Shown piece after piece: positions 1 to 64,000 of a stretch of DNA of 64,000 nt. The DNA comes from Soonwooa buanensis. Its GTDB lineage: Bacteria; Bacteroidota; Bacteroidia; Flavobacteriales; Weeksellaceae. The stretch covers positions 310,001-374,000 of the forward strand of contig NZ_FUYZ01000002.1 of assembly GCF_900167905.1 (NCBI RefSeq), in the 5' to 3' direction. The translations under genes were made by a program, and so were the position numbers. Within the stretch, counting starts at the first letter, position 1; the number at the start of each line of letters is the position of its first letter. The notes below the pieces were generated by a model. The model saw nothing but the letters and a program-made list of their open reading frames with translations, had not been told where the DNA came from and did not search any database.

Positions 1-1
1 C

Positions 2-1225
2 AACAGGTTTTAATGAAATGTTTTTAAAATCGGCAACATCCGAAGTTATTTCAGATTTCCAAACGTCCCAAAGTGGAAGATTCCAAATTCTATTTTGACT
101 TTTTTCGCTTGAAGATTGTAGTTTTTGATTAAGTTGCTCGTCGTTACAAAAATAGGCGCCACAAGTGTTTCCGAACATTCGTACGCTGCTTCCTGTTAAA
201 GTCGCAAGGTCAATAAGATGGTCCAATTTGTAATTTTTGGTGATGTAAGAAAGACCGTCGGCTAATGTTAATCGGCCTTCGGCATCGGTATCAATAATTT
301 CGATGGTTTTTCCGTTGTAGGCTTTTACGACATCACTTGGTAAATAAGCTTTTTCCGAAACTGCATTATCCGTTATTGGTAAAACCGCAACGATATTAAT
401 TGGAAGTTGCATTTCCGCAGCATAGATTAATGCGCCAATTACCGCTGAAGCGCCTCCCATATCGCTTTTCATGTAGTGAAGATTTGCAGAAGGTTTAATA
501 GAAATTCCACCTGTATCAAACAATACGCATTTCCCAACAAGTCCAATCGTCGGAGCAGATTTTTTAGAACTTTGATATTCTAAAATCGTGAACGCCGCGT
601 CCATCGCACTTCCCTGATTAACCGCTACAAAAGCACCCAAGCCTTTTTTAATCGATTCTTCGCGATTGTAAGCTTTGTATTTGAGTTTATATTTTTTTGA
701 AATCTCTTTTAAAAATGAAGAAATATCATCAACCTTCTTTTGATTGGCGGGTTTGTTAAGCCAATCCATTCCAGCGAATTGTCCTACACAAAGGGCTTTC
801 GCATCTTTTATAATGGCATTAATCGTTTTTTTGTCTTGTTTTGATGTCTCAATTTCAAAATCAGAACTCCAAAAAGGATGTTCATTTTTGAATGGATATT
901 GATAAGTCCCTTGGAAAAGTCCAATGATAAAGGCTTCTAACTCGTCGTCTGTTAACTCATTTTTAATAACAAGTTTTTGCGCAAGAAGAGATTTTCGGTA
1001 TTTGTAAGAAAAACTTTTTCCGATGTCTAAAAGATTGGCAGTTGATATTTTCTTTCCAAAACCAATAAAATATTGAACGGAATTTTCCTCTGCACTCACG
1101 AAAAATTCTTTCTCTTCCGCAGAAAAAAATAGTTGAATATTTTTTGGAAAATCAGCTTTAGAAATTGACCAATCTTCGGTTGTATAAAGTTGTATTGTTT
1201 GTTGTATGCTATCTTTTTTAGCCAT
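2..1225 (-). CDS. Leucyl aminopeptidase, M17 family (C-terminus cut off by window edge)
   Basis: Reading the minus strand from an ATG at 1225 gives 408 open codons to the window edge, so the C-terminal roughly 60 residues are missing. The catalytic domain is clear: VGKCVLFDTGGISIKPS near residue 230 carries the metal-binding Lys and Asp, MKSDMGGA follows, and DTDAEGRLTLADGL near residue 315 holds the bridging Asp and Glu of the two-metal site. M17 enzymes are cytosolic hexamers that remove N-terminal residues from peptides. The N-terminal 150 residues are divergent, as usual in this family. The start ATG overlaps the last 8 bases of the upstream esterase gene (ATGGCTAA), which indicates translational coupling in one transcript. 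No signal peptide is visible. The family is secure; substrate preference is not readable. Confidence 0.9.
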   Translation of the reverse strand, partial: MAKKDSIQQTIQLYTTEDWSISKADFPKNIQLFFSAEEKEFFVSAEENSVQYFIGFGKKISTANLLDIGKSFSYKYRKSLLAQKLVIKNELTDDELEAFIIGLFQGTYQYPFKNEHPFWSSDFEIETSKQDKKTINAIIKDAKALCVGQFAGMDWLNKPANQKKVDDISSFLKEISKKYKLKYKAYNREESIKKGLGAFVAVNQGSAMDAAFTILEYQSSKKSAPTIGLVGKCVLFDTGGISIKPSANLHYMKSDMGGASAVIGALIYAAEMQLPINIVAVLPITDNAVSEKAYLPSDVVKAYNGKTIEIIDTDAEGRLTLADGLSYITKNYKLDHLIDLATLTGSSVRMFGNTCGAYFCNDEQLNQKLQSSSEKSQNRIWNLPLWDVWKSEITSDVADFKNISLKPV

Positions 1226-2345
1226 TTTTTTCAGTTGTAGAGGTTTGTTTTTTTATTGTAGTTGGATCTTCAAGCGTATCATAATACAGCCATTCTATCG
1301 CTCGTGGAAATTCTTGCGACCAATAGAATTCTTGATGTGTTCCTTCATCATTAATGCTTGTTTTAGTTTCAAAATTAAAATAATCTTGCAGTTCCCAAGT
1401 TTGTAAAGCGGTTTCGAATTTTTCTATTCTTTCAACCATTTGCGAACCTTCTTTTGCGCCGCCGTAGAGATAAACTTTGGTGTAAAAAGCTTTGCTAAAT
1501 TTCATCAACGGAAAATCATTATTCGGCTCTACCCAAAGCGATGGCGAAAAAATCATCAATTTGGAATAGACTTCAGGATAAAGAAATCCCGCATAGATGC
1601 TGATGAGTGCACCTAACGAACTTCCTCCAATACCTGTATTATCGCGATCTTTTTTGGTTCTATAATTTTTGTCAACAAATGGTTTAAGAGTATCCGTTAT
1701 AAATCTTAAATATTTTTTGCCTTCTGCACCTTCGGTAACTTCTTCGTTGTCAAAAATATATTCTTTTATTCTGTCATTATTACCGTGTTCTACGGCAATC
1801 ACGATGAGATTTCCTCGTCCGTATTCTGCTAACAAAGCTAGTTTTTTGTCGATTTCCCAATTTCCAAAAGCTGAACTTTCATTAAAAAGATTTTGTGCGT
1901 CTTGCAAGTACAAAACGGGATAATCTTGTTCGGTTTCGTGATAATTGTAGGGAAGAAGCGCCCAAACTTTGCGTGTTTTGTCCAATTGTGGACTGTAGAA
2001 AGCTTCATCTATTAATTCTACGTTTGGGAAAAATTCTTTTTTGAAAGGTCCCCAATTGATACGCCATTTTTCGACTTTATTATTTGATTCTTTATCTGTT
2101 TTTTTTACTTTTTTGTTGGCTGTAATGTTGTCGTATTTGTCGATTTCAACGTTCCCCCAACCTCCTTTTGTGAATTTATACTCTATGATATCAGGCAATT
2201 TTTCATCGGCGATATCTATGAAATAATGTGCATTGTCAATTTTTGTCATTTTAAAATTTGGATCTTTCGGATTCCAAGCGTTAAAATTTCCTGTTATGTA
2301 GACATCGCGATCATCTTCATCCAGCGTCATCAGGTTAAACTTCAT
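1218..2345 (-). CDS. Putative esterase (alpha/beta hydrolase, esterase D/Fes type) with N-terminal CBM48-like domain
   Basis: 375 residues without a signal peptide. The first ~100 residues resemble an AMPK/CBM48 glycogen-binding fold (VYITGNFNAWNPKDPNF), the same type of module that opens the neighbouring branching enzyme. The rest is an enterochelin-esterase-like alpha/beta hydrolase: PVLYLQDAQNLF, then nucleophile Ser about 243 in GGSSLGAL (GxSxG), and a candidate catalytic His near the end in EGTHQEFYW. Family members hydrolyse acyl, siderophore or sugar esters; the substrate here is unknown. It is divergent from glgB across a 222-bp spacer and overlaps the M17 gene by 8 bp. The starch-binding-like module beside glycogen genes suggests, by inference only, action on acylated or stored glucan. 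Confidence 0.8.
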   Translation of the reverse strand: MKFNLMTLDEDDRDVYITGNFNAWNPKDPNFKMTKIDNAHYFIDIADEKLPDIIEYKFTKGGWGNVEIDKYDNITANKKVKKTDKESNNKVEKWRINWGPFKKEFFPNVELIDEAFYSPQLDKTRKVWALLPYNYHETEQDYPVLYLQDAQNLFNESSAFGNWEIDKKLALLAEYGRGNLIVIAVEHGNNDRIKEYIFDNEEVTEGAEGKKYLRFITDTLKPFVDKNYRTKKDRDNTGIGGSSLGALISIYAGFLYPEVYSKLMIFSPSLWVEPNNDFPLMKFSKAFYTKVYLYGGAKEGSQMVERIEKFETALQTWELQDYFNFETKTSINDEGTHQEFYWSQEFPRAIEWLYYDTLEDPTTIKKQTSTTEKNG

Positions 2346-2567
2346 CTTTTCGTTCGTGTTAATGACTTCTAATTTATGAAATATTTCAACATCTTTAACA
2401 TTTGTGTAATAATTAATTGTAAAATAATTGTTTTGTTGTTTAATGTTAAGTGAATGTGATTAAATGTTTAAAAACTCTAAATATTGATTTGTGTTAAAAT
2501 TTAACTTGTCAGTTTCTAATTAATGATTAACTTGCTATAGTTGTTAACGACTTCTAATAGCTTATTT
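2346..2567. promoter_or_regulatory. Divergent AT-rich intergenic region (esterase/glgB)
   Basis: 222 bp between the divergent esterase and glgB genes. It is very AT-rich and must hold both promoters, but I see no clear TAnnTTTG element in either direction. No open frame or strong hairpin is apparent. Confidence 0.4.
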
Positions 2568-4469
2568 ATGTCAAATCACGATGCATTTTCTTTGTGGACA
2601 GAACTGGATGTTTACTTGTTTCGAGCGGGTAAACATTTTAAGCTTTATGAAAAATTTGGTGCGCACGAAGCTGTTGTTGATGGCGAAAATGGAATTTATT
2701 TTTCTGTATGGGCACCCAATGCAAAAGAAGTTTCGGTTATTGGTAATTTTAACAATTGGAAACACAGTAAGAATTTTTTGACTGGACGCTGGGATCAGTC
2801 GGGGATTTGGGAGACTTTTATTCCTAAACTTAAGATTTCGGATGTTTATAAATACAGCATCAAAACTCAAAAAAACGAATTTTTAGAAAAAAGTGATCCT
2901 TTTGCAGTTAAGATGGAACAAGCGATGCAGGCAGGATCGGTGATTGCATCGACTTGGTATGCTTGGCACGATGAAAAATGGTTGCTAAAACGCCAACATA
3001 TTCCTGTGATGAAAACGCCGATTTCCGTCTACGAAATGCACCTCGGATCTTGGCGAAAAAATAAAAATAATCCTGACGAGTTTTTAACTTATCGTGAAAT
3101 TGCTAGCGAATTAATTCCTTATGTTAAAGAAATGGGGTTTTCGCATGTCGAATTTATGCCTGTGATGGAATATCCTTATGATCCAAGTTGGGGTTATCAG
3201 ATTACTGGCTTTTATGCGGCTTCGTCGCGATTTGGAGCACCGACGGATTTAATGTTTTTAATCGATCAACTTCATCAAAATGACATTGGCGTTATTCTCG
3301 ATTGGGTGCCTTCGCATTTTCCTGGCGATGCTAACGGTTTGCATAGATTTGATAGTAGTTTTCTTTATGAACACGAAGATCCACGCAAGGGATTTCATCC
3401 AGATTGGAAGTCGTATATTTTCAATTATGGACGACCAGAAGTCAAATCTTTTTTGATAAGTAATGCGATGTTTTGGTTGGATCGATATCATGCGGACGGA
3501 CTTCGTGTTGACGCGGTAACTTCGATGTTGCATCTTGATTATTCCAGAAACGATGGCGAATGGGAGCCTAATATCCATGGTGGAAATGTGAATTTGGAAG
3601 CCAAATCTTTTCTTCAAGATTTTAATTTAGCAGTTCATAAAAATTTTCCTGATGTGGTGACTATTGCTGAAGAAAGTTCGGATTTTCCAAAGTTAACGAA
3701 ATCGGTTAGCGAAGACGGAATTGGTTTTGACATGAAATGGATGATGGGTTGGATGCACGACACTTTGGATTATTTCAAAAAAGATCCTGTTTATCGTAAA
3801 TTTCATCAAGACTTGGTGACTTTTACGAGCCTTTATATGTTTAATGAAAACTATATGATGCCGCTTTCGCATGACGAAGTTGTGCATGGTAAAAGTAGTT
3901 TAATTTATAAAATGGCTGGCGACGAATGGCAGAAATACGCCAATCTGCGAGCCTTGTATCTTTATATGTTTACAAATCCAGGCGCCAAACTTCTCTTTAT
4001 GGGAAGCGAATTTGCGCAAACTAATGAATGGAATTTTGAAACGCAACTCGATTGGGATTTATTAAAATATCCGATTCATGCACAGTTGCAATTATTTGTT
4101 AAAGAATTAAATAAAATTTATTCCCGCGAAAAAGCTTTATTTGAATTAAATTTTGACAAACATGGTTTCGAATGGGTTAATGGAGACGATCGCGATCACT
4201 CGATTTTTATCTATTTAAGGAAAGGAAAATCTAAGTCGGAGAAATTAATGATTATTCTTAATTTAACACCGAATAGCATGGATTATCAAGTTGGTGTTGA
4301 TGATAAAAAATGGAAAATATTACTAAATTCTGACGATAAAAAATTTGGAGGAAGTGGCATTATTCCAAATATTAATAAAATACTTTCTAAAAAACTAATG
4401 GGAAGAGCTTATACAATGGATTTGCGATTGCCGCCTTTGTCTGGTTTAATCCTAAAAAATGAACATTAA
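2568..4469 (+). CDS. glgB: 1,4-alpha-glucan branching enzyme
   Basis: About 633 residues, GH13 family; moves alpha-1,4 chains to alpha-1,6 branch points in glycogen. Domains in order: N-terminal CBM48 (ISVWAPNAKEVSVIGNFNNW type segment near residue 55), a TIM barrel, and an all-beta C-domain. All four GH13 signatures are visible: DWVPSHF (about 244), GLRVDAVTSM with the Asp nucleophile (about 315), TIAEESSD with the acid Glu (about 368) and LSHDEVVHG (about 435). The ATG at 2568 (MSNHDAFSLW) is preferred to an in-frame TTG at 2541 because the extra nine residues are not family-like. The stop overlaps a possible early start of glgA, so the two are probably co-transcribed. Confidence 0.96.
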   Translation: MSNHDAFSLWTELDVYLFRAGKHFKLYEKFGAHEAVVDGENGIYFSVWAPNAKEVSVIGNFNNWKHSKNFLTGRWDQSGIWETFIPKLKISDVYKYSIKTQKNEFLEKSDPFAVKMEQAMQAGSVIASTWYAWHDEKWLLKRQHIPVMKTPISVYEMHLGSWRKNKNNPDEFLTYREIASELIPYVKEMGFSHVEFMPVMEYPYDPSWGYQITGFYAASSRFGAPTDLMFLIDQLHQNDIGVILDWVPSHFPGDANGLHRFDSSFLYEHEDPRKGFHPDWKSYIFNYGRPEVKSFLISNAMFWLDRYHADGLRVDAVTSMLHLDYSRNDGEWEPNIHGGNVNLEAKSFLQDFNLAVHKNFPDVVTIAEESSDFPKLTKSVSEDGIGFDMKWMMGWMHDTLDYFKKDPVYRKFHQDLVTFTSLYMFNENYMMPLSHDEVVHGKSSLIYKMAGDEWQKYANLRALYLYMFTNPGAKLLFMGSEFAQTNEWNFETQLDWDLLKYPIHAQLQLFVKELNKIYSREKALFELNFDKHGFEWVNGDDRDHSIFIYLRKGKSKSEKLMIILNLTPNSMDYQVGVDDKKWKILLNSDDKKFGGSGIIPNINKILSKKLMGRAYTMDLRLPPLSGLILKNEH

Positions 4470-4485
4470 ACATATCAAAAACTTT

Positions 4486-5892
4486 ATGAAAATTTTTCAC
4501 CTTTCTATGGAGTGTTATCCTGTTGCAAAAGTTGGCGGACTGGCTGATGTGGTGGGCGCTTTACCGAAATATCAAAATCAAATGGGTTTGGATGCCAGTG
4601 TTGTGATGCCTTGGTACAATAATGCTTTTGTATACGATAACCAGTTAGAAGTTGTTTTTGATGGTTTTATTCATCAGGCTGAGCGGATGTATCAAGTTAT
4701 CGTTCATAAAGAAATAAATAGAAAACTCGGTTTTGACTTATATTTAGTTAAAATTCCGGGACTTCTGGATCGCGAAAAAGTCTATGGTTATGATGATGAA
4801 TCCGAGCAATTCATCGCTTTTCAGCACGGTGTTTTGCATTGGTTGTCCGCGATGGGGATTCGCCCTGATATTTTGCATTGTCACGATTATCACACAGGTT
4901 TGGTGCCTTTTATGATTGAAAATTGTCCAAGTTTTAAATTTATGAAAGGTGTTAAAACCATTGGCACGATTCATAATGGCGAATATCAAGGCAGTATGAG
5001 TTGGGAAATGTCCAAGTATCTGCCTTTTTTTGATGCCAGTAAATTTGGACTTCTAGACTGGAATTCGAGGATTAATCCGATGGCTGCGATGATAAAATCT
5101 AGCCACGCTTTTAATACCGTTTCTAAAGGTTATTTGGAAGAATTATTTTCAAGTTTTCAAGGTTTAGAAAGTCTCATGCATCAAGAAGCGCAGAAAGCCT
5201 TTGGAATTATTAACGGCATCGATACCGAAGTTTGGAATCCTAAAACCGATCCGATGATTGAAGCGCATTTCGATCTTAAAAATGCCGAAATAGGAAAATG
5301 GAAAAATAAAGTTCAGATTTGTGAAGCTTATGATCTTGATCCCAATTTGGCTTTGTTCGGATTTATTGGAAGATTTGCTGGTGAAAAAGGTGCAGATCTG
5401 CTGCCAGAAATAATTTCTCAAGCTATTAAAGAAAGCGATGGCAAGCTTAATATTATTGTTTTAGGTTCTGGAAATCCATATTTAGAGGCTTCACTACGAG
5501 AGCTTAAGAAAGTTTATCAGTTTAATTTTGCGCTAGATTTGGGGTATAAAGAATATTTGTCGCACCAGATTTATGCTTCGGCAGATTTTCTTTTGATGCC
5601 TTCGCGCGTGGAGCCTTGCGGACTTAATCAAATGTACGCCATGCGATATGGTACGATTCCTATTGTGAGATATACAGGCGGTTTGAAGGATACTGTAGAA
5701 GATATTTCGAGTGGCGGAAGTGGTTTTAATTTTACCGATGCTAATGCCGAAAGTGTTGTCCATGCGATGCAAAGAGCTTTAACAATTTTCGAAAATAAAA
5801 AAATGATGAAAATGTTAATAGAAAATAATATGAATTTTAATTTTTCTTGGGAGAAATCCGCTGAAAATTACTTATATTTATACAAGTACTGA
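4486..5892 (+). CDS. glgA: Glycogen synthase (ADP-glucose, GT5)
   Basis: About 468 residues with the GT5 N-terminus MKIFHLSMECYPVAKVGGL; the K-x-G-G-L motif binds ADP-glucose. The C-terminal GT-B half has GFIGRFAGEKGADLL and the donor-site segment MPSRVEPCGLNQMYAMRYGT with its catalytic Glu. The enzyme extends alpha-1,4-glucan chains using ADP-glucose from GlgC. An in-frame ATG at 4459 would overlap glgB by 11 bp and add nine residues; I prefer 4486 because the protein then starts at the conserved motif, but coupling through 4459 remains possible. It lies between glgB and glgC in one operon. Confidence 0.95.
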   Translation: MKIFHLSMECYPVAKVGGLADVVGALPKYQNQMGLDASVVMPWYNNAFVYDNQLEVVFDGFIHQAERMYQVIVHKEINRKLGFDLYLVKIPGLLDREKVYGYDDESEQFIAFQHGVLHWLSAMGIRPDILHCHDYHTGLVPFMIENCPSFKFMKGVKTIGTIHNGEYQGSMSWEMSKYLPFFDASKFGLLDWNSRINPMAAMIKSSHAFNTVSKGYLEELFSSFQGLESLMHQEAQKAFGIINGIDTEVWNPKTDPMIEAHFDLKNAEIGKWKNKVQICEAYDLDPNLALFGFIGRFAGEKGADLLPEIISQAIKESDGKLNIIVLGSGNPYLEASLRELKKVYQFNFALDLGYKEYLSHQIYASADFLLMPSRVEPCGLNQMYAMRYGTIPIVRYTGGLKDTVEDISSGGSGFNFTDANAESVVHAMQRALTIFENKKMMKMLIENNMNFNFSWEKSAENYLYLYKY

Positions 5893-5961
5893 TTTGAAAA
5901 TCAGACATCAAATCCAAATTAAGAAATCCAATTTCTTGACATCAAAAACACGACTTATAAT

Positions 5962-7230
5962 ATGAAAGCAAATGTAATCTCCATAGTGTTGGGTGGTGGA
6001 CGAGGATCGAGATTGTTTCCTTTGACCGATTCTAGATCCAAGCCAGCTGTGCCAATTGCGGGAAAATACCGCCTTGTTGATATTCCGATTTCTAATTGTC
6101 TCAATTCTGGCTACAATAGGATTTTGGTTTTAACGCAGTTCAACTCGGCGTCGCTTAACTCACACATCAAGAATACATATCATTTCGATACATTTAGCAA
6201 AGGTTTTGTCGATATTTTGGCAGCTGAACAAAATGTTGAAAATGACCAATGGTACCAAGGGACGGCTGATGCGGTGCGCCAATCTATGAAACATTTGACT
6301 AAATATGAGTACGATTATATTTTGATTTTGTCAGGCGATCAATTATACCAAATGAACTTCCGTGAGATGATTGATTTTCACGAAAAAAATAATGGTGACA
6401 TTACGATTGCGACAATCCCAGTTAATGCGAAAGATGCAACAGGATTTGGGATTTTAAAATCTGATGAAGACGGAAATATCACCGACTTTACAGAAAAACC
6501 AAGTGCAGATATTTTACCAGAATGGAAGTCGGAAGTTAGCGAAACTAATAAACGCCAAGGCAAAGATTATCTTGCATCGATGGGGATTTATGTGTTTTCA
6601 AAAAATGTGTTAAGAAAACTTTTCGCTGAAGGTGAAGGTGACGATTTTGGAAAAGATTTTATTCCTCAGGCGATTGGTCAGTATAAAACTTTGAGCTTTC
6701 AATACGATGGTTATTGGACAGACATCGGTACGATCGAGTCTTTTTATGAAGCCAATTTAGATTTAGCTCAAGATTTACCGCAATTTAATTTGTTCAGTTC
6801 TTCTCCGATTTACACAAGAGCAAGGATGTTACCGCCATCAAAAATTAATGGATCTTATGTCAGTAAAGCGGTTTTTGGGGACGGTTGCATTATTTTGGCA
6901 GCAAAGATTGAGAATTCGATTATTGGTAACAGAACCCGTATTGATAAAGGAACTACTGTTGTCAGTTCATACATTATGGGTGCCGATTATTATCAAACAA
7001 CCAACGAAATTGTTGAAAATGAACATCAACAATCACCCAATATTGGGATCGGGAAATTCTGTTATATTGAGCGCGCAATCTTAGATAAAAACTGCCAGAT
7101 AGGCGATAATGTCCGTATTATTGGAAGTAAAAATCTTCCTGATGGCGATTATGATACTTATTCGGTAAAAGACGGAATTGTCGTCGTTAAGAAAAATGCG
7201 GTCATCAAAAGCGGAACTCAAATTTCTTAA
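5962..7230 (+). CDS. glgC: Glucose-1-phosphate adenylyltransferase (ADP-glucose pyrophosphorylase)
   Basis: 422 residues. It starts with the nucleotidyltransferase signature (VLGGGRGSRLFPLTDSRSKP), followed by GKYRLVDIPISNCLNSG and the substrate loop WYQGTADAVRQ; FSGDQLYQMNF-like and GYWTDIGTIESFYEAN mark the glucose-1-phosphate pocket. The C-terminal third is a left-handed beta-helix (isoleucine-patch hexapeptides), normal for the family. It makes ADP-glucose, the committed step of glycogen synthesis. The gene lies 69 bp after glgA; the gap contains a small hairpin AAGAAAT-cca-ATTTCTT (5921-5937). Allosteric behaviour cannot be read from sequence. Confidence 0.95.
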   Translation: MKANVISIVLGGGRGSRLFPLTDSRSKPAVPIAGKYRLVDIPISNCLNSGYNRILVLTQFNSASLNSHIKNTYHFDTFSKGFVDILAAEQNVENDQWYQGTADAVRQSMKHLTKYEYDYILILSGDQLYQMNFREMIDFHEKNNGDITIATIPVNAKDATGFGILKSDEDGNITDFTEKPSADILPEWKSEVSETNKRQGKDYLASMGIYVFSKNVLRKLFAEGEGDDFGKDFIPQAIGQYKTLSFQYDGYWTDIGTIESFYEANLDLAQDLPQFNLFSSSPIYTRARMLPPSKINGSYVSKAVFGDGCIILAAKIENSIIGNRTRIDKGTTVVSSYIMGADYYQTTNEIVENEHQQSPNIGIGKFCYIERAILDKNCQIGDNVRIIGSKNLPDGDYDTYSVKDGIVVVKKNAVIKSGTQIS

Positions 7231-7416
7231 ATTATCAATTTTACATCATTTTTGAATTTATTTTTCAAGAGTTTAAATTAGATTTTCCTGCGAAATAACA
7301 GGTGTTATTCATTGCATATAAATGTGAGATGCAATAAATTTGTGAAAATTAAATAAAAGACTTATTTGTATTTTATTTAAAACAAATTAAAAAATCTAAT
7401 AAATAACAATTGATTA

Positions 7417-9228
7417 ATGAGTAACAAATTAGTGCATAATTTTCACATTCCTGTAATGGGATTGGCTTATACCATCGATAGTCCAATACGTGTTGCGCAA
7501 TACGGGATTTCTTCGGTCGTGTCGATAATTGATGACGAAATTATCGAAAAGATGAGAGCGTTTTATAGTAAAAAATTCAATTTTAATTATGAAACAATTA
7601 CCAAAAAAGTTGAAGATTACAGAGCCGAAAGAATCACGGCTTATCTTGACATGATGGACGAAATCGTCACCAAAAAATTTAATGCTTTTAAAGATGATTT
7701 ACAAAAAAATAAAGAATCACTAAAAAGCTTTACGGACATGTTACCAAGCTCTTCTGATCTTAAAACTGGTCTGCAGAATATCCTTAACAAAAAAGGAGAT
7801 TGGGCAGATGCTATAAAAAATCTTTTGGAAACAAAATTGTCACCTGGCGAAATTGATGTTAACATTATGACAAAAGTGGACAAAGATAATTTTCTAAAAA
7901 ACGAAGCTTTACCAACGATGTTTAATGATGCGCATGCGTCTTTGCGAGGTTTTGCAAAAAGTAAATTATCATCTTCTGTTGTTTTTTCGGCGGGGATGAA
8001 TCCAAGGCTTTACAGCTATCTTGAGGAGTTTGAAGATTTTTATCCAGATGAAAATGGACACTTAAAAAAGAAAATTATTCTTAAAGTTAGCGATTTTCGT
8101 TCGGCGATGATTCAAGGGAATTTTTTAGCAAAAAAAGGACTTTGGGTTTCAGAATATCGTATAGAATCTGGACTTAACTGTGGTGGACATGCTTTTGCAA
8201 CAGAAGGGATTTTGTTGGGACCAATTATGGAAGAATTCAAACAAAAAAAGAATGAACTACAAGCTTCTTCTCATGCTTTAATGCAAAATGCGCTACAGCA
8301 AAAATCGAGACCGACTTTGGCAGAAGCTTTAGATATCAAAATTTCTGTACAAGGTGGTATTGGGACGGCAGAAGAACATGAGTTTTTATTGTCCAATTAT
8401 AATGTCGATACAACAGGTTGGGGTTCTCCGTTTTTGTTGGTTCCCGAAGCAACATCTGTGGATGAAGAAACTAGAACATTACTTGCTAATGCGAAAGAAG
8501 CGGATTTTTATTTAAGTAATATTTCACCTTTGGGTGTTCCTTTTAATTCTGTTAAAGGGACAACAAATGAATTGATTAAAGAAAAAAATAGTTTAAGAAA
8601 TCGATTTGGAAGTTCGTGTCCAAAAAAGCTATTGGCGTTAAGTAAAGAGTTTTCACCAGAAGGAGTTTGTACAGCTTCTAAAAAATATCAAGACATAAAA
8701 TTAGCAGATCTCGAAGCACAAAAAGACAGCCTTTCTGAGCAACAATATCAGAAAAAACGAAATGCGATTACAGATAAATCTTGTCTGTGTGTCGGTCTTG
8801 TAAATTCTGCTTATTTAGAACAAAACATCGAAATAAAAGGCGAGAAGCAAGGTGTTGTGGTGTGTCCAGGTCCTAATCTTAGTTATTTTGATAAGGAAGT
8901 GTCTTTATCGCAGATGATTAAACATATCTATGGTTATGACAATATTTTGGCGGATACCGAGCGACCAAATATTTTTGTTAATGAACTTAGATTATACGTG
9001 GAATATTTAAGAAACGAAATCTTTGATTTTTCGGAAGATATTACCAAATCTCAAATTAAAAAATGGGAAAACTTTAGAGATAATCTATTGAAAGGGATTT
9101 CGTACTATGAAAATTTGTTTGACGAGACTAATTTTTTCAAAAGCAATGTTTCGAAAATTAAATCGCAACTAGCTGATTACAAGTTAGCAATATGTTCTAT
9201 CGCAATACCAAAGTTAGAACTAGCTTAA
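7417..9228 (+). CDS. Uncharacterised 603-aa protein resembling an FMN TIM-barrel (nitronate monooxygenase/PfaD-like) with Cys-rich C-terminal part
   Basis: I know this as a conserved Bacteroidota protein of unknown function. The N-terminus (FHIPVMGLAYTIDSPIRVAQ, then GISSVVSIIDD) resembles the start of nitronate-monooxygenase barrels. Further on come NCGGHAFATEG (compare the GGHxG FMN segment) and VQGGIGTAEEHEFLL followed by GWGSPFLLVPEA, matching the GGI phosphate-binding strand and the Gly-ser/thr-x-Phe-leu segment of that fold. About residues 400-500 add cysteines in SSCPKK, GVCTAS, SCLCVG and VVCPGP, which could bind a metal or Fe-S cluster. No signal peptide. It stands alone between the glycogen operon and a DUF3108 gene and is followed by its own terminator. 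Fold assignment is inference. Confidence 0.5.
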   Translation: MSNKLVHNFHIPVMGLAYTIDSPIRVAQYGISSVVSIIDDEIIEKMRAFYSKKFNFNYETITKKVEDYRAERITAYLDMMDEIVTKKFNAFKDDLQKNKESLKSFTDMLPSSSDLKTGLQNILNKKGDWADAIKNLLETKLSPGEIDVNIMTKVDKDNFLKNEALPTMFNDAHASLRGFAKSKLSSSVVFSAGMNPRLYSYLEEFEDFYPDENGHLKKKIILKVSDFRSAMIQGNFLAKKGLWVSEYRIESGLNCGGHAFATEGILLGPIMEEFKQKKNELQASSHALMQNALQQKSRPTLAEALDIKISVQGGIGTAEEHEFLLSNYNVDTTGWGSPFLLVPEATSVDEETRTLLANAKEADFYLSNISPLGVPFNSVKGTTNELIKEKNSLRNRFGSSCPKKLLALSKEFSPEGVCTASKKYQDIKLADLEAQKDSLSEQQYQKKRNAITDKSCLCVGLVNSAYLEQNIEIKGEKQGVVVCPGPNLSYFDKEVSLSQMIKHIYGYDNILADTERPNIFVNELRLYVEYLRNEIFDFSEDITKSQIKKWENFRDNLLKGISYYENLFDETNFFKSNVSKIKSQLADYKLAICSIAIPKLELA

Positions 9229-9248
9229 AGATTTTGTCTCTTTTTTAT

Positions 9249-9284
9249 AAAGCCTTTAGATTTTCAAATTTAAAGGCTTTATTA
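9249..9284 (+). terminator. Rho-independent terminator after the 603-aa protein gene
   Basis: ATAAAGCCTTTA and TAAAGGCTTTAT form a 12-bp stem around an AT-rich loop, 20 bp after the stop codon; a short T-rich stretch follows. Confidence 0.7.
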
Positions 9285-9337
9285 TTTGTCTTATATTTGG
9301 CAACGTTTTTGTCTATTAACTAAGCAAATATAAAAGG

Positions 9338-10105
9338 ATGAAAAAATTATTGCTATTATTTTCTATGGTAGTTTTTGCGCTATCGTCGGCTCAATACGAT
9401 AATATTAATGCCGGAGAAAGTCTTACGTATCGTATCCATTACGGTTTTTTAACGGCTGGATCAGCAACTTTGACGACTTCTAATGCGACGCTTAACAACA
9501 AGCCTTACTTCTATGTAAAAGGTGTTGGGCAGACAAGTGGCGCGGTTAAAGCTTTTTTTAAAGTAAACGACGTCTACGAGAGTTATATTAATCTTTATGG
9601 TCAGCCTTATTTTTATGTGAGAAATGTTGCAGAAGGTAGCTATCGTCAACATTTGCAGAGTACTTTTAATCACGTTAATCAAACCGTTTATTTGGTTGAT
9701 AAAAAAAATACCGATCGTCCCGCAAAGACGATTAACACAGCAAAAGGTGTTCAAGATATGTTATCTAGTTTCTATTATTTAAGAAATTTGGATGACGATC
9801 AATTAAAGGTGGGGAATGTTATCAAAATGAATGTTTGGATTGATGACGAGATGTTTCCGTTTCAGTTGAGAATTGCGGGTACAGAAAACGTTTCGACAAA
9901 ATTTGGAAAAATTAATTGTCTTAAAATCATTCCATCTGTAATGAGTGGGCGTGTTTTTAAAGAAAAAGAAGGTGTAACACTTTGGGTGTCAAATGACAAA
10001 AATAGAGTTCCGATTCTTATTAAAGCGGAATTAACTGTTGGTGCGATTAAGGCAAGTATTGATAAGATTGCAGGGACAAAATATCCAGTTAATTTTCAGA
10101 AATAA
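9338..10105 (+). CDS. DUF3108 domain-containing exported protein
   Basis: 255 residues with a signal peptide (MKKLLLLFSMVVFALSSAQ). The mature part begins ESLTYRIHYGFLTAGSATL, the usual opening of DUF3108, a beta-rich periplasmic or outer-membrane-associated domain of unknown function. A TATATTTG element at 9292-9299 is a likely -7 promoter box, giving a leader of about 35 nt. The gene is monocistronic, with terminators on both sides. Nothing in the neighbourhood fixes its role. Confidence 0.8.
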   Translation: MKKLLLLFSMVVFALSSAQYDNINAGESLTYRIHYGFLTAGSATLTTSNATLNNKPYFYVKGVGQTSGAVKAFFKVNDVYESYINLYGQPYFYVRNVAEGSYRQHLQSTFNHVNQTVYLVDKKNTDRPAKTINTAKGVQDMLSSFYYLRNLDDDQLKVGNVIKMNVWIDDEMFPFQLRIAGTENVSTKFGKINCLKIIPSVMSGRVFKEKEGVTLWVSNDKNRVPILIKAELTVGAIKASIDKIAGTKYPVNFQK

Positions 10106-10132
10106 AAATTTAATCTAAATATTTTAAAAATT

Positions 10133-10160
10133 AAAAGTCGAAGTAATTCGACTTTTTTTA
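10133..10160 (+). terminator. Rho-independent terminator after DUF3108 gene
   Basis: Perfect 10-bp stem AAAAGTCGAA / TTCGACTTTT closed by a GTAA tetraloop, followed by a run of T. Confidence 0.9.
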
Positions 10161-10251
10161 TTTGTAAATCAGTGTGTTAGTGTTTTGTTTTAAAAGTGAT
10201 GTAATAAAATTATCACTTCGATAGTCTAATTGTTATAACTAACACACAACT

Positions 10252-12666
10252 ATGAAACGTCATTTTTCATTAGGATTTTGTCTTTTGATTTCCGCGCTGT
10301 ATTTTGGACAAGAAACTAACAATACTGACAATATCATTCGGAAAAAAATGTCCACTATCAAATCTGATGTGACGCCGAAAATTGATGGCGATATTTCGGA
10401 TGAGGTTTGGGCAAAAGTGCCAATAGCAACGGATTTTATCGAACGCAGTCCGAATAACGGAAAACCCTCGGAACAAGCTTTTAAAACCGAAGTTAAAATG
10501 CTTTACAACGATTTGGGATTGTACGTTATGATGAAAATGTACGATCCTGAACCTTCTAAAATCGCAAAAGAATTAACTGAACGCGACGGGATTTCCAACG
10601 ATGATTTTGTAGGTTTGACGCTTAACGGTTACAATGACAAGCAGCAAAGTCTCGAGTTTGTAGTAACTGCGGCGGGTGTACAATATGATGCTAAATTAAC
10701 AACAGATGGCGAGGATGATTCTTGGAACGGCATTTGGCATTCGGAGGCTAAAATTACGGAAGACGGCTGGACTGCGGAATTTATGATTCCGTTTTCGGAA
10801 TTGCGTTTTCCTAAAAAAGATGTGCAAGAGTGGGGGATTAATCTTTTCCGAAAAGTACAACGTACGAATGTTTTTTATGACTGGAATTTTGTGGATAACA
10901 AAAAGAATTCTTACACGTTATTTGATGGTGTTTTAACAGGCATTGAAAACATAAAACCACTAACCAGACTTAGTTTTATGCCTTATTTTTCGACTTATGT
11001 TAACCGTTTTGATGGTGAAACAACGACCAACTTTAATGGTGGAATGGATGTTAAATACGGGATCAACGATGCCTTTACGTTCGACATGACTTTAATTCCG
11101 GATTTTGGTCAAGCTAATTTTGACAATTCAATTCTTAATTTAACACCGTTTGAACAACAATTTACAGAACAACGACCTTTTTTTACCGAAGGAACGGAAT
11201 TGTTTAGTAAAGGAAATTTGTTTTATTCAAGAAGAATTGGAGGCTCGCCTTCAGGAGAAATTGAATTAAAAGATGATGAAAAAATCACTGAATTTCCTGC
11301 AAAAGTGAAACTTTTTAATGCTTTTAAGATTTCTGGTCGTACCAACAAAGGCTTAGGAATTGGGTTTTTCAACGCGGTGACGCAAAAGATGTTTGCAACA
11401 ATAGAAAATGAAACAACTGGAGAAATTCGTAAAGAAGTTGTGGAACCTTGGGCAAATTATAATGTGTTAGTTTTAGACCAAAGATTTAACGAAAATTCTT
11501 CTGTAAGTTTGATTAATACGAGCACTGTGCGTGACGGAAGTTTCCGAGATGCGAACGCGACAGGTTTGCTTTGGTCGATTAACAACAAAAAAAATACGTA
11601 TAATTTTTACGGAAATCTGCGTGGAAGTTGGGTGATGACTGAAGAAACAAAATTTGGGACTAAAAATCAATTCGGATTCGGAAAAATTGATGGTAAACAC
11701 CGCTTTGACATCAATGCTGGGATTACGACGAAAGATTGGGATATTAATGATTTGGGATTTTCGACCATGACCAATTTCGCCAATTACAATGCGTGGTACG
11801 GTTACCGATTGTTGCAGCCGTCGAAGCGATTTAATAAAATATTTTTGAATTTTAATGCACAATACTATCAACGATTATCACCTTTTTTGTATAACAATTT
11901 TGTGTTAAATCATAATAATCAGTTTCAAAATAAAAAGTTTGAAAATTATGGTTTTGGGGTTGAAGCAACGCCTTTTGGACAAAAAGATATCTACGAACCT
12001 CGTGCAGAAGGACGATTCTTAAATGTTCCATCGTATTTTGATTCTTGGATTTGGTTCGAAAGTGATAGTCGTAAAAAATTTCAGTTTAATATTAATGTGG
12101 ATTATTACGCTTATAATGAGAAAGCTCGGAATCTGGTGTCAACAAGTTTGATTATGCGTTATCGTTTCTCTGATAAATTCAATGTGTTTTGGCAGATTCA
12201 ACCGAGTTTTAGTAATAATGAAAAAGGTTATGTGGGCAAGGATGATTCTGGAATCTACATTGGACGACGTCAAAGAAACACCTTGGAAAATAGTCTTAAT
12301 TCTAAGTATACATTTAATAACAAAATGGCTCTAAGTCTAGCATTCCGACATTATTTTTCGGATGTTACTTACAAGCAATTTTATACACTCGACAACGATG
12401 GCGATGTGACGCCGACTAATAATTTCATTAAAAACCTGAACGGAACGTACAACGCTTGGAACATCGATCTGCGTTACAGTTGGTGGTTTGCGCCAGGAAG
12501 TCAGTTGACTTTTTTGTATAGAAACGCCATTCAGAATTATCTTAACGAATCGCGATTGGGTATGAAGAATAATTACAATCAGTTATTTGCAGAACCTGCT
12601 GTTCACAATTTTTCGTTAAAGCTGACTTACTATTTAGATTATAATCGTGCTAAAAATTGGTTTTAA
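10252..12666 (+). CDS. DUF5916 outer-membrane protein with N-terminal CBM9-like domain
   Basis: 804 residues with a signal peptide (MKRHFSLGFCLLISALYFGQ). Residues ~35-230 look like the CBM9-like domain that precedes DUF5916 (PKIDGDISDEVWAKVPIATD; EWGINLFRKVQR). The remainder is rich in alternating aromatic/polar beta strands ending in ...YNRAKNWF with a terminal Phe, typical of an outer-membrane beta-barrel. The family is common in Bacteroidota; its ligand and function are unknown. It stands alone, converging on pheS across a shared terminator. Confidence 0.85.
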   Translation: MKRHFSLGFCLLISALYFGQETNNTDNIIRKKMSTIKSDVTPKIDGDISDEVWAKVPIATDFIERSPNNGKPSEQAFKTEVKMLYNDLGLYVMMKMYDPEPSKIAKELTERDGISNDDFVGLTLNGYNDKQQSLEFVVTAAGVQYDAKLTTDGEDDSWNGIWHSEAKITEDGWTAEFMIPFSELRFPKKDVQEWGINLFRKVQRTNVFYDWNFVDNKKNSYTLFDGVLTGIENIKPLTRLSFMPYFSTYVNRFDGETTTNFNGGMDVKYGINDAFTFDMTLIPDFGQANFDNSILNLTPFEQQFTEQRPFFTEGTELFSKGNLFYSRRIGGSPSGEIELKDDEKITEFPAKVKLFNAFKISGRTNKGLGIGFFNAVTQKMFATIENETTGEIRKEVVEPWANYNVLVLDQRFNENSSVSLINTSTVRDGSFRDANATGLLWSINNKKNTYNFYGNLRGSWVMTEETKFGTKNQFGFGKIDGKHRFDINAGITTKDWDINDLGFSTMTNFANYNAWYGYRLLQPSKRFNKIFLNFNAQYYQRLSPFLYNNFVLNHNNQFQNKKFENYGFGVEATPFGQKDIYEPRAEGRFLNVPSYFDSWIWFESDSRKKFQFNINVDYYAYNEKARNLVSTSLIMRYRFSDKFNVFWQIQPSFSNNEKGYVGKDDSGIYIGRRQRNTLENSLNSKYTFNNKMALSLAFRHYFSDVTYKQFYTLDNDGDVTPTNNFIKNLNGTYNAWNIDLRYSWWFAPGSQLTFLYRNAIQNYLNESRLGMKNNYNQLFAEPAVHNFSLKLTYYLDYNRAKNWF

Positions 12667-12688
12667 ATTTTAAAATAAAACAAAATAA

Positions 12689-12713
12689 AAAATCCACCAA
12701 CTTGGTGGATTTT
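12689..12713. terminator. Bidirectional terminator between DUF5916 gene and pheS
   Basis: AAAATCCACCAA / TTGGTGGATTTT inverted repeat with A-rich 5' and T-rich 3' flanks, placed between two convergent stop codons, so it can serve both strands. Confidence 0.9.
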
Positions 12714-12717
12714 AATT

Positions 12718-13728
12718 TTATAAAGATTTAAACTGATTCAGCATTCTTACATCATTTTCGAAGAACATTCGGATGTCACTCATTTGATAAAGTAACATAA
12801 CAATTCTTTCGATTCCCATTCCGAAGGCAAAACCACTATATTTATCAGCGTCGATATTAACGTTTTTAAGAACGGCAGGATCCACCATTCCGCAACCCAT
12901 AATCTCTAACCAACCTGTACCTTTTGTAATTCTGTAATCGGTCTCAGAGTTAAGTCCCCAATACACGTCAACCTCTGCACTTGGCTCTGTGAAAGGGAAG
13001 TACGACGGACGCATTCTTATTTTTGATTTTCCAAATAACTCTGTTGTAAAGTATTGGATGGTTTGTTTAAGATCTGCAAAGCTTACATTTTCGTCGATGT
13101 ATAAACCTTCAATTTGGTGGAAAATACAATGCGAACGAGACGAGATTGCTTCATTTCTGAAAACTCTACCCGGTGACAAAATACGAATCGGTGGTTGATT
13201 TTCTTCCATGTAACGCACTTGTACAGACGATGTATGCGTACGAAGCAAAGTGTCAGGATTGGTATCGATGAAGAAAGTATCTTGCATATCTCTCGCTGGA
13301 TGATACTCTGGCAAGTTAAGCGCCGTAAAGTTATGCCAGTCGTCCTCAATTTCTGGACCATCAGCAATGGCAAAACCGATAGAACGGAAGATTTCGATAA
13401 TTCTGTTTTTAACAAGGTTAATCGGATGTCTCGTTCCTAATTCTAAAGGAAAAGCAGGTTTTGTAAGGTCGTCTTTTATGATGTTAGATTGGCCTTCAGA
13501 AGCATTTTTAAGATCTTCCAACTTCGCAGCAACGGCTTGTTTTAGGCTGTTGATTTTTTGACCAAAATCTTTTTTCTGATCGTTAGGGACTTCTTTGAAT
13601 TTTTCAAAAAAGTCGTTCAATACGCCTTTTTTTCCGTTGAATTTGATGCGGAATTGTTCGATTTCTTCTTTTGCCGAAGAACTGAATTGTTCTACTTCAA
13701 CCAATAATTCATCAATTCTTTCTATCAT
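12718..13728 (-). CDS. pheS: Phenylalanine--tRNA ligase alpha subunit
   Basis: 336 residues, the standard length. An N-terminal coiled-coil arm (residues ~1-90) precedes the class II catalytic domain: motif 2 around [15 protein letters not shown] and [16 protein letters not shown], motif 3 in [16 protein letters not shown]. The subunit catalyses Phe activation in the alpha2beta2 enzyme; its partner PheT lies 29 kb away at 42674, so the two genes are unlinked, as is usual in this phylum. A CAAAATTA (13752-13759) with CAAA 22 nt beyond it is a fair minus-strand promoter. Confidence 0.97.
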
Positions 13729-13751
13729 CTTTTAGGTATAATTATAAGTTG

Positions 13752-13785
13752 CAAAATTACAAATTTTATCCTTATTTAAAACAAA
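13752..13785 (-). promoter_or_regulatory. Predicted pheS promoter (Bacteroidota -33/-7 type)
   Basis: On the minus strand TTTG (13785-13782), 22 nt, then TAATTTTG (13759-13752), matching the TTTG/TAnnTTTG consensus; about 24 bp before the pheS ATG. Confidence 0.55.
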
Positions 13786-13812
13786 AAAATCTGCCAACTA
13801 TGGGCAGATTTT
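13786..13812 (-). terminator. Terminator of the YceI gene
   Basis: AAAATCTGCC / GGCAGATTTT stem with a seven-base loop, about 20 bp past the stop of the minus-strand YceI gene; the minus-strand side ends in a T-rich tract. Confidence 0.85.
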
Positions 13813-13832
13813 ATATTATTTTTAAATAAAAT

Positions 13833-14492
13833 TTATTTCTTTTCGATGGCTTTCATCAACATTTGGATGTTGATTTCATCTTTTATTAAACCATTAGCTG
13901 CAGGAATTTGGAATTTGATACCAAACTCTTCACGACTAATATCTTTAGGTTCTGTCGCAATTTGCAATTCGCCTTCGCCAGTTTTTACGTTAGCATTAAA
14001 ACTCATTGGTTTTGTAATCCCTTTTATCGTTAGATTACCATCCAAAACTGTGTTGTAATCGCCTCCAGCTGGTGCTTCGCTCACTTTTGTAATTTCGTAT
14101 GATGCCGTCGGGAATTTTTCTACATCGAAGAAGTCAGCACTTTTAAGGTGACCATTTAGTTTTGCAGATTCTTCAGCATCTTTGATGTCGCTATTAGTAA
14201 GCGTGTTAAGCGCTACCACAAATTTTCCGCTTTCTAATTTGTTTTCGTTAATTGTAACTTCACCATTTTCAAATTTAATAGAACCAAAATGGCTGGTATT
14301 ATCCGTTTTGAAAACTTTAAAACCTTTCCACTCAATCTTACTATTCATCGTATCAACAACATAGACTTGTCCTTTTTTTGTAGTTAGGACTTCATTGCTT
14401 TCACTCGTTACAGGCTTATCTTTTCCACAAGAGATAAGCGTTAAAGTAATCGCCAACGCAGCTAAGCCGCCAAAAAACAAATTCTTTTTCAT
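13833..14492 (-). CDS. YceI-family lipoprotein
   Basis: 219 residues. The N-terminus is a lipoprotein signal with lipobox LISC (Cys at about 22), so it is anchored in an envelope membrane. The mature part is a YceI lipocalin-like barrel: VDTMNSKIEWKGFKV, HFGSIKFENGEVTI, GHLKSADFFDVEKFPTASYE, GNLTIKGITKP. YceI proteins bind long isoprenoids or other lipids. A CAAATTTA at 14530-14537 is a possible minus-strand -7 element. It is divergent from the ABC ATPase gene; no functional link is evident. Confidence 0.9.
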   Translation of the reverse strand: MKKNLFFGGLAALAITLTLISCGKDKPVTSESNEVLTTKKGQVYVVDTMNSKIEWKGFKVFKTDNTSHFGSIKFENGEVTINENKLESGKFVVALNTLTNSDIKDAEESAKLNGHLKSADFFDVEKFPTASYEITKVSEAPAGGDYNTVLDGNLTIKGITKPMSFNANVKTGEGELQIATEPKDISREEFGIKFQIPAANGLIKDEINIQMLMKAIEKK

Positions 14493-14556
14493 TTTAAATT
14501 ACAATTAAGACATTATTTTGCTAATATAACAAATTTAATCAGTATTTTAAAATCTG

Positions 14557-14564
14557 TAATTTTG
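14557..14564 (+). promoter_or_regulatory. -7 promoter element of ABC ATPase gene, nearly leaderless
   Basis: TAATTTTG followed by C lies only four bases before the ATG at 14569. If used, the transcript starts at or within a few bases of the start codon. Confidence 0.5.
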
Positions 14565-14568
14565 CACA

Positions 14569-15507
14569 ATGCTTTTAGAGATAAACAATTTAGAATTCAG
14601 TTATTTACCAGATCAAAAGTTATTTCAGGACTTTAATTTTTCTATGGAAGAAGGACAAGTTATTGCTTTGGCTGGCGAAAGTGGATGCGGAAAATCAACA
14701 TTATTAAGTTTGATTTACGGACTTCACGATTGGAGAAAAGGCGAAATTATTTTCAATGGAAAAAAATTAAAAGGTCCAAAAGGAAATCTTGTACCAGGAG
14801 AAGCAGATATGAAGTTAGTAGCGCAACAATATGATTTGATGCCTTATGCCACGGTTTTTGATAATGTCGGAAAATTTATCTCAAACATTAATTTAAAAGC
14901 TAAAAACGAAAAGGTTACAGAACTTCTAGAAGCGGTTGGGATGGAAGATTTTGCAAAAGTTCTTCCTAAAAACCTGAGTGGCGGACAGCAACAACGTGTT
15001 GCGATTGCGCGTGCTTTGTCTGTAACTCCGAAATTGCTTTTACTGGACGAACCTTTTAGCAATCTAGATACATCGCGTAAGTTTGAGCTACGAGATAAGT
15101 TTTTTTCTTTGGTTAAAAATTTGGGACTTTCGGTTATTATTTCGACACACAATTTAGAAGAAATTATACCTTGGGTTGACAAAGTAGCGATTCTTAAAAA
15201 TGCAGAAATTTTGCAATATGACAGTCCAGAATTGATTTATCAACAGCCTACGAATGAATATGTTGCTAAACTTTTGGGTGAAGTTAATGTCTTTGAAGAT
15301 TCAGAGAAAATTAGGTTGAATTTGGATAAGAATTTCTATTTTCCACAACAGATAAAAGTCGCTGATCAAGGTCTGGAAGCGGAAGTACAAGAAAGTCGCT
15401 TTGCAGGTTCTTTCTTTTGGAATAAAGTTAAGCTAGATGATAAAGTCTTGATTATTCATACTTTAGAAAAACTCGAAGGTAAAATATTGCTAAGTTTCTG
15501 TGGATAA
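14569..15507 (+). CDS. ABC transporter ATP-binding protein
   Basis: 312 residues. Walker A GESGCGKST (about 39), Q-loop VAQQYDLMPYATVFDNV, signature LSGGQQQRVAIARAL, Walker B LLLLDEPFSNLD, H-loop STHN. The last ~75 residues form a small TOBE-like beta domain, so the layout resembles importer ATPases of the FbpC/PotA kind. No permease or binding protein lies nearby, so the transported substrate cannot be named and the ATPase must work with a partner encoded elsewhere. Codon use and base composition match the neighbours. Confidence 0.85.
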   Translation: MLLEINNLEFSYLPDQKLFQDFNFSMEEGQVIALAGESGCGKSTLLSLIYGLHDWRKGEIIFNGKKLKGPKGNLVPGEADMKLVAQQYDLMPYATVFDNVGKFISNINLKAKNEKVTELLEAVGMEDFAKVLPKNLSGGQQQRVAIARALSVTPKLLLLDEPFSNLDTSRKFELRDKFFSLVKNLGLSVIISTHNLEEIIPWVDKVAILKNAEILQYDSPELIYQQPTNEYVAKLLGEVNVFEDSEKIRLNLDKNFYFPQQIKVADQGLEAEVQESRFAGSFFWNKVKLDDKVLIIHTLEKLEGKILLSFCG

Positions 15508-15681
15508 AATGTTGATAACTTAATCTACGGGAAATGAGAGGATTACAAAAATTAATTCTAATTTTGATGTAAGAATCAAGGAAATTTTTGGTTAATTCTC
15601 TTTCTGCCTTTTTAGGACGATATTAGCTTTCTCTAGGCAATTAAGTCCTTCGAAAGTTGACCCTGCCAAACTTTTCCTTTT

Positions 15682-17163
15682 TTATTTAAACTTCGTTAAA
15701 CTTCTAAAGAAATCTTTGTTAAGATATTTATCCAAAGGATAGATTTTCAAAAAGTGATTACCAATCATTAAAATTACAAGAACGATACTCGGTTTTAAAA
15801 ATAAATTCAAAAGACTGTTTGAAAAATTTGGTGTAATAATCGCTACTGTAATCGCTATAAAACTTAAAACCAAAGCGTAAAGCATCTCCATACTTAAAGG
15901 AAAAACTTTGAATTTTTGATAATTAAAAATGATTTTGATAAGGTTGAAGATCGTTAACGAAATTGCTGTTGCTATTGCTACTCCTATTAGGTTTAAGTTA
16001 GTGTATTTTATGAAAACTAGATTTAATCCAATTGTCAACGCAGCTAGAATGAGCATAACAATAATATTAAAACGGTAATATTTTGACAAAGAAATTATAT
16101 GGCTGTTGAATCCTGTTGCTAAATCAAAAATAAATGCGGAACCTAAAATCCAAACCACGGGTTCTGCTTCTTTTAGTAAAGCACCATTTTTGATCAAATC
16201 TGTTAAATATGGAAAGCCAACTAAAATACATGAGAATAAAACGAGCCCAAGAAAGAATAAAGTTAAGGATGTTTTCTTATAAAAACGATCAAGTTCTTTG
16301 TAATCCCCTTCTGCAATGGTTTTATTGATAATTGGTGCCGAAATATTGAATAATCCCATTTGAGGAATATTAATAATGGTAACGATGGACAGAACGGTAC
16401 TATAGATTCCGTTGGCTTCATAACCAATATATTCTGCTATCATTATATTGTCAATTCTTGTAGCTAAAAAATTTCCAATATTACCTAAAAATCCAAAAAA
16501 ACTATAACTAATTATTAACTTCCAGAATTGGTCTTGTTTAATATAATCTAAACTGAAATCTGGTTTTATTTTTTCAAGTTTATTGGCATAAATTAAGTAT
16601 CCAAAAAAAGTTAAAATAAACATTCCTAAGAAGAAGCTATAAGCAACTCTCTGAGAAAACATGAAATAAAAAAATAGGCAAAAAGCACCAATATTGGCTA
16701 TTTTTGGAACAATGTTTTCGAATATATTTGGTATAACAATACGTTTGTAATTACTAATATATTTGTTAAGAACTGCAGAAAGTGCCAATACTAAAATAAG
16801 TGGTAATATGATGGATTTCATTTCCCATGATTTAGAATCTTTAAGGCTAGGAAAGATTTCACATACTAGAAAAAATGCTGCGACAAATATTATGAAATTT
16901 AAGATAATACCAACTAAGGATAAACTTAATAGGTTATGATGTTTTCCGTCTTGATTAGCCTGATGGAAAAATTTGACATTAGAAAAAGATAAACCAAACA
17001 CAACAATCGGAAGAAGCATTTCTGCTGCAGGAAGAATTAGACGTAGCTTACCATAAAAAGCCATGTCATTGGTGAAAATAAAAAAAGTAGAAAAGATCCC
17101 TAGTAAGGTTCCCAAATAGCCAATAATGGAATATTTTATTCCTTGTCGTGCGACAACACTCAT
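15682..17163 (-). CDS. Polysaccharide flippase-like membrane protein (Wzx/MATE fold)
   Basis: 493 residues with about 12-14 hydrophobic helices. The N-terminus (ARQGIKYSIIGYLGTLLGIFS) and the GNIGNFLATRIDNIMIAEYIG segment are typical of oligosaccharide flippases, which move lipid-linked glycans across the inner membrane. The gene follows the FkbM methyltransferase by 10 bp on the same strand, so they form a two-gene operon. No glycosyltransferases are adjacent, so the glycan is unknown; a role in exporting a cell-surface or lipid-linked sugar is inferred. Confidence 0.85.
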   Translation of the reverse strand: MSVVARQGIKYSIIGYLGTLLGIFSTFFIFTNDMAFYGKLRLILPAAEMLLPIVVFGLSFSNVKFFHQANQDGKHHNLLSLSLVGIILNFIIFVAAFFLVCEIFPSLKDSKSWEMKSIILPLILVLALSAVLNKYISNYKRIVIPNIFENIVPKIANIGAFCLFFYFMFSQRVAYSFFLGMFILTFFGYLIYANKLEKIKPDFSLDYIKQDQFWKLIISYSFFGFLGNIGNFLATRIDNIMIAEYIGYEANGIYSTVLSIVTIINIPQMGLFNISAPIINKTIAEGDYKELDRFYKKTSLTLFFLGLVLFSCILVGFPYLTDLIKNGALLKEAEPVVWILGSAFIFDLATGFNSHIISLSKYYRFNIIVMLILAALTIGLNLVFIKYTNLNLIGVAIATAISLTIFNLIKIIFNYQKFKVFPLSMEMLYALVLSFIAITVAIITPNFSNSLLNLFLKPSIVLVILMIGNHFLKIYPLDKYLNKDFFRSLTKFK

Positions 17164-17173
17164 GTTTTAGTTA

Positions 17174-17959
17174 TTAATTCGGTATGAAAATAATATTATT
17201 GATGTAAAATTGATAATTTTTGACATTATCAGCGTTTTGCAAAAGTATGAATTCTTCAGTTAGTCTTTTTAAAGTCAAAGTTTCGCGATCAAGATAATTA
17301 GCAGAAAAACCCCAACTTTCAATTTCTGAAATCAATGACCAAATCGGTTCGTTATGATGGCGTTGTTCCATCTCAACCATCAATGTAGGTCGATGTTTTA
17401 GGATGGTTTGTTTTGCGCCTCGTAAAGTTTTCATCTCGTTGCCTTCAACATCGATTTTAATAAAATCAATTTTAGGTGTGTTAAGATTAAGGTCGTCCAT
17501 TTTCACAACTTGCACTTTTTGAAGAATCGTATTTTCCTCATCTTTTTCTTTAAGTTGCGTTTGCAACGTGCCGCGACTGTGTACTTTTTGACCTTTTATA
17601 ACAGGGATTTTAAATTCTGCGGTTACGTTTTCATCAGACAATGCTGAGGAGAAAACATGCATTTTAGGAAAAAGTCTTTTCAGACGATCATTAAGTTCGG
17701 GATTTGGCTCGAATGCGAAAATGTTTTTCGGTTTAAGATGATTTTCCAAAACATAAAGATAAGCACCAACATTAGCTCCAATATCAACAAATACGGCGTC
17801 TTTGTTAAGAAAACTTTTAATCCAAAGAAACTCTGGTTCTACTTTTCTTTCGATAATATTGGTTGGATTGAGATTTTTGAGTTTTTTAAAATAACGGGAT
17901 TTATAAAAACTAGGAGACAAATATTGCAGATATTCTGCGAGGTTGCTGTATGCACTCAT
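17174..17959 (-). CDS. FkbM-family methyltransferase
   Basis: 261 residues. The SAM-binding motif I is VFVDIGANVGAYLYVLE (about residue 77), followed by IFAFEPNPELNDRLKRLF and, later, IDFIKIDVEGNEMKTLRGA, the FkbM hallmark. Such enzymes O-methylate sugars, often on surface polysaccharides or glycoproteins, which fits the adjacent flippase. A 9-bp hairpin (17979-18000) lies between this gene and the divergent helicase gene. Confidence 0.88.
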   Translation of the reverse strand: MSAYSNLAEYLQYLSPSFYKSRYFKKLKNLNPTNIIERKVEPEFLWIKSFLNKDAVFVDIGANVGAYLYVLENHLKPKNIFAFEPNPELNDRLKRLFPKMHVFSSALSDENVTAEFKIPVIKGQKVHSRGTLQTQLKEKDEENTILQKVQVVKMDDLNLNTPKIDFIKIDVEGNEMKTLRGAKQTILKHRPTLMVEMEQRHHNEPIWSLISEIESWGFSANYLDRETLTLKRLTEEFILLQNADNVKNYQFYINNIIFIPN

Positions 17960-17978
17960 GGATGTTCAAAACATTTTG

Positions 17979-18000
17979 AAAGTATCAAAGATGATACTTT
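17979..18000. terminator. Hairpin in the fkbM/helicase divergent spacer
   Basis: AAAGTATCA / TGATACTTT, loop AAGA, T-rich on the plus strand. It sits upstream of both genes, so it may block stray transcription or act in the fkbM leader; the role is unclear. Confidence 0.5.
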
Positions 18001-18128
18001 TATAGCATATATTGGTTAAATATTTTTAGTTTTTCTTTAATTAAATTTTTAAAAATTGATTTTAGAAGCTTGAGGGTCAATATATTTTTGTTAACAAAAG
18101 TTTATAAAAATTGTCAAAAATAAAATCG

Positions 18129-18136
18129 TATCTTTG
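18129..18136 (+). promoter_or_regulatory. -7 promoter element of DEAD-box helicase gene
   Basis: TATCTTTG followed by CA, 20 bp before the ATG at 18157. No well-spaced -33 TTTG is seen. Confidence 0.55.
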
Positions 18137-18156
18137 CAAAAATTTTATACAACTTA

Positions 18157-19854
18157 ATGAAGTTATTTTCCGAGTCCAGTTTAAGTCCTGATATCTTGAA
18201 GGCAATTGGCGAGATGGGTTATGAAAGCCCTACAGAAATCCAAAAACAGACTATCCCTTTTATCTTATCAGATATACGCGATCTAATCGCACTTGCGCAG
18301 ACAGGGACAGGCAAAACAGCAGCGTTTTCGCTTCCGATTTTGGATATGATTGACGAAACGAGTCGCAAAATCCAATTTTTGGTGCTTTGTCCGACGCGAG
18401 AATTATGTCTTCAAATTACGAAAGACATAAAAAACTACACCAAGTATTTACCAAACATCAAAACGACTGCGGTATACGGTGGTAGTAGTATTATGGAACA
18501 AATCCGTTCATTAAGAGATAAACCACAAATTATTGTTGGTACTCCAGGACGTGTTATTGATCTTATTAACAGAAAAGCTTTAGACTTTTCTAGCATCCAT
18601 TGGTTGGTGTTGGATGAGGCTGACGAAATGTTGTCTATGGGTTTCAAAGATGATTTGGAAACAATTATCAGCGAAACGCCAGAAACAAAACAAACTTTCT
18701 TGTTCTCTGCTACGATGAACAAAGAGGTTGAAAGAATTTCTAAAAACTATTTAACCAATCCTCATCGTATTTCGGTGGGGTCGATTAACGAGGTTAAAAA
18801 GAACATCAAACACGAATATTTCGTAGTTGGTTACCGTCAAAAGAAAGAAGCGCTAAAGCGTATGATTGATGCTAACCCTAACCAATATTCGATTATTTTC
18901 TGTCGTACAAGAATGGAAACTCAGGAGGTTGCAGACTTCTTGATGCAAAATGGTTACGCAGCAGATGCTCTTCATGGTGACTTATCACAAGCGCAACGTG
19001 ACACAGTTATGAAGAAATTCCGTTTAAAAAATATCGATATTCTTGTAGCGACGGATGTTGCAGCAAGAGGTTTGGATGTTGATTCATTAACGCACGTTAT
19101 CCATTTCTCATTACCAGATGATCCAGAAGTTTTTGTACACAGAAGTGGTCGTACAGGACGTGCTGGTAAAGACGGTATTTCTTTAGCTTTGATTAAACCT
19201 GAAGAAAGTAGAAAACTTAAGCAAATAAAAGCATCTACAAAAATCGAAATTAACGAAGGTAAAATCCCAACTGGTGACGATATTATGAAAGCGCAAGTTA
19301 ACGGTGTTTTCGAAAAATTGTTAAATGAAGGTGCAGCAGAAGATGTTTTTGCGTTTGATGATGCATTGATTCCAGATTTGTCTCAATTCTCAAAAGAAGA
19401 GTTGGTGCACAAGTTACTTCAATTCCAATTGAAAGAATTAGGAACTTACTACAAAGACAGAAACGACTTGGTAGAAGCTAGATTCAATGGAGGTGATGAC
19501 AGAGGAAGTCGTCGCGAAAGAGGTAGAGAGCGCGAAAGAAGAGGCGAACCTCGTGAGAGAAGAGAAGGCGGACGTGACGGTGGTAGAGATCGTAAACCTA
19601 GACGTAACTCTGAAAACATGGTAAGATTTTTCTTTAATCTTGGTAAAAGAGATCAATTGAAAAAAATGGACATGTTAGAAATCCTTAACAAAGCAACTTC
19701 GAAATCTAAAAAACGTGCCGACATCGGTGATATCGAGATTCTTGAGAAGTTTTCGTTCTTCGAAATCGAGAAATCTTTCAAAGATGAAGTGCTTAGAGGT
19801 CTTGAAACTCAGAAATTTAAAGGAAAAGATATGCGTGCGGAAGTCGCTAACTAA
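18157..19854 (+). CDS. DEAD-box RNA helicase, CsdA/DbpA type with Arg-rich linker and RNA-binding C-domain
   Basis: 565 residues. Helicase motifs: Q-motif PTEIQKQTIPF, I AQTGTGKT, Ia PTRELCLQ, GTPGR, II DEAD, III SAT, V ATDVAARGLDVD, VI HRSGRTGRAG. After ~residue 445 comes a strongly basic low-complexity stretch of RGG/RER repeats (about 445-485), then a C-terminal ~75-residue domain (MVRFFFNLGKRDQLKKMDML) resembling the DbpA RNA-binding domain. The layout suggests a role in ribosome assembly or cold adaptation by unwinding structured RNA. Monocistronic, with its own terminator. Confidence 0.92.
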   Translation: MKLFSESSLSPDILKAIGEMGYESPTEIQKQTIPFILSDIRDLIALAQTGTGKTAAFSLPILDMIDETSRKIQFLVLCPTRELCLQITKDIKNYTKYLPNIKTTAVYGGSSIMEQIRSLRDKPQIIVGTPGRVIDLINRKALDFSSIHWLVLDEADEMLSMGFKDDLETIISETPETKQTFLFSATMNKEVERISKNYLTNPHRISVGSINEVKKNIKHEYFVVGYRQKKEALKRMIDANPNQYSIIFCRTRMETQEVADFLMQNGYAADALHGDLSQAQRDTVMKKFRLKNIDILVATDVAARGLDVDSLTHVIHFSLPDDPEVFVHRSGRTGRAGKDGISLALIKPEESRKLKQIKASTKIEINEGKIPTGDDIMKAQVNGVFEKLLNEGAAEDVFAFDDALIPDLSQFSKEELVHKLLQFQLKELGTYYKDRNDLVEARFNGGDDRGSRRERGRERERRGEPRERREGGRDGGRDRKPRRNSENMVRFFFNLGKRDQLKKMDMLEILNKATSKSKKRADIGDIEILEKFSFFEIEKSFKDEVLRGLETQKFKGKDMRAEVAN

Positions 19855-19877
19855 TCCTGAAATTATAGCTTAATATT

Positions 19878-19906
19878 AACCTACATCAGTCGATGTAGGT
19901 TTTTTA
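19878..19906 (+). terminator. Terminator after DEAD-box helicase gene
   Basis: AACCTACATC / GATGTAGGTT stem, AGTC loop, followed by six T. Confidence 0.92.
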
Positions 19907-19994
19907 TTGTTAATGATTTATTAACATTGGCTTATTATTGAGGTTAAGCTAGTTTTCGATATTTGTGGATTCAAAAATTGTAAATAAATATAAA

Positions 19995-20633
19995 ATGGGA
20001 ATTGGTAATATTTTCAGAGCATTCCAGCCAAAAGACAAGATTTTCTTTGATCTTTTCGAAAGAATTGCAGACACATTAATCGATATGTCGAAAACTTTTC
20101 ACGAAGGATTGCTAGAGTTTGATGTTAATGATGAGTCTATGCTTAACCAAATGAGCGATTATGAGCACAAAATGGATGACTTGACGCATGAGGTTTTTGT
20201 ACAATTAGGAGAAAATTTTATTACACCATTTGACAGAGAAGATATCAGCCAATTAGCTGCTGGTCTTGATGATATTGCAGATTATATTTACGCTTCTGCA
20301 AAATACATCTACCTTTACAAAACACCAGAAAACAAAGTATATTCTGAGTTTTCATTGTTAATTTATAAATCTTGTGTAGAGCTTAAAAAAGCTATCGAAA
20401 ATCTTAAAGATTTCAAAAATCCTAACGAGGTTAAAGAATCTTGTATCAAGATTAACTCTTACGAGAACATCGCGGATGATGTATTAAGCCAAGCAACAGT
20501 TAAGTTATTCGAAACTAACGACGCGATCCTTATCATCAAACAAAAATCGATTCTTGATTATCTAGAAGTAGTAACTGACAAGGCAGAAGATGTTGCTAAC
20601 ATCATGGAAAGTATTGTTATTAAATACGCTTAA
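19995..20633 (+). CDS. DUF47-family (PhoU-like) accessory protein of Pit
   Basis: About 212 residues, nearly all helical with acidic residues, matching the DUF47/PhoU-like domain (FFDLFERIADTLIDMSKTFHEGL; DREDISQLAAGLDDIADYIYASA). These proteins form bundles that bind metals and modulate a partner phosphate transporter. The pit gene follows after 28 bp, the classical pair. The ATG at 19995 (MGIGNIFRAF) is preferred to the GTG at 19965, which lies in an AT-rich leader right after an ATATTTG stretch that looks like the -7 region. Confidence 0.88.
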   Translation: MGIGNIFRAFQPKDKIFFDLFERIADTLIDMSKTFHEGLLEFDVNDESMLNQMSDYEHKMDDLTHEVFVQLGENFITPFDREDISQLAAGLDDIADYIYASAKYIYLYKTPENKVYSEFSLLIYKSCVELKKAIENLKDFKNPNEVKESCIKINSYENIADDVLSQATVKLFETNDAILIIKQKSILDYLEVVTDKAEDVANIMESIVIKYA

Positions 20634-20661
20634 GTCTGTTCAACTATCAAAATAAAAAAGA

Positions 20662-21798
20662 ATGGATTTTCCAATTTTACTAATTGTTATTATTGCACTA
20701 GCATTAATATTTGACTATATCAACGGTTTTCACGATGCAGCTAACTCGATTGCAACCATCGTTTCAACCAAAGTTTTAACACCGTTCCAAGCAGTTTTAT
20801 GGGCTGCCGTTTGGAACTTTGCAGCCTTCTTTATTGCTGCTTACATCATTGGCGAATTCAAGATTGGTAACACGATTGCGAAAACTGTCAACGAAAACTA
20901 TATTAATCTCGAAGTGATATTTGCAGGTCTTATCGCTGCAATTGCTTGGAATCTTTTAACATGGTGGTTTGGTATTCCGTCATCATCGTCACATACTTTG
21001 ATTGGTGGATTTATCGGAGCTGCGTTGATGCATGCTTTGTATTTGGATTATCATGCTATAAGTGTAGCGCATCCAGATCTTGGGTTTTTCCAAACTTTGG
21101 GACAGGCTTTCAAGCAACTCTTTACACAAGATGTTGTTAAATTTAAAGTCGTTATTCCTATTTTCTTATTCATATTCATGGCGCCGTTAATCGGTATGAT
21201 TATTTCGATTATTATCACGTTGATTATTATTCAACTTTATAAAAGATCAAATCCTCATAAAGCCGAAAGACAGTTTAAGAAAATGCAGTTGGTTTCTTCA
21301 GCTTTATTCAGTCTTGGTCACGGTCTTAATGATGCTCAAAAAGTAATGGGTATTATTGGAGCAGCGGTTATCTATTACCACGTTAATATGTTGCAAGATC
21401 AATATGCATTAATGGATGCTGGCGAAAGATTTAACTTCTTTACAGAACATTATATTTGGGTGCCTTTGGTATCTTTCTTAGCAATCGCATTGGGAACGAT
21501 GAGTGGTGGCTGGAAGATTATCAAGACAATGGGTACACGTATTACAAAGGTAACGCCTTTAGAAGGTGTATCTGCTGAGACTGCTGGTGCGATTACGTTG
21601 TTCATTACAGATCACTTTGGTATTCCGGTATCAACAACGCATACTGTTACAGGATCTATCATCGGTGTAGGTTTAACAAAACGTATCTCTGCAGTTAGAT
21701 GGGGTGTTACTGTAAGTTTACTTTGGGCTTGGATTCTTACAATCCCGATTAGTGCGCTTGTTGCAGGGATTACATATCTTATTGTTATCGCATTTTAA
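20662..21798 (+). CDS. pit: Inorganic phosphate transporter, Pit family
   Basis: 378 residues with ~10 transmembrane helices. Both inverted-repeat signatures of PiT carriers are present: DYINGFHDAANSIATIVST at the N-terminus and FGIPVSTTHTVTGSIIGVG near the end, with GIPSSSSHTLIGGFIGA in between. It imports metal-phosphate with protons (or Na+). It is transcribed with the DUF47 gene, and a terminator follows. Low-affinity, constitutive uptake is typical of the family. Confidence 0.93.
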   Translation: MDFPILLIVIIALALIFDYINGFHDAANSIATIVSTKVLTPFQAVLWAAVWNFAAFFIAAYIIGEFKIGNTIAKTVNENYINLEVIFAGLIAAIAWNLLTWWFGIPSSSSHTLIGGFIGAALMHALYLDYHAISVAHPDLGFFQTLGQAFKQLFTQDVVKFKVVIPIFLFIFMAPLIGMIISIIITLIIIQLYKRSNPHKAERQFKKMQLVSSALFSLGHGLNDAQKVMGIIGAAVIYYHVNMLQDQYALMDAGERFNFFTEHYIWVPLVSFLAIALGTMSGGWKIIKTMGTRITKVTPLEGVSAETAGAITLFITDHFGIPVSTTHTVTGSIIGVGLTKRISAVRWGVTVSLLWAWILTIPISALVAGITYLIVIAF

Positions 21799-21825
21799 GT
21801 TTTTTTAAACTTTAAATTAAAATAC

Positions 21826-21858
21826 AAACTTTGTCTTCTCTTGAGGGCAAAGTTTTTT
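21826..21858 (+). terminator. Terminator after pit
   Basis: AAACTTTG / CAAAGTTT stem around a 14-nt loop, followed by T residues. Confidence 0.75.
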
Positions 21859-21887
21859 GTTTTTGAGCGTTTTCATAATGCTTTTGA

Positions 21888-21919
21888 TTGACTTAAACCG
21901 TTTTAAAATTGTATTTTTG
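21888..21919 (+). promoter_or_regulatory. Predicted promoter of polyprenyl synthetase gene
   Basis: TTG (21888-21890), 21 nt, then TATTTTTG (21912-21919), 19 bp before the ATG at 21939. An upstream TTG codon at 21909 that could open the same frame falls inside this box. Confidence 0.6.
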
Positions 21920-21938
21920 TGTCAAATTAAATACGACT

Positions 21939-22910
21939 ATGAGTTTTTTAGATAAATACCAAAATATCGTTTCTGAAGCCGTTGAAAAGCATGTGTTCTT
22001 GGATAAACCAGAAGAACTTTATGCCCCAATGAATTACATTATGTCACACGGTGGCAAGCGTATGAGACCTATTATGGTTCTTATGGCGTGTGATCTTTTT
22101 GGTGGTAAGTTAGAAGACGCGATTAAGCCAGCTTTGGCGATTGAGTATTTTCATAACTTCACGTTGATACATGACGACATTATGGACGAGGCACCACTTC
22201 GTCGTAATAAGGCGACAATACATACGCTTTATGGTCTTAATATCGGAATTTTGTCAGGCGATAATTTGTTGTTTAAAGCTTATCAATATTTTTTAGATTT
22301 AGAACCTGTTTTATTTAAAAAATGTTTAAAAATATTTACAGATACTGGAATTGTCGTTTGCGAAGGGCAACAATATGATGTTAATTTTGAAAGTATGAAC
22401 GATGTTAGTCATGACGATTACATCAAGATGATTACTTACAAAACAGGCTCCCTTAGTGCTGCCTCGTTGCAGATTGGTGCACTTATCGCTGGTGCGAGTG
22501 ATGAAGATGCGGAGTCTATTTACAACTTCGGAAAACATTTAGGCATCGCTTTCCAGATTATGGATGATTATCTAGATGTGTATGGTGACCAAGCTGCAGT
22601 TGGTAAAAAACATGCTGGTGACATCTACGAAAACAAAAAAACAATTCTTTATCTAACGGCTTTACAAAATGCAAATGAAGAAGAGCGTAAAGAATTAGAT
22701 TATTGGTACACCAAAAAAACTGATAATGTTGACAAAATCTACGGTGTCGAAAAGATTTTCCGTATGACAAAGGTTGAGGAGAAAGTACTTCGTTTGGTGC
22801 ATCAACACAGCGAAATCGCTTTAGAATATTTAAATAAAATCGATGTTCCTGCGGAAAATAAAAAACCGCTTTTGGAACTTGCAGAATATCTATTAAAAAG
22901 AGAAAAGTAA
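21939..22910 (+). CDS. Polyprenyl (trans-isoprenyl) diphosphate synthase
   Basis: About 323 residues. First Asp-rich motif LIHDDIMDEAPLRR and second QIMDDYLDVYGD bind the Mg-diphosphates; GGKRMRP near residue 40 is the family opening. It condenses IPP with allylic diphosphates to make a prenyl chain for menaquinone or related lipids; exact chain length is not readable. The start at 21939 (MSFLDKYQ) is chosen because the upstream TTG lies in the promoter box. The GSCFA gene begins 3 bp after its stop, so they share a transcript. Confidence 0.9.
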   Translation: MSFLDKYQNIVSEAVEKHVFLDKPEELYAPMNYIMSHGGKRMRPIMVLMACDLFGGKLEDAIKPALAIEYFHNFTLIHDDIMDEAPLRRNKATIHTLYGLNIGILSGDNLLFKAYQYFLDLEPVLFKKCLKIFTDTGIVVCEGQQYDVNFESMNDVSHDDYIKMITYKTGSLSAASLQIGALIAGASDEDAESIYNFGKHLGIAFQIMDDYLDVYGDQAAVGKKHAGDIYENKKTILYLTALQNANEEERKELDYWYTKKTDNVDKIYGVEKIFRMTKVEEKVLRLVHQHSEIALEYLNKIDVPAENKKPLLELAEYLLKREK

Positions 22911-22913
22911 ATC

Positions 22914-23879
22914 ATGATTTTCAGAACAGAAGTTGACATTAATGCCGTTGAAGAAAAAATCCAAATCGAAGATTCTATATTTTCGATAGGTTCATGTTTC
23001 GCCTCCGAGATTAGTTCCAAATTAGCGGATGGACAGCTCAAAACTTTTCACAATCCGTTTGGGACTTTGTTCAATCCGTTTGCGATTAATAAAGCATTTC
23101 AAAAGATTTATGCAGGGAAAGATTACACCGAGGCGGATCTTATTTTAGCCAATGATTTGTTCATGAGTCTCGATCATCATTCGTCGTTTGACTCGCGTTA
23201 TGCGCACAAAACTTTGGAGCAAATCAACTCAAAACTTCAATCTGCCAACGATTTTTTGCAAACTTCAAAATGGGTGATTGTCACTTACGGAAGCGCATTT
23301 ATTTATGAATTTTTACCGAAGAATAAAATCGCTGCCAATTGTCACAAGATTCCGCAAAAATTCTTTAATAAAAGATTGCTTTCCAATGATGAGCTTCGTC
23401 AAAATATTGCAGAAAGCATCGAGTGTGTCAAAGACATTTGTCCTGACGATGTGCAGATTTTGTTCAGCTTGTCACCTGTTCGTCACACCAAAGATGGCAT
23501 GACCGAAAATAGCCTTAGCAAAGCGAAATTATTGACTGCAATCCACGATGTAATCCCGAATTATAGCAACTGTCATTATCTTCCGATTTATGAAATTTTG
23601 ATGGACGATTTACGCGATTATCGCTTTTACAAAGACGATATGTTGCATCCTAATTCGCAAGCGGTTCAATATGTTTGGGAGAAATTTGGAAACGCATTTT
23701 TCGATGACGAAACCAAAATTTTCATTAACGAAAACAGTAAAATCCAATCTGCGCTTCAACATAAATCTTCTGATGAAGAAGGTCCAAAACATCAAAAGTT
23801 TTTAGAAAGTTTAAAACAGAAAATCAATACGCAACGTCAAAAAGTTAAACATCCGATTTTCTCAGATTTAGATTTTTAG
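22914..23879 (+). CDS. GSCFA domain-containing protein
   Basis: 321 residues. The naming motif is present as SIGSCFASEIS (about residue 23), followed by NPFGTLFNPFAI, and a second block FYKDDMLHPNSQAVQYVWEKF. GSCFA proteins are an uncharacterised group related to SGNH/GDSL esterases; the Ser of GSCF and the DxxHP near residue 245 would be the expected catalytic pair. No signal peptide. It is the second gene after the prenyl synthase; its stop codon TAG supplies the first base of the interspersed repeat that follows. Confidence 0.85.
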   Translation: MIFRTEVDINAVEEKIQIEDSIFSIGSCFASEISSKLADGQLKTFHNPFGTLFNPFAINKAFQKIYAGKDYTEADLILANDLFMSLDHHSSFDSRYAHKTLEQINSKLQSANDFLQTSKWVIVTYGSAFIYEFLPKNKIAANCHKIPQKFFNKRLLSNDELRQNIAESIECVKDICPDDVQILFSLSPVRHTKDGMTENSLSKAKLLTAIHDVIPNYSNCHYLPIYEILMDDLRDYRFYKDDMLHPNSQAVQYVWEKFGNAFFDDETKIFINENSKIQSALQHKSSDEEGPKHQKFLESLKQKINTQRQKVKHPIFSDLDF

Positions 23880-23990
23880 GGCAGCTATTTCCGCCTGAGC
23901 CTGTACTGAGCTTGTCGAAGTGCTCCCGCTATTTTTTTGCCTTGGCTTTTTCCATTCAAAAAAATGAGCTCCGCTTAGGTCGGGCTGCGG
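23879..23990 (+). repeat. Interspersed GGGCAGC...GGGCTGCG element, copy A, with nested TTCGACAAGCTCAG-type insert
   Basis: Starts GGGCAGCTATTTCCGCC and ends GCTTAGGTCGGGCTGCG. A central hairpin ATTTTTTTG (23931-23939) / CAAAAAAAT (23957-23965) lies between CTCCCGCT and GAGCTCC. Bases 23896-23921 contain CTGAGCTTGTCGAAG and are absent from copies B and C, so a second repeat seems inserted in the first. Confidence 0.75.
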
Positions 23991-24227
23991 ATTACGGATA
24001 ATTAGAGAGTTTGGATTCAAGAGTTAATATTCACGAAATAATATTCACGATTTAGGAATTACGACTTAGGAATTACGATTTAGGAATTACGATTTAGGAA
24101 TTACGATTTAGGAATTACGATTTACGAATTAAGATTTTTAAATACACAAAAATCCAACAACCAACAACTGACAACCAACAACTAAAAACCAAAAACTAAA
24201 AACCGCGAACCAACAACCAACCAAAAA
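23880..24227. other. 348-bp gene-free spacer (GSCFA to tatD)
   Basis: Contains repeat copy A, then a 14-bp tandem repeat (24051-24130), then a G-poor stretch (about 24150-24225) made of CCAACAACT-like words running up to the tatD ATG. No open frame or promoter consensus stands out. Confidence 0.7.
24051..24130 (+). repeat. 14-bp tandem repeat, five units plus a degenerate sixth
   Basis: Unit TTTAGGAATTACGA repeated at 24051, 24065 (first base C), 24079, 24093 and 24107; 24121 starts a diverged copy. Units are contiguous with no spacers. Confidence 0.95.
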
Positions 24228-24995
24228 ATGATTGATACACATACGCATTTATATTCAGAACAATTCGATGAGGATCGAGCAGAGATGATTCAGCGGGCTT
24301 TAGATAAAGGCGTGGAAAAGTTTATGTTACCCGCTATCGATTCCGAAACGCATGAAAAAATGCTCAGTTTAGAAGCCGATTATCCCAACCAAATGTTTGC
24401 GATGATGGGACTTCATCCTTGTTCGGTACAACCAGAATCTTGGGAAAAAGAACTCGACCTTGTAAAAAACTATATCGGCCAAAGAGATTTTGTTGCCATC
24501 GGAGAAATCGGAATCGATCTTTATTGGGACAAGTCAACTTTGGACATTCAAGTAAAAGCTTTTGAACAACAAATAGATTGGGCGATAGAAAAAGATTGGC
24601 CAATTGTTATCCATACTCGTGAAAGTTTTGACGAAACTTTCGAAGTTCTAGACCGTAAAAAACATCCAAAACTTCGTGGTATTTTCCATTGTTTTTCAGG
24701 TGATTTGGAGCAAGCAAAACGTGCTATAGATTTAGGATTTATCCTTGGTATTGGAGGTGTTGTGACTTTTAAAAACGGTAAAATTGATCAATTTCTTAAC
24801 GAAATTCCGTTGGATAAAATAGTTTTAGAAACAGATTCGCCTTATCTTGCGCCTGTTCCGCATCGTGGGAAGCGCAACGAAAGTTCTTATGTAGAATTGG
24901 TTGCTGGGAAGTTGGTAGACATTTATGGACTTTCGTTTGAAGAAATTAACCAAAAGACGACCGAGAACGCATTAAAAATATTTGGAATTAAATAA
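24228..24995 (+). CDS. tatD: TatD-family metal-dependent DNase
   Basis: 255 residues. The TIM-barrel metal ligands are all visible: MIDTHTHLY at the start, AIGEIGIDLYWD (Glu), VIHTRESFDE (His), FHCFSGD (His) and LETDSPYLAPVPHRGKRNE (Asp). TatD proteins are 3'-5' exonucleases/deoxyribonucleases. The gene is followed after 2 bp by the acyltransferase gene, so both share an mRNA. Confidence 0.93.
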   Translation: MIDTHTHLYSEQFDEDRAEMIQRALDKGVEKFMLPAIDSETHEKMLSLEADYPNQMFAMMGLHPCSVQPESWEKELDLVKNYIGQRDFVAIGEIGIDLYWDKSTLDIQVKAFEQQIDWAIEKDWPIVIHTRESFDETFEVLDRKKHPKLRGIFHCFSGDLEQAKRAIDLGFILGIGGVVTFKNGKIDQFLNEIPLDKIVLETDSPYLAPVPHRGKRNESSYVELVAGKLVDIYGLSFEEINQKTTENALKIFGIK

Positions 24996-24997
24996 TT

Positions 24998-26137
24998 ATG
25001 GATTCTTGTTTAGATTCAATTCGATTTTATAATAAAGAAGAGGTACAACCAGCGTTGCAATCGATGGCAAAACATCCGATGATGTTGGCTTTGTTGCAGT
25101 TCACGTTTCCGAATAAATCGGAGGACGACATTGCAGAAATTTTAGTATCAATTGATAGTATCGAAGATTTTCAGGATAAAGTGATTAGCCATTGTATTCG
25201 CAATATTTTGAAGCAATCTTCGGAAGGTTTAACAGTTTCTGGTTTAGAAAATTTAGATAAAAATAAAACTTATCTTTTCATTTCGAATCACCGCGATATC
25301 GTTCTAGATACGAGTTTAATCAATTTAGCTTTACTCGAAAATGGCTTTCAATTAACGGCTTCTGCCATTGGTGATAACTTGGTGCAACGCGATATTTTTA
25401 TGGTTTTAGCAAAGCTGAATCGTAACTTTTTGGTGAAACGTGATGTTTCGCCGCGCGAGTTATTAAAGAGTAGCCAGTTAATGTCCGATTATATCAAAGA
25501 TTTAATCCTAAATCAGCATCAATCGGTTTGGATTGCGCAACGTGAAGGCCGTACCAAAGATGGCAACGATGTGACGCATCCAGGCGTGCTTAAGATGATT
25601 GCGATGACCAACGGAAAAGATGAAGTTTGCGATTATTTTAAAAGCTTAAACATTGTCCCAGTGAGCATTTCTTATGAATATGATCCAACGGATAAATTAA
25701 AAACTTACAAGGCAATTCAGGCGCAAAAATCAGAAGTTGTTGTTAAATCTAAAAACGAGGATTTCGAAAATGTAATGGCGGGTGTTTTAGGACAGAAAAA
25801 ACGAATTCACATTCATTTTGGAGAAGTTCTTAACGATACTTTGGAAGTTATTAAAGCGAATGCCGAAAACAATAACCAGAAAATCCAAATGTTTTCAGAG
25901 TCGATTGATAAAGCCATTATCGGTAATTATCATTTGTTCCCGAATAATTTTATTGCTTTGGATATTTTGAAAGAAAGTAGTGATTTCGCAAAATATTATA
26001 ATCAGGAAGAAAAGGATTTGTTTAACAGAAGAATGGCGTGGAGTATTGATACGAATGATATGGCGATTAAAACACATTTTTTAAGCCATTACGCCAATCC
26101 TGTGATCAACAAAATAAAACTTGGTTTCGAATTTTAA
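24998..26137 (+). CDS. 1-acylglycerol-3-phosphate acyltransferase-like protein (PlsC domain)
   Basis: 379 residues. The acyltransferase block 1 is FISNHRDIVLDTSLIN (His and Asp near residue 100), and WIAQREGRTKDGNDVTHPGVLK carries the glycerolphosphate-binding Glu-Gly-x-Arg pattern. No clear transmembrane helix. It probably acylates a glycerol- or ornithine-type acceptor in membrane lipid synthesis; the actual acceptor is unknown. Translationally linked to tatD (2-bp gap). Confidence 0.8.
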   Translation: MDSCLDSIRFYNKEEVQPALQSMAKHPMMLALLQFTFPNKSEDDIAEILVSIDSIEDFQDKVISHCIRNILKQSSEGLTVSGLENLDKNKTYLFISNHRDIVLDTSLINLALLENGFQLTASAIGDNLVQRDIFMVLAKLNRNFLVKRDVSPRELLKSSQLMSDYIKDLILNQHQSVWIAQREGRTKDGNDVTHPGVLKMIAMTNGKDEVCDYFKSLNIVPVSISYEYDPTDKLKTYKAIQAQKSEVVVKSKNEDFENVMAGVLGQKKRIHIHFGEVLNDTLEVIKANAENNNQKIQMFSESIDKAIIGNYHLFPNNFIALDILKESSDFAKYYNQEEKDLFNRRMAWSIDTNDMAIKTHFLSHYANPVINKIKLGFEF

Positions 26138-26160
26138 AATTTAAGTTTAAACCAAAAAAT

Positions 26161-26197
26161 AAAACGTCATAAGTTAATTGCTTATGACGTTTTTTTG
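26161..26197. terminator. Bidirectional terminator between acyltransferase and rhlE
   Basis: AAAACGTCATAAG / CTTATGACGTTTT, 13-bp perfect stem, TTAATTG loop, T run on the plus side and A run on the 5' side. Confidence 0.95.
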
Positions 26198-27466
26198 TTA
26201 TCTGTTGCCTTGTCTAGAACTTTTTTTGTAATAATTCTTTTTCGCAGCTTTTTGTTTTTCTTGCGTGTTGGATGGTCGTGACGATCTTGCTGCAACGGGT
26301 TTGTTATTACTATCACGCTTTTGCTCAACCAAATTATCCGTGTGGTAAGGATGATCTTTTTCCACAGGAATTTTTTTACCGATTAATTTTTCGGTGTTTC
26401 GCAGGTTGACAAGATCCAATCCGTCAACAAAAGAGAAAGATGTACCTTCGTTACCTGCGCGTCCTGTACGACCAATTCTGTGTACATAAGTTTCGGAAAC
26501 GTCGGACAATTCGAAGTTTAAAACATATTTTAGTTCGTCGATATCGATACCACGTGCTGCAATGTCTGTCGCTACAAGAACACGCGTTTTTTTCGATTTA
26601 AAATTGCTAAGCGCATTTTGTCTTTGATTTTGGGATTTGTTGCCATGGATGGCTTCTGCAGAGATTTTCGCTTTGTGAAGACTTCTTGCAATTTTGTCCG
26701 CCCCATGTTTTGTTCTCGAAAATACCAAAAGTTGATCGATTTTTTGATCCTTTAAAATATGAATTAAAAGATCTAATTTGTCGTTTTTCTCTACCAAAAA
26801 TACACTCTGCTGAATCGTATCTGCGGTTGACGAAACTGGCGTTACTTCAACTTTTACAGGATTGTGAAGAATGCTGTTGGCAAGTGCGCTAATCTCTTTT
26901 GGCATCGTTGCTGAGAAGAAAAGTGTTTGTCTTTTTTGCGGGATAAGTTTGATAACTTTTTTAACATCGTGAACAAATCCCATGTCCAACATTCTGTCCG
27001 CTTCATCCAATACGAAAATCTCTAAATCTTTAAGACTGATGATTCTTTGATTGATGAAATCTAGCAATCGACCAGGCGTTGCGATAAGTACATCGACACC
27101 TTTTCTAAGGCTCGCTTCTTGAGCACCTTGCTTAACACCACCAAAAATTACTAAAGATTTTAAAGGTAAATCACTACCATAATCTTTGAAGTTTTCTTCA
27201 ATTTGTATCGCTAATTCTCGCGTTGGTGTAAGGATTAGAGCTTTTATTTTTTTGTTGTTAGGCGAATACCTAGACATTAAATTTTGTAAAATCGGAATCG
27301 CAAAAGCTGCGGTTTTTCCTGTTCCCGTTTGGGCGCAACCCAAAAAGTCTTGTCCTTTAAGAATGGTCGGAATCGCTTTTTCCTGAATCGGCGTTGGCGT
27401 TTCGTATCCTATTTTTTGAACAGCTTTAATGATGGGTTCTATAAGGTTGAGGTCTGTGAAATTCAA
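26198..27466 (-). CDS. rhlE: DEAD-box RNA helicase, RhlE type, TTG start
   Basis: 422 residues. Motifs: PTPIQEKAIP, AQTGTGKT, PTRELAIQ, ATPGR, DEAD, SAT, ATDIAARGIDID, HRIGRTGRAG; then a basic Lys/Arg/Ser-rich tail from about residue 375, as in RhlE. Likely acts in ribosome maturation or RNA turnover. The start codon is TTG (27466-27464): the protein opens NFTDLNLIEPI, the RhlE N-terminus, and no in-frame ATG lies upstream in the leader. A terminator-like hairpin with a U run lies between a good -7 box and this start, hinting at leader control. Confidence 0.92.
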   Translation of the reverse strand: MNFTDLNLIEPIIKAVQKIGYETPTPIQEKAIPTILKGQDFLGCAQTGTGKTAAFAIPILQNLMSRYSPNNKKIKALILTPTRELAIQIEENFKDYGSDLPLKSLVIFGGVKQGAQEASLRKGVDVLIATPGRLLDFINQRIISLKDLEIFVLDEADRMLDMGFVHDVKKVIKLIPQKRQTLFFSATMPKEISALANSILHNPVKVEVTPVSSTADTIQQSVFLVEKNDKLDLLIHILKDQKIDQLLVFSRTKHGADKIARSLHKAKISAEAIHGNKSQNQRQNALSNFKSKKTRVLVATDIAARGIDIDELKYVLNFELSDVSETYVHRIGRTGRAGNEGTSFSFVDGLDLVNLRNTEKLIGKKIPVEKDHPYHTDNLVEQKRDSNNKPVAARSSRPSNTQEKQKAAKKNYYKKSSRQGNR

Positions 27467-27493
27467 ATGAAAATATTTAATTTTAAAAAAAAG

Positions 27494-27518
27494 AAATTCC
27501 TTCGCGATGAAGGAATTT
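27494..27518 (-). terminator. Terminator-type hairpin between DUF6438 gene and rhlE start
   Basis: AAATTCCTT / AAGGAATTT with a 7-nt loop; on the minus strand it is followed by CTTTTTTTT. It either ends the DUF6438 transcript or acts as an attenuator in the rhlE leader, since the predicted -7 box lies upstream of it. Confidence 0.8.
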
Positions 27519-27525
27519 GATTGTG

Positions 27526-27533
27526 CAAAGTTA
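27526..27533 (-). promoter_or_regulatory. -7 promoter element for rhlE
   Basis: Minus strand TAACTTTG followed by CA, a full TAnnTTTG match, 60 bp before the TTG start; no well-placed -33 box. Confidence 0.5.
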
Positions 27534-27552
27534 AGTTAAATAAAATAAAGAC

Positions 27553-28041
27553 TTATTCTACTTTTTTCCAATCTTGATTTTTTCGAAGATCAGCTATAAA
27601 TTTATAAACTTCGGCAAGTTCTTTAGTTCCATTTTTACCATAATCTTCGATGTTTTTTGATGAGCCATCTTTATAATTAAGTCGAAGAAAACTTGTTGGT
27701 AAATCCGAAATATTGTGATTTCCATACTTATCATTAAGGCTTTTTGCATTAAGATTATCAAGCATTATAACTAATTTTACGTAATCTTCAGCCTTGATAG
27801 TTGTTTTAAAAGTACCTTCTCTTGGTTTTGAAAAATCATCTTTAGAATGTCCTTCTCCAAAATTAAAACGTTCAGCTTCGAAAACGGCCGTTCTATCAGG
27901 ATTAATTGTCATTTTAAAAACAGAACAAAAACCAAAGCAAGGCGTCGTCTCGTATTCTATTTTAGAATAATTTGATGTGCTTTTTTGTGTCTGACAAGAC
28001 ATTAAAACCACAAATGCGAACAAACTTAATAGATATTTCAT
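27553..28041 (-). CDS. DUF6438 lipoprotein
   Basis: About 162 residues when started at 28041 (MKYLLSLFAFVVLMSCQ), which gives a proper lipoprotein signal with lipobox LMSC; a longer frame from 28080 would bury it behind basic residues. The mature part opens IEYETTPCFGFCSVFKMTINPDR, the CxGxC pattern of DUF6438. Function unknown. It follows the beta-barrel gene by about 44 bp. Confidence 0.75.
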   Translation of the reverse strand: MKYLLSLFAFVVLMSCQTQKSTSNYSKIEYETTPCFGFCSVFKMTINPDRTAVFEAERFNFGEGHSKDDFSKPREGTFKTTIKAEDYVKLVIMLDNLNAKSLNDKYGNHNISDLPTSFLRLNYKDGSSKNIEDYGKNGTKELAEVYKFIADLRKNQDWKKVE

Positions 28042-28084
28042 AACTTTTATTTTGAAAGGAAGTTTCAATTTTCGTTCCAAAAAA

Positions 28085-28693
28085 TTATTTAAATCGATAA
28101 CCTAAACCAACTTGGAAAAAGCCAACTTTTGTTGATCCGCCTTCTTTATTAATTTTAAAAAAGTTGAAGTTATATCGAGCATCAAAAAATAAATTATTTG
28201 GTAATTTATATTCTGTTCCTAAAAATGGAAAGATATTTAAAGTGCTAATGTTGTCGATTTTTCCGTCTTGATAAAATCCTCCTTGGTGTAAATATTTAAC
28301 ATTCGGATTAAGATTAATACCAAAATTAAGTCCGGCAGAAATAGAGAAAGGTTCGGCTACATAATACTTCGCAGAAATCGGAATTTGTAATTGCGGTAAA
28401 TGTATATTAGCAGTTTGAGTGCCCAAATTAATAATTTCGTTTCCGACCATTCCAGTTACGTCATAACTGAATTTTCCTCCAAGTTCTGTATACAAAAGTT
28501 CGCCTTGTACAGAAAATTTGTCGTTAATTTTGTGCTCGGCAACACCACCAACATAGAAGTAAGATTTGCTGTCGATATTCTCTTTAAGGAGACTAATTGT
28601 GGACAAATTGTAACCAGCTTTTACACCGAAAGTTGTTTGCGCATAAGATGTCGCTAAAAATCCTAAAGCAAGAATTGATAGTAATTTTTTCAT
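28085..28693 (-). CDS. Outer-membrane beta-barrel (porin-family/PorT-like) protein
   Basis: 202 residues: signal peptide MKKLLSILALGFLATSYAQ, then TFGVKAGYNLSTISL and alternating strands ending VGFFQVGLGYRFK, an 8-strand outer-membrane barrel. Such small barrels are numerous in Bacteroidota and mostly of unknown role. It lies 20 bp after obgE on the same strand. Confidence 0.85.
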   Translation of the reverse strand: MKKLLSILALGFLATSYAQTTFGVKAGYNLSTISLLKENIDSKSYFYVGGVAEHKINDKFSVQGELLYTELGGKFSYDVTGMVGNEIINLGTQTANIHLPQLQIPISAKYYVAEPFSISAGLNFGINLNPNVKYLHQGGFYQDGKIDNISTLNIFPFLGTEYKLPNNLFFDARYNFNFFKINKEGGSTKVGFFQVGLGYRFK

Positions 28694-28713
28694 AATTTAT
28701 TGTGATGTGATTG

Positions 28714-29697
28714 TTATCCGTGTAGTTTTTTCCAGATAGCGTCTTTCAGCTCCATCAATCCTTCACCAGTAACACCAGAGAAGAAAATTGGTTTTTTGCC
28801 TTCTGGGAATTCTGCTGAGATTTCAGCTTTTAATTCGTCATCCAACAAATCCGCTTTAGAAACCGAAATGATATAATCTTTTTCTAAAAGTTCAGGATTA
28901 TATTCTTTCAATTCGTTTTCTAAAATCTCAAATTCCTTATAATGATTTTCAGAATCTGCAGGAATTAAAAAGAGTAGGATAGAGTTACGCTCGATATGAC
29001 GTAGGAAGCGGTGACCAAGACCTTTTCCTTCCGCCGCACCTTCGATAATACCCGGAATATCTGCCATTACAAAAGATTTGTAATTTCTGTAATCAACAAT
29101 TCCTAAGTTAGGTGTAAGCGTTGTAAAAGCGTAGTTCGCAATTTTTGGTTTAGCAGCAGAAACTGAAGCTAGAAGTGTCGATTTACCAGCATTTGGAAAA
29201 CCAACAAGACCAACATCCGCAAGGATTTTTAATTCGAAAACAACAAAACCTTCTTCACCTGGAAGTCCAGGTTGTGCGTATCTCGGCGTTTGGTTGGTAG
29301 ATGATTTGAAATGTTCGTTACCAAGTCCACCTTTACCACCTTTCATGATGATGATTTCTTGGCCATCTTCTAGGATTTCGCCAAGTATTTCACCGTCTTC
29401 ATTTTTTGCAATCGTACCGATTGGGACGTTGATGTAGATATCTTCGCCGGCTGCACCAGTTAACTGATTTTTAGCACCGTTTTCGCCACGACCAGCTTTC
29501 ACGTGACGTGTGTAACGAAGCGGAAGAAGCGTCCATTCGTGACCGTTACCTCTCATGATGATATCGCCACCACGACCACCATCGCCACCGTCAGGACCAC
29601 CTTTCGGGATGTATTTTTCGCGACGAAGATGCGCTGATCCAGCACCGCCGTGACCTGATGTACAATGAATTTTAACGTAATCTACAAAATTGGACAT
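28714..29697 (-). CDS. obgE: GTPase ObgE/CgtA
   Basis: 327 residues. The Gly-rich Obg domain ([17 protein letters not shown]) occupies residues ~1-158, then the G domain: G1 [10 protein letters not shown]3 [17 protein letters not shown]4 SKAD (NKxD variant, normal in this phylum). Obg is an essential 50S-associated GTPase. It follows adk by about 95 bp with an inverted repeat in the spacer; hpt-adk-obgE order is common in Flavobacteria. Confidence 0.97.
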
Positions 29698-29727
29698 TTG
29701 TTTTCTTTTTTAATTATATATGATAAA

Positions 29728-29785
29728 TTATGAGTTATAAATTTAGAAATAAGTACAAACCTAACTCATAATTTATAACTCATAA
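29728..29785. repeat. 16-nt inverted repeat between adk and obgE
   Basis: TTATGAGTTATAAATT (29728-29743) and its exact reverse complement (29770-29785), 26 nt apart. A TAGGTTTG -7 candidate for obgE (29756-29763, minus) lies in the loop. Confidence 0.85.
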
Positions 29786-29793
29786 CTCAAAAA

Positions 29794-30375
29794 TTACTTT
29801 GTAATTTTTTCAACTTCAGCAAAAAGTTTTTCTGCGATTTCTGATATTTCTCCAATACCATTAACCTCTACATATTTGCCTTGTTGTTTGTATAGTTCTG
29901 CAACTTCTGCCGTTTTCGCATAATATTCTTTGATGCGGTTACGGATAATTTCTTCGTTGCTATCGTCAGTTCTTCCACTTGTTTCGCCTCTTTTCAAAAG
30001 ACGTTGCACAAGCGTTTCGTCTTCTACAACTAGGGCAAGACAAATCGTGATGTCAGCATTTAGTTCTTCTTTTACAATTTGTTCTAAAGCTTCCGTTTGT
30101 TTTGCTGTTCTTGGGAAACCATCAAAAATGTAGCCAGCAGCGTCAGACGGTTTTCTTAGTTCGTCCACCAACATATCAATGGTCACTTGGTCTGGTACTA
30201 ACTCGCCTTTGTCGATATAAGACTTTGCAAGTTTTCCTAGTTCTGTTTCATTTTTGATATTGAATCTGAAAAGGTCGCCAGTCGAAACTTGTTTTAGATT
30301 AAATTTTTCAATCAAATGTTGCGCTTGCGTTCCTTTTCCGCTTCCCGGAGGGCCGAATAATACTAAGTTAATCAT
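29794..30375 (-). CDS. adk: Adenylate kinase
   Basis: 193 residues, the short form without a zinc LID. P-loop FGPPGSGKGTQ at residue ~7, NMP-binding STGDLFR, IFDGFPRTAKQ, and LID Arg residues in LLKRGETSGRTDD. Interconverts ATP+AMP and 2 ADP. It follows hpt by about 48 bp and precedes obgE. Confidence 0.97.
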   Translation of the reverse strand: MINLVLFGPPGSGKGTQAQHLIEKFNLKQVSTGDLFRFNIKNETELGKLAKSYIDKGELVPDQVTIDMLVDELRKPSDAAGYIFDGFPRTAKQTEALEQIVKEELNADITICLALVVEDETLVQRLLKRGETSGRTDDSNEEIIRNRIKEYYAKTAEVAELYKQQGKYVEVNGIGEISEIAEKLFAEVEKITK

Positions 30376-30422
30376 TTCTTATTTAGATTTATTTGGAATA
30401 CGATGCGAGACCGTATAGAAAT

Positions 30423-30977
30423 TTAATGGTTGATACTTCCGTCTTCTAGTTGATAAAGATCCTTTAGGTTTCTTCCCAACTCATCATAATCCAATCCGTA
30501 GCCTAAAACAAATTTGTTTGGGATTTCTTTCCCAACATAATCGATCTTGAATTCTTTTTTGTAAACATCCGGTTTTAGTAACAATGATGCTACTTTGATA
30601 GACTTCGGACGTTGCGTTTCTTTAAAATATGTGAAAAGATTTTCGATCGTGTTACCTGTATCCACAATATCTTCCATCAAGATGATGTGGCGGTCTTTGA
30701 TGTCTTTTGTTAGTTCCATTTCTTTGAAGACAATCCCCGAAGATTCTGTCCCAACATAAGAACTCATTTTGATAAAACCAAGTTCGCACTCGCCAGGATA
30801 AGCTTTGATAAAATCAGAGAAAAACTGAATAACACCGCTTAAAACCCCGATGAAAACTGGACGTTCATCTTTGTATTCTTCATAGACTTCTTTCGCCATT
30901 CTATCGACGATTGTAAGGATTTCTTCGTGCTTTAGATAAGGGACAAAGGATTTGTCGTGAACTTTTATACTTTCCAT
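30423..30977 (-). CDS. hpt: Hypoxanthine phosphoribosyltransferase
   Basis: 184 residues. PRPP motif RHIILMEDIVDTGNT (acidic pair then DTGNT) and KVASLLLKPDVYK fit the purine-salvage phosphoribosyltransferases that make IMP/GMP from free bases. First gene of the hpt-adk-obgE run; a CAAAATTA at 30995-31002 is a candidate minus-strand -7 element. Divergent from the T9SS protein gene. Confidence 0.93.
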   Translation of the reverse strand: MESIKVHDKSFVPYLKHEEILTIVDRMAKEVYEEYKDERPVFIGVLSGVIQFFSDFIKAYPGECELGFIKMSSYVGTESSGIVFKEMELTKDIKDRHIILMEDIVDTGNTIENLFTYFKETQRPKSIKVASLLLKPDVYKKEFKIDYVGKEIPNKFVLGYGLDYDELGRNLKDLYQLEDGSINH

Positions 30978-31060
30978 AATTTTTTAAGAAAGCACAAAAT
31001 TAAGCATTTTAATTTATTATTAATAATTAGAAATATGACTTATGTAAGAATATTAAAATT

Positions 31061-31093
31061 TTTGAGTCTGTTTGAAAACTTTATTTATTTTTG
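31061..31093 (+). promoter_or_regulatory. Predicted promoter of T9SS cargo gene
   Basis: TTTG (31061-31064), 21 nt, TATTTTTG (31086-31093), then C; a good Bacteroidota consensus, 20 bp before the ATG at 31113. Confidence 0.7.
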
Positions 31094-31112
31094 CAGCCCT
31101 TTAACTATTAAT

Positions 31113-32006
31113 ATGAATAAAAAATTACTTATTTCTACACTTTCGATATTGTTGTTTAGCAATACACTTTCGGCACAAGAAACCAAAATTTCTTTTGAAA
31201 CTTCGGAAGGCTTTAACCTAGGAAACTTCCATGGACAAAAAGGTTGGAGCAATTGGGGTTATGTTGATGAGACACATTCGCAAGTTGTTAATACGATTGC
31301 AACGGACGGCGTAAACTCGGTTTCTGTTATCGCGGATGAGGCTCAAGAAGAGAATTGGGGTGGCATTTTCCACGATGCGCCGGCTTATAGTAGAATGTCA
31401 ATTTCGGCAGATATTTATCTGGATAATCTCAATTCTGCTGATTACGATATGTTGTCGCTATACAGTATGGATGTTGATGAATACGAGCGTCTTGGAGGAT
31501 TTTATTATAGTTATGATGCGACTTTGGAAGTTGGTGACGACACGACAATTGTTACTAAAACTTGGCAAGCTAAAAAATGGTATAACCTAAAAGTAAATAT
31601 CGATTTTACTACCAAAAAGATTGAGTATTATATTGACAATGTTAAGATTACAACATCGACTTTTAATTCTCAAATTAATTCGATTAAAGAGTTTGATTTT
31701 GAGTTCGATAACTATAAATCGGGTTTCAAAGTGGATAATGTAAAAATCCAAAATCTTGACAATCTGGCAACTTCGGAAATTGATAAAAATGTGATTCAAA
31801 TTTATCCAAATCCAAGTTCTGATTTTATCAATTTTAAAGGCATAAAAGATGTAGAGCAAATTTCGATTTTCGATGGAAGCGGAACTTTAATTTATCAATC
31901 AAATTCTTTTGCGCCGATCGATGTCAAAACATGGAAATCTGGTTTGTATTTAATTAAGATTAAAACTAAAAATACAGAAGCTACAACTAAATTTATCAAA
32001 CAATAA
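31113..32006 (+). CDS. Secreted protein with T9SS type A sorting domain
   Basis: About 297 residues. Started at 31113 to give the signal peptide MNKKLLISTLSILLFSNTLSA; an upstream frame extension would run through the promoter box. The middle (~residues 25-205) is a jelly-roll-like single domain with many Trp/Tyr (GFNLGNFHGQKGWSNWG), resembling a LamG-type lectin fold. The last ~75 residues (VIQIYPNPSSDFINFKG ... GLYLIKIKTKN ... FIKQ) are a classical T9SS type A C-terminal signal, so the protein is exported by the type IX system and probably attached to the cell surface or released. Ligand unknown. Confidence 0.85.
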   Translation: MNKKLLISTLSILLFSNTLSAQETKISFETSEGFNLGNFHGQKGWSNWGYVDETHSQVVNTIATDGVNSVSVIADEAQEENWGGIFHDAPAYSRMSISADIYLDNLNSADYDMLSLYSMDVDEYERLGGFYYSYDATLEVGDDTTIVTKTWQAKKWYNLKVNIDFTTKKIEYYIDNVKITTSTFNSQINSIKEFDFEFDNYKSGFKVDNVKIQNLDNLATSEIDKNVIQIYPNPSSDFINFKGIKDVEQISIFDGSGTLIYQSNSFAPIDVKTWKSGLYLIKIKTKNTEATTKFIKQ

Positions 32007-32072
32007 ATTTCATTAGTAAATTTTAAATTTCAGAAATATTATCTTTTAAACTGAAAATTTTTAGAAAAATAT

Positions 32073-32102
32073 TTTGTCGGTTAAAAATTATTTCTAAATT
32101 TG
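32073..32102 (+). promoter_or_regulatory. Promoter of the his operon
   Basis: TTTG (32073-32076), 18 nt, TAAATTTG (32095-32102) followed by C: a complete Bacteroidota -33/-7 promoter 19 bp before the leader-peptide ATG. Confidence 0.75.
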
Positions 32103-32121
32103 CTTCATCAAAATAACAGAA

Positions 32122-32178
32122 ATGTATAACAATCAATTACATCATTATTATCATCATACTTGCACTCAGGCGAGCTGA
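32122..32178 (+). CDS. hisL: his operon leader peptide (18 aa, four His codons)
   Basis: ATG at 32122 opens an 18-codon frame ending in TGA at 32176-32178: MYNNQLHHYYHHTCTQAS. Residues 7, 8, 11 and 12 are His (all CAT), flanking two Tyr. It is too short for an ORF finder but is correctly placed between the promoter and an intrinsic terminator in front of hisG. In attenuation systems a ribosome stalls on such codons when charged tRNA-His is scarce. The symbol hisL is used by analogy with enterobacteria; the peptide is not homologous in sequence. Confidence 0.85.
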   Translation: MYNNQLHHYYHHTCTQAS

Positions 32179-32240
32179 TAATGATATGTAGTTGACAAAA
32201 AATATCAAAATCCCGTTTGAGTAAATCGAACGGGATTTTT
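32141..32240 (+). promoter_or_regulatory. his attenuator: alternative antiterminator and terminator RNA structures
   Basis: Antiterminator: ACTCAGGCG (32164-32172, codons just after the last His) pairs with CGTTTGAGT (32214-32222), nine pairs including two G-U. This uses the last bases of the terminator's 5' arm and its loop, so the two structures exclude each other. Early helix: ATCATTAT (32141-32148, within the His codons) pairs with ATAATGAT (32178-32185). A ribosome stalled at the His codons leaves 32164-32172 free (read-through); one that reaches the stop codon covers it (termination). Confidence 0.8.
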
Positions 32241-32242
32241 TA
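32207..32242 (+). terminator. his attenuator terminator
   Basis: AAAATCCCGTT (32207-32217) / AACGGGATTTT (32229-32239), 11 perfect pairs with an 11-nt loop, followed by T residues; 53 nt before hisG. Confidence 0.95.
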
Positions 32243-32276
32243 TTTTTAATCGGCAGAATCCGCGATTTACTCAGGC
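32215..32276 (+). promoter_or_regulatory. Third competing helix downstream of the his terminator
   Basis: The terminator loop plus three bases of its 5' arm (GTTTGAGTAAATCG, 32215-32228) can pair with CGATTTACTCAGGC (32263-32276), 14 pairs including two G-U. The word ACTCAGGC occurs both here and in the leader peptide region. Confidence 0.5.
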
Positions 32277-32293
32277 TTTAATTCAAAAATAAA

Positions 32294-33151
32294 ATGAGTA
32301 AACTAAAAATTGCCATTCAAAAAAGCGGACGACTTTACGAAGATTCCATCAAGCTTTTGCGCGACTGCGGCATTTCTTACAATGACGGAAAAGACCAACT
32401 GAAGGTTTCTGTAGACAATTTTCCGCTTGAGATTTTCTATCTGCGCAACTCCGATATTCCGCAATATCTCGAAGATGGCGTCGTAGATGTCGCGATTGTT
32501 GGCGAAAATCTTTTGATTGAAACTTCTAAGAAAATTGATGTTGTCGAATATCTAGGATTTTCGAAATGTCGTGTATCGATGGCAGTTCCCAAAGATATTG
32601 ATACAGATGATTTGTCTTATTTTAATTCAAAGAAAATTGCTACATCTTACCCGAATACGCTTCGTCGCTTTCTGAACGAGAATAACATTAAAGCCGACAT
32701 TCACGTTATTTCTGGTTCGGTGGAAATTGCTCCAAATATTGGTCTTGCGGACGGCATTTGTGATATTGTTAGTTCGGGCTCAACTTTGTTTAAAAATGGA
32801 CTTCGCGAGACAAAAGTGATTCTAAAATCTGAAGCTGTTTTAGCAAAAAATCAAAATCTTTCAGAAGATAAAGAGGCGATTTTAGGGAAATTGTTATTCC
32901 GAATTCAAGCGGTTCTGAAAGCTAAAAATTCAAAATATATTTTGCTAAATGTCCCGAACTCTAAGATTGAATCGATTTCTAAAATCTTGCCCGTTCTTAA
33001 AAGTCCGACTGTTATTCCTTTAGCGGAAGAAGGTTGGAGCAGCATACATTCTGTTATTGACGACAATCGTTTTTGGGAAGTTATTGACGAGCTAAAACAG
33101 GCTGGTGCGCAGGATATTTTGATTATTCCAATTGATAAAATGGTGATTTAA
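32294..33151 (+). CDS. hisG: ATP phosphoribosyltransferase (long form)
   Basis: 285 residues, the HisZ-independent long form with a C-terminal ACT-like regulatory domain (~residues 210-285, ILPVLKSPTVIPLAEEGW). Catalytic part: KIAIQKSGRLYEDSIKLLRDCG, VDVAIVGENLL, and the PRPP loop ADGICDIVSSGSTL. First step of histidine synthesis (ATP + PRPP), feedback-inhibited by histidine in the family. First structural gene after the attenuator, 10 bp before hisD. Confidence 0.96.
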   Translation: MSKLKIAIQKSGRLYEDSIKLLRDCGISYNDGKDQLKVSVDNFPLEIFYLRNSDIPQYLEDGVVDVAIVGENLLIETSKKIDVVEYLGFSKCRVSMAVPKDIDTDDLSYFNSKKIATSYPNTLRRFLNENNIKADIHVISGSVEIAPNIGLADGICDIVSSGSTLFKNGLRETKVILKSEAVLAKNQNLSEDKEAILGKLLFRIQAVLKAKNSKYILLNVPNSKIESISKILPVLKSPTVIPLAEEGWSSIHSVIDDNRFWEVIDELKQAGAQDILIIPIDKMVI

Positions 33152-33161
33152 ATTTTTTATT

Positions 33162-34454
33162 ATGATAATTACTAAATACCCACAAAAAAGCGATTGGAAA
33201 AATCTTGTGCAAAGACCAACGCTGGAAAAACAAAACTTAAAATCCTTAATTGCTGAAGTTTTTGACAATGTTTCTAAAAATGGAGATGAAGCTCTGAGAT
33301 TTTATTCTAAAAAATTTGATAGCGCCGAAATTGCAGATTTTAGAGTTTCAAGAAATGAAATTGAAACAGTGAAAAGTTTAATTTCCAATGATTTGAAAAA
33401 AGCGATTCAACAAGCGAAATCCAATATCGAAATTTTTCATGCGTCACAAAAAGAACCCATTAATAAAATCGAAACAACTTCTGGTGTGACTTGTTGGCGA
33501 GAATCTCGTGGTATCGAGAAAGTCGGAATTTATATTCCTAGCGGGACGGCACCTTTGTTTTCGACGGTTCTTATGTTGGCGATTCCTGCGAAATTGGCTG
33601 GTTGCAAAGAGATTATTTTGTGCTCGCCGCCAAATGAGAAAGGTGAAATTAATCCTACGATTTTGTACGTGGCAGAACTTTGTGGTGTAACGGAAATTTT
33701 TAAAGTTGGTGGTTCGCAAGCGATTGCTGCAATGACTTTCGGGACGGAAACAATTTCTCAAGTTTATAAAATTTTTGGTCCAGGAAATCAATTTGTAACC
33801 ACTGCGAAAGAGATGGCAACCGAATTTGGTGTTGCGATCGATATGCCTGCTGGTCCGAGCGAAGTTTTGGTAATCGCCGATGAGCAGGCGATTCCAGCAT
33901 TTTGTGCAGCGGATTTGTTATCGCAAGCAGAACACGGAGCGGATAGCCAAGTTGTTTTTATTTCTGACAACCAAAAGTTTTTTGAAGAAACTTTAAACGA
34001 GTTAAAATCGCAATTGCAGAATTTACCTCGCAAAGATTTAGCAGAAAAAGCCATTGAAAATAGTCAATTTATTTTGGTCGAAAATTTATCCGAAGCTTTT
34101 GAAATCTCCAATCTTTATGCGCCAGAGCATTTGATTTTAGCGATTGAAAATTCAGAGGACTGGACTTCTAAAATTGCCAATGCTGGTTCGGTTTTTTTAG
34201 GAAATTATTCTTGCGAAAGTGCTGGCGATTACGCGTCGGGAACCAATCATACTTTGCCGACTAATTCGTTTTCGAGAAGTTATTCTGGGGTTTCTTTGGA
34301 TTCTTTTTTAAAGAAAATTACTTTTCAAAATATTACAAAACAAGGTATCCAAAAGCTTGGAAAAACCATCGAAATCATGGCAGAAGCAGAAGGACTTTTT
34401 GCGCATAAAAATGCTGTGACACTTCGATTAAATCAAATTAATCAAAACAATTAA
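33162..34454 (+). CDS. hisD: Histidinol dehydrogenase
   Basis: 430 residues, usual length. Signatures: GIEKVGIYIPSGTAPLFSTV, GPGNQFVTTAKEMA, DMPAGPSEVLVIADEQA, DLLSQAEHGADSQ (zinc ligands Gln/His), YAPEHLIL and SAGDYASGTNHTLPT. Catalyses the last two NAD-dependent oxidations to histidine. Gaps to hisG and hisC are 10 bp each, so it is mid-operon. Confidence 0.97.
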   Translation: MIITKYPQKSDWKNLVQRPTLEKQNLKSLIAEVFDNVSKNGDEALRFYSKKFDSAEIADFRVSRNEIETVKSLISNDLKKAIQQAKSNIEIFHASQKEPINKIETTSGVTCWRESRGIEKVGIYIPSGTAPLFSTVLMLAIPAKLAGCKEIILCSPPNEKGEINPTILYVAELCGVTEIFKVGGSQAIAAMTFGTETISQVYKIFGPGNQFVTTAKEMATEFGVAIDMPAGPSEVLVIADEQAIPAFCAADLLSQAEHGADSQVVFISDNQKFFEETLNELKSQLQNLPRKDLAEKAIENSQFILVENLSEAFEISNLYAPEHLILAIENSEDWTSKIANAGSVFLGNYSCESAGDYASGTNHTLPTNSFSRSYSGVSLDSFLKKITFQNITKQGIQKLGKTIEIMAEAEGLFAHKNAVTLRLNQINQNN

Positions 34455-34464
34455 ATCTTAAAAA

Positions 34465-35481
34465 ATGGAAAATCCGATGCAAAAATTTGTTCGACCAAAT
34501 ATTCTTGCGCTTCAACCTTATATTAGTTTTAGAGATACTTTGTCAGACGGCGATTACACGCTTTTGGATGCTAACGAAAATCCGTTTGGGACTTTTAATC
34601 GTTATCCAGATTCGACTCAGAAAAAATTAAAGCAAAAACTTTCCGAAATCAAAAATGTACCAAGTTCACAAATTGCTCTAGGAAATGGAAGTGATGAGCT
34701 GATTGACCTTATTATTAAAATTTTTTGTGAGCCTAAAAAAGATGCAATTGTTGTGATGAATCCGTCTTTTGCGATGTATAGTTTCTATGCAACAATTAAT
34801 GAAAACAAGATTGTCACACTTGATTTAGATTCTAATTTTCAATTGCAAAAAGATGAATTTTTAAATAAAACGAAAGATTCAAAAGCGAAAGTTTTGTTCT
34901 TGTGTTCGCCCAACAATCCAACAGGAAATTCAATTGACGATTTAGAATTTTATATTAAAAACTTTAATGGAATTGTCGTGGTTGATGAAGCTTATATTGA
35001 GTTTTCAAATCAAAAATCGATTGTAGAAAAATTAAATGAATTTGAAAACCTAATTGTTTTACAAACCCTTTCAAAAGCTCGTGCTTTAGCGGGTTTGCGT
35101 ATTGGAATGGCATTGTCTTCGGAGTTTATTATTTCTTTAATTAACAAAACAAAAGCGCCTTACAATATTAGTGAAGTCAATATGAGAACTGCGCTTCAAG
35201 AATTGGAAAAAGTCGATGAATACGAAAAGCGTTTACAAGAAGTTTTGATTCAGAAAAATATTTTAAAACAAGCTTTTGAAAATTCTTCAAGTATTAAAAA
35301 AGTTTATAATTCTGAAGCTAATTTTTTCTTGGTGGAAGTTGACAATTGTGAAGCTTTTTACGAAGATTTAATTCAAGCAAAAATATTGTGTAGCAAACGT
35401 TTTCCTGCGATTCCAAATGCGTTAAGAATCAATGTTGGAAGTGCCGAAGAAAATCAAAAATTGATAAAAATTTTAAGTTAA
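34465..35481 (+). CDS. hisC: Histidinol-phosphate aminotransferase
   Basis: 338 residues, PLP fold type I. Visible: LDANENPFG at the start, NGSDELIDLIIKIF, CSPNNPTGNSI, VVDEAYIEFS and the PLP Lys in LQTLSKARALAGLRIG. Transaminates imidazole-acetol phosphate with glutamate. In operon order between hisD and hisB; an alternative start four codons later (34477) is possible. Confidence 0.95.
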   Translation: MENPMQKFVRPNILALQPYISFRDTLSDGDYTLLDANENPFGTFNRYPDSTQKKLKQKLSEIKNVPSSQIALGNGSDELIDLIIKIFCEPKKDAIVVMNPSFAMYSFYATINENKIVTLDLDSNFQLQKDEFLNKTKDSKAKVLFLCSPNNPTGNSIDDLEFYIKNFNGIVVVDEAYIEFSNQKSIVEKLNEFENLIVLQTLSKARALAGLRIGMALSSEFIISLINKTKAPYNISEVNMRTALQELEKVDEYEKRLQEVLIQKNILKQAFENSSSIKKVYNSEANFFLVEVDNCEAFYEDLIQAKILCSKRFPAIPNALRINVGSAEENQKLIKILS

Positions 35482-35549
35482 GATTTTAGAAGTACGATTG
35501 ACGATTTCTATCATTCGTAAATTAAAAATTGTAAATCATACATAAAAAA

Positions 35550-36683
35550 ATGAAAAAAATATTGTTCATAGATCGAGACGGAACCTTGATTTTGGAACCC
35601 GAAGATTACCAAGTTGACAGTTTCGAAAAGTTAGAATTTTATCCTGAAGTTTTTACTTATTTGGGGAAAATAGCGAAAGAATTGGATTTCGAATTGGTGA
35701 TGGTAACTAACCAAGATGGATTGGGAACCGAAGCGCATCCAGAGGAAAAATTTTGGCCGATCCAGAATTTCGTTATTAAAGCTTTTGAAAATGAATCTGT
35801 GAAATTCGATGCCATATATATTGATAAAACTTTTGCTCATGAAAATGCACCAACGCGAAAACCAGAAACAGGTTTGTTGACAAATTATATTAATAATCCA
35901 AATTATGATTTAACGAATTCTTTTGTGATTGGCGATCGAATTACTGATGTTAAATTGGCGCAGAATCTTGGTTCAAAAGCATTTTTTATTGCAAATGACG
36001 AAACTTTAGGCGCAAACGAAATCGAGCAAAATGAAAATCTTGACGAAGTTATTGTGTTAAAAACAACCTCTTGGCAAACGATTTATGAATTTTTGAAACT
36101 TAAAAATCGTTCGGCTTCCATCGAAAGAAATACCAACGAAACAAAAATAAAAATTGAGTTAAACCTCGATGGAACTGGCAAGTCTGAAATCTCAACTGGG
36201 TTTCCTTTTTTTGATCACATGCTTGATCAAATTGCGCGTCACGGCCAAATGGATTTGAAAATAAAAGTTGATGGCGACCTGCAAGTTGATGAGCATCACA
36301 CGATTGAAGATACGGCGATTGCTTTGGGAGAAGTCTTTTCCAAGGCTTTGGGCGACAAGCTGGGAATCGAGCGTTACGGTTTTACGTTACCAATGGATGA
36401 TTGTCTTGCGCAAGTTGCAATTGATTTTGGAGGTCGAAATTGGTTGGTTTGGGATGCGAATTTTAAACGTGAAATGATTGGACAAATGCCAACGGAAATG
36501 TTTTATCACTTTTTTAAATCCTTTACCGATGGCGCAAAAGCCAATCTTAATATCAAAGCGGAAGGCAGCAATGAACACCACAAAATAGAAGCGATTTTTA
36601 AAGCTTTTGCAAAAGCCATTAAAATGGCTGTAAAACGAGATTCAGAAAAAATGATTTTACCATCAACAAAAGGAATGCTATAA
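35550..36683 (+). CDS. hisB: Bifunctional histidinol-phosphatase / imidazoleglycerol-phosphate dehydratase
   Basis: 377 residues. N-terminal HAD phosphatase (DRDGT at 8-12, VTNQDG, RKP at 103-105, [14 protein letters not shown]) fused to an IGPD domain from ~residue 185 ([49 protein letters not shown], with the metal-binding His clusters). It performs steps 6 and 8 of the pathway. Unlike E. coli HisB, the loop before RKP reads [14 protein letters not shown] and lacks the Cys/His zinc ligands. A ~70-bp AT-rich spacer separates it from hisC. Confidence 0.95.
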
Positions 36684-36759
36684 ATTTTAGATTGTAGAAT
36701 TACGATTGATGAATTAAGAAATCGTAGATAGTAAATCAAAAATCGCAAATTAAAAAATA

Positions 36760-37359
36760 ATGATTGCAATAATAAAATACAACGCTGGGAATACGAAATC
36801 GGTTTTTAATGCGGTGACACGTTTGGGTTACGAAGCCGTTATCACCGATGATTTCGAGGTAATTAAAAGTGCTGAGAAAGTCATTTTTCCAGGTGTTGGT
36901 GAGGCGAGTTCAGCGATGAAGTATCTTAAAGAAAAAGGTTTAGATAAAATTATTAAAAACCTAAAACAACCGACTCTAGGAATTTGTCTTGGGCAACAAT
37001 TGATGTGCGAATTTTCGGAAGAAGGGAATGTGGATTGTTTAGGAATTTTTCCGATTCAAGTTAAAAAGTTTCCTGCAAAAGATATTGTCCCACACATGGG
37101 TTGGAATACGATTTATGACTTTCAAAATGTCATTTATAATCTTCCTGCAAAATTATTTGATAAGGTTAATACGAATTCTGATGTCTATTATGTCCACGGT
37201 TACTATTGCGAATTGTCCAATTTCACGATAGCTAAGACGGATTATATTTTAGAATTTTCGGCGGCACTTAACAAAGATAATTTTTATGCAACGCAATTTC
37301 ATCCTGAAAAATCAGCGGGTATCGGAGAACAAATTTTAAAGAACTTTCTAGAAATGTAA
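36760..37359 (+). CDS. hisH: Imidazole glycerol phosphate synthase, glutaminase subunit
   Basis: 199 residues, class I amidotransferase: oxyanion strand FPGVGEAS, nucleophile Cys in TLGICLGQQLM, and the His-x-Glu dyad in ATQFHPEKS. Supplies ammonia to HisF. 76 bp after hisB; followed by a 7-bp tandem repeat before hisA. Confidence 0.95.
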   Translation: MIAIIKYNAGNTKSVFNAVTRLGYEAVITDDFEVIKSAEKVIFPGVGEASSAMKYLKEKGLDKIIKNLKQPTLGICLGQQLMCEFSEEGNVDCLGIFPIQVKKFPAKDIVPHMGWNTIYDFQNVIYNLPAKLFDKVNTNSDVYYVHGYYCELSNFTIAKTDYILEFSAALNKDNFYATQFHPEKSAGIGEQILKNFLEM

Positions 37360-37364
37360 TTGTT

Positions 37365-37413
37365 TATGAATTATGAATTATGAATTATGAATTATGAATT
37401 ATGAATTATGAAT
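37365..37413 (+). repeat. Heptanucleotide microsatellite TATGAAT x7
   Basis: Seven perfect contiguous TATGAAT units in the 95-bp hisH-hisA spacer. Each unit contains ATG; frames are closed quickly, so no peptide is encoded. Confidence 0.97.
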
Positions 37414-37454
37414 TAGGTTTGATAATTATTAAATCGTAAAATAAAAATCAAAAT

Positions 37455-38168
37455 ATGAGAATTATCCCTGCAATAGATATCATCGACGGAAAATGTGTAA
37501 GACTTTCGCAAGGCGATTACAGCACAAAAAAAATATACAACGAAAATCCTTTAGAAGTTGCAAAAGAGTTTGAGGATTTCGGAATTGAATATTTGCACTT
37601 GGTAGATTTGGATGGTGCAAAATCCAAGCAAATTGTCAATTACAATATCTTGGAACAAATTACTTCTAAAACCAACCTTAAAGTTGATTTTGGAGGCGGC
37701 ATAAAATCTGATGACGACGTTAGAATTGCTTTCGAATGTGGAGCTAATCAAATAACTGGAGGAAGTATTGCGGTTCAAAATCCGACTTTATTTGAAGAAT
37801 GGATTCTTAAATATGGAAATGAAAAAATCATTTTGGGAGCTGATGCAAAAGACCGAAAAGTTGCGACGCATGGCTGGTTAGAGACTTCGGAACTAGATGT
37901 TGTCGAGTTTATTAAAAACTATAAACAAAAAGGAATTGAATATGTGATTTGTACAGACATTGCAAAAGATGGGATGTTACAAGGTGCTTCGAATGATTTG
38001 TATGCTGAGATTTTAGAAAATACTGAAGTCAAGCTAATTGCTTCTGGAGGCGTGTCTTCAATTGATGATTTAATAAAATTAAAGGAACTCGGTTGTGAAG
38101 GCGCAATCCTTGGGAAAGCAATTTATGAAGGAAGAATTTTATTAAAGGATTTGAAACAACTGTTTTAA
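37455..38168 (+). CDS. hisA: Phosphoribosylformimino-AICAR ribotide isomerase (HisA)
   Basis: 237 residues, beta/alpha barrel. [18 protein letters not shown] carries the first catalytic Asp; [13 protein letters not shown] and [14 protein letters not shown] are the two phosphate-binding loops; [12 protein letters not shown] carries the second catalytic Asp. Isomerises ProFAR to PRFAR. hisF starts 2 bp after its stop. Confidence 0.96.
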
Positions 38169-38170
38169 TT

Positions 38171-38923
38171 ATGCTGAAGAAAAGAATCATTCCGTGTCTT
38201 GATATTAAAGATGGAAGAACGGTGAAAGGCGTCAATTTTGTTGGCTTGCGCGATGCTGGCGATCCTGTAGAATTGGCGAAAAAGTATGTTGACGAAGGCG
38301 CTGACGAATTGGTATTTTTGGATATTTCGGCAACTTTAGAAAAACGAAAAACCCTCGCCGAAATGGTAGAGAAAATTGCGGCTGCGATTAATATTCCGTT
38401 TACAGTTGGAGGCGGGATCAATTCTGTGGAAGATGCTTCGACGGTTATTAATGCTGGTGCGGACAAAGTTTCGGTGAATTCTTCTGCGGTAAAAAATCCG
38501 CAATTGATTGCAGATTTGGCGGCACAGTTTGGTTCTCAATGTGTGGTTGTTGCGGTGGATACGCGCGATGTCAACGGAAATCAAAAAGTTTTTGTGAATG
38601 GTGGAAAAGTCGAAACCGATTGGGGAACTTTGGATTGGGTAAAGGAAGTTGAAAAACTCGGCGCTGGCGAAATTCTGTTAACTTCGATGGACGGTGACGG
38701 GACAAAAGCAGGTTTCCGAATTGATATTACAAAACAAGTTTCCGAAAGTGTTAACATACCCGTCATCGCTTCTGGCGGTGCCGGAAAAATGGAAGATTTT
38801 GCGGAAGTTTTTAGCAAAACAAAAGCGAGTGGCGGATTGGCGGCAAGTGTTTTTCACTTTGGTGAAATTCCGATTCCTGAGCTTAAAAATTATTTAAAAC
38901 AACAAAACATAGCAATACGATGA
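38171..38923 (+). CDS. hisF: Imidazole glycerol phosphate synthase, cyclase subunit
   Basis: 250 residues, barrel related to His[20 protein letters not shown] (catalytic Asp about 11), [26 protein letters not shown] (catalytic Asp about 130) and [14 protein letters not shown]. With HisH converts PRFAR to IGP and AICAR. Overlaps hisIE by 4 bp (ATGA), indicating coupling. Confidence 0.97.
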
Positions 38924-39528
38924 ACATTGATTTTAATAAATCTAGTGATGGTTTGGTTCCTGTGATTATTCAGAATTACCTTAATAATAAGGTTTTGATG
39001 TTGGGTTATATGGATGAAGAAGCTTTTAATAAAACTCAAGAACTTGGAAAAGTGACATTTTTTTCGCGTTCCAAAAATAGATTGTGGACAAAAGGAGAGG
39101 AGTCAGGTAATTTTTTAGAAGTAAAATCGATGGCTGTTGATTGCGATAATGATACGATATTAATAAAGGCAAAACCCCACGGACCGACTTGTCACACAGG
39201 ATCTGTGACTTGTTTTAATGAAGTTTCGAATCATGGATTTATTTATGAGTTGGAACAAACTATCAACGACCGAATTGATTTTGATGATCAAGAATCTTAT
39301 ACCAATAAATTGTATAAAAAAGGACTCAACAAAGTTGCGCAAAAAGTGGGTGAAGAAGCTGTGGAATTGGTGATAGAAGCAAAAGACAACAACGATGATT
39401 TGTTTTTAAATGAAGCCGCAGATTTGATGTATCATTATTTAATTCTTTTAAAAGCTAAAGGTTTTCAACTTGAAGATGTTGAAAATGTTTTAAAATCTAG
39501 GGAAAACGCACCTCGACGACCAGAATAA
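38920..39528 (+). CDS. hisI: Bifunctional phosphoribosyl-AMP cyclohydrolase / phosphoribosyl-ATP pyrophosphatase
   Basis: 202 residues, the HisIE fusion. HisI part: [30 protein letters not shown] and the metal-binding [22 protein letters not shown]. HisE part from ~residue 110: [30 protein letters not shown]. Carries out steps 2 and 3. Last gene of the operon; the downstream spacer holds an interspersed repeat. Confidence 0.96.
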
Positions 39529-39547
39529 CTCAACGGCGCGGAAAATT

Positions 39548-39622
39548 GCGTTAGGGATTGCAGCGAAAATCCTTTGCTGAAAGCAAAGATTGTAGCGGAA
39601 AGCCCGACCGAAGGGAACGCCC
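39548..39622. repeat. Interspersed hairpin element with GCGTT/AACGC ends
   Basis: Outer arms GCGTT (39548) and AACGC (ends ~39620); inner stem CTTTGCT (39572-39578) / AGCAAAG (39582-39588) with a GAA loop, extended by AAT/ATT; conserved-looking words GGGATTGCAGCG, GATTGTAGCGG and AGCCCGACC. It lies 19 bp after the his operon and ~65 bp before the next promoter. Confidence 0.7.
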
Positions 39623-39687
39623 AAAAACAAAAAATACTTGAGACATTAAAAAATGAAAATTGTCGAAGTGATGCCTAATTATTAGTT

Positions 39688-39695
39688 TACCTTTG
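39688..39695 (+). promoter_or_regulatory. -7 promoter element of third DEAD-box gene
   Basis: TACCTTTG followed by CA, 15 bp before the ATG at 39711. Confidence 0.6.
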
Positions 39696-39710
39696 CAGAA
39701 ATAAGAAAAT

Positions 39711-40853
39711 ATGTCGTTTGAATCGTTAGGATTGTCGCACAATATCATAAAATCTGTCAATAAATTGGGCTTTCTAAAACCTTTTCCTATTCAGGAGCAA
39801 GCTGTTCCCGTAATTTTGTCTGGAAAAGATCTAATGGGAATCGCGCAAACCGGATCTGGTAAAACAGCGAGTTTTGTGATGCCGATTTTAGAGAAATTGC
39901 AAAATGAAGACGTTAAAAAAGACCGTAATATTCAGGTTTTGGTGTTGGTGCCGACACGAGAATTGGCGATTCAAATAGAAGAAGCTTTCAAAGCTTTTAC
40001 CCCAACTTTGAAGCGTGATATCAAAACGATGGCGGTGTATGGCGGCGTTTCTATCAACCCTCAGATGAAAGGGATGTACGGCGTAGAAGTGCTTGTGGCG
40101 ACGCCGGGACGATTGTTGGATTTGATCGATCATAATGCGTTAAGTATTTCGAAAATTTCTCAATTGGTAGTGGATGAAGCGGACAAAATGTTCCAGTTGG
40201 GATTTGATGAAGAGATGAATAAACTTTTCAAAATGATGCCTGTTGCTAAGCAAACTTTGTTATTTTCTGCGACGCTCAACGAAAAAGTTGACGAGATTAA
40301 AAAACGATTAACAATTAACCCGACTTTGGTTGAGGTAAAAGCGGAAGAGGTTAATATCGACAATATCGCGCAATTGGCTTATTTGGTGGAGCCTGAGCAA
40401 AAAGGACCTTTTTTGAGATATTTGATTAAAGAACAAAATATTCAGCAAGCTTTGGTTTTTGCGTCTTCTACAAGAAATGTCGATAATTTGGTTGAAAAAC
40501 TAAAGAAGAATAAAATCCCTGCAACGGCTATCCATGGTAAAAAATCTCAAGGTGCTCGTACAGGGAATCTTAAAGGTTTTAAAGAAGGTGAGGTTCAGAT
40601 TTTGGTAGCGACGGATCTTATCGGAAGAGGGATTCATATTGATGATTTGGCTTGCGTTATCAATTACGAGTTGCCACGATCTCCACTAGATTACGTCCAC
40701 AGAATTGGTAGAACGGGACGTGCCAATGAAAAAGGAACAGCGATCACGATTTTGACGCATGACGATTTGCAGCATTTTAGGGTGATTCAGAAGAAAATGG
40801 GTAAACGTGTTGACCTTATCCGTACCCAAGATATCGATCTTCACGGCTATTAA
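39711..40853 (+). CDS. DEAD-box RNA helicase (minimal two-domain form)
   Basis: 380 residues, no basic tail. Motifs: PFPIQEQAVPV, AQTGSGKT, PTRELAIQ, ATPGR, DEAD, SAT, ATDLIGRGIHID, HRIGRTGRAN. Shorter than the other two helicases here; RhlE/SrmB-like core. In motif V the usual AARG is LIGRG. Role in RNA metabolism is inferred. Monocistronic with a terminator. Confidence 0.9.
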   Translation: MSFESLGLSHNIIKSVNKLGFLKPFPIQEQAVPVILSGKDLMGIAQTGSGKTASFVMPILEKLQNEDVKKDRNIQVLVLVPTRELAIQIEEAFKAFTPTLKRDIKTMAVYGGVSINPQMKGMYGVEVLVATPGRLLDLIDHNALSISKISQLVVDEADKMFQLGFDEEMNKLFKMMPVAKQTLLFSATLNEKVDEIKKRLTINPTLVEVKAEEVNIDNIAQLAYLVEPEQKGPFLRYLIKEQNIQQALVFASSTRNVDNLVEKLKKNKIPATAIHGKKSQGARTGNLKGFKEGEVQILVATDLIGRGIHIDDLACVINYELPRSPLDYVHRIGRTGRANEKGTAITILTHDDLQHFRVIQKKMGKRVDLIRTQDIDLHGY

Positions 40854-40866
40854 AATTTAATAATTA

Positions 40867-40891
40867 AAACCAGTCTTCGGATTGGTTTTTC
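40867..40891 (+). terminator. Terminator after third DEAD-box gene
   Basis: AAACCAGTC / GGATTGGTTT stem (one G-U), TTC loop, followed by T run; it lies before the convergent kinase gene. Confidence 0.8.
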
Positions 40892-40895
40892 TACT

Positions 40896-41252
40896 TTAGG
40901 AGAAGATGTATTTCCAATAGATTATTGCGCCAACAACGACTGCTAGGATAGAAGCGATTAAAACAGCAGCGCCAGCAACATCTTTTATAACGCCGATTCG
41001 TTTGTCAAAATTAGGTTCGATAAAGTCACAAATTTTTTCGATGCAAGTGTTAAGTGCTTCCGTAATCATAACACCAAAAGTGACGCTAAGAACAGTGACA
41101 ATTTCCCAAGTCTGAAGTTTGAAATAGAAAATCAAGATGAGGTTAACTAAAAGTCCCAAACAATGGATTTGGAAATTTCTCTCGTTTTTTAACAACCAAA
41201 AGAGACCTTTAAAAGTGTAATAGAAGCTCTTATGTAAAGGTGGTTTTTTCAT
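40896..41252 (-). CDS. Diacylglycerol kinase / undecaprenol kinase family protein
   Basis: 118 residues, three transmembrane helices. Core motif EALNTCIEKICDFIEPNF followed by IKDVAGAAVL matches DgkA-type integral kinases (Glu of ALNTCIE and the KDxAxAAV motif). In Bacteroidota such proteins may recycle diacylglycerol or phosphorylate undecaprenol; which lipid is unresolved. A CAAATATA at 41293-41300 is a candidate minus-strand -7 box. Confidence 0.88.
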   Translation of the reverse strand: MKKPPLHKSFYYTFKGLFWLLKNERNFQIHCLGLLVNLILIFYFKLQTWEIVTVLSVTFGVMITEALNTCIEKICDFIEPNFDKRIGVIKDVAGAAVLIASILAVVVGAIIYWKYIFS

Positions 41253-41362
41253 GAGAAAAATTTTATTTTTTGTTAAATCTTAAAATTCTTCACAAATATA
41301 GATAAATCCTAAAATTGTTAGTAATTAATTACAAATCAGACCGCCAATTTGCCATAATTTTT

Positions 41363-41370
41363 TATCTTTG
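41363..41370 (+). promoter_or_regulatory. -7 promoter element of dnaN
   Basis: TATCTTTG, 22 bp before the dnaN ATG; the -33 element is not at standard spacing. Confidence 0.55.
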
Positions 41371-41392
41371 TGAATCGAAATAATTAGCTTTT

Positions 41393-42523
41393 ATGAGATT
41401 TATTGTTGCCAGTGGCGAATTGCAAAAAGCCTTACAAACGGTTAGTGGTGTGATTTCTGGTTCGCAATCCAGACCAATTTTGGAAAATTATCTTTTTGAA
41501 TTAGATCAAAATAATTTAAGAATTACAGCTTCCGACGGAGAAACAACTTTGATAACTTCTATCGAGGTGATGTCCGACGATGCTGGAAAAATGGCGGTTC
41601 CTGCCAAAATCTTCCAAGATTTCCTAAAGACTTATGGCGAACAACCATTGACATTAGTCGTGAAGGATGCACCAGAAGGTAACGGTAGCGTTTTAGAAAT
41701 TTTGGACGAGAAAGATAACTTCTCTGTTGCACTTGACAATGCAGAAGATTATCCAGAATTACCGGAATTTGACGCTTCTCAAAAAGTGGTTATGCCAGGT
41801 GGCGTTTTGGCAGATGCGTTGAGCAATACATTGTTTGCGACAAGTAACGACTCACTTCGTCCAGTGATGACAGGTGTTTTGTTCCAATTTGCTGAAAACG
41901 AAACCAACTTTGTGTCAACGGATTCTCATAGATTGGTGGTTTACAAGAGAACAGATCTTGCAAATGCAGAACCAATGGAATTTATCATGCCGAAAAAACC
42001 TTTGGCGATTTTCAAAAATATCCTTAACAATTCGGTTGATGAAGTTGTTATCGAGTTTAACGAAAATATGGCGAAGTTCACGTTTGGTAATAATATTTGG
42101 ATTTGTCGTTTGATTGACGGGAAATATCCTAACTACAACGCGGTTATTCCGAAAGAAAATCCAAATGTGTTGACAATTAACAGAAACTTGTTGTTAAGTT
42201 CTATCCGTAGAGCATCGATTATGTCGAACAAATCTACAAACCAAGTGAGATTCAAGCTTTCGGGCAACGTTCTTCACTTACATGCAGAGGATACAGAATT
42301 TGCGAACAAAGCGGATATGCAAATCCCTTGTGATTATAACGGCGAAGATATTAATATCGGATTTAGTTCTAAGTTTTTAACAGAAATGTTATCTGTTTTG
42401 GGTGCTGACGATATCACTTTCAAAATGTCTCAACCGAATCGTCCAGGTATCATCGAGCCGATTGATGGACTCGAAGACAACGAAAACATCTTGATGTTAT
42501 CAATGCCGGTTATCGGATTATAA
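41393..42523 (+). CDS. dnaN: DNA polymerase III beta subunit (sliding clamp)
   Basis: 376 residues, full length, three clamp domains. Opens MRFIVASGELQKALQTVSGVI; SRPILENYLFEL, NDSLRPVMTGVLF, STDSHRLVVYKR and the C-terminal MLSMPVIGL are typical. It forms the ring that tethers polymerase III. dnaA and recF are not adjacent, so this locus is not the classical origin cluster. Confidence 0.97.
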   Translation: MRFIVASGELQKALQTVSGVISGSQSRPILENYLFELDQNNLRITASDGETTLITSIEVMSDDAGKMAVPAKIFQDFLKTYGEQPLTLVVKDAPEGNGSVLEILDEKDNFSVALDNAEDYPELPEFDASQKVVMPGGVLADALSNTLFATSNDSLRPVMTGVLFQFAENETNFVSTDSHRLVVYKRTDLANAEPMEFIMPKKPLAIFKNILNNSVDEVVIEFNENMAKFTFGNNIWICRLIDGKYPNYNAVIPKENPNVLTINRNLLLSSIRRASIMSNKSTNQVRFKLSGNVLHLHAEDTEFANKADMQIPCDYNGEDINIGFSSKFLTEMLSVLGADDITFKMSQPNRPGIIEPIDGLEDNENILMLSMPVIGL

Positions 42524-42542
42524 AGTTTAAAAAACAGAAAAT

Positions 42543-42584
42543 AACAATTTGAGATTTGAAAAATTCAGGTCTCAAATTTTGTTT
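42543..42584 (+). terminator. Terminator after dnaN
   Basis: AATTTGAGA (42546-42554) / TCTCAAATT (42570-42578) stem followed by TTGTTT; flanking bases can extend the pairing. Confidence 0.75.
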
Positions 42585-42673
42585 AAAATAAGATTTTATT
42601 ACAGAAGCGTTTTTGAGTTTTTATTAAATTTAATAATAAAATATCAGCCTTCTAAAAATTCAAATTCAGAATA

Positions 42674-45076
42674 ATGAAAATTTCAAATAATTGGCTTAAA
42701 GATTATATTAAAACCAATTTGACTACGGAAAAAATCGGTACATATTTGACGGATATTGGTCTGGAGATAGAAGTTATCGAAAAGTACGAAAGCGTTAAAG
42801 GAAATCTCGAAGGCATCGTTGTAGGGAAAGTTTTGACTTGCGAAAAACATCCTAATGCTGATAAATTAAGCAAAACTACGGTCGATGTAGGAAACGGAAA
42901 AATCCTAGAAATTGTTTGTGGTGCGCCAAATGTTGCTGCTGGACAAACGGTTCCAGTTGCGGTTGTTGGGACGAAAATCTATGATAAAACTGGAAATTTT
43001 TTCGAAATTAAAAAAGCAAAAATCCGTGGCGAAGTTTCAGAAGGAATGATTTGTGCAGAAGACGAACTTGGTTTGTCAGACGATCACGGTGGTATCATGG
43101 TTTTAGACGAAACGAAATATAAAGTAGGAGAGAATTTCGCAAAGTATTTTGAGTTAATTAATGATGAGGTTTACGAAGTTGGTTTAACGCCAAACCGTAC
43201 CGATGGAATGTCGCATTATGGTGTTGCAAGAGATTTGCACGCTTATTTGTCATCGAATGCTTTTCCGTCAGAATTAGAAAAATTATCGACTGTAGCTTTG
43301 ACTTCAGCAGGTTCTCATGATTTCCAAATCGATATCGAAAATACAGAATTGACGCCACGTTATCTTGGTGCTGTTGTTGAAGGACTTAAAGTTGAAGAGT
43401 CGCCATCCTGGCTTAAAGATCGATTGAAAGCGATTGGTCTTGCGCCGATTAACAATGTTGTGGATGTTACCAATTATATTTTGCACAGTTATGGTCAGCC
43501 TTTGCACGCTTTCGATGCTGATAAAATTGCTGGTCACAAAGTGATTGTTGGGACGTCGCCAGAAGGAACGGTTTTCAAAACTTTGGATGGTGTAGAACGT
43601 AAGTTGAAAGGCACCGAAATCATGATCAAAGACGGAAACCAAAAACCAATGTGTATTGCAGGTGTTTTTGGTGGTGAAGAAAGTGGTGTTTCGGATTCTA
43701 CGACTAAGATATTTTTAGAAAGTGCTTACTTCAATCCGGTTGCGGTGAGAAAGGCTTCTAAAGCGCATGGACTTAATACTGACTCATCTTTCAGATTTGA
43801 GAGAGGTGTTGATCCTAATAACACAAAAACAGTTTTGACAAAAGCTGTTAAAATGTTGGAGGAAATTGCTGGTGGTAAATTGGTTGGCGAGATTATGGAA
43901 TCTTATCCAACGAAGATTGAACCTTTCTATGTGGTGCTTCGTTACTCTAAAGTTGATCAGATTTTAGGCGTTAAAATTCACCGCGAAAAAATAAAAGAGA
44001 TTTTAAAATCTTTAGAAATTACTGTTCTTAACGAAATCGCAAATGGACTAGAATTGTCTGTTCCTGCGTATCGTGCGGATGTAACGCGAGAAATTGACGT
44101 TATCGAAGAAATCTTGCGTATCTATGGTTATAACAAAATTGAAGCGCCGAAGAAAACATCTTTCACAACGGTGAGTTTGCATTTGGATGACCAAGATGCT
44201 TTAGAAAACGCTTGGGCAAGAACTTTGCAAAGTCAAGGTTTTAATGAAGTAATGAACAATTCTTTGACTTCTGTTAAAGACGAAACCAACGCTGTTAAGC
44301 TTCTTAATCCGCTAAGTAATGAGCTTTCGACAATGAGAAAATCTTTGTTAGAAGGACTTTTGCAAAATGCAGCTTACAATATTAATCGTAAGAATCCAGA
44401 TATTAAGTTTTTTGAATTAGGGAAAATTTATCACAAATTCGAAAAATATGAAGAAAGAAAGCAATTGGCGATTTTAACATCGGGAAGAAACGTTTCCGAA
44501 AACTGGTTGCAACCAAAAAGTGCTACAGATTTCTTTATGTTGAAAGCTTATGTTAAAATTCTTCTTGATAAATTAAACATCGAAACGACAGAAAAAGCTT
44601 TGGAAGATGCACGTTTTTGGGATGCTTTAGAAATTGTTTCTGGTGACAAAACTTTGGTGAGATTAGGGAAAGTGGCGCCAGCTTTGCTTAAAGATGCAGA
44701 CATGGATCAAGATGCTTTCTACGCAGAAATCGAGTTGGAAAATTGTCAATCTTTACGAAATACAGGGAATTTTAAATTTGTTGATATTCCGAAGTTTAAC
44801 AAGATCAGAAGAGATTTAGCAATGTTGGTTGACAAGTCTGTGACTTATGCAGAATTGTACGAATTGGCGAAAAAGAACAAATCACCTTTCTTAAGAGAAA
44901 TCAATTTGTTTGACGTTTACGAAGGTAAAAATCTTCCAGAAGGTAAAAAATCTTACGCCATGAGTTTTGAACTTCTTAACGAGGAAAAAACGTTAGAAGA
45001 TAAAGATATTTCTGAAGTAATGAATGCGCTGATTAAGTCTTTCCAAAAAGAATATAATGCAGAACTAAGAGGTTAA
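42674..45076 (+). CDS. pheT: Phenylalanine--tRNA ligase beta subunit
   Basis: 800 residues. Domains: tRNA-binding EMAP-like domain (residues ~40-150; GIVVGKVLTCEKHPNADKL), B3/B4 editing region (VEESPSWLKDRLKAIGLAPINNVVDV type), B5 (around FYVVLRYSKVDQILG), catalytic-like core (RADVTREIDVIEEILRIYGYNKI) and a C-terminal FDX-ACB domain (FNKIRRDLAMLVDKSVTY ... YAMSFELLN). Partner of PheS, encoded 29 kb upstream on the other strand. Preceded by the dnaN terminator and followed by its own. Confidence 0.97.
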   Translation: MKISNNWLKDYIKTNLTTEKIGTYLTDIGLEIEVIEKYESVKGNLEGIVVGKVLTCEKHPNADKLSKTTVDVGNGKILEIVCGAPNVAAGQTVPVAVVGTKIYDKTGNFFEIKKAKIRGEVSEGMICAEDELGLSDDHGGIMVLDETKYKVGENFAKYFELINDEVYEVGLTPNRTDGMSHYGVARDLHAYLSSNAFPSELEKLSTVALTSAGSHDFQIDIENTELTPRYLGAVVEGLKVEESPSWLKDRLKAIGLAPINNVVDVTNYILHSYGQPLHAFDADKIAGHKVIVGTSPEGTVFKTLDGVERKLKGTEIMIKDGNQKPMCIAGVFGGEESGVSDSTTKIFLESAYFNPVAVRKASKAHGLNTDSSFRFERGVDPNNTKTVLTKAVKMLEEIAGGKLVGEIMESYPTKIEPFYVVLRYSKVDQILGVKIHREKIKEILKSLEITVLNEIANGLELSVPAYRADVTREIDVIEEILRIYGYNKIEAPKKTSFTTVSLHLDDQDALENAWARTLQSQGFNEVMNNSLTSVKDETNAVKLLNPLSNELSTMRKSLLEGLLQNAAYNINRKNPDIKFFELGKIYHKFEKYEERKQLAILTSGRNVSENWLQPKSATDFFMLKAYVKILLDKLNIETTEKALEDARFWDALEIVSGDKTLVRLGKVAPALLKDADMDQDAFYAEIELENCQSLRNTGNFKFVDIPKFNKIRRDLAMLVDKSVTYAELYELAKKNKSPFLREINLFDVYEGKNLPEGKKSYAMSFELLNEEKTLEDKDISEVMNALIKSFQKEYNAELRG

Positions 45077-45098
45077 TTCTTTTTAGTTTAATAAAAAT

Positions 45099-45132
45099 AA
45101 AAGTCCAAAGTTATTCGCTTTGGACTTTTTTA
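45099..45132. terminator. Terminator after pheT
   Basis: AAAAGTCCAAAG / CTTTGGACTTTT, 12 perfect pairs, TTATTCG loop, T run; the A-rich 5' side lets it serve the convergent gene as well. Confidence 0.95.
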
Positions 45133-45138
45133 TTGGTT

Positions 45139-45504
45139 TTAAAATTTGACTTGCGAATCGATGCCGCTGTCAGTTTCTTTAATGTTAATATCTGGCGTAT
45201 TTGGAATTTGTGCTGCTGCAAGAACCTCAATTCTTTTTTTGAGATCCTCATAATTGCTAGCTTCCTGAATCGTCATATTGTTAAACAGATAGGTTTTATT
45301 AACATCATTTTTATTAAAAATTTCAGAAACCGAATCCGCATGTGCATCATCTCTAACTTGTACACTCGCCGAAAAATGCTCGTCACTACTGTTATTGAGG
45401 TATACGATGTATTGAGAACCGTCGATGCCAGCGTTTTCTAAATCGCTTTCTAGAGTTTTGTAGTTGCTATGATTATTAAATAATCCTGTGATAATACTTG
45501 CCAT
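45139..45504 (-). CDS. Small hypothetical protein (general-stress-protein-like)
   Basis: 121 residues, soluble and acidic, no signal peptide. The N-terminus MASIITGLFNNHSNYKTLESDLENAG recalls short proteins of the heat/general stress type that handle membrane or osmotic stress (GLF...D repeated ferredoxin-like folds), but the match is weak. It follows acs by 70 bp on the same strand and could be the end of that operon or separate. Function unknown. Confidence 0.6.
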   Translation of the reverse strand: MASIITGLFNNHSNYKTLESDLENAGIDGSQYIVYLNNSSDEHFSASVQVRDDAHADSVSEIFNKNDVNKTYLFNNMTIQEASNYEDLKKRIEVLAAAQIPNTPDINIKETDSGIDSQVKF

Positions 45505-45573
45505 AATTTGAATTTTTATTGGTGTTATATTTTTAGATTATCAAAAACCGAACAACTACAAACTTAAAGACTG

Positions 45574-47487
45574 TTAAATTTTTTCGTTTTTAATTTCTTC
45601 CACGATTTCAGGATTTAATAATGTTGATGTATCCCCAAAATTACTGAAATCACCTTCTGCAATTTTTCTTAAAATACGACGCATAATTTTTCCAGATCGT
45701 GTTTTTGGAAGTGCTGACACAAATTGTATTTTGTCCAATTTTGCGATTGGTCCAATTTGGTCAGAGATTAACTGATTGATTTCTTTTTTAAGATTTTCGC
45801 GGTCTCTGCCTTCTCCAGATTCTTTCAAAATTACATAACCATAAAGTGCATTTCCTTTGATGTCATGCGGATAACCAACAATCGCAGATTCGGCAACTGC
45901 AGGATGTTGATTGATGCTATCTTCAATAGGAGCAGTCCCAAGATTGTGTCCCGAAACGATTATAACATCGTCCACACGACCTGTAATTCTGTAATAGCCA
46001 ACTTCGTCGCGCAATGCACCATCACCTGTAAAATATTTTCCTGGGAAAGCCGTAAAGTAGGTTTCTTTATAACGTTGATGATCGCCCCAGATACTTCTTG
46101 CAATACCGGGCCATGGGAAACGAATGCAGAGATTTCCTGTAACTTGGTTTCCTGTAATTTCGTTACGTTTGTCGTCCATTAAAACTGGTTGTACGCCAGG
46201 AAGCGGAAGCGTTGCATAAGTTGGTTTTGTCGGCGTCACAAATGGAAGTGGAGAAATCAAAATTCCGCCTGTTTCTGTTTGCCACCAAGTGTCAACAATT
46301 GGACATTTTTTTTGTCCAACATGATCGTTAAACCAATGCCAAGCTTCATCATTGATAGGTTCTCCAACCGAACCGATAACTTTTAAGCTCGATAAATCAT
46401 GTTTGTCCACCCATTCTACACTTTCTTTTGCTAAAGAACGAATCGCAGTCGGCGCCGTATAAAATTGCGTTACTTTATGTTTGTTGATAACTTCCCAAAA
46501 ACGATCAGGTTCTGGATAAGTTGGTACACCTTCAAAAATAACCGTTGTCGCACCGTTAATTAATGGACCATACAAAATGTAGGAATGTCCAGTAATCCAG
46601 CCGATGTCCGCCGTACACCAATAGATATCGTTTTCTTGATAATCAAAAACATTTTTAAAGGTGTAACCCGAATAAACCATATAACCTGCGCAAGTATGCA
46701 ACATGCCTTTTGGTTTCCCTGTAGAACCTGATGTATAAAGAATAAATAAAGGATCTTCGGCATCCATGATTTTTGTAACGTAATCAGATGATGCTTTTGA
46801 TAAATAATCATCCATCCAAAAGTCGCGACCTTCTTTCATGCTGACTGCGCCGTTGGTACGTTTTACGACCATCACTTTTTCTACGGTTTCGCAAGAATTT
46901 AATGCCTCGTCAACAATTGATTTTAGGTCTAAAGCTTTGTTACCACGATAACTTCCGTCAGAACAAATAATGACTTTTGCGCCACAATCGTTTGCACGAG
47001 AAGCGATGGCGGAAGCTGAAAATCCAGCAAAAATCACCGAATGTACCGCGCCCATTTTAGCACAAGCTAACATAGCCACCGCCAATTCTGGAATCATTGG
47101 AAGATAGATGCAGACGCGATCACCACGTTGTACGCCCATTTCTTCAAGCACATTTGCCATTTTGCAAACGCGTTCGTGTAAGTCGCGGTAGGTGATGTGT
47201 TGCGCTTCTTCCTTCGGATCGTTAGGTTCCCAAATGATGGCTGTTTTTTCGCCACGAGATTCTAGGTGACGATCGAGACAATTTTTGGTGATGTTGAGTT
47301 TTGCATTTTTAAACCATTTAATATTGGCTTCTTCCATGTCAAATTCTACAACTTTGCTCCAACGTTGGTACCAAACGAAATTTTCGTCAGCGATTTTGTC
47401 CCAGAATTTTTTTGGATTCTTGATGGACTTTTTATATTGTTTAAAATATTCGGGAAGGTTTTTTATTTGATAATTATTCATATACAA
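45574..47487 (-). CDS. acs: Acetyl-CoA synthetase
   Basis: 637 residues. AMP-binding signature YTSGSTGKPKGMLHT, acetate-pocket segment TADIGWITGHSYILYGPL, VDTWWQTETGG, GRVDDVIIVSGHNLGT and the acetylatable Lys in PKTRSGKIMRR. Activates acetate to acetyl-CoA. The frame opens MYMNN; 47481 is an equally good ATG. It lies 8 bp after the propionyl-CoA synthetase-like gene, downstream of a sensor kinase/regulator pair, which resembles the CrbS/CrbR control of acs known in Proteobacteria. Confidence 0.96.
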   Translation of the reverse strand: MYMNNYQIKNLPEYFKQYKKSIKNPKKFWDKIADENFVWYQRWSKVVEFDMEEANIKWFKNAKLNITKNCLDRHLESRGEKTAIIWEPNDPKEEAQHITYRDLHERVCKMANVLEEMGVQRGDRVCIYLPMIPELAVAMLACAKMGAVHSVIFAGFSASAIASRANDCGAKVIICSDGSYRGNKALDLKSIVDEALNSCETVEKVMVVKRTNGAVSMKEGRDFWMDDYLSKASSDYVTKIMDAEDPLFILYTSGSTGKPKGMLHTCAGYMVYSGYTFKNVFDYQENDIYWCTADIGWITGHSYILYGPLINGATTVIFEGVPTYPEPDRFWEVINKHKVTQFYTAPTAIRSLAKESVEWVDKHDLSSLKVIGSVGEPINDEAWHWFNDHVGQKKCPIVDTWWQTETGGILISPLPFVTPTKPTYATLPLPGVQPVLMDDKRNEITGNQVTGNLCIRFPWPGIARSIWGDHQRYKETYFTAFPGKYFTGDGALRDEVGYYRITGRVDDVIIVSGHNLGTAPIEDSINQHPAVAESAIVGYPHDIKGNALYGYVILKESGEGRDRENLKKEINQLISDQIGPIAKLDKIQFVSALPKTRSGKIMRRILRKIAEGDFSNFGDTSTLLNPEIVEEIKNEKI

Positions 47488-47495
47488 TGAAGTTT

Positions 47496-49382
47496 TTATT
47501 TTTTATAAATTTTAATTTTTTCGATAAGTTCATCGATAATTGTTTCATCGTCAATCGTCGATGGAATCTGGAATTCTTTGCCGTCTAATATAGTTCGAAT
47601 TAATTTTCTAAGAGTTTTTCCAGAGCGGGTTTTTGGAAGTCTTTTAACGACCATCACATTTTTAAGACTTGCAACAGCGCCAATTTTTTCTCGGACTTTT
47701 TGGATAACTTCTTTTTCAACTTGCTCGTCAGATATTTCGGAACCATTTTTAATAACAACCGAAGCAAAAGGAATTTGACCTTTAAGATCGTCATCGATAC
47801 CAACAACCGCACATTCGGCAACATCGGGATGTGACGACACGACTTCTTCCATCTCGGAAGTTGATAATCTATGTCCAGCAACATTAATGACGTCGTCTAC
47901 ACGTCCAGTAATAAATACGTAGCCATCTTCGTCCACAATAGCACCATCGCCAGAGAAGTAATAACCCTCAAACTGCGACAAATAACTATTTTGGAATCTG
48001 TCAAAATCCTTCCAAACGCCAAGCAAAGCACCTGGAGGAAGCGGAAGTTTTATCGCTAAATAACCTTCGTGATGAGCATCGAGTTCGTAACCATTTTCAT
48101 CAAAAATTCTGATATCGTAACCGGGAATTGGTTTTCCTGCCGAGGCTCTTTTAATTTTATAATCGTCAAAACCTGTCATCAATCCTAACATTGGAGATCC
48201 AGATTCTGTTTGCCACCAATGGTCGATGGCTGGTACGCCGATATGTTGGTCAAACCAATCTAAAGTCGCAACGTCGCAACGTTCGCCAGCGAGGAACTGT
48301 TTTTTTAAACTTGATAAATCATATTTCTTTACCAATTCGCCGTTTGGGTCTTCTTTTTTAATAGCTCTAATTGCAGTCGGTGCTGTAAACATTATCGAAA
48401 CCTTATAATCTTGAATCACACGCCAAAATGTTCCTGCATCTGGCGTCATGACAGGTTTTCCTTCAAAGATTACTGTAGCATTTCGGTTAATTAAAGGAGC
48501 ATAAACGCTATAACTGTGACCAACTGCCCAACCAAAATCCGAAGCTGCCCAAAACGTTTCGCCTGGGTCGATACCATAAATATATTTCATCGAAAATTTG
48601 AGTGCCGTCGCGTATCCGCCTGTATCACGAACAATTCCTTTGGGTTTACCTGTTGTGCCCGAAGTATAAAGCAAATACAAAGGATGCGTGGATTTTACCG
48701 AAACGCAATCAGCGGCTTGTGATTTTGAAATTAAATCTTGATAATCGATGGTTCCTTCAAAATATTCGTTTTTATTTTCGACAAGATTTCGGTTGTAGAC
48801 AATGATGTTGTCAACTTTATCTTGCGCAAGTTCGATGGCTTTTTCAACCAAAGGAAGATACGGGATTCGCTTTGCGATTTCCACGCCTGCAGTTGCTGTT
48901 ATTAAAACTTTTGGTTTGCAATCATCAATTCTAACAACCAATTCTTGCGGTGCAAATCCTCCAAAAACAACATTGTGTATTACGCCAATTCTTGCACAAG
49001 CCAACATCGCGAACATTGTTTGTGGAATCATCGGCATATAAATAATCGCGGTATCACCTTGTTTTAAACCAAGAGATTGAAGTCCACCTGCAAGTTTTGA
49101 AATCTCTTCTTTGGCTTCCGAGAAGGTGTAAGTTTTCTTTTGGTTGGTTACTGGCGAGTCGTAGATAATGGCAATCTGGTCCCCGAAACCGTCCTCAATG
49201 TGCTTGTCAATAGACAAATAACACATGTTGAGCTCGCCATCTGCAAACCATTGGTTGTAATTATTTTCGTCGGGTGATGTTATTGTTTTTGGAAAAGTGT
49301 ACCAGCTAATTGCTTGGGCTTGTTCTTTCCAGAATTCTTCTTTGTTGTCTTTACTTTGTTGGATCAAATTGTCTGCATTCAT
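47496..49382 (-). CDS. prpE: Propionyl-CoA synthetase-like acyl-CoA ligase
   Basis: 628 residues, paralogue of Acs. Opening FADGELNMCYLSIDKHIEDG and IAIIYDSPVTNQKKTYTF follow the PrpE pattern rather than Acs; core motifs YTSGTTGKPKGIV, SDFGWAVGHSYSVYAPL, IDHWWQTESGSP, GRVDDVINVAGHRLST and PKTRSGKTLRK. Probably activates propionate or a similar short acid. It lies 19 bp after the response regulator and 8 bp before acs, so all are one transcript. Substrate range would need assays. Confidence 0.85.
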   Translation of the reverse strand: MNADNLIQQSKDNKEEFWKEQAQAISWYTFPKTITSPDENNYNQWFADGELNMCYLSIDKHIEDGFGDQIAIIYDSPVTNQKKTYTFSEAKEEISKLAGGLQSLGLKQGDTAIIYMPMIPQTMFAMLACARIGVIHNVVFGGFAPQELVVRIDDCKPKVLITATAGVEIAKRIPYLPLVEKAIELAQDKVDNIIVYNRNLVENKNEYFEGTIDYQDLISKSQAADCVSVKSTHPLYLLYTSGTTGKPKGIVRDTGGYATALKFSMKYIYGIDPGETFWAASDFGWAVGHSYSVYAPLINRNATVIFEGKPVMTPDAGTFWRVIQDYKVSIMFTAPTAIRAIKKEDPNGELVKKYDLSSLKKQFLAGERCDVATLDWFDQHIGVPAIDHWWQTESGSPMLGLMTGFDDYKIKRASAGKPIPGYDIRIFDENGYELDAHHEGYLAIKLPLPPGALLGVWKDFDRFQNSYLSQFEGYYFSGDGAIVDEDGYVFITGRVDDVINVAGHRLSTSEMEEVVSSHPDVAECAVVGIDDDLKGQIPFASVVIKNGSEISDEQVEKEVIQKVREKIGAVASLKNVMVVKRLPKTRSGKTLRKLIRTILDGKEFQIPSTIDDETIIDELIEKIKIYKK

Positions 49383-49400
49383 CTTTTTTCATTTTAGTAG

Positions 49401-49772
49401 TTAGTGATTATTATCGATTAAGTCGTCGATTTGTTGGATAATTTGTTTAACCGAATATGGTTTTGTAAAATAAGCATCTGCTCCTAAATCATAAGCTTTT
49501 TGAACGTCTTCAGGATTGTTTTTAGCGGATACGAAAGCGACTTTAGTATTTTTCAGTTTATCTAGTTTTTTTATTTCTTCTAAAGTAGAATAACCATCCA
49601 ATTTGGGCATCATAATATCTAGCAGAATGAAGTCTGGTGTCAGCGTATTCAAGATTTCTAAAACTTCGGAACCGTCTCTGGCAATGTAGACATTGTATCC
49701 GTTTTTCCTAAAACTATATTCTAACGACATCAAAATCTTGTGTTCGTCATCGGCTATCAAAATCGTTTTCAT
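49401..49772 (-). CDS. Single-domain response regulator (CheY-like)
   Basis: 123 residues, only a receiver domain. Phospho-acceptor Asp52 in DFILLDIMMPKLDGY, acid pocket Asp8-Asp9, Thr/Ser switch in FVSAK and Lys104 in FTKPYS. It overlaps the kinase gene by 4 bp (ATGA), so it is the cognate partner. It has no DNA-binding domain, unlike CrbR of Proteobacteria, so the output must be protein-protein or through another protein. Confidence 0.9.
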   Translation of the reverse strand: MKTILIADDEHKILMSLEYSFRKNGYNVYIARDGSEVLEILNTLTPDFILLDIMMPKLDGYSTLEEIKKLDKLKNTKVAFVSAKNNPEDVQKAYDLGADAYFTKPYSVKQIIQQIDDLIDNNH

Positions 49773-52465
49773 AATTCCTCTTTTATGTTTTCGTGTTGTT
49801 GATTGGTGGGAAGGTTGATGTTAAAAGTAACGCCTAGACCACTATTTTCTGCATAGATGTTGCCACCATGCGCCAGCATTATATTTTTACAAATGGCAAG
49901 CCCAAGTCCGCTGCCAATTGGTTTAATAATATTTTGATTATTGGATTGATAAAATTTGTCAAATATCGAATCCAAATCGGCTTCTGGGATATGTTTTCCA
50001 GTGTTAAATATCTTAATGTTGAGATTGTCGTTTTGTATTAAAAATTTAGTTTGTATCATCCCTTGTTCTTCCGTGAATTTTAGAGCGTTGCCATAAATAT
50101 TTTGAAAAACCTGTATCATTCTCGCTTCGTCGTAATGGAAGTTTTCGAGAGACAAAAGATTAACCAAACTCAAATGGATATCGTTACTGTTTATTAAATG
50201 TAACAAAGGTTTCACTGCTTTTTGATAAGTTTCGATTATGTTGTTAAAGCCAATATTCAAAGGTGTTTTGCCGTGTTCCAGTTTATCAAGATACAAAATA
50301 TCGTTGATGATTTCGCTAAGTCTGTCAGACTCTGTAATAATGTTATTGAGAAATTCTTTTTTAATTTCGGAAGGCATATCATCATCATCTGCGAGGATTT
50401 CGCCAGCAGCACGAATGGCAGTTATCGGCGTTCGCAATTCATGTGCAACACTATCCAAAAAATCGTCCTTTTGCTTGTCTTTAATGATAAGATGCTCGTT
50501 CGCAATTTGTAATTTTTCTGAAAGCGATTTTAACTCATTTGATTTTTCAGTAAGTTTTTTGTTGGTGATAATATTTTCTTTTGATTCCTCAAGAATGTTA
50601 AGAACTTCAGGTAACGAAATTTTATCTTCTTTGGTCACACCTTCGATCAAGATTTTTGCAGAAGCGGTCCCAATTCGACCAGCCAGAAGGTTTTCAGAAA
50701 ATTTAATAAAACGAGAATCAGCCGTTTCTACTTGGTTATTAATATTATATTTAAGATTAAAAACACGGAAAGCTTGTTCCGTTTTTTGAATACCTAAAAA
50801 TCTTACTAAAATATTTTTGATGTCAGAAACATAAGCGGTTCCGCGCCATATAAAAGCATTTTCATGATTTTGGATATACTTGTCGATGTCCACATAAAGT
50901 TCGGCGAAGTTTCGTTCTCTATAATCACCTTTAAGACTTACCGAAATAAAAGTGAAAAGTCCAGTATTAACGAAAAGCGACCAAAAGAAAATTTGACTTA
51001 TCCTATCAAAATAAGGAATGTTGAATATTGCAAATGTGTCGTAAAGCTCTCTTAAAAAACCTTTGAATTCGTGGTTGTAAGAAAAGTAATATTGTGGCAA
51101 GATTAACCCAAAATAACAAATTATGAGGCCTGCAATTAATCCAATAATTACGGCTTTCGAACTTCCTCTTTTCCAGAATATCGCACCAAAAAATGCTGGT
51201 GCCAATTGTGCAATTAATACAAATGAGATAAGACCGACCGAAAATAATGAATTATCCAAAATGAAATATCTATAGAAAATAAAAGATATAACAACGAGGA
51301 TGAAAATACTTATTTTTCTAATATTGGTGATGCTTCGCGTATTTTCTGACGCTTGGTTTTCTTTAAATTTTCCGATCCAACCAAAAGGTATAATGAGGTT
51401 GTTAGAAAGCATAATTGACAAGCTAAGTGCAGAGATAATAATCATCGAAATGGACGAACTTAATCCTCCTAAAAATACCAAAACACTAATCCATTCTTTC
51501 CCAAAATGTAATGGGATTAAAATAGAATAAAATTCTGGATTAACCGTTTGTCCATCGAATAATACACGACCGCCCCACGCAATCGGAAATACAAAAAGAT
51601 TAAAAACCAAAAGATATAATGGTAAAAACCAAAGTGCGGTTTTCAGGTGTTTTTCTTGTCTGTTTTCAACGATACTTGTATGGAATTGTCTCGGCAAGAG
51701 AAAAAAAGCTGATATTGACAATAGACACATAATCAGCCAATTAAAACTTCCACCAAGTCCGTCGAACGTATTTTTAGCATTAAAATCTGCAATCTTGGAA
51801 GCTTGGTCATAGATGTCGCTATAACCATTGTACACAAAATAGGTTACAAAAACGCCTAATAATACTAGGAAAATAAGTTTTAATAGGCTTTCTAAAGCAA
51901 CAGCAGCGATGATGCCAAGGCGCTTTTCGGAGGCATCAACATAGCGAGTTCCGTAATATCCAGCAAACATTGCAATCATGATAACGACATAGGTTGCATT
52001 ATCTGTTAATATGTTTTTTGAAGTCGGTGTATTAGTTATTAGATGAAAGGTTTCTGAAATAGCTTTAATCTGAAGTCCAATGTAAGGGATAATTGCAAAG
52101 ATGCACACCAAGGTTATCAAAGCACCCAAGCCACGTCGGTTCCCATATCTTAACGAAATGAAATCTGCAATACTGCTTATTTTGTTGACTTTTGCAATAC
52201 GAATAATTTTAGAATTTATAAAAATCCAAGCTGGGATGATGATAACGGGTCCAATATAGATCGCTAGATATTGTAAACCCTGATTAACGGCTACACCTAT
52301 ACTGCCATAATAAGTCCAAGCCGTACAATATACAGCGATAGATAGTGCGTAGATGTAGGGATTGTTAACCCATATTTTACTTTTCTTTTGCTCGGCATGA
52401 TGCGCCACGAAAAAAAGCAAAGCCAAATAGACGATAACAACTGCAAACAGAACAAGACTATTCAT
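49769..52465 (-). CDS. Sodium:solute symporter (SLC5)-sensor histidine kinase fusion, CrbS/CbrA type
   Basis: 898 residues. Residues ~1-500 are an SLC5-like transporter with ~13 helices (CTAWTYYGSIGVA, GYYGTRYVDASEKRLG, LGGLSSSISMIIISALSLS). Then a linker with predicted coiled coil and a kinase core: H-box VAHELRTPITAIRAAGEIL, N-box FQNIYGNALKFTEEQ, G-boxes SIFDKFYQ and GSGLGLAICKNI. Family members sense or transport small carboxylates/amino acids and control acetate use. It overlaps the small membrane protein gene by 8 bp and the regulator by 4 bp. Confidence 0.92.
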   Translation of the reverse strand: MNSLVLFAVVIVYLALLFFVAHHAEQKKSKIWVNNPYIYALSIAVYCTAWTYYGSIGVAVNQGLQYLAIYIGPVIIIPAWIFINSKIIRIAKVNKISSIADFISLRYGNRRGLGALITLVCIFAIIPYIGLQIKAISETFHLITNTPTSKNILTDNATYVVIMIAMFAGYYGTRYVDASEKRLGIIAAVALESLLKLIFLVLLGVFVTYFVYNGYSDIYDQASKIADFNAKNTFDGLGGSFNWLIMCLLSISAFFLLPRQFHTSIVENRQEKHLKTALWFLPLYLLVFNLFVFPIAWGGRVLFDGQTVNPEFYSILIPLHFGKEWISVLVFLGGLSSSISMIIISALSLSIMLSNNLIIPFGWIGKFKENQASENTRSITNIRKISIFILVVISFIFYRYFILDNSLFSVGLISFVLIAQLAPAFFGAIFWKRGSSKAVIIGLIAGLIICYFGLILPQYYFSYNHEFKGFLRELYDTFAIFNIPYFDRISQIFFWSLFVNTGLFTFISVSLKGDYRERNFAELYVDIDKYIQNHENAFIWRGTAYVSDIKNILVRFLGIQKTEQAFRVFNLKYNINNQVETADSRFIKFSENLLAGRIGTASAKILIEGVTKEDKISLPEVLNILEESKENIITNKKLTEKSNELKSLSEKLQIANEHLIIKDKQKDDFLDSVAHELRTPITAIRAAGEILADDDDMPSEIKKEFLNNIITESDRLSEIINDILYLDKLEHGKTPLNIGFNNIIETYQKAVKPLLHLINSNDIHLSLVNLLSLENFHYDEARMIQVFQNIYGNALKFTEEQGMIQTKFLIQNDNLNIKIFNTGKHIPEADLDSIFDKFYQSNNQNIIKPIGSGLGLAICKNIMLAHGGNIYAENSGLGVTFNINLPTNQQHENIKEEL

Positions 52466-52652
52466 CGTACTTTTTTATAACAACTAATGAAAATATTATC
52501 GAAAAAATCCAAACACCAAATAGGTAAGTGTATATTACAGGAAGCCCAAAAAGCTTGTTCGGAGAATTGAAAAGCAATATGATTGGTGCGCTAAACAAGA
52601 GAAGTAAAGCGAGGCTAAGTAAAACTAATTTCTGTTCGTGTCGTTTTTTCAT
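52458..52652 (-). CDS. Two-helix small membrane protein, probable partner of the SLC5 kinase
   Basis: 64 residues when started at 52652 (MKKRHEQK); the longer frame would begin inside the upstream terminator hairpin. Two transmembrane helices (LVLLSLALLLLFSAPIILLF and VIYTYLFGVWIFSIIFSLVV) and a short charged tail ending KKYDE. Its stop overlaps the kinase start by 8 bp. The layout recalls the tiny subunits (DUF3311/YhdT kind) found before SLC5 carriers; this family link is tentative. Confidence 0.7.
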   Translation of the reverse strand: MKKRHEQKLVLLSLALLLLFSAPIILLFNSPNKLFGLPVIYTYLFGVWIFSIIFSLVVIKKYDE

Positions 52653-52662
52653 ATTTTTATAG

Positions 52663-52696
52663 AAACCACACAAAGACCAAAATCTTTGCGTGGTTT
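52663..52696. terminator. Hairpin between the two small membrane-protein genes
   Basis: AAACCACACAAAG / CTTTGCGTGGTTT (one mismatch), 8-nt loop. On the minus strand it follows the 75-aa gene and precedes the kinase-subunit gene, so it could separate the transport genes from the sensor-acs unit or attenuate read-through. Confidence 0.75.
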
Positions 52697-52712
52697 TCAA
52701 AGGAAATGAATA

Positions 52713-52940
52713 TTACATTTTGTCTTTCGAATAGTCGCCCGATAGAGCATAATATCCAAAAACTGCTAATCCGCCAGATATAATTGGCATTAAAATAAAT
52801 AGGATAATAATCCCAAATACCAAATCTTCTTGTTTGCCTGATGATAATTTTGGAATCCCCATTTCTGTAATGCCGAAATAACCGACAACTAAAGCTAAAA
52901 GTATCCAAACGATGCCTAATATTTTTTTTAATCCATCCAT
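52713..52940 (-). CDS. Small two-helix membrane protein next to MFS transporter
   Basis: 75 residues: MDGLKKILGIVWILLALVVG opens the first helix, then a loop with SSGKQEDL and a second helix IISGGLAVFGYYALSG. It resembles short Bacteroidota proteins that sit beside MFS carriers (possibly DUF6814; I am unsure of the number). It lies 54 bp after the MFS gene on the same strand. Role as a transporter accessory is inferred from position. Confidence 0.7.
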   Translation of the reverse strand: MDGLKKILGIVWILLALVVGYFGITEMGIPKLSSGKQEDLVFGIIILFILMPIISGGLAVFGYYALSGDYSKDKM

Positions 52941-52994
52941 AATAATGATTGTTTTAAAGTTAAGAATTTTTAAGTTTTAATTGTGATTTCAAAC

Positions 52995-54575
52995 TTAATC
53001 TTTGATGTTGTTTTTATTTTTTAAATAGATAAGACCAATTATTAAACACACAGACGCTACAATAATAGGATACCAAAGTCCTTCTAGATACCATTGCGCA
53101 TGTCCAGCTTCTTTACCAGTTGTTACCAGATAAGTTGCAACTGCAGGCAAAAGTCCTCCGAAAATTCCGTTTCCGATATGGTATGGTAAAGACATCGAAG
53201 TATAACGAATTCGGATAGGGAACATCTCAACCAAAAATGCCGCAACAGGACCGTAAACCATCGTTACAAATACAACTTGGATAAAAACCAAAAATACGAG
53301 TAACCACTTGGTGTCATCATTTATTGAAATTGTTGTGCTAACAGTCGCAACTTCAGGTTTGCTATCTTTTAGGACAGGTGTTGCTACAGCGGACCAATGC
53401 ACGACACTATCTTTTTTAACTTTAAAACCGTCGGTATAATTGGTTTCTTTGTGATAGGTTATGATACTGTCACCAGCAATTTTGTCGTGGATTTTGGAAG
53501 TTCGAGATTCTTTAATACCATTTGTCGCAACTACTTTTCCTTCAAGATTAACGGATTTAAACATCTTATCATAGATTGGTCTGTAGGAAAGTAACGCAAT
53601 TAACATCCCGATTAACATGATAGGTTTTCGTCCAACTTTATCCGATAGCCAACCGAACAAAACAAATAACGGTGTACCAAGTAGTAATGCAATCGCCATT
53701 AATGAGTCAACTTGTGCGGAGTCGACATTCATTACTTTTTGGATGAAACTCATGGCATAGAATTGCCCAGTGTACCACACAACACCTTGTCCCATAACAG
53801 CACCGAATAATGCTAACAATACAAATTTGAAATTATAACGATTTCCGAATGATTCTTTAAGTGGGTTAGTAGATGTTTTTCCTTCTTTTTTAGCTTTAGC
53901 AAAAAGTGGAGACTCCTTCATGTTTTTACGAATGATGTATGAAACACCAACCATTAATATTGAAATCCAAAACGGAACTCGCCATCCCCAAGTGTCAAAG
54001 TCGTCATGAGAAAGCGTTGTTTTTGTAATTAAAATAACAATTAATGAAATGAAAAGTCCAACCGTTGCAGTAGTCTGGATCCACGATGTCCAATAACCAC
54101 GACGATGCGGTTGTGCATATTCTGCAACATAAGTTGCTGCGCCACCATATTCGCCACCAAGTGCTAAACCTTGTAAAAGTCTCAGGATTAAAACTAATAC
54201 AGGCGCCATAAAACCTATGGTTTCATAAGATGGGATACAACCGATAAGAAATGTTGAAAATCCCATGATAAGTAAAGTCACCAGAAAGGTATATTTTCTG
54301 CCAATCATATCGCCTAATCGTCCAAAGAATAATGCACCGAAAGGTCTTACCACAAATCCAGCCGCAAAAGTTGCTAAGGTCGAAAGAAACGCAGCTGTAG
54401 GATTATCTGCTGGGAAGAATTTTGTGGACAGCACCACGGCAAGACTTCCAAAAATGTAGAAATCATACCATTCTATTAAAGTCCCTAATGAGGAAGCTGT
54501 AATAACGCTCCAGATCGTTTTGTTTTTTTGCTTCTCACTCATGTTTTCGTAAGAATCTTGTTGTAGTTCGCTCAT
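52995..54575 (-). CDS. MFS transporter, metabolite:H+ symporter type
   Basis: 526 residues, 12 helices. MFS motif A-like blocks GRLGDMIGRKYTF and GWLSDKVGRKP, and LGGEYGGAATYVAEYAQPHRRG are typical of the ProP/ShiA (MHS) group, which carries small acids. Between helices 9 and 10 it has an unusual ~85-residue hydrophilic insert (around residues 335-420, SVNLEGKVVATNGIKESRTS onward), expected on the periplasmic side. Given its place between a porin and acs genes, a carboxylate is the likely cargo. Confidence 0.85.
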   Translation of the reverse strand: MSELQQDSYENMSEKQKNKTIWSVITASSLGTLIEWYDFYIFGSLAVVLSTKFFPADNPTAAFLSTLATFAAGFVVRPFGALFFGRLGDMIGRKYTFLVTLLIMGFSTFLIGCIPSYETIGFMAPVLVLILRLLQGLALGGEYGGAATYVAEYAQPHRRGYWTSWIQTTATVGLFISLIVILITKTTLSHDDFDTWGWRVPFWISILMVGVSYIIRKNMKESPLFAKAKKEGKTSTNPLKESFGNRYNFKFVLLALFGAVMGQGVVWYTGQFYAMSFIQKVMNVDSAQVDSLMAIALLLGTPLFVLFGWLSDKVGRKPIMLIGMLIALLSYRPIYDKMFKSVNLEGKVVATNGIKESRTSKIHDKIAGDSIITYHKETNYTDGFKVKKDSVVHWSAVATPVLKDSKPEVATVSTTISINDDTKWLLVFLVFIQVVFVTMVYGPVAAFLVEMFPIRIRYTSMSLPYHIGNGIFGGLLPAVATYLVTTGKEAGHAQWYLEGLWYPIIVASVCLIIGLIYLKNKNNIKD

Positions 54576-54615
54576 ATTAGTTTGATTTTGGATTTAGTAT
54601 TTTTTTTAAATAGTA

Positions 54616-55935
54616 TTAAAATGAGTACATCACACGAAGCATAGCTCGGAAGTTGCCAACATTAGTGATTCTTCCACCCGCAGTTGCATCATTTTGTATG
54701 TCACCATATTTTGCAGCGGTATATTCTAGTTCTGGTGCGATGTTAAACTTGTTTTGTTTAAATTCTACTCGGGCAGAAGCTCGCCATACATTATCTAGAA
54801 GTCTAGTTCCTAAGATACCTCGCATGTACAGGTTTTTGTATCCCTCATCAACACCTGAGTTCTTGGTATATCCAAAGAAAATTCCTGGTGCAATTTTTTC
54901 GTTATTACTTGCAAGATCAATCCAAAACGATGATGTTTTTGTAGGCTTGTAGCTTTCTTGACCATTGGCTTGCTCGTAACCAGCAAAGCCACCAATCATA
55001 ACAAGGTGATGAAGATTTCCACCAGTTATCCCGTAAAGTTTAGCGGAGAATTTAGAATCAGAATATTTGAAGTAAGCTAAATATGCAGCTGCGTTTAGTT
55101 TCTCGGTTGAGACCAGATTATTACTTTCGATAACAGGTTTTAATGATTGAAACTCTGCTGCGATACCAGCGATAATATTTTTGTGTTTGTACTGAAGCTG
55201 TCCGTGGAAAGTTGGCATCACCGAATTAATTGTTGCACTATTTGTAAAAGCCCCCGTGGCATTAGCCGTCTGGAATTCTCGATCTTTATAAGCAACAGCG
55301 GTAAAAGATAAGTCGTCTGTTAATTTTTGAGTAAGTTTTATTTGACCTGCCCATCCAAAAGGATTGAATAGAATACCGGTATTAAAATTCGCAACACCTG
55401 GATAAACTTCTGGGATAAAAGAAGGATACCAAGTTTGTCCAAATGTTAGACTCGTTTTTGGCCAAGCCAAAGTAGCGTAAGCGTGTCGCAACCTTAGAAG
55501 CCCGATGCTTCCACTTCCTGCCGAAGATTTGTTGATTTCTGTATTTCCAAAAAAGTCAGCTTCAATTTTTCCACTTGCTTTTGCGCCCCAAACATTTGGC
55601 CCTTTTATGTTGAGGCCAACTCTAGTGGTGATGGATAAAAAATTGCTGGCCGCAGCGCTATTGATATCTTTGCCGTTAGCATCTAGTTTTTCATCCAGAG
55701 GATAAAGGTTGAGGTTATATTCTCGAGAGTAGGCAGACTGTCGACTGTCAAAATTATATTCCGTCCTTACCCAACCATAAGTCGAAATGTCCCATTCTTT
55801 GATTTTATTTTTTTCTGCTTCTAAGCTTTCGATGCGTTTGAGAAGGTCAGAAGTGCTAATGCTGTCTTGTGCTTTTGTTTGTGAAAATATTAATGATATT
55901 GATGATATCGTTAATGATTTTATTAAATTTTTCAT
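54616..55935 (-). CDS. Outer-membrane porin with N-terminal coiled coil
   Basis: 439 residues. Signal peptide to about QTKAQ, then a short coiled coil (LLKRIESLEAEKNKIKEW) and a beta-barrel starting DISTYGWVRTEYNFD and ending FRAMLRVMYSF with terminal Phe. It resembles DcaP-type/trimeric porins. It is the first gene of the porin-MFS set (40-bp gap), giving an outer- and inner-membrane uptake pair. The 127-bp spacer upstream carries a 15-nt motif shared with the regulator-gene promoter. Confidence 0.85.
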   Translation of the reverse strand: MKNLIKSLTISSISLIFSQTKAQDSISTSDLLKRIESLEAEKNKIKEWDISTYGWVRTEYNFDSRQSAYSREYNLNLYPLDEKLDANGKDINSAAASNFLSITTRVGLNIKGPNVWGAKASGKIEADFFGNTEINKSSAGSGSIGLLRLRHAYATLAWPKTSLTFGQTWYPSFIPEVYPGVANFNTGILFNPFGWAGQIKLTQKLTDDLSFTAVAYKDREFQTANATGAFTNSATINSVMPTFHGQLQYKHKNIIAGIAAEFQSLKPVIESNNLVSTEKLNAAAYLAYFKYSDSKFSAKLYGITGGNLHHLVMIGGFAGYEQANGQESYKPTKTSSFWIDLASNNEKIAPGIFFGYTKNSGVDEGYKNLYMRGILGTRLLDNVWRASARVEFKQNKFNIAPELEYTAAKYGDIQNDATAGGRITNVGNFRAMLRVMYSF

Positions 55936-56008
55936 GAATTATTAATTATTTGACGTGTGATTTGGTGTTGCCAAATTGTAATTAATAATTCGTTTACGAA
56001 AATTTAAT

Positions 56009-56023
56009 ATATATTTTTGCTAA
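56009..56023 (-). promoter_or_regulatory. 15-nt motif upstream of porin (candidate operator)
   Basis: Minus strand TTAGCAAAAATATAT; identical 15-mer at 56510-56524 on the plus strand. A looser CACTAAAATATAG precedes it on the minus strand. Confidence 0.45.
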
Positions 56024-56062
56024 GACTATATTTTAGTGAATTTTTTAAACAAATATTTTTAC

Positions 56063-56476
56063 CTATTTCTTGAATCTTTCCCATTTTATGAGCATGTATT
56101 TGTCTGCAAATTCAGTAATAATTAAACCCGAGTTTTTGATATTGTTTTCTTGCGAAAGATATTCAATTAACTCATTTTGTTTCAATATTTTATATACAGG
56201 GTGAAAGTCAGAGTGAGGTGGTCTTGTGATATTATATTTCTTTATCCACGAGCTGATTGTAACGTGTGATACACCAATAATTCTCTCGATCTCGCGAAAG
56301 CTTAATCCTTCCAAATATAGCTGTAATGCCTTTGTTACGTAATAGTCGTCGATCTGTTTTCCTAGTTTTTTGACCGTGAAGTAATAGTTGCAATCTTTAC
56401 ACAGAAAACGTTGTTTGTCGTTAATTATTCCACTTTTTACGACATTGTTTTGATTACATTTTGGGCAAGACTTCAT
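56063..56476 (-). CDS. Orphan IS1 InsA-like protein (zinc ribbon plus helix-turn-helix)
   Basis: 137 residues. Zinc ribbon CPKCNQNNVVKSG...FLCKDCNYYF (four Cys in residues 4-35), then an HTH (LYLEGLSFREIERIIGVSHVTISSWIKKY), the InsA-type DNA-binding unit. The ~45-residue C-terminus (EFADKYMLIKWERFKK) has no transposase DDE or InsB part, and no terminal inverted repeats flank the gene, so it looks like a domesticated DNA-binding protein. Divergent from the arginine operon and next to the porin gene; role as regulator of the carboxylate genes is inferred. Confidence 0.75.
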   Translation of the reverse strand: MKSCPKCNQNNVVKSGIINDKQRFLCKDCNYYFTVKKLGKQIDDYYVTKALQLYLEGLSFREIERIIGVSHVTISSWIKKYNITRPPHSDFHPVYKILKQNELIEYLSQENNIKNSGLIITEFADKYMLIKWERFKK

Positions 56477-56490
56477 ATAACTATATTATT

Positions 56491-56524
56491 TTAGCAAATA
56501 TATAATAATTTAGCAAAAATATAT
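56491..56524 (-). promoter_or_regulatory. Tandem TTAGCAAA motifs / -7 boxes upstream of InsA-like gene
   Basis: TTAGCAAATATAT (56491-56503) and TTAGCAAAAATATAT (56510-56524), 19 bp apart. On the minus strand each includes TATATTTG or TATTTTTG, so they may be tandem -7 promoter boxes, operators, or both. Confidence 0.5.
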
Positions 56525-56588
56525 TTGATGATTGAAATAGATAAAATATCTTTAATAAAAATTTAATAAACAAAAAATATCTAAATAA

Positions 56589-56621
56589 TTTGTTTTGAAA
56601 AGAAATTATGTTTTATATTTG
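56589..56621 (+). promoter_or_regulatory. Predicted promoter of the arginine operon
   Basis: TTTG (56589-56592), 21 nt, TATATTTG (56614-56621) followed by CA, 23 bp before the GNAT ATG. No leader peptide is visible. Confidence 0.7.
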
Positions 56622-56644
56622 CATCTTTAATTAGATATAAGTCA

Positions 56645-57241
56645 ATGAAAATAGAAATTTCCTCAGAAAAACATTTGCATTACGCAGAGGAAATCAAACA
56701 GGAGATGGCGGACTCGGCCAAAGTTAGAGGAACGGGCATTGCGCAAAGAACAGTTGAGTTTTTGTGTCAAAAAATGCTGGAAGGAAGTGCGGTTTTAGCG
56801 ATCGAAGAAGATGGTCGCTGGGCAGGATTTTGCTATTTGTCAGCATGGAGTGATGGCGAATTTGTAGCGAATTCTGGGATGATTGTATCTCCTAATTTTA
56901 GGAAAAGAGGTGTGGCGAAAATGATGAAAGCTAAGGTTTTCGAATTATCACGCATCAAATTTCCAGAAGCTAAAATTTTTAGCTTAACAACAGGACTTGC
57001 GGTGATGAAGATTAACTCCGATTTGGGTTATCAGCCTGTGACCTATTCCGAAATTACAAAAGATGAAACTTTTTGGGAAGGTTGCAAAAGTTGTGTTAAT
57101 TATGATGTGTTGAAGAGTAAAAATAGAGAAAATTGTTTGTGTACTGCGATGTTGTACTCGCCAAGCAAGGAGAAAACTTTATTTAATTCTAATTATACAA
57201 AAAATACAAAAGATGAAGAAAAGTGTAGTGTTGGCATTTAG
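56645..57241 (+). CDS. GNAT acyltransferase heading the arginine operon, Cys-rich C-terminus
   Basis: 198 residues. GNAT fold: motif A SPNFRKRGVAKMMKAKVFEL (R/Q-x-x-G-x-A CoA loop) and a preceding WAGFCYLSAW strand. A Cys-rich tail (FWEGCKSCVNYDVL, then ENCLCTAML) could bind zinc. No classical argA or argJ is seen in this operon, and this gene is first, so it is a good candidate for N-acylating glutamate (acetyl or succinyl). It overlaps argG by 29 bp in another frame. Confidence 0.8.
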   Translation: MKIEISSEKHLHYAEEIKQEMADSAKVRGTGIAQRTVEFLCQKMLEGSAVLAIEEDGRWAGFCYLSAWSDGEFVANSGMIVSPNFRKRGVAKMMKAKVFELSRIKFPEAKIFSLTTGLAVMKINSDLGYQPVTYSEITKDETFWEGCKSCVNYDVLKSKNRENCLCTAMLYSPSKEKTLFNSNYTKNTKDEEKCSVGI

Positions 57242-58400
57242 TGGAGGACTTGACACTTCTTATTGTGCAAAATATTTAAGCGAAACTTTAGGTTACGAAG
57301 TTCACGCGGTGACGGTTAATACAGGCGGTTTCAATGAGGCTGATGAGGTTGAGTTAAAATCTCGTGCTGAGAAATTGGGCGTTGCAACTTATACATTTAT
57401 AAATGCTGAAAAAGAATATTATAACGATTGTGTTAAATATTTGATTTTCGGAAATGTTCTAAAAAACAATACATATCCACTTTCTGTAAGCGCGGAAAGA
57501 ACGGTTCAGGCGCAAAACATTGCGAAATATGCTAAGGAAATAGGAGCGTCGGCGATTGCGCATGGCAGTACAGGAGCGGGGAATGATCAGGTTCGTTTTG
57601 ATTTGATTTTCCAAGTGATGTGTCCAGAGATGGAAATTATTACGCCGATTCGTGATATGTCGTTGTCGAGAGAAGAAGAAATTCAGTTTTTGAAAAATCA
57701 CGGTTTCGATATCGATTTCGAAAAAGCGCAATATTCGATTAACAAAGGACTTTGGGGAACTTCCGTTGGAGGAAAAGAAACTTTAAAATCTCGTCATAGT
57801 CTTCCCGAAGATGCGTTTCCGTCACAAGTTGAAAAACAAAAACCTACTGAGCTGGAAATTGAATTCAAAAACGGTGAAGTTGTTGCTGTTAATGGCGAAA
57901 CTTTCGCGCATTCTGTTTTTGCGATTCAGAAGATCGAATCTCTCGCAAGTCCTTATGGCATTGGTCGCGACATCCATGTTGGCGATACGATTGTTGGCAT
58001 CAAAGGTCGTGTTGGTTTCGAGGCTGCGGCGGCTTTGTTGACGATTAAGGCACATCATCTTTTGGAGAAGCATACGCTTTCTAAATATCAACAAACCATC
58101 AAGTCACAACTGTCAGATTGGTACGGAAACTGGCTTCACGAGGCGCTTTTCCTAGATCCAGTGATGAGAAATATCGAAGCTTTTCTTAATGATTCTCAAA
58201 AGACGGTTAACGGAAAAGTATTTATAACGCTTTATCCTTACAGATTTGTTTTAAACGGAATTGAGTCAGATAATGATTTGATGTCCGATAAATTCGGAAG
58301 TTATGGCGAAGCAAATCGAGCTTGGACGGGAGATGATGTTAAAGGATTTACTAAAGTATTGAGCAATGCTTTAACGATTTATCATCAAATAAACAGTTAG
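57213..58400 (+). CDS. argG: Argininosuccinate synthase
   Basis: 395 residues. N-terminal PP-loop VVLAFSGGLDTSYC binds ATP; SVSAERTVQAQNIAKYAK, GSTGAGNDQVRFD, GLWGTSVGGKET and GRDIHVGDTIVGIKGRVGFE are typical. Joins citrulline and aspartate. Start at 57213 is forced by the PP-loop position, so the 29-bp overlap with the GNAT gene is real. Followed by an interspersed repeat and a hairpin array before argC. Confidence 0.96.
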   Translation: MKKSVVLAFSGGLDTSYCAKYLSETLGYEVHAVTVNTGGFNEADEVELKSRAEKLGVATYTFINAEKEYYNDCVKYLIFGNVLKNNTYPLSVSAERTVQAQNIAKYAKEIGASAIAHGSTGAGNDQVRFDLIFQVMCPEMEIITPIRDMSLSREEEIQFLKNHGFDIDFEKAQYSINKGLWGTSVGGKETLKSRHSLPEDAFPSQVEKQKPTELEIEFKNGEVVAVNGETFAHSVFAIQKIESLASPYGIGRDIHVGDTIVGIKGRVGFEAAAALLTIKAHHLLEKHTLSKYQQTIKSQLSDWYGNWLHEALFLDPVMRNIEAFLNDSQKTVNGKVFITLYPYRFVLNGIESDNDLMSDKFGSYGEANRAWTGDDVKGFTKVLSNALTIYHQINS

Positions 58401-58414
58401 GGTTTTAAAAATTT

Positions 58415-58493
58415 GGGCAGCATTTCCGCCCTCCACTCCCGCTTTTTCTTTTTTTTGAAAAAAAGAAAAGAGCTCCGTTCAGGTCGGGCTGCG
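58415..58493 (+). repeat. Interspersed GGGCAGC...GGGCTGCG element, copy B
   Basis: GGGCAGCATTTCCGCCC at the left, AGGTCGGGCTGCG at the right, and a long A/T hairpin between (CTTTTTCTTTTTTTT with AAAAAAAGAAAAG, one bulge). It starts 14 bp after the argG stop. Confidence 0.8.
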
Positions 58494-58526
58494 TGCAATT
58501 CGCTGCAAAAAAATAATTATTAAAAA

Positions 58527-58660
58527 GTCCCGAAGGGACGACTTGACAAAGGATAGGAGGTAACTCCTATCGAAAACGGGACGATTTAATAAAGGATAGG
58601 AGGAGACTCCTATCAAAAACGAGACGATTTAACAAAGAATAGGAAGAATTCCTATTCGTA
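58527..58660 (+). repeat. Array of four hairpins upstream of argC (43-nt tandem unit)
   Basis: A GTCCC-gaa-GGGAC hairpin (58527-58539) is followed by three 43-nt units starting at 58538, 58581 and 58624. Each carries a stem: GATAGGAG/CTCCTATC with loop GTAA, the same stem with loop GAGA, and GAATAGGAA/TTCCTATTC with loop GAA. The third unit has paired (compensatory) changes. It ends ~15 bp before the argC ATG. Confidence 0.9.
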
Positions 58661-58674
58661 TATAAAAACCAAAA

Positions 58675-59640
58675 ATGAAAAAAACAGTCGGCATCATCGG
58701 AGCGAACGGATACACGGGAAGTGAGTTGATTCGTCTTTTGGCTTATCATCCAGAAGTTGAAATGACTTGTCTTTTCAGCCGTTCAAATTCAGGTGTTAAG
58801 ATTTCGGAGTTATATCCAGATTTAGCGGGGATTTGCGATTTGGTTTTAACTAATGAACTTCAAAAAGTTGATATTTTATTTTTGTGTCTTCCGCATAAAG
58901 AAAGTCAAAATTGGCTGACTCAAAATCCGATTGACGCTGAGGTTTTAGTTATTGATTTAGGAAACGATTTCCGTTTAGAAGCTGATTTTAATAATAGAAA
59001 ATTTATCTACGGACTTCCAGAAATCAACAAAACCGAAATCCAATCAACAAAAAGTATTGCCAATCCAGGATGTTTTGCGACGGCAATTCAGTTAGCGTTG
59101 TTGCCTTTGGCAGAAGCGGGATTGTTGACAGACGTTTATACAACTGGGATTACAGGTTCTACTGGCGCTGGACAAAAGTTGCAATCGACAACGCATTTCA
59201 CTTGGAGAAATGATAATATCTCGGCTTACAAAACATTGACACATCAGCATGTAGAAGAGATTTTAATGAATTTAAATTCTAAATCTTCTAATGATGTAAA
59301 GTTGAATTTTGTGCCTTGGCGTGGCGATTTTGCAAGAGGAATTTTCACAAGTTCAACGATTAAATGTGATAAAAGTTTAGAAGAAATAAAAACATTGTTT
59401 CAGGATTTTTATAAAGAAGCAAAATTTGTTCAGGTTACCGATGGACATTTAGATATGAAACAAGTCGTTAACACCAACAAGTGTGTTATCGAAATTGAAC
59501 AAAATGAAGGTTTTATTGTAGTGCATTCAGCGATAGATAATTTACTGAAAGGCGCATCAGGACAAGCTGTTCAAAACATGAATTTAGCGATGGGTTGGGA
59601 CGAGACTTTAGGTCTTAATCTTAAACCAATTGCATTTTAA
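58675..59640 (+). CDS. argC: N-acetyl(succinyl)-gamma-glutamyl-phosphate reductase
   Basis: 321 residues. NADP motif GIIGANGYTGSELIRLL; catalytic Cys in SIANPGCFATAIQLALLP; TGITGSTGAGQKL; C-terminal NLLKGASGQAVQNMN. Reduces the acylglutamyl phosphate made by ArgB. 274 bp after argG (repeat-filled) and 14 bp before argD. Confidence 0.95.
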   Translation: MKKTVGIIGANGYTGSELIRLLAYHPEVEMTCLFSRSNSGVKISELYPDLAGICDLVLTNELQKVDILFLCLPHKESQNWLTQNPIDAEVLVIDLGNDFRLEADFNNRKFIYGLPEINKTEIQSTKSIANPGCFATAIQLALLPLAEAGLLTDVYTTGITGSTGAGQKLQSTTHFTWRNDNISAYKTLTHQHVEEILMNLNSKSSNDVKLNFVPWRGDFARGIFTSSTIKCDKSLEEIKTLFQDFYKEAKFVQVTDGHLDMKQVVNTNKCVIEIEQNEGFIVVHSAIDNLLKGASGQAVQNMNLAMGWDETLGLNLKPIAF

Positions 59641-59654
59641 AATTTAAATTAAAA

Positions 59655-60791
59655 ATGAATTTATTCGAAGTATATCCATTGTTTGACATTAATCCAGTTA
59701 AGGCAAAAGGCTCTTTTCTGTGGGATGACAAAGGACAACAATATTTAGATTTTTATGGTGGTCATGCAGTGATCTCGATTGGACACAATCATCCATATTA
59801 TCAAGCAAAACTGAAAGATCAGTTAGAAAAAATTTCGTTTTATTCCAACTCTGTGCAGAATGATTTGCAGGTGGAATTGGCGAATAAGTTAGGTTCATTG
59901 TCAGGTTACGAAGATTACAACTTGTTTCTTTGTAACTCTGGCGCTGAAGCTAATGAAAATGCTTTAAAACTAGCATCTTTCCACAATGGGAAGAAGAAAG
60001 TTGTATATTTTTCAGACTCGTTTCATGGTCGTACTTCGGCAGCGGTTGCGGTGACGGACAATCCAAAAATTGTTGCGCCAGTTAACGCTTCCGATAATTT
60101 TATAAAATGCGATTGGAACGATGTCGAAACGCTAGAGACTATATTTAAGACCGACGAGATTAGTGCCGTAATTGTTGAGGGAATTCAAGGTGTTGGAGGC
60201 ATTAACTTGCCAGATGAACACTTCATTCAAAGTATCAGAAGTTTGTGCGATAGCAATGATGCGGTTATGATTTTGGATGAAGTGCAGTCTGGATATGGAC
60301 GTGCTGGTTATTTCTTTGCGCATCAAGAATTTGATGTTAAACCAGATCTTATCACGACAGCAAAAGGTATGGGGAATGGTTTTCCGATTGCAGGGGTTTT
60401 AATCAGTCCAAAATTCAAGGCGAGTAGTGGACTTTTAGGAACAACTTTCGGTGGAAATCATTTGGCTTGCGCTGCTGGTATTGCAGTTCTTGACGTTATT
60501 AAAAATGAAAATCTTATCGAAAACGCCGAAAAAATCGGTGCTTATATCGAAGATAAAATCAAAAAATTTAAACATATCAAATCCATTAGGCGACGTGGAT
60601 TGATGATGGGTATCGAGTTGGATCAGCCTTGTGCAGAAGTGCGTTCTTCTTTATTAAAAAAGCATTTTGTATTCACAGGAAATGCGAATGACAAAAATGT
60701 ATTGAGGATTTTGCCAGCTCTTAACATCACCGAAAAAGAAGCGGATATTTTTATCGCAGCTTTAGAAGATATTCTTCAAAATTTAAATTAA
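59655..60791 (+). CDS. argD: Acylornithine aminotransferase
   Basis: 378 residues, class III PLP aminotransferase: NSGAEANENALKLA, FHGRTSAAVAVT, LDEVQSGYGRAGYFFAH, PLP Lys in ITTAKGMGNGFPIAGVLI and TTFGGNHLACAAGIAVL. Transfers the amino group from glutamate to acylglutamate semialdehyde. Mid-operon; an 85-bp spacer with a stem-loop leads to the transcarbamylase. Confidence 0.93.
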   Translation: MNLFEVYPLFDINPVKAKGSFLWDDKGQQYLDFYGGHAVISIGHNHPYYQAKLKDQLEKISFYSNSVQNDLQVELANKLGSLSGYEDYNLFLCNSGAEANENALKLASFHNGKKKVVYFSDSFHGRTSAAVAVTDNPKIVAPVNASDNFIKCDWNDVETLETIFKTDEISAVIVEGIQGVGGINLPDEHFIQSIRSLCDSNDAVMILDEVQSGYGRAGYFFAHQEFDVKPDLITTAKGMGNGFPIAGVLISPKFKASSGLLGTTFGGNHLACAAGIAVLDVIKNENLIENAEKIGAYIEDKIKKFKHIKSIRRRGLMMGIELDQPCAEVRSSLLKKHFVFTGNANDKNVLRILPALNITEKEADIFIAALEDILQNLN

Positions 60792-60797
60792 AGTTAG

Positions 60798-60849
60798 AAC
60801 AGCCTTCATCATGAAAGATACATTTTAAATGACGTCGGAGGAGGCTGTT
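60798..60849 (+). other. Stem-loop in the argD-argF spacer
   Basis: AACAGCCTTC (60798-60807) pairs with GGAGGCTGTT (60840-60849), ten pairs with one G-U, around a 32-nt loop. No T run, so more likely an RNA processing or stability element than a terminator. Confidence 0.7.
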
Positions 60850-60875
60850 GTTTAAAATTATCGAAAATTTCAAAA

Positions 60876-61829
60876 ATGAAAAATTTCACAAGTGTAGAAG
60901 ATATTAATGATCTTCAATCTATGATAAAAAAGGCTTTAGAAATTAAAGCAAATCCTTTGGCAGAGCCTAATAAAGGGAATGGAAAAACAATAGGTTTGGT
61001 ATTTCTTAATTCAAGTCTTAGAACGAGATTAAGCAGTCAAATCGCCGCGCAAAATTTGGGTTTAAACGTTTTAATGTTGAATGCTGCGCAAGAAGCTTGG
61101 AATCTAGAATACAACGATGGCGTGGTTATGGATGGCGGAACAGTTGAGCATATCAAAGACGCGATCGAAGTGCTTAATCAATATTGCGACATCATTGCGG
61201 TACGTTGTTTTGCAGGGATGAAATCCAAAGAAGATGACACGACGGAAAGTATTTTGAGCCAATTTGAAAAACATGCAAAAGTGCCAGTCGTTTCGTTAGA
61301 GTCGGCGACGCGTCATCCTTTGCAGAGTTTTGCGGATTGCATCACGATTACCGAAAATTGGAAACAAGAAAAGAAGCCGAAAGTCGTTTTAACTTGGGCG
61401 CCACATGTTAAGCCGATTGCACATGCGGTTGCAAATTCTTTTACAGAATGGATGCAAGCTTTGGACGTTGATTTGGTGATTGCAAATCCTGAAGGCTACG
61501 ATTTGGATCCAAATTTTGTAAAAGATACGCCAATTGTTCATAACCAAGACGAAGCTTTGAAGGATGCTGATTTTATCTATGTTAAAAACTGGTCATCTTT
61601 TGAAGATTATGCGACAATGCCAGAGGTTAAAGAAGATTGGTTATTAAGTTTAGAAAAGTTGAAACCAACCAACGATGCCAAAGTAATGCATTGTTTGCCA
61701 GTGCGACGTAATTTGGAATTGAGTGATGAAGTGATGGATAGCGAACATTCGATTATTTATCAACAAGCAAAAAACCGAATTTTCTCAGCACAAACCGTTT
61801 TCAGCGAAATCTTAAATGAATTAAAATAA
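60876..61829 (+). CDS. argF': Acylornithine carbamoyltransferase (N-succinylornithine type likely)
   Basis: 317 residues. Carbamoyl-phosphate motif SSLRTRLS replaces the STRTR of ornithine enzymes; HCLPVRRNLELSDEVMD near the C-terminus. These features place it with the acetyl/succinylornithine transcarbamylases. The specificity position, MDGGTVEHI, has Val90 where acetylornithine enzymes have Glu and Bacteroides succinyl enzyme has Pro; Val at this site is reported to favour succinylornithine. So the pathway probably runs on N-succinyl intermediates. Confidence 0.88.
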   Translation: MKNFTSVEDINDLQSMIKKALEIKANPLAEPNKGNGKTIGLVFLNSSLRTRLSSQIAAQNLGLNVLMLNAAQEAWNLEYNDGVVMDGGTVEHIKDAIEVLNQYCDIIAVRCFAGMKSKEDDTTESILSQFEKHAKVPVVSLESATRHPLQSFADCITITENWKQEKKPKVVLTWAPHVKPIAHAVANSFTEWMQALDVDLVIANPEGYDLDPNFVKDTPIVHNQDEALKDADFIYVKNWSSFEDYATMPEVKEDWLLSLEKLKPTNDAKVMHCLPVRRNLELSDEVMDSEHSIIYQQAKNRIFSAQTVFSEILNELK

Positions 61830-61847
61830 ATTTTAAAATAGAAACAC

Positions 61848-61890
61848 GATAGACTAGGAGAGGCGAGTAGAAAGAAGGGAATCTCTATCA
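61848..61890 (+). other. Weak stem-loop in argF-argB spacer
   Basis: GATAGA and TCTATC can pair around an AG-rich loop; it resembles the GATAGGAG hairpins before argC in a degenerate form. Low certainty. Confidence 0.35.
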
Positions 61891-61907
61891 CAAAACAGAA
61901 ATCCGAA

Positions 61908-62699
61908 ATGAAAGAAAAATTGTATATCATAAAAATTGGCGGTGCTTTAATCGATGACGAGGAAGCGCTGGATCAATTCTTAAATAAATTTTCTAACATT
62001 TCGGGAAAGCGAATCTTGGTGCACGGTGGCGGAAAGTTGACCAGTACTTTGGCAGAAAAACTTCATGTGCCGCAACAGATGGTCGACGGTCGACGTGTAA
62101 CCGATGCGCAAACTTTAGACATTGCAACGATGGTGTATGCTGGCAAAATCAACAAAAGTATTGTTGCAAAACTTCAGAATTTAGATTGCGATGCAATGGG
62201 ATTTACAGGAGCGGATGCCAATTTAATTCAAGCTGAAAAACGCAGTGTCGAAGAGATCGATTTCGGATTTGTTGGCGATGTCAATCGTAAAAGTGTGAAT
62301 TCGAAACTAATTCGTAAGTTTTTAAAATTAGATTTAATTCCTGTTTTCTCTGCAATTACGCACGATCATCACGGCGATTTACTTAATACGAATGCCGATT
62401 CTATCGCTTCAGTTTTAGCACAAGCTTTATCAAAAAAATTCGATGTCGAATTACTATTTTGTTTTGATAAAGATGGCGTTTTAGAAGATGTTAATGACAA
62501 TTCAACTTTGATAGAAGCGCTTTCCGAAGATGATGTTTTAAAACTTAAAGAAGAAAAAAAAATCCATAAAGGCATTCTCCCTAAAATCGAAAATGCTTTG
62601 CTCGCCAAGAAAAACGGCGTACAAAAGATTTTTTTAATTAACGAAACCAAATTACAAGAACATATAATTTATGATAACCAAGGAACTGAAATCTGTTAA
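61908..62699 (+). CDS. argB: Acetyl(succinyl)glutamate kinase
   Basis: 263 residues, amino-acid kinase fold: IIKIGGALIDDEEALDQFL, HGGGKLTSTLAEKL, VDGRRVTDAQTL, NTNADSIASVLAQAL, and GILPKIENALLAKKNGV at the end. Phosphorylates the acylglutamate. The argE frame starts 29 bp before its stop. Confidence 0.92.
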   Translation: MKEKLYIIKIGGALIDDEEALDQFLNKFSNISGKRILVHGGGKLTSTLAEKLHVPQQMVDGRRVTDAQTLDIATMVYAGKINKSIVAKLQNLDCDAMGFTGADANLIQAEKRSVEEIDFGFVGDVNRKSVNSKLIRKFLKLDLIPVFSAITHDHHGDLLNTNADSIASVLAQALSKKFDVELLFCFDKDGVLEDVNDNSTLIEALSEDDVLKLKEEKKIHKGILPKIENALLAKKNGVQKIFLINETKLQEHIIYDNQGTEIC

Positions 62700-63759
62700 C
62701 CATATCGACGAGCTACTCGACAACGCGACCAAACTCTTAAAAAAGATGATCGCGACGCCTTCGCTTAGCAAGGAAGAGTACGACGTATCGTTGGTGATAG
62801 AAAGTTTTTTTAAAGAAAAAGGCGTAGCAATTAACCGCTACAAAAATAATATATGGGCAACCAACAAAAATTTTGATGCTTCCAAACCTTCAATTTTGTT
62901 AAATACCCACCACGACACGGTTAAGCCCAACAAAGCTTACACGATGGATCCTTTTATCCCAGTCGAAAAAGACGGAAAAATCTTTGGATTGGGAAGTAAC
63001 GACGCAGGCGCGTCTTTGGTGGCGATGTCTCAAGTTTTTCTTCATTTTTATGAAAAAGAAAACTTGTCTCACAACTTGATTATTGCACTAACAGCAGAAG
63101 AAGAAATCTCTGGCGTTGACGGTATCGAAGCTTTGTTTCCTCAACTTCCAAACGTAGAATTGGCGATTGTTGGCGAACCTACAAAAATGAATTTAGCGAT
63201 TGCCGAAAAAGGACTTTTGGTGATTGATGGCGAAATGCAAGGCACAGCGTCTCATGCAGCGCATCCTAACAATGACAACGCGATTGTGAAATGCATGGCA
63301 GATTTGCAACATATCTTAAACTACAAATTCGAGAAAACTTCAGAATATCTTGGCGATGTCAAAGTCACGCTAACGGTGATTAATGCAGGGACGCAGCACA
63401 ATGTAGTGCCAGAAAAATGCAATTTCACGTTGGATGTTCGTGTGACCGATGAGTACAGCAACAAAGAGGTTTTCGACATCATCCAATCCGAAATGAAATC
63501 CACGCTTACACCGCGTTCGTTTAGACTTAATTCCTCAAAAATCGAAATTGCGCATCCTTTTGTGCAGGCTGGTTTGGCGCTTGGCAGGACGACTTACGGT
63601 TCGCCGACTTCGTCCGATCAGGCGATTATTCCGTGCACTTCGGTCAAGATGGGCCCGGGCGACAGTTTGCGTTCGCATACGGCGGATGAGTTTATCTACA
63701 TTGCCGAAATCAAGGACGGAATCGAAATTTACATCAATATTTTAGAACAGGTTTTATAG
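62671..63759 (+). CDS. argE: Acylornithine deacylase (M20 metallopeptidase)
   Basis: 362 residues. Zinc ligands: LNTHHDTVKP (His), GLGSNDAGASL (Asp), TAEEEISG (Glu-Glu, base and ligand), IVGEPTKMN (Glu), and a C-terminal His in a SDQ-containing/GDSLRSHTADEF segment. Frees ornithine or citrulline from the acyl form. Last gene of the operon; overlaps argB by 29 bp and is followed by an interspersed repeat. Confidence 0.92.
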   Translation: MITKELKSVNHIDELLDNATKLLKKMIATPSLSKEEYDVSLVIESFFKEKGVAINRYKNNIWATNKNFDASKPSILLNTHHDTVKPNKAYTMDPFIPVEKDGKIFGLGSNDAGASLVAMSQVFLHFYEKENLSHNLIIALTAEEEISGVDGIEALFPQLPNVELAIVGEPTKMNLAIAEKGLLVIDGEMQGTASHAAHPNNDNAIVKCMADLQHILNYKFEKTSEYLGDVKVTLTVINAGTQHNVVPEKCNFTLDVRVTDEYSNKEVFDIIQSEMKSTLTPRSFRLNSSKIEIAHPFVQAGLALGRTTYGSPTSSDQAIIPCTSVKMGPGDSLRSHTADEFIYIAEIKDGIEIYINILEQVL

Positions 63760-63770
63760 TTTTTTTATTT

Positions 63771-63870
63771 GGGCAGCTATTTCTATCCTCCGCTCCCGCT
63801 TTTTTGTTATTGCAATCCTCGTTCCTCGAAATTGCAAAAACAAAAAGAGCTCCGCTCAGGCTGGGCTGCG
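63771..63870 (+). repeat. Interspersed GGGCAGC...GGGCTGCG element, copy C
   Basis: GGGCAGCTATTTCTATCC...GCTCCCGC at the left, GAGCTCCGCTCAGG and GGGCTGCG at the right. Central hairpin: CTTTTTTGTT with AACAAAAAG, then TGCAAT with ATTGCA. It lies 11 bp after the argE stop. Confidence 0.8.
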
Positions 63871-64000
63871 ACTACTAACTGGTTTTAGGAATTTTGATTT
63901 TAGATTTACGAATTTTTGACTTACGATTTTCAGTTCGTCATTTCGAGTAGCCTAGCGAATCGAAAAATATTATGATTTACGATTTATCATTTTGACGAAA
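63871..64000. other. Repeat-rich end of window without a gene
   Basis: AT-rich ATTTACGA-like words, and at 63937-63968 a GTCATTTCGAGTAG...GCGAATCGAAAAAT word with TTCGA/TCGAA ends, resembling another dispersed flavobacterial repeat. No open frame. Confidence 0.5.

Follow-up and report, generated by a model that had tools for sequence, protein, structure and literature searches.

What limits the expression of the histidine operon in a flavobacterium, and at how many steps? In the window (the whole stretch of 64,000 nt of Soonwooa buanensis DNA analysed here), the his operon is preceded by a region that an earlier note had read as a complete histidine attenuator. The leader, antiterminator strand and terminator of that reading are all present, and hisG opens a complete his operon. 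Two things were missed by the note: the element is widespread before hisG in Bacteroidia, and a fifth RNA strand near the hisG start codon is complementary to the terminator. We ask here whether the attenuator is conserved, how it may work and what the fifth strand may add to it.

The leader and its operon

The leader ORF has 18 codons, four of them CAT (codons 7, 8, 11 and 12), just as had been claimed; its position and those of the other elements are given in Table 1. The proposed promoter also stands: its two elements precede the ORF, and the downstream one fits TAnnTTTG, which we take to be the Bacteroidetes promoter consensus and to which we assign it. Of the 71 non-redundant Flavobacteriales loci, 58 have the same motif no more than 75 nt from the start of the leader, where 3.0 would be expected; the median distance is 18 nt. 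The leader RNA has a predicted folding energy of -52.1 kcal/mol, against a mean of -27.3 in shuffled sequences (z -6.6), and downstream of it NCBIfam models identify a complete his operon of eight genes, hisG-D-C-B-H-A-F-IE.

Table 1. Positions in the window of the elements of the his leader and of the operon behind it.
Feature	Position	Strand	Details
Bacteroidetes-type promoter	32073-32102	+	TTTG at 32073-32076; TAAATTTG at 32095-32102, fits TAnnTTTG
Leader peptide ORF MYNNQLHHYYHHTCTQAS	32122-32178	+	ATG at 32122, TGA at 32176-32178; 18 codons
Protector hairpin	32133-32195	+	32133-32153 (His codons) pairs with post-stop 32176-32195 (MFE fold)
Regulatory codons CAT CAT TAT TAT CAT CAT	32140-32157	+	Seen in the sequence; equivalent cluster kept in relatives
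Strand 2, antiterminator 5' half ACTCAGGCG	32164-32172	+	Pairs with CGTTTGAGT at 32214-32222; 9 pairs, two G-U
Intrinsic terminator hairpin (strands 3 and 4)	32207-32239	+	14 pairs, 5-nt loop; T-rich tail to 32247
Strand 3	32214-32228	+	Terminator 5' arm, loop and start of 3' arm; can pair with strand 2, 4 or 5
Strand 5 CGATTTACTCAGGC	32263-32276	+	14 nt complementary to 32215-32228; ends 17 nt before the hisG ATG
hisG, first gene of the putatively controlled operon	32294-33151	+	NCBIfam TIGR00070, 180.2 bits (cut-off 75.75)
hisD, hisC, hisB, hisH, hisA, hisF, hisIE	33162-39528	+	NCBIfam

Three other features of the window may be recorded here. Upstream of the attenuator lies an ORF (30957-32006, +) whose product carries a T9SS type A sorting domain (TIGR04183, 51.7 bits). 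A Flavo-1 RNA (RF01705, 54.8 bits; 39543-39613, +) follows the his operon, starting 15 nt beyond the end of hisIE. An Acido-Lenti-1 RNA match (RF01687, 40.1 bits, gathering score 37) lies at 58526-58571 (-), in a host outside the groups that its name suggests.

Spread among Bacteroidia

We searched the regions upstream of hisG for short ORFs (60 codons or fewer) in which some stretch of eight residues holds at least three His. Such a leader was found in 182 of 190 regions, window included, from Bacteroidia genomes with hisG, whereas dinucleotide shuffles give one in 1.6-7.7% of cases, depending on the group. The window's own family contributes 112 of these regions, with a leader in 79/79 of the close-relative set and in 32/33 of the further genomes; the counts are 21/21 in family f2, 12/13 in other Flavobacteriales and 38/44 in the other orders of the class. 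The sample consists of genomes with a hisG match only (64 of the 148 genomes from the class and 73 of the 108 from the order), and the 80 regions taken from the class and order matches were picked for spread, so that the small-genome family f71 is represented once (L170, without a leader). The eight regions lacking a leader are L129, L170, L171, L193, L198, L201, L210 and L211. The close relatives are 80 loci, nearly all of Chryseobacterium and also of Epilithonimonas and Cloacibacterium, whose hisG is 77-83% identical to that of the window; L005, with only 99 nt before hisG, was left out. The typical leader of the remaining 79 is MKPNFLTVHHYHHHLC. Beyond the His cluster the peptides vary widely in sequence, so the His codons are what is kept.

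An RNA model was made from 34 Flavobacteriales leaders. At E<=1.2e-5 it has 42 matches in 98 genomes, one per genome, and a comparison of places puts each of them directly upstream of the hisG match of that genome; no other gene under a his-type leader appears among the matches at this threshold (weaker ones score 45.2 bits or less). At the same threshold the model has no match in 23 genomes having hisG, namely 17 of family f71 together with G447, G451, G455, G457, G462 and G471, five of which nonetheless have a His-rich ORF (L160 in G447, L161 in G451, L164 in G455, L165 in G462 and L167 in G471). The predicted attenuator is a feature of most Bacteroidia hisG loci examined and not a one-off. 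A chance origin of the element in the window was considered and is rejected by the shuffles and by conservation.

Within family f1, and even within genus g27, hisG falls into two divergence classes (81% identical to the window in G169, 58-60% in four others), which suggests replacement of the his operon; both classes of the family carry the leader. The only other genome of the window's genus in the set, G001, has no hisG match, and hisG is split into two matches at G079:C1:786927-789518 (about 1.7 kb between them) and at G065:C1:366633-367477.

Terminator, antiterminator and protector

Between 31900 and 32400 no terminator-like site other than the hairpin of strands 3 and 4 was found (0.3 expected). 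The terminator and its T run before hisG are thus where the earlier note had placed them, and the stem is longer than it had stated, with 14 pairs and not 11. A terminator between leader and hisG was found in 175 of the 182 leader-bearing regions. The seven others (L178, L195, L199, L205, L207, L208 and L209) were omitted from the pairing tests, and merging loci above 80% identity reduced the 175 to 102, i.e., 71 from Flavobacteriales and 31 from other orders, the latter including doubtful leaders (e.g., L202 and L204) that may be due to chance. Across the alignment of the 71 non-redundant Flavobacteriales loci, the terminator stem accumulates 90 double-sided changes, against 33.9 in shuffles, spread over 12 of its 14 pairs. 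Six loci of other orders (L195, L199, L205, L207, L208 and L209) have a His-rich ORF before hisG and no intrinsic terminator detected; they are possibly translational attenuators, or their terminators may have been missed by the simple scan.

The antiterminator proposed in the note is found in the window with the 9 pairs of Table 1, and its 3' half does lie inside the terminator. Its 5' half, strand 2, is located just after the His codons, as claimed: in the 70 of 71 Flavobacteriales loci scored, it starts at a median of 6 nt past the last His codon and ends at a median of 1.5 nt before the end of the stop codon. It would therefore be free when a ribosome stalls on the first His codons and covered by a ribosome at the stop codon. 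The duplex of strands 2 and 3 is on average stronger between cognate partners (-12.7 kcal/mol in Flavobacteriales) than between foreign (-10.3) or shuffled ones (-7.3), and the same holds in other orders (-12.8 against -10.4 for foreign partners); in each of the two sets, 0 of 20000 permutations reached the cognate mean. In an alignment of 34 loci, hand-picked among those with strand 5, 88.5% of the cells of this helix are paired, against 28-48% when the strands are slid. Covariation is weak: double-sided changes are limited to the pair 39-100 (12 cells against 4.9), and of five alignment measures for this pairing, two are not above shuffles in the 34 loci. The check that the note had named, conservation of the His codons and stems in relatives, is strongly positive, and the antiterminator stem is its weakest part.

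A further predicted hairpin pairs the His codons with the sequence following the stop codon, and in the MFE fold its apex (32159-32174) holds most of strand 2. This protector duplex has -11.9 kcal/mol against -6.7 when shuffled, with p<=0.05 in only 35/71 Flavobacteriales and 17/31 other loci.

The region combines 1) clustered His codons; 2) an intrinsic terminator; and 3) an antiterminator that excludes the terminator and whose 5' half lies within reach of the ribosome. We regard it as very probably a ribosome-mediated histidine attenuator. When charged His-tRNA is low, the ribosome would stall on the CAT codons, open the protector hairpin and free strand 2, which would take strand 3; the terminator would not form and the his operon would be transcribed. 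When histidine is ample, the ribosome would reach the stop codon and cover strand 2, letting strands 3 and 4 form the terminator, which presumably ends transcription in vivo.

A fifth strand before hisG

Side-by-side reading of relatives showed that a stretch shortly before the hisG start codon, strand 5, is complementary to the 5' arm and loop of the terminator, so that strands 2, 4 and 5 overlap in their use of strand 3. An alignment-free comparison of the 71 non-redundant Flavobacteriales loci gives a mean duplex energy between strands 3 and 5 of -15.0 kcal/mol for cognate partners, -10.3 for foreign and -6.3 for shuffled ones. Pairing has p<=0.05 in 60 of these loci and reaches -12 kcal/mol or better in 59, and the cognate mean was reached in 0 of 20000 permutations. 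Leaving out most Chryseobacterium keeps the signal (N 56; -14.5 against -9.3), and so does taking only loci outside the window's family (N 27; -12.1 against -7.8, 16 of them at -12 or better). Of 656 cells in the alignment, 90.9% are paired, and only 27-40% when the strands are slid by 1-3 columns, a control that, contrary to permutations and shuffles, removes the effect of relatedness. With relatedness kept, 8 of 11 pairs change on both sides, against 5.0 in shuffles (a number reached by 3/500), and 46 cells have double-sided changes where 12.6 are expected. Examples of the pairing are GAGACAAT with ATTGTTTC in L146 (one G-U), GAGCACA with TGTGCTC in L152, GAGTAATATCAG with CTGATATTACTC in L134. 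In one locus, L155 (G518), a second hairpin with a T run (CCCGTGAAAACGGGATTTTTTTT) lies past the his terminator, where relatives have strand 5.

The position of strand 5 is tighter with respect to the start codon than to the terminator. In the 59 loci with pairing at -12 kcal/mol or better, to which the distance, folding and pseudoknot figures refer (the other counts keep the 12 weaker loci), its end lies at a median of 16 nt from the ATG (IQR 15-19, range 13-34), within 12-20 nt in 47 and at 29-34 nt in a few, and the distance from the terminator has a median of 23 nt (IQR 16-40, range 5-47).

Could this complementarity be incidental, the locus being an ordinary attenuator and strand 5 a shared ancestral motif or a protein-binding site in the DNA? 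Some similarity is indeed expected, given that a CTCARRC-like core is common to strands 5 and 2 in many loci. Yet loop positions largely outside the helix of strands 2 and 3 covary with strand 5 (columns 20-23 with 95-98), foreign partners pair worse and the gap between terminator and strand 5 ranges from 5 to 47 nt, which makes this explanation very improbable. Selection on the pairing of strand 5 is, from these alignments, something of which we are confident.

Three controls were negative. First, the pairing is absent in the other orders (cognate -5.07, foreign -5.21, N 31, permutation p 0.65), where one locus is at -12 or better. Second, pairing with the first 60 nt of hisG is not above that of foreign partners (-8.7 against -9.1, p 0.96). 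Third, the equivalent pairing between terminator and gene start in Flavobacteriales trp leaders is not above chance (cognate -5.4, foreign -5.7; p<=0.05 in 4/49), and we reject, on these 49 leaders, the idea that strand 5 is a general feature of flavobacterial attenuators. The pairing is therefore confined, in these samples, to the stretch before the start codon in Flavobacteriales his leaders. The trp set comes from regions upstream of trpE; an ORF holding at least two Trp codons occurs in 49/51 of them (a raw count, given with no chance level); in 10 trpE regions without an in-frame ATG, the start of the profile match was used instead. The window's genome has a Trp attenuator of its own before trpE (L218; G000:C11, about 291600), with leader MNLSLNKNWWWSSKSWSRS and terminator AAAGACTTTGACG..CGTTAAAGTCTTT. 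A strand-5-like match at 12 of 14 positions in L218 (p 0.01) is treated as chance because relatives do not share it. In the same genome, ilvD has no match, and the region of thrA, read from a provisional gene start, has no clear leader.

A second possibility accepts the attenuator and gives strand 5 another role, in mRNA stability, in processing or in insulating the hisG start, or else explains it by template-switch mutation without selection. It draws on the 12 of 71 Flavobacteriales loci in which the pairing is weak or absent, which do indicate that strand 5 is dispensable, and on the preference of nested folds for the plain terminator hairpin. Against it stand the distance to the start codon, tighter than that to the terminator, and the pairing that holds outside the window's family (N 27); a purely mutational cause would also not predict absence as the rule in trp leaders with similar hairpins. 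We consider this possibility unlikely.

How strand 5 may act

Since strand 5 is made after the terminator has already been transcribed, it cannot affect termination of its own transcript. Its place of action would be the read-through mRNA, and there the form of the pairing matters. A simple nested hairpin of strands 3 and 5 is disfavoured as a lock: in nested folds the terminator outcompetes strand 5 (mean probability 0.90 against 0.05), so a lock needs a pseudoknot. On average, 97% of the terminator loop bases pair with strand 5. We calculated the energy of the pseudoknot as the sum of the lower terminator stem, the helix of strands 3 and 5 and a general pseudoknot penalty of 9.6 kcal/mol, and by this rough estimate it surpasses the hairpin alone in stability in 58 of 59 loci. 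The loop pairing and the energy estimate lead us to read strand 5 as part of a pseudoknot in the read-through mRNA. Two traits of an H-type pseudoknot of the kind that controls translation initiation are observed, the covarying complementarity between a loop and a downstream strand, and the fixed place of that strand near the start codon.

In Flavobacteriales, strand 5 of the read-through transcript would pair with the loop and upper stem of the terminator, and the resulting pseudoknot would most likely keep ribosomes off hisG, its 3' side sitting where a starting ribosome would bind. Because strand 2 needs many of the strand 3 bases used by strand 5, stalling on the His codons would release both brakes at once. 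As a whole explanation of the locus, an attenuator with a terminator-loop pseudoknot locking hisG translation on the read-through mRNA is the reading we favour, and we think it rather likely. On the narrower point of whether strand 5 is a translational lock on hisG, our judgement is about evenly divided. More tentative still, and a little short of even, is the full generalisation: a dual-output attenuator, in which the strand freed by stalling prevents both the terminator and the pseudoknot between terminator loop and hisG start, as a trait of Flavobacteriales his operons at the level of the order.

The complementarity could also serve in trans. Strand 5 would then be a target on the full-length his mRNA for the loop of the terminated leader RNA, proposed to be abundant when histidine is plentiful, and the pairing would repress hisG or mark the mRNA for decay. 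The RNA of the Sinorhizobium trp attenuator is also said to act in trans. For the leader peptide of that attenuator, action in trans is described in the part of PMC7298713 considered here. It suits such a role that strand 5 is complementary to the loop and arm of the very hairpin that would end the terminated RNA. But every full-length mRNA also carries that loop in cis, where proximity would be expected to favour it, and we hold action in trans to be improbable.

Implications

A his attenuator is predicted at many Bacteroidota hisG loci, and the alignments can be used for annotation. If the proposed role of strand 5 is true, the loop of an intrinsic terminator also folds onto a translation start, and a single event sets both mRNA output and translation. 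The terminator hairpin would be reused as a translational lock, with transcription and translation answering to one ribosome position, and this would be a layer added in Flavobacteriales atop an attenuator also seen in other Bacteroidia orders. Bacteroidota genes mostly start without a Shine-Dalgarno sequence. In such a group, strand 5 would offer a way to study how initiation is gated by structure close to the start codon.

Relation to known systems

In the his operon of enterobacteria, a leader peptide with clustered His codons sets an antiterminator against a terminator upstream of hisG. The window's leader resembles that attenuator (RF00514, His_leader) in all of these traits, and differs from it by its four His codons being split by two Tyr, by a strand 2 lying within the end of the ORF and by the fifth strand. 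In the window the RF00514 model gives 30.9 bits (E 0.0015 for 211 nt), under its gathering score of 49, so that membership of that family is rejected; PyrG_leader, an unrelated model, reaches 31.6 bits on this same terminator. None of 20 Bacteroidia leader regions reaches the gathering score of any Rfam model.

Comparative predictions of amino-acid attenuators were reportedly made by Vitreschak et al. 2004, whose abstract is said to name Bacteroidetes/Chlorobi among the groups covered, and by Lopatovskaya et al. 2010. Given the coverage ascribed to the former, the basic attenuator may have been predicted before. In the parts of PMC9413887 considered here, his attenuators are predicted in the Bacillus cereus group, Eubacteriales and Erysipelotrichales. 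Like the window's, these have a short leader before alternative hairpins, there with an unbroken run of three to five His codons; unlike it, they belong to Firmicutes, and no downstream strand is mentioned in those parts. The main text of PMC9413887 has no word beginning with Bacteroid. Within the literature covered, and as far as the parts of the papers considered go, the groups with described leader-peptide attenuation are Proteobacteria, Actinobacteria and Firmicutes, and for Bacteroidota there are only the short ORFs reminiscent of leader peptides in the long 5' UTRs of B. thetaiotaomicron (PMC7366714). A his attenuator in Bacteroidetes is not described in the parts considered of PMC4833913, PMC2965389, PMC2864571, PMC7366714, PMC9413887, PMC8632094, PMC6429828 and PMC3766115. 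A literature search whose scope left out most subscription journals gave no title or abstract start on a Bacteroidetes his attenuator.

A parallel to the proposed double control is the trp operon of B. subtilis, where TRAP is a single sensor that governs transcription termination and also how the first gene is translated. The window's attenuator would likewise couple transcription termination and first-gene translation to a single sensor. The means differ: TRAP is a protein sensor and works on translation through a hairpin that blocks the Shine-Dalgarno sequence, whereas in the window the sensor would be the position of the ribosome and the block a pseudoknot formed with the terminator loop.
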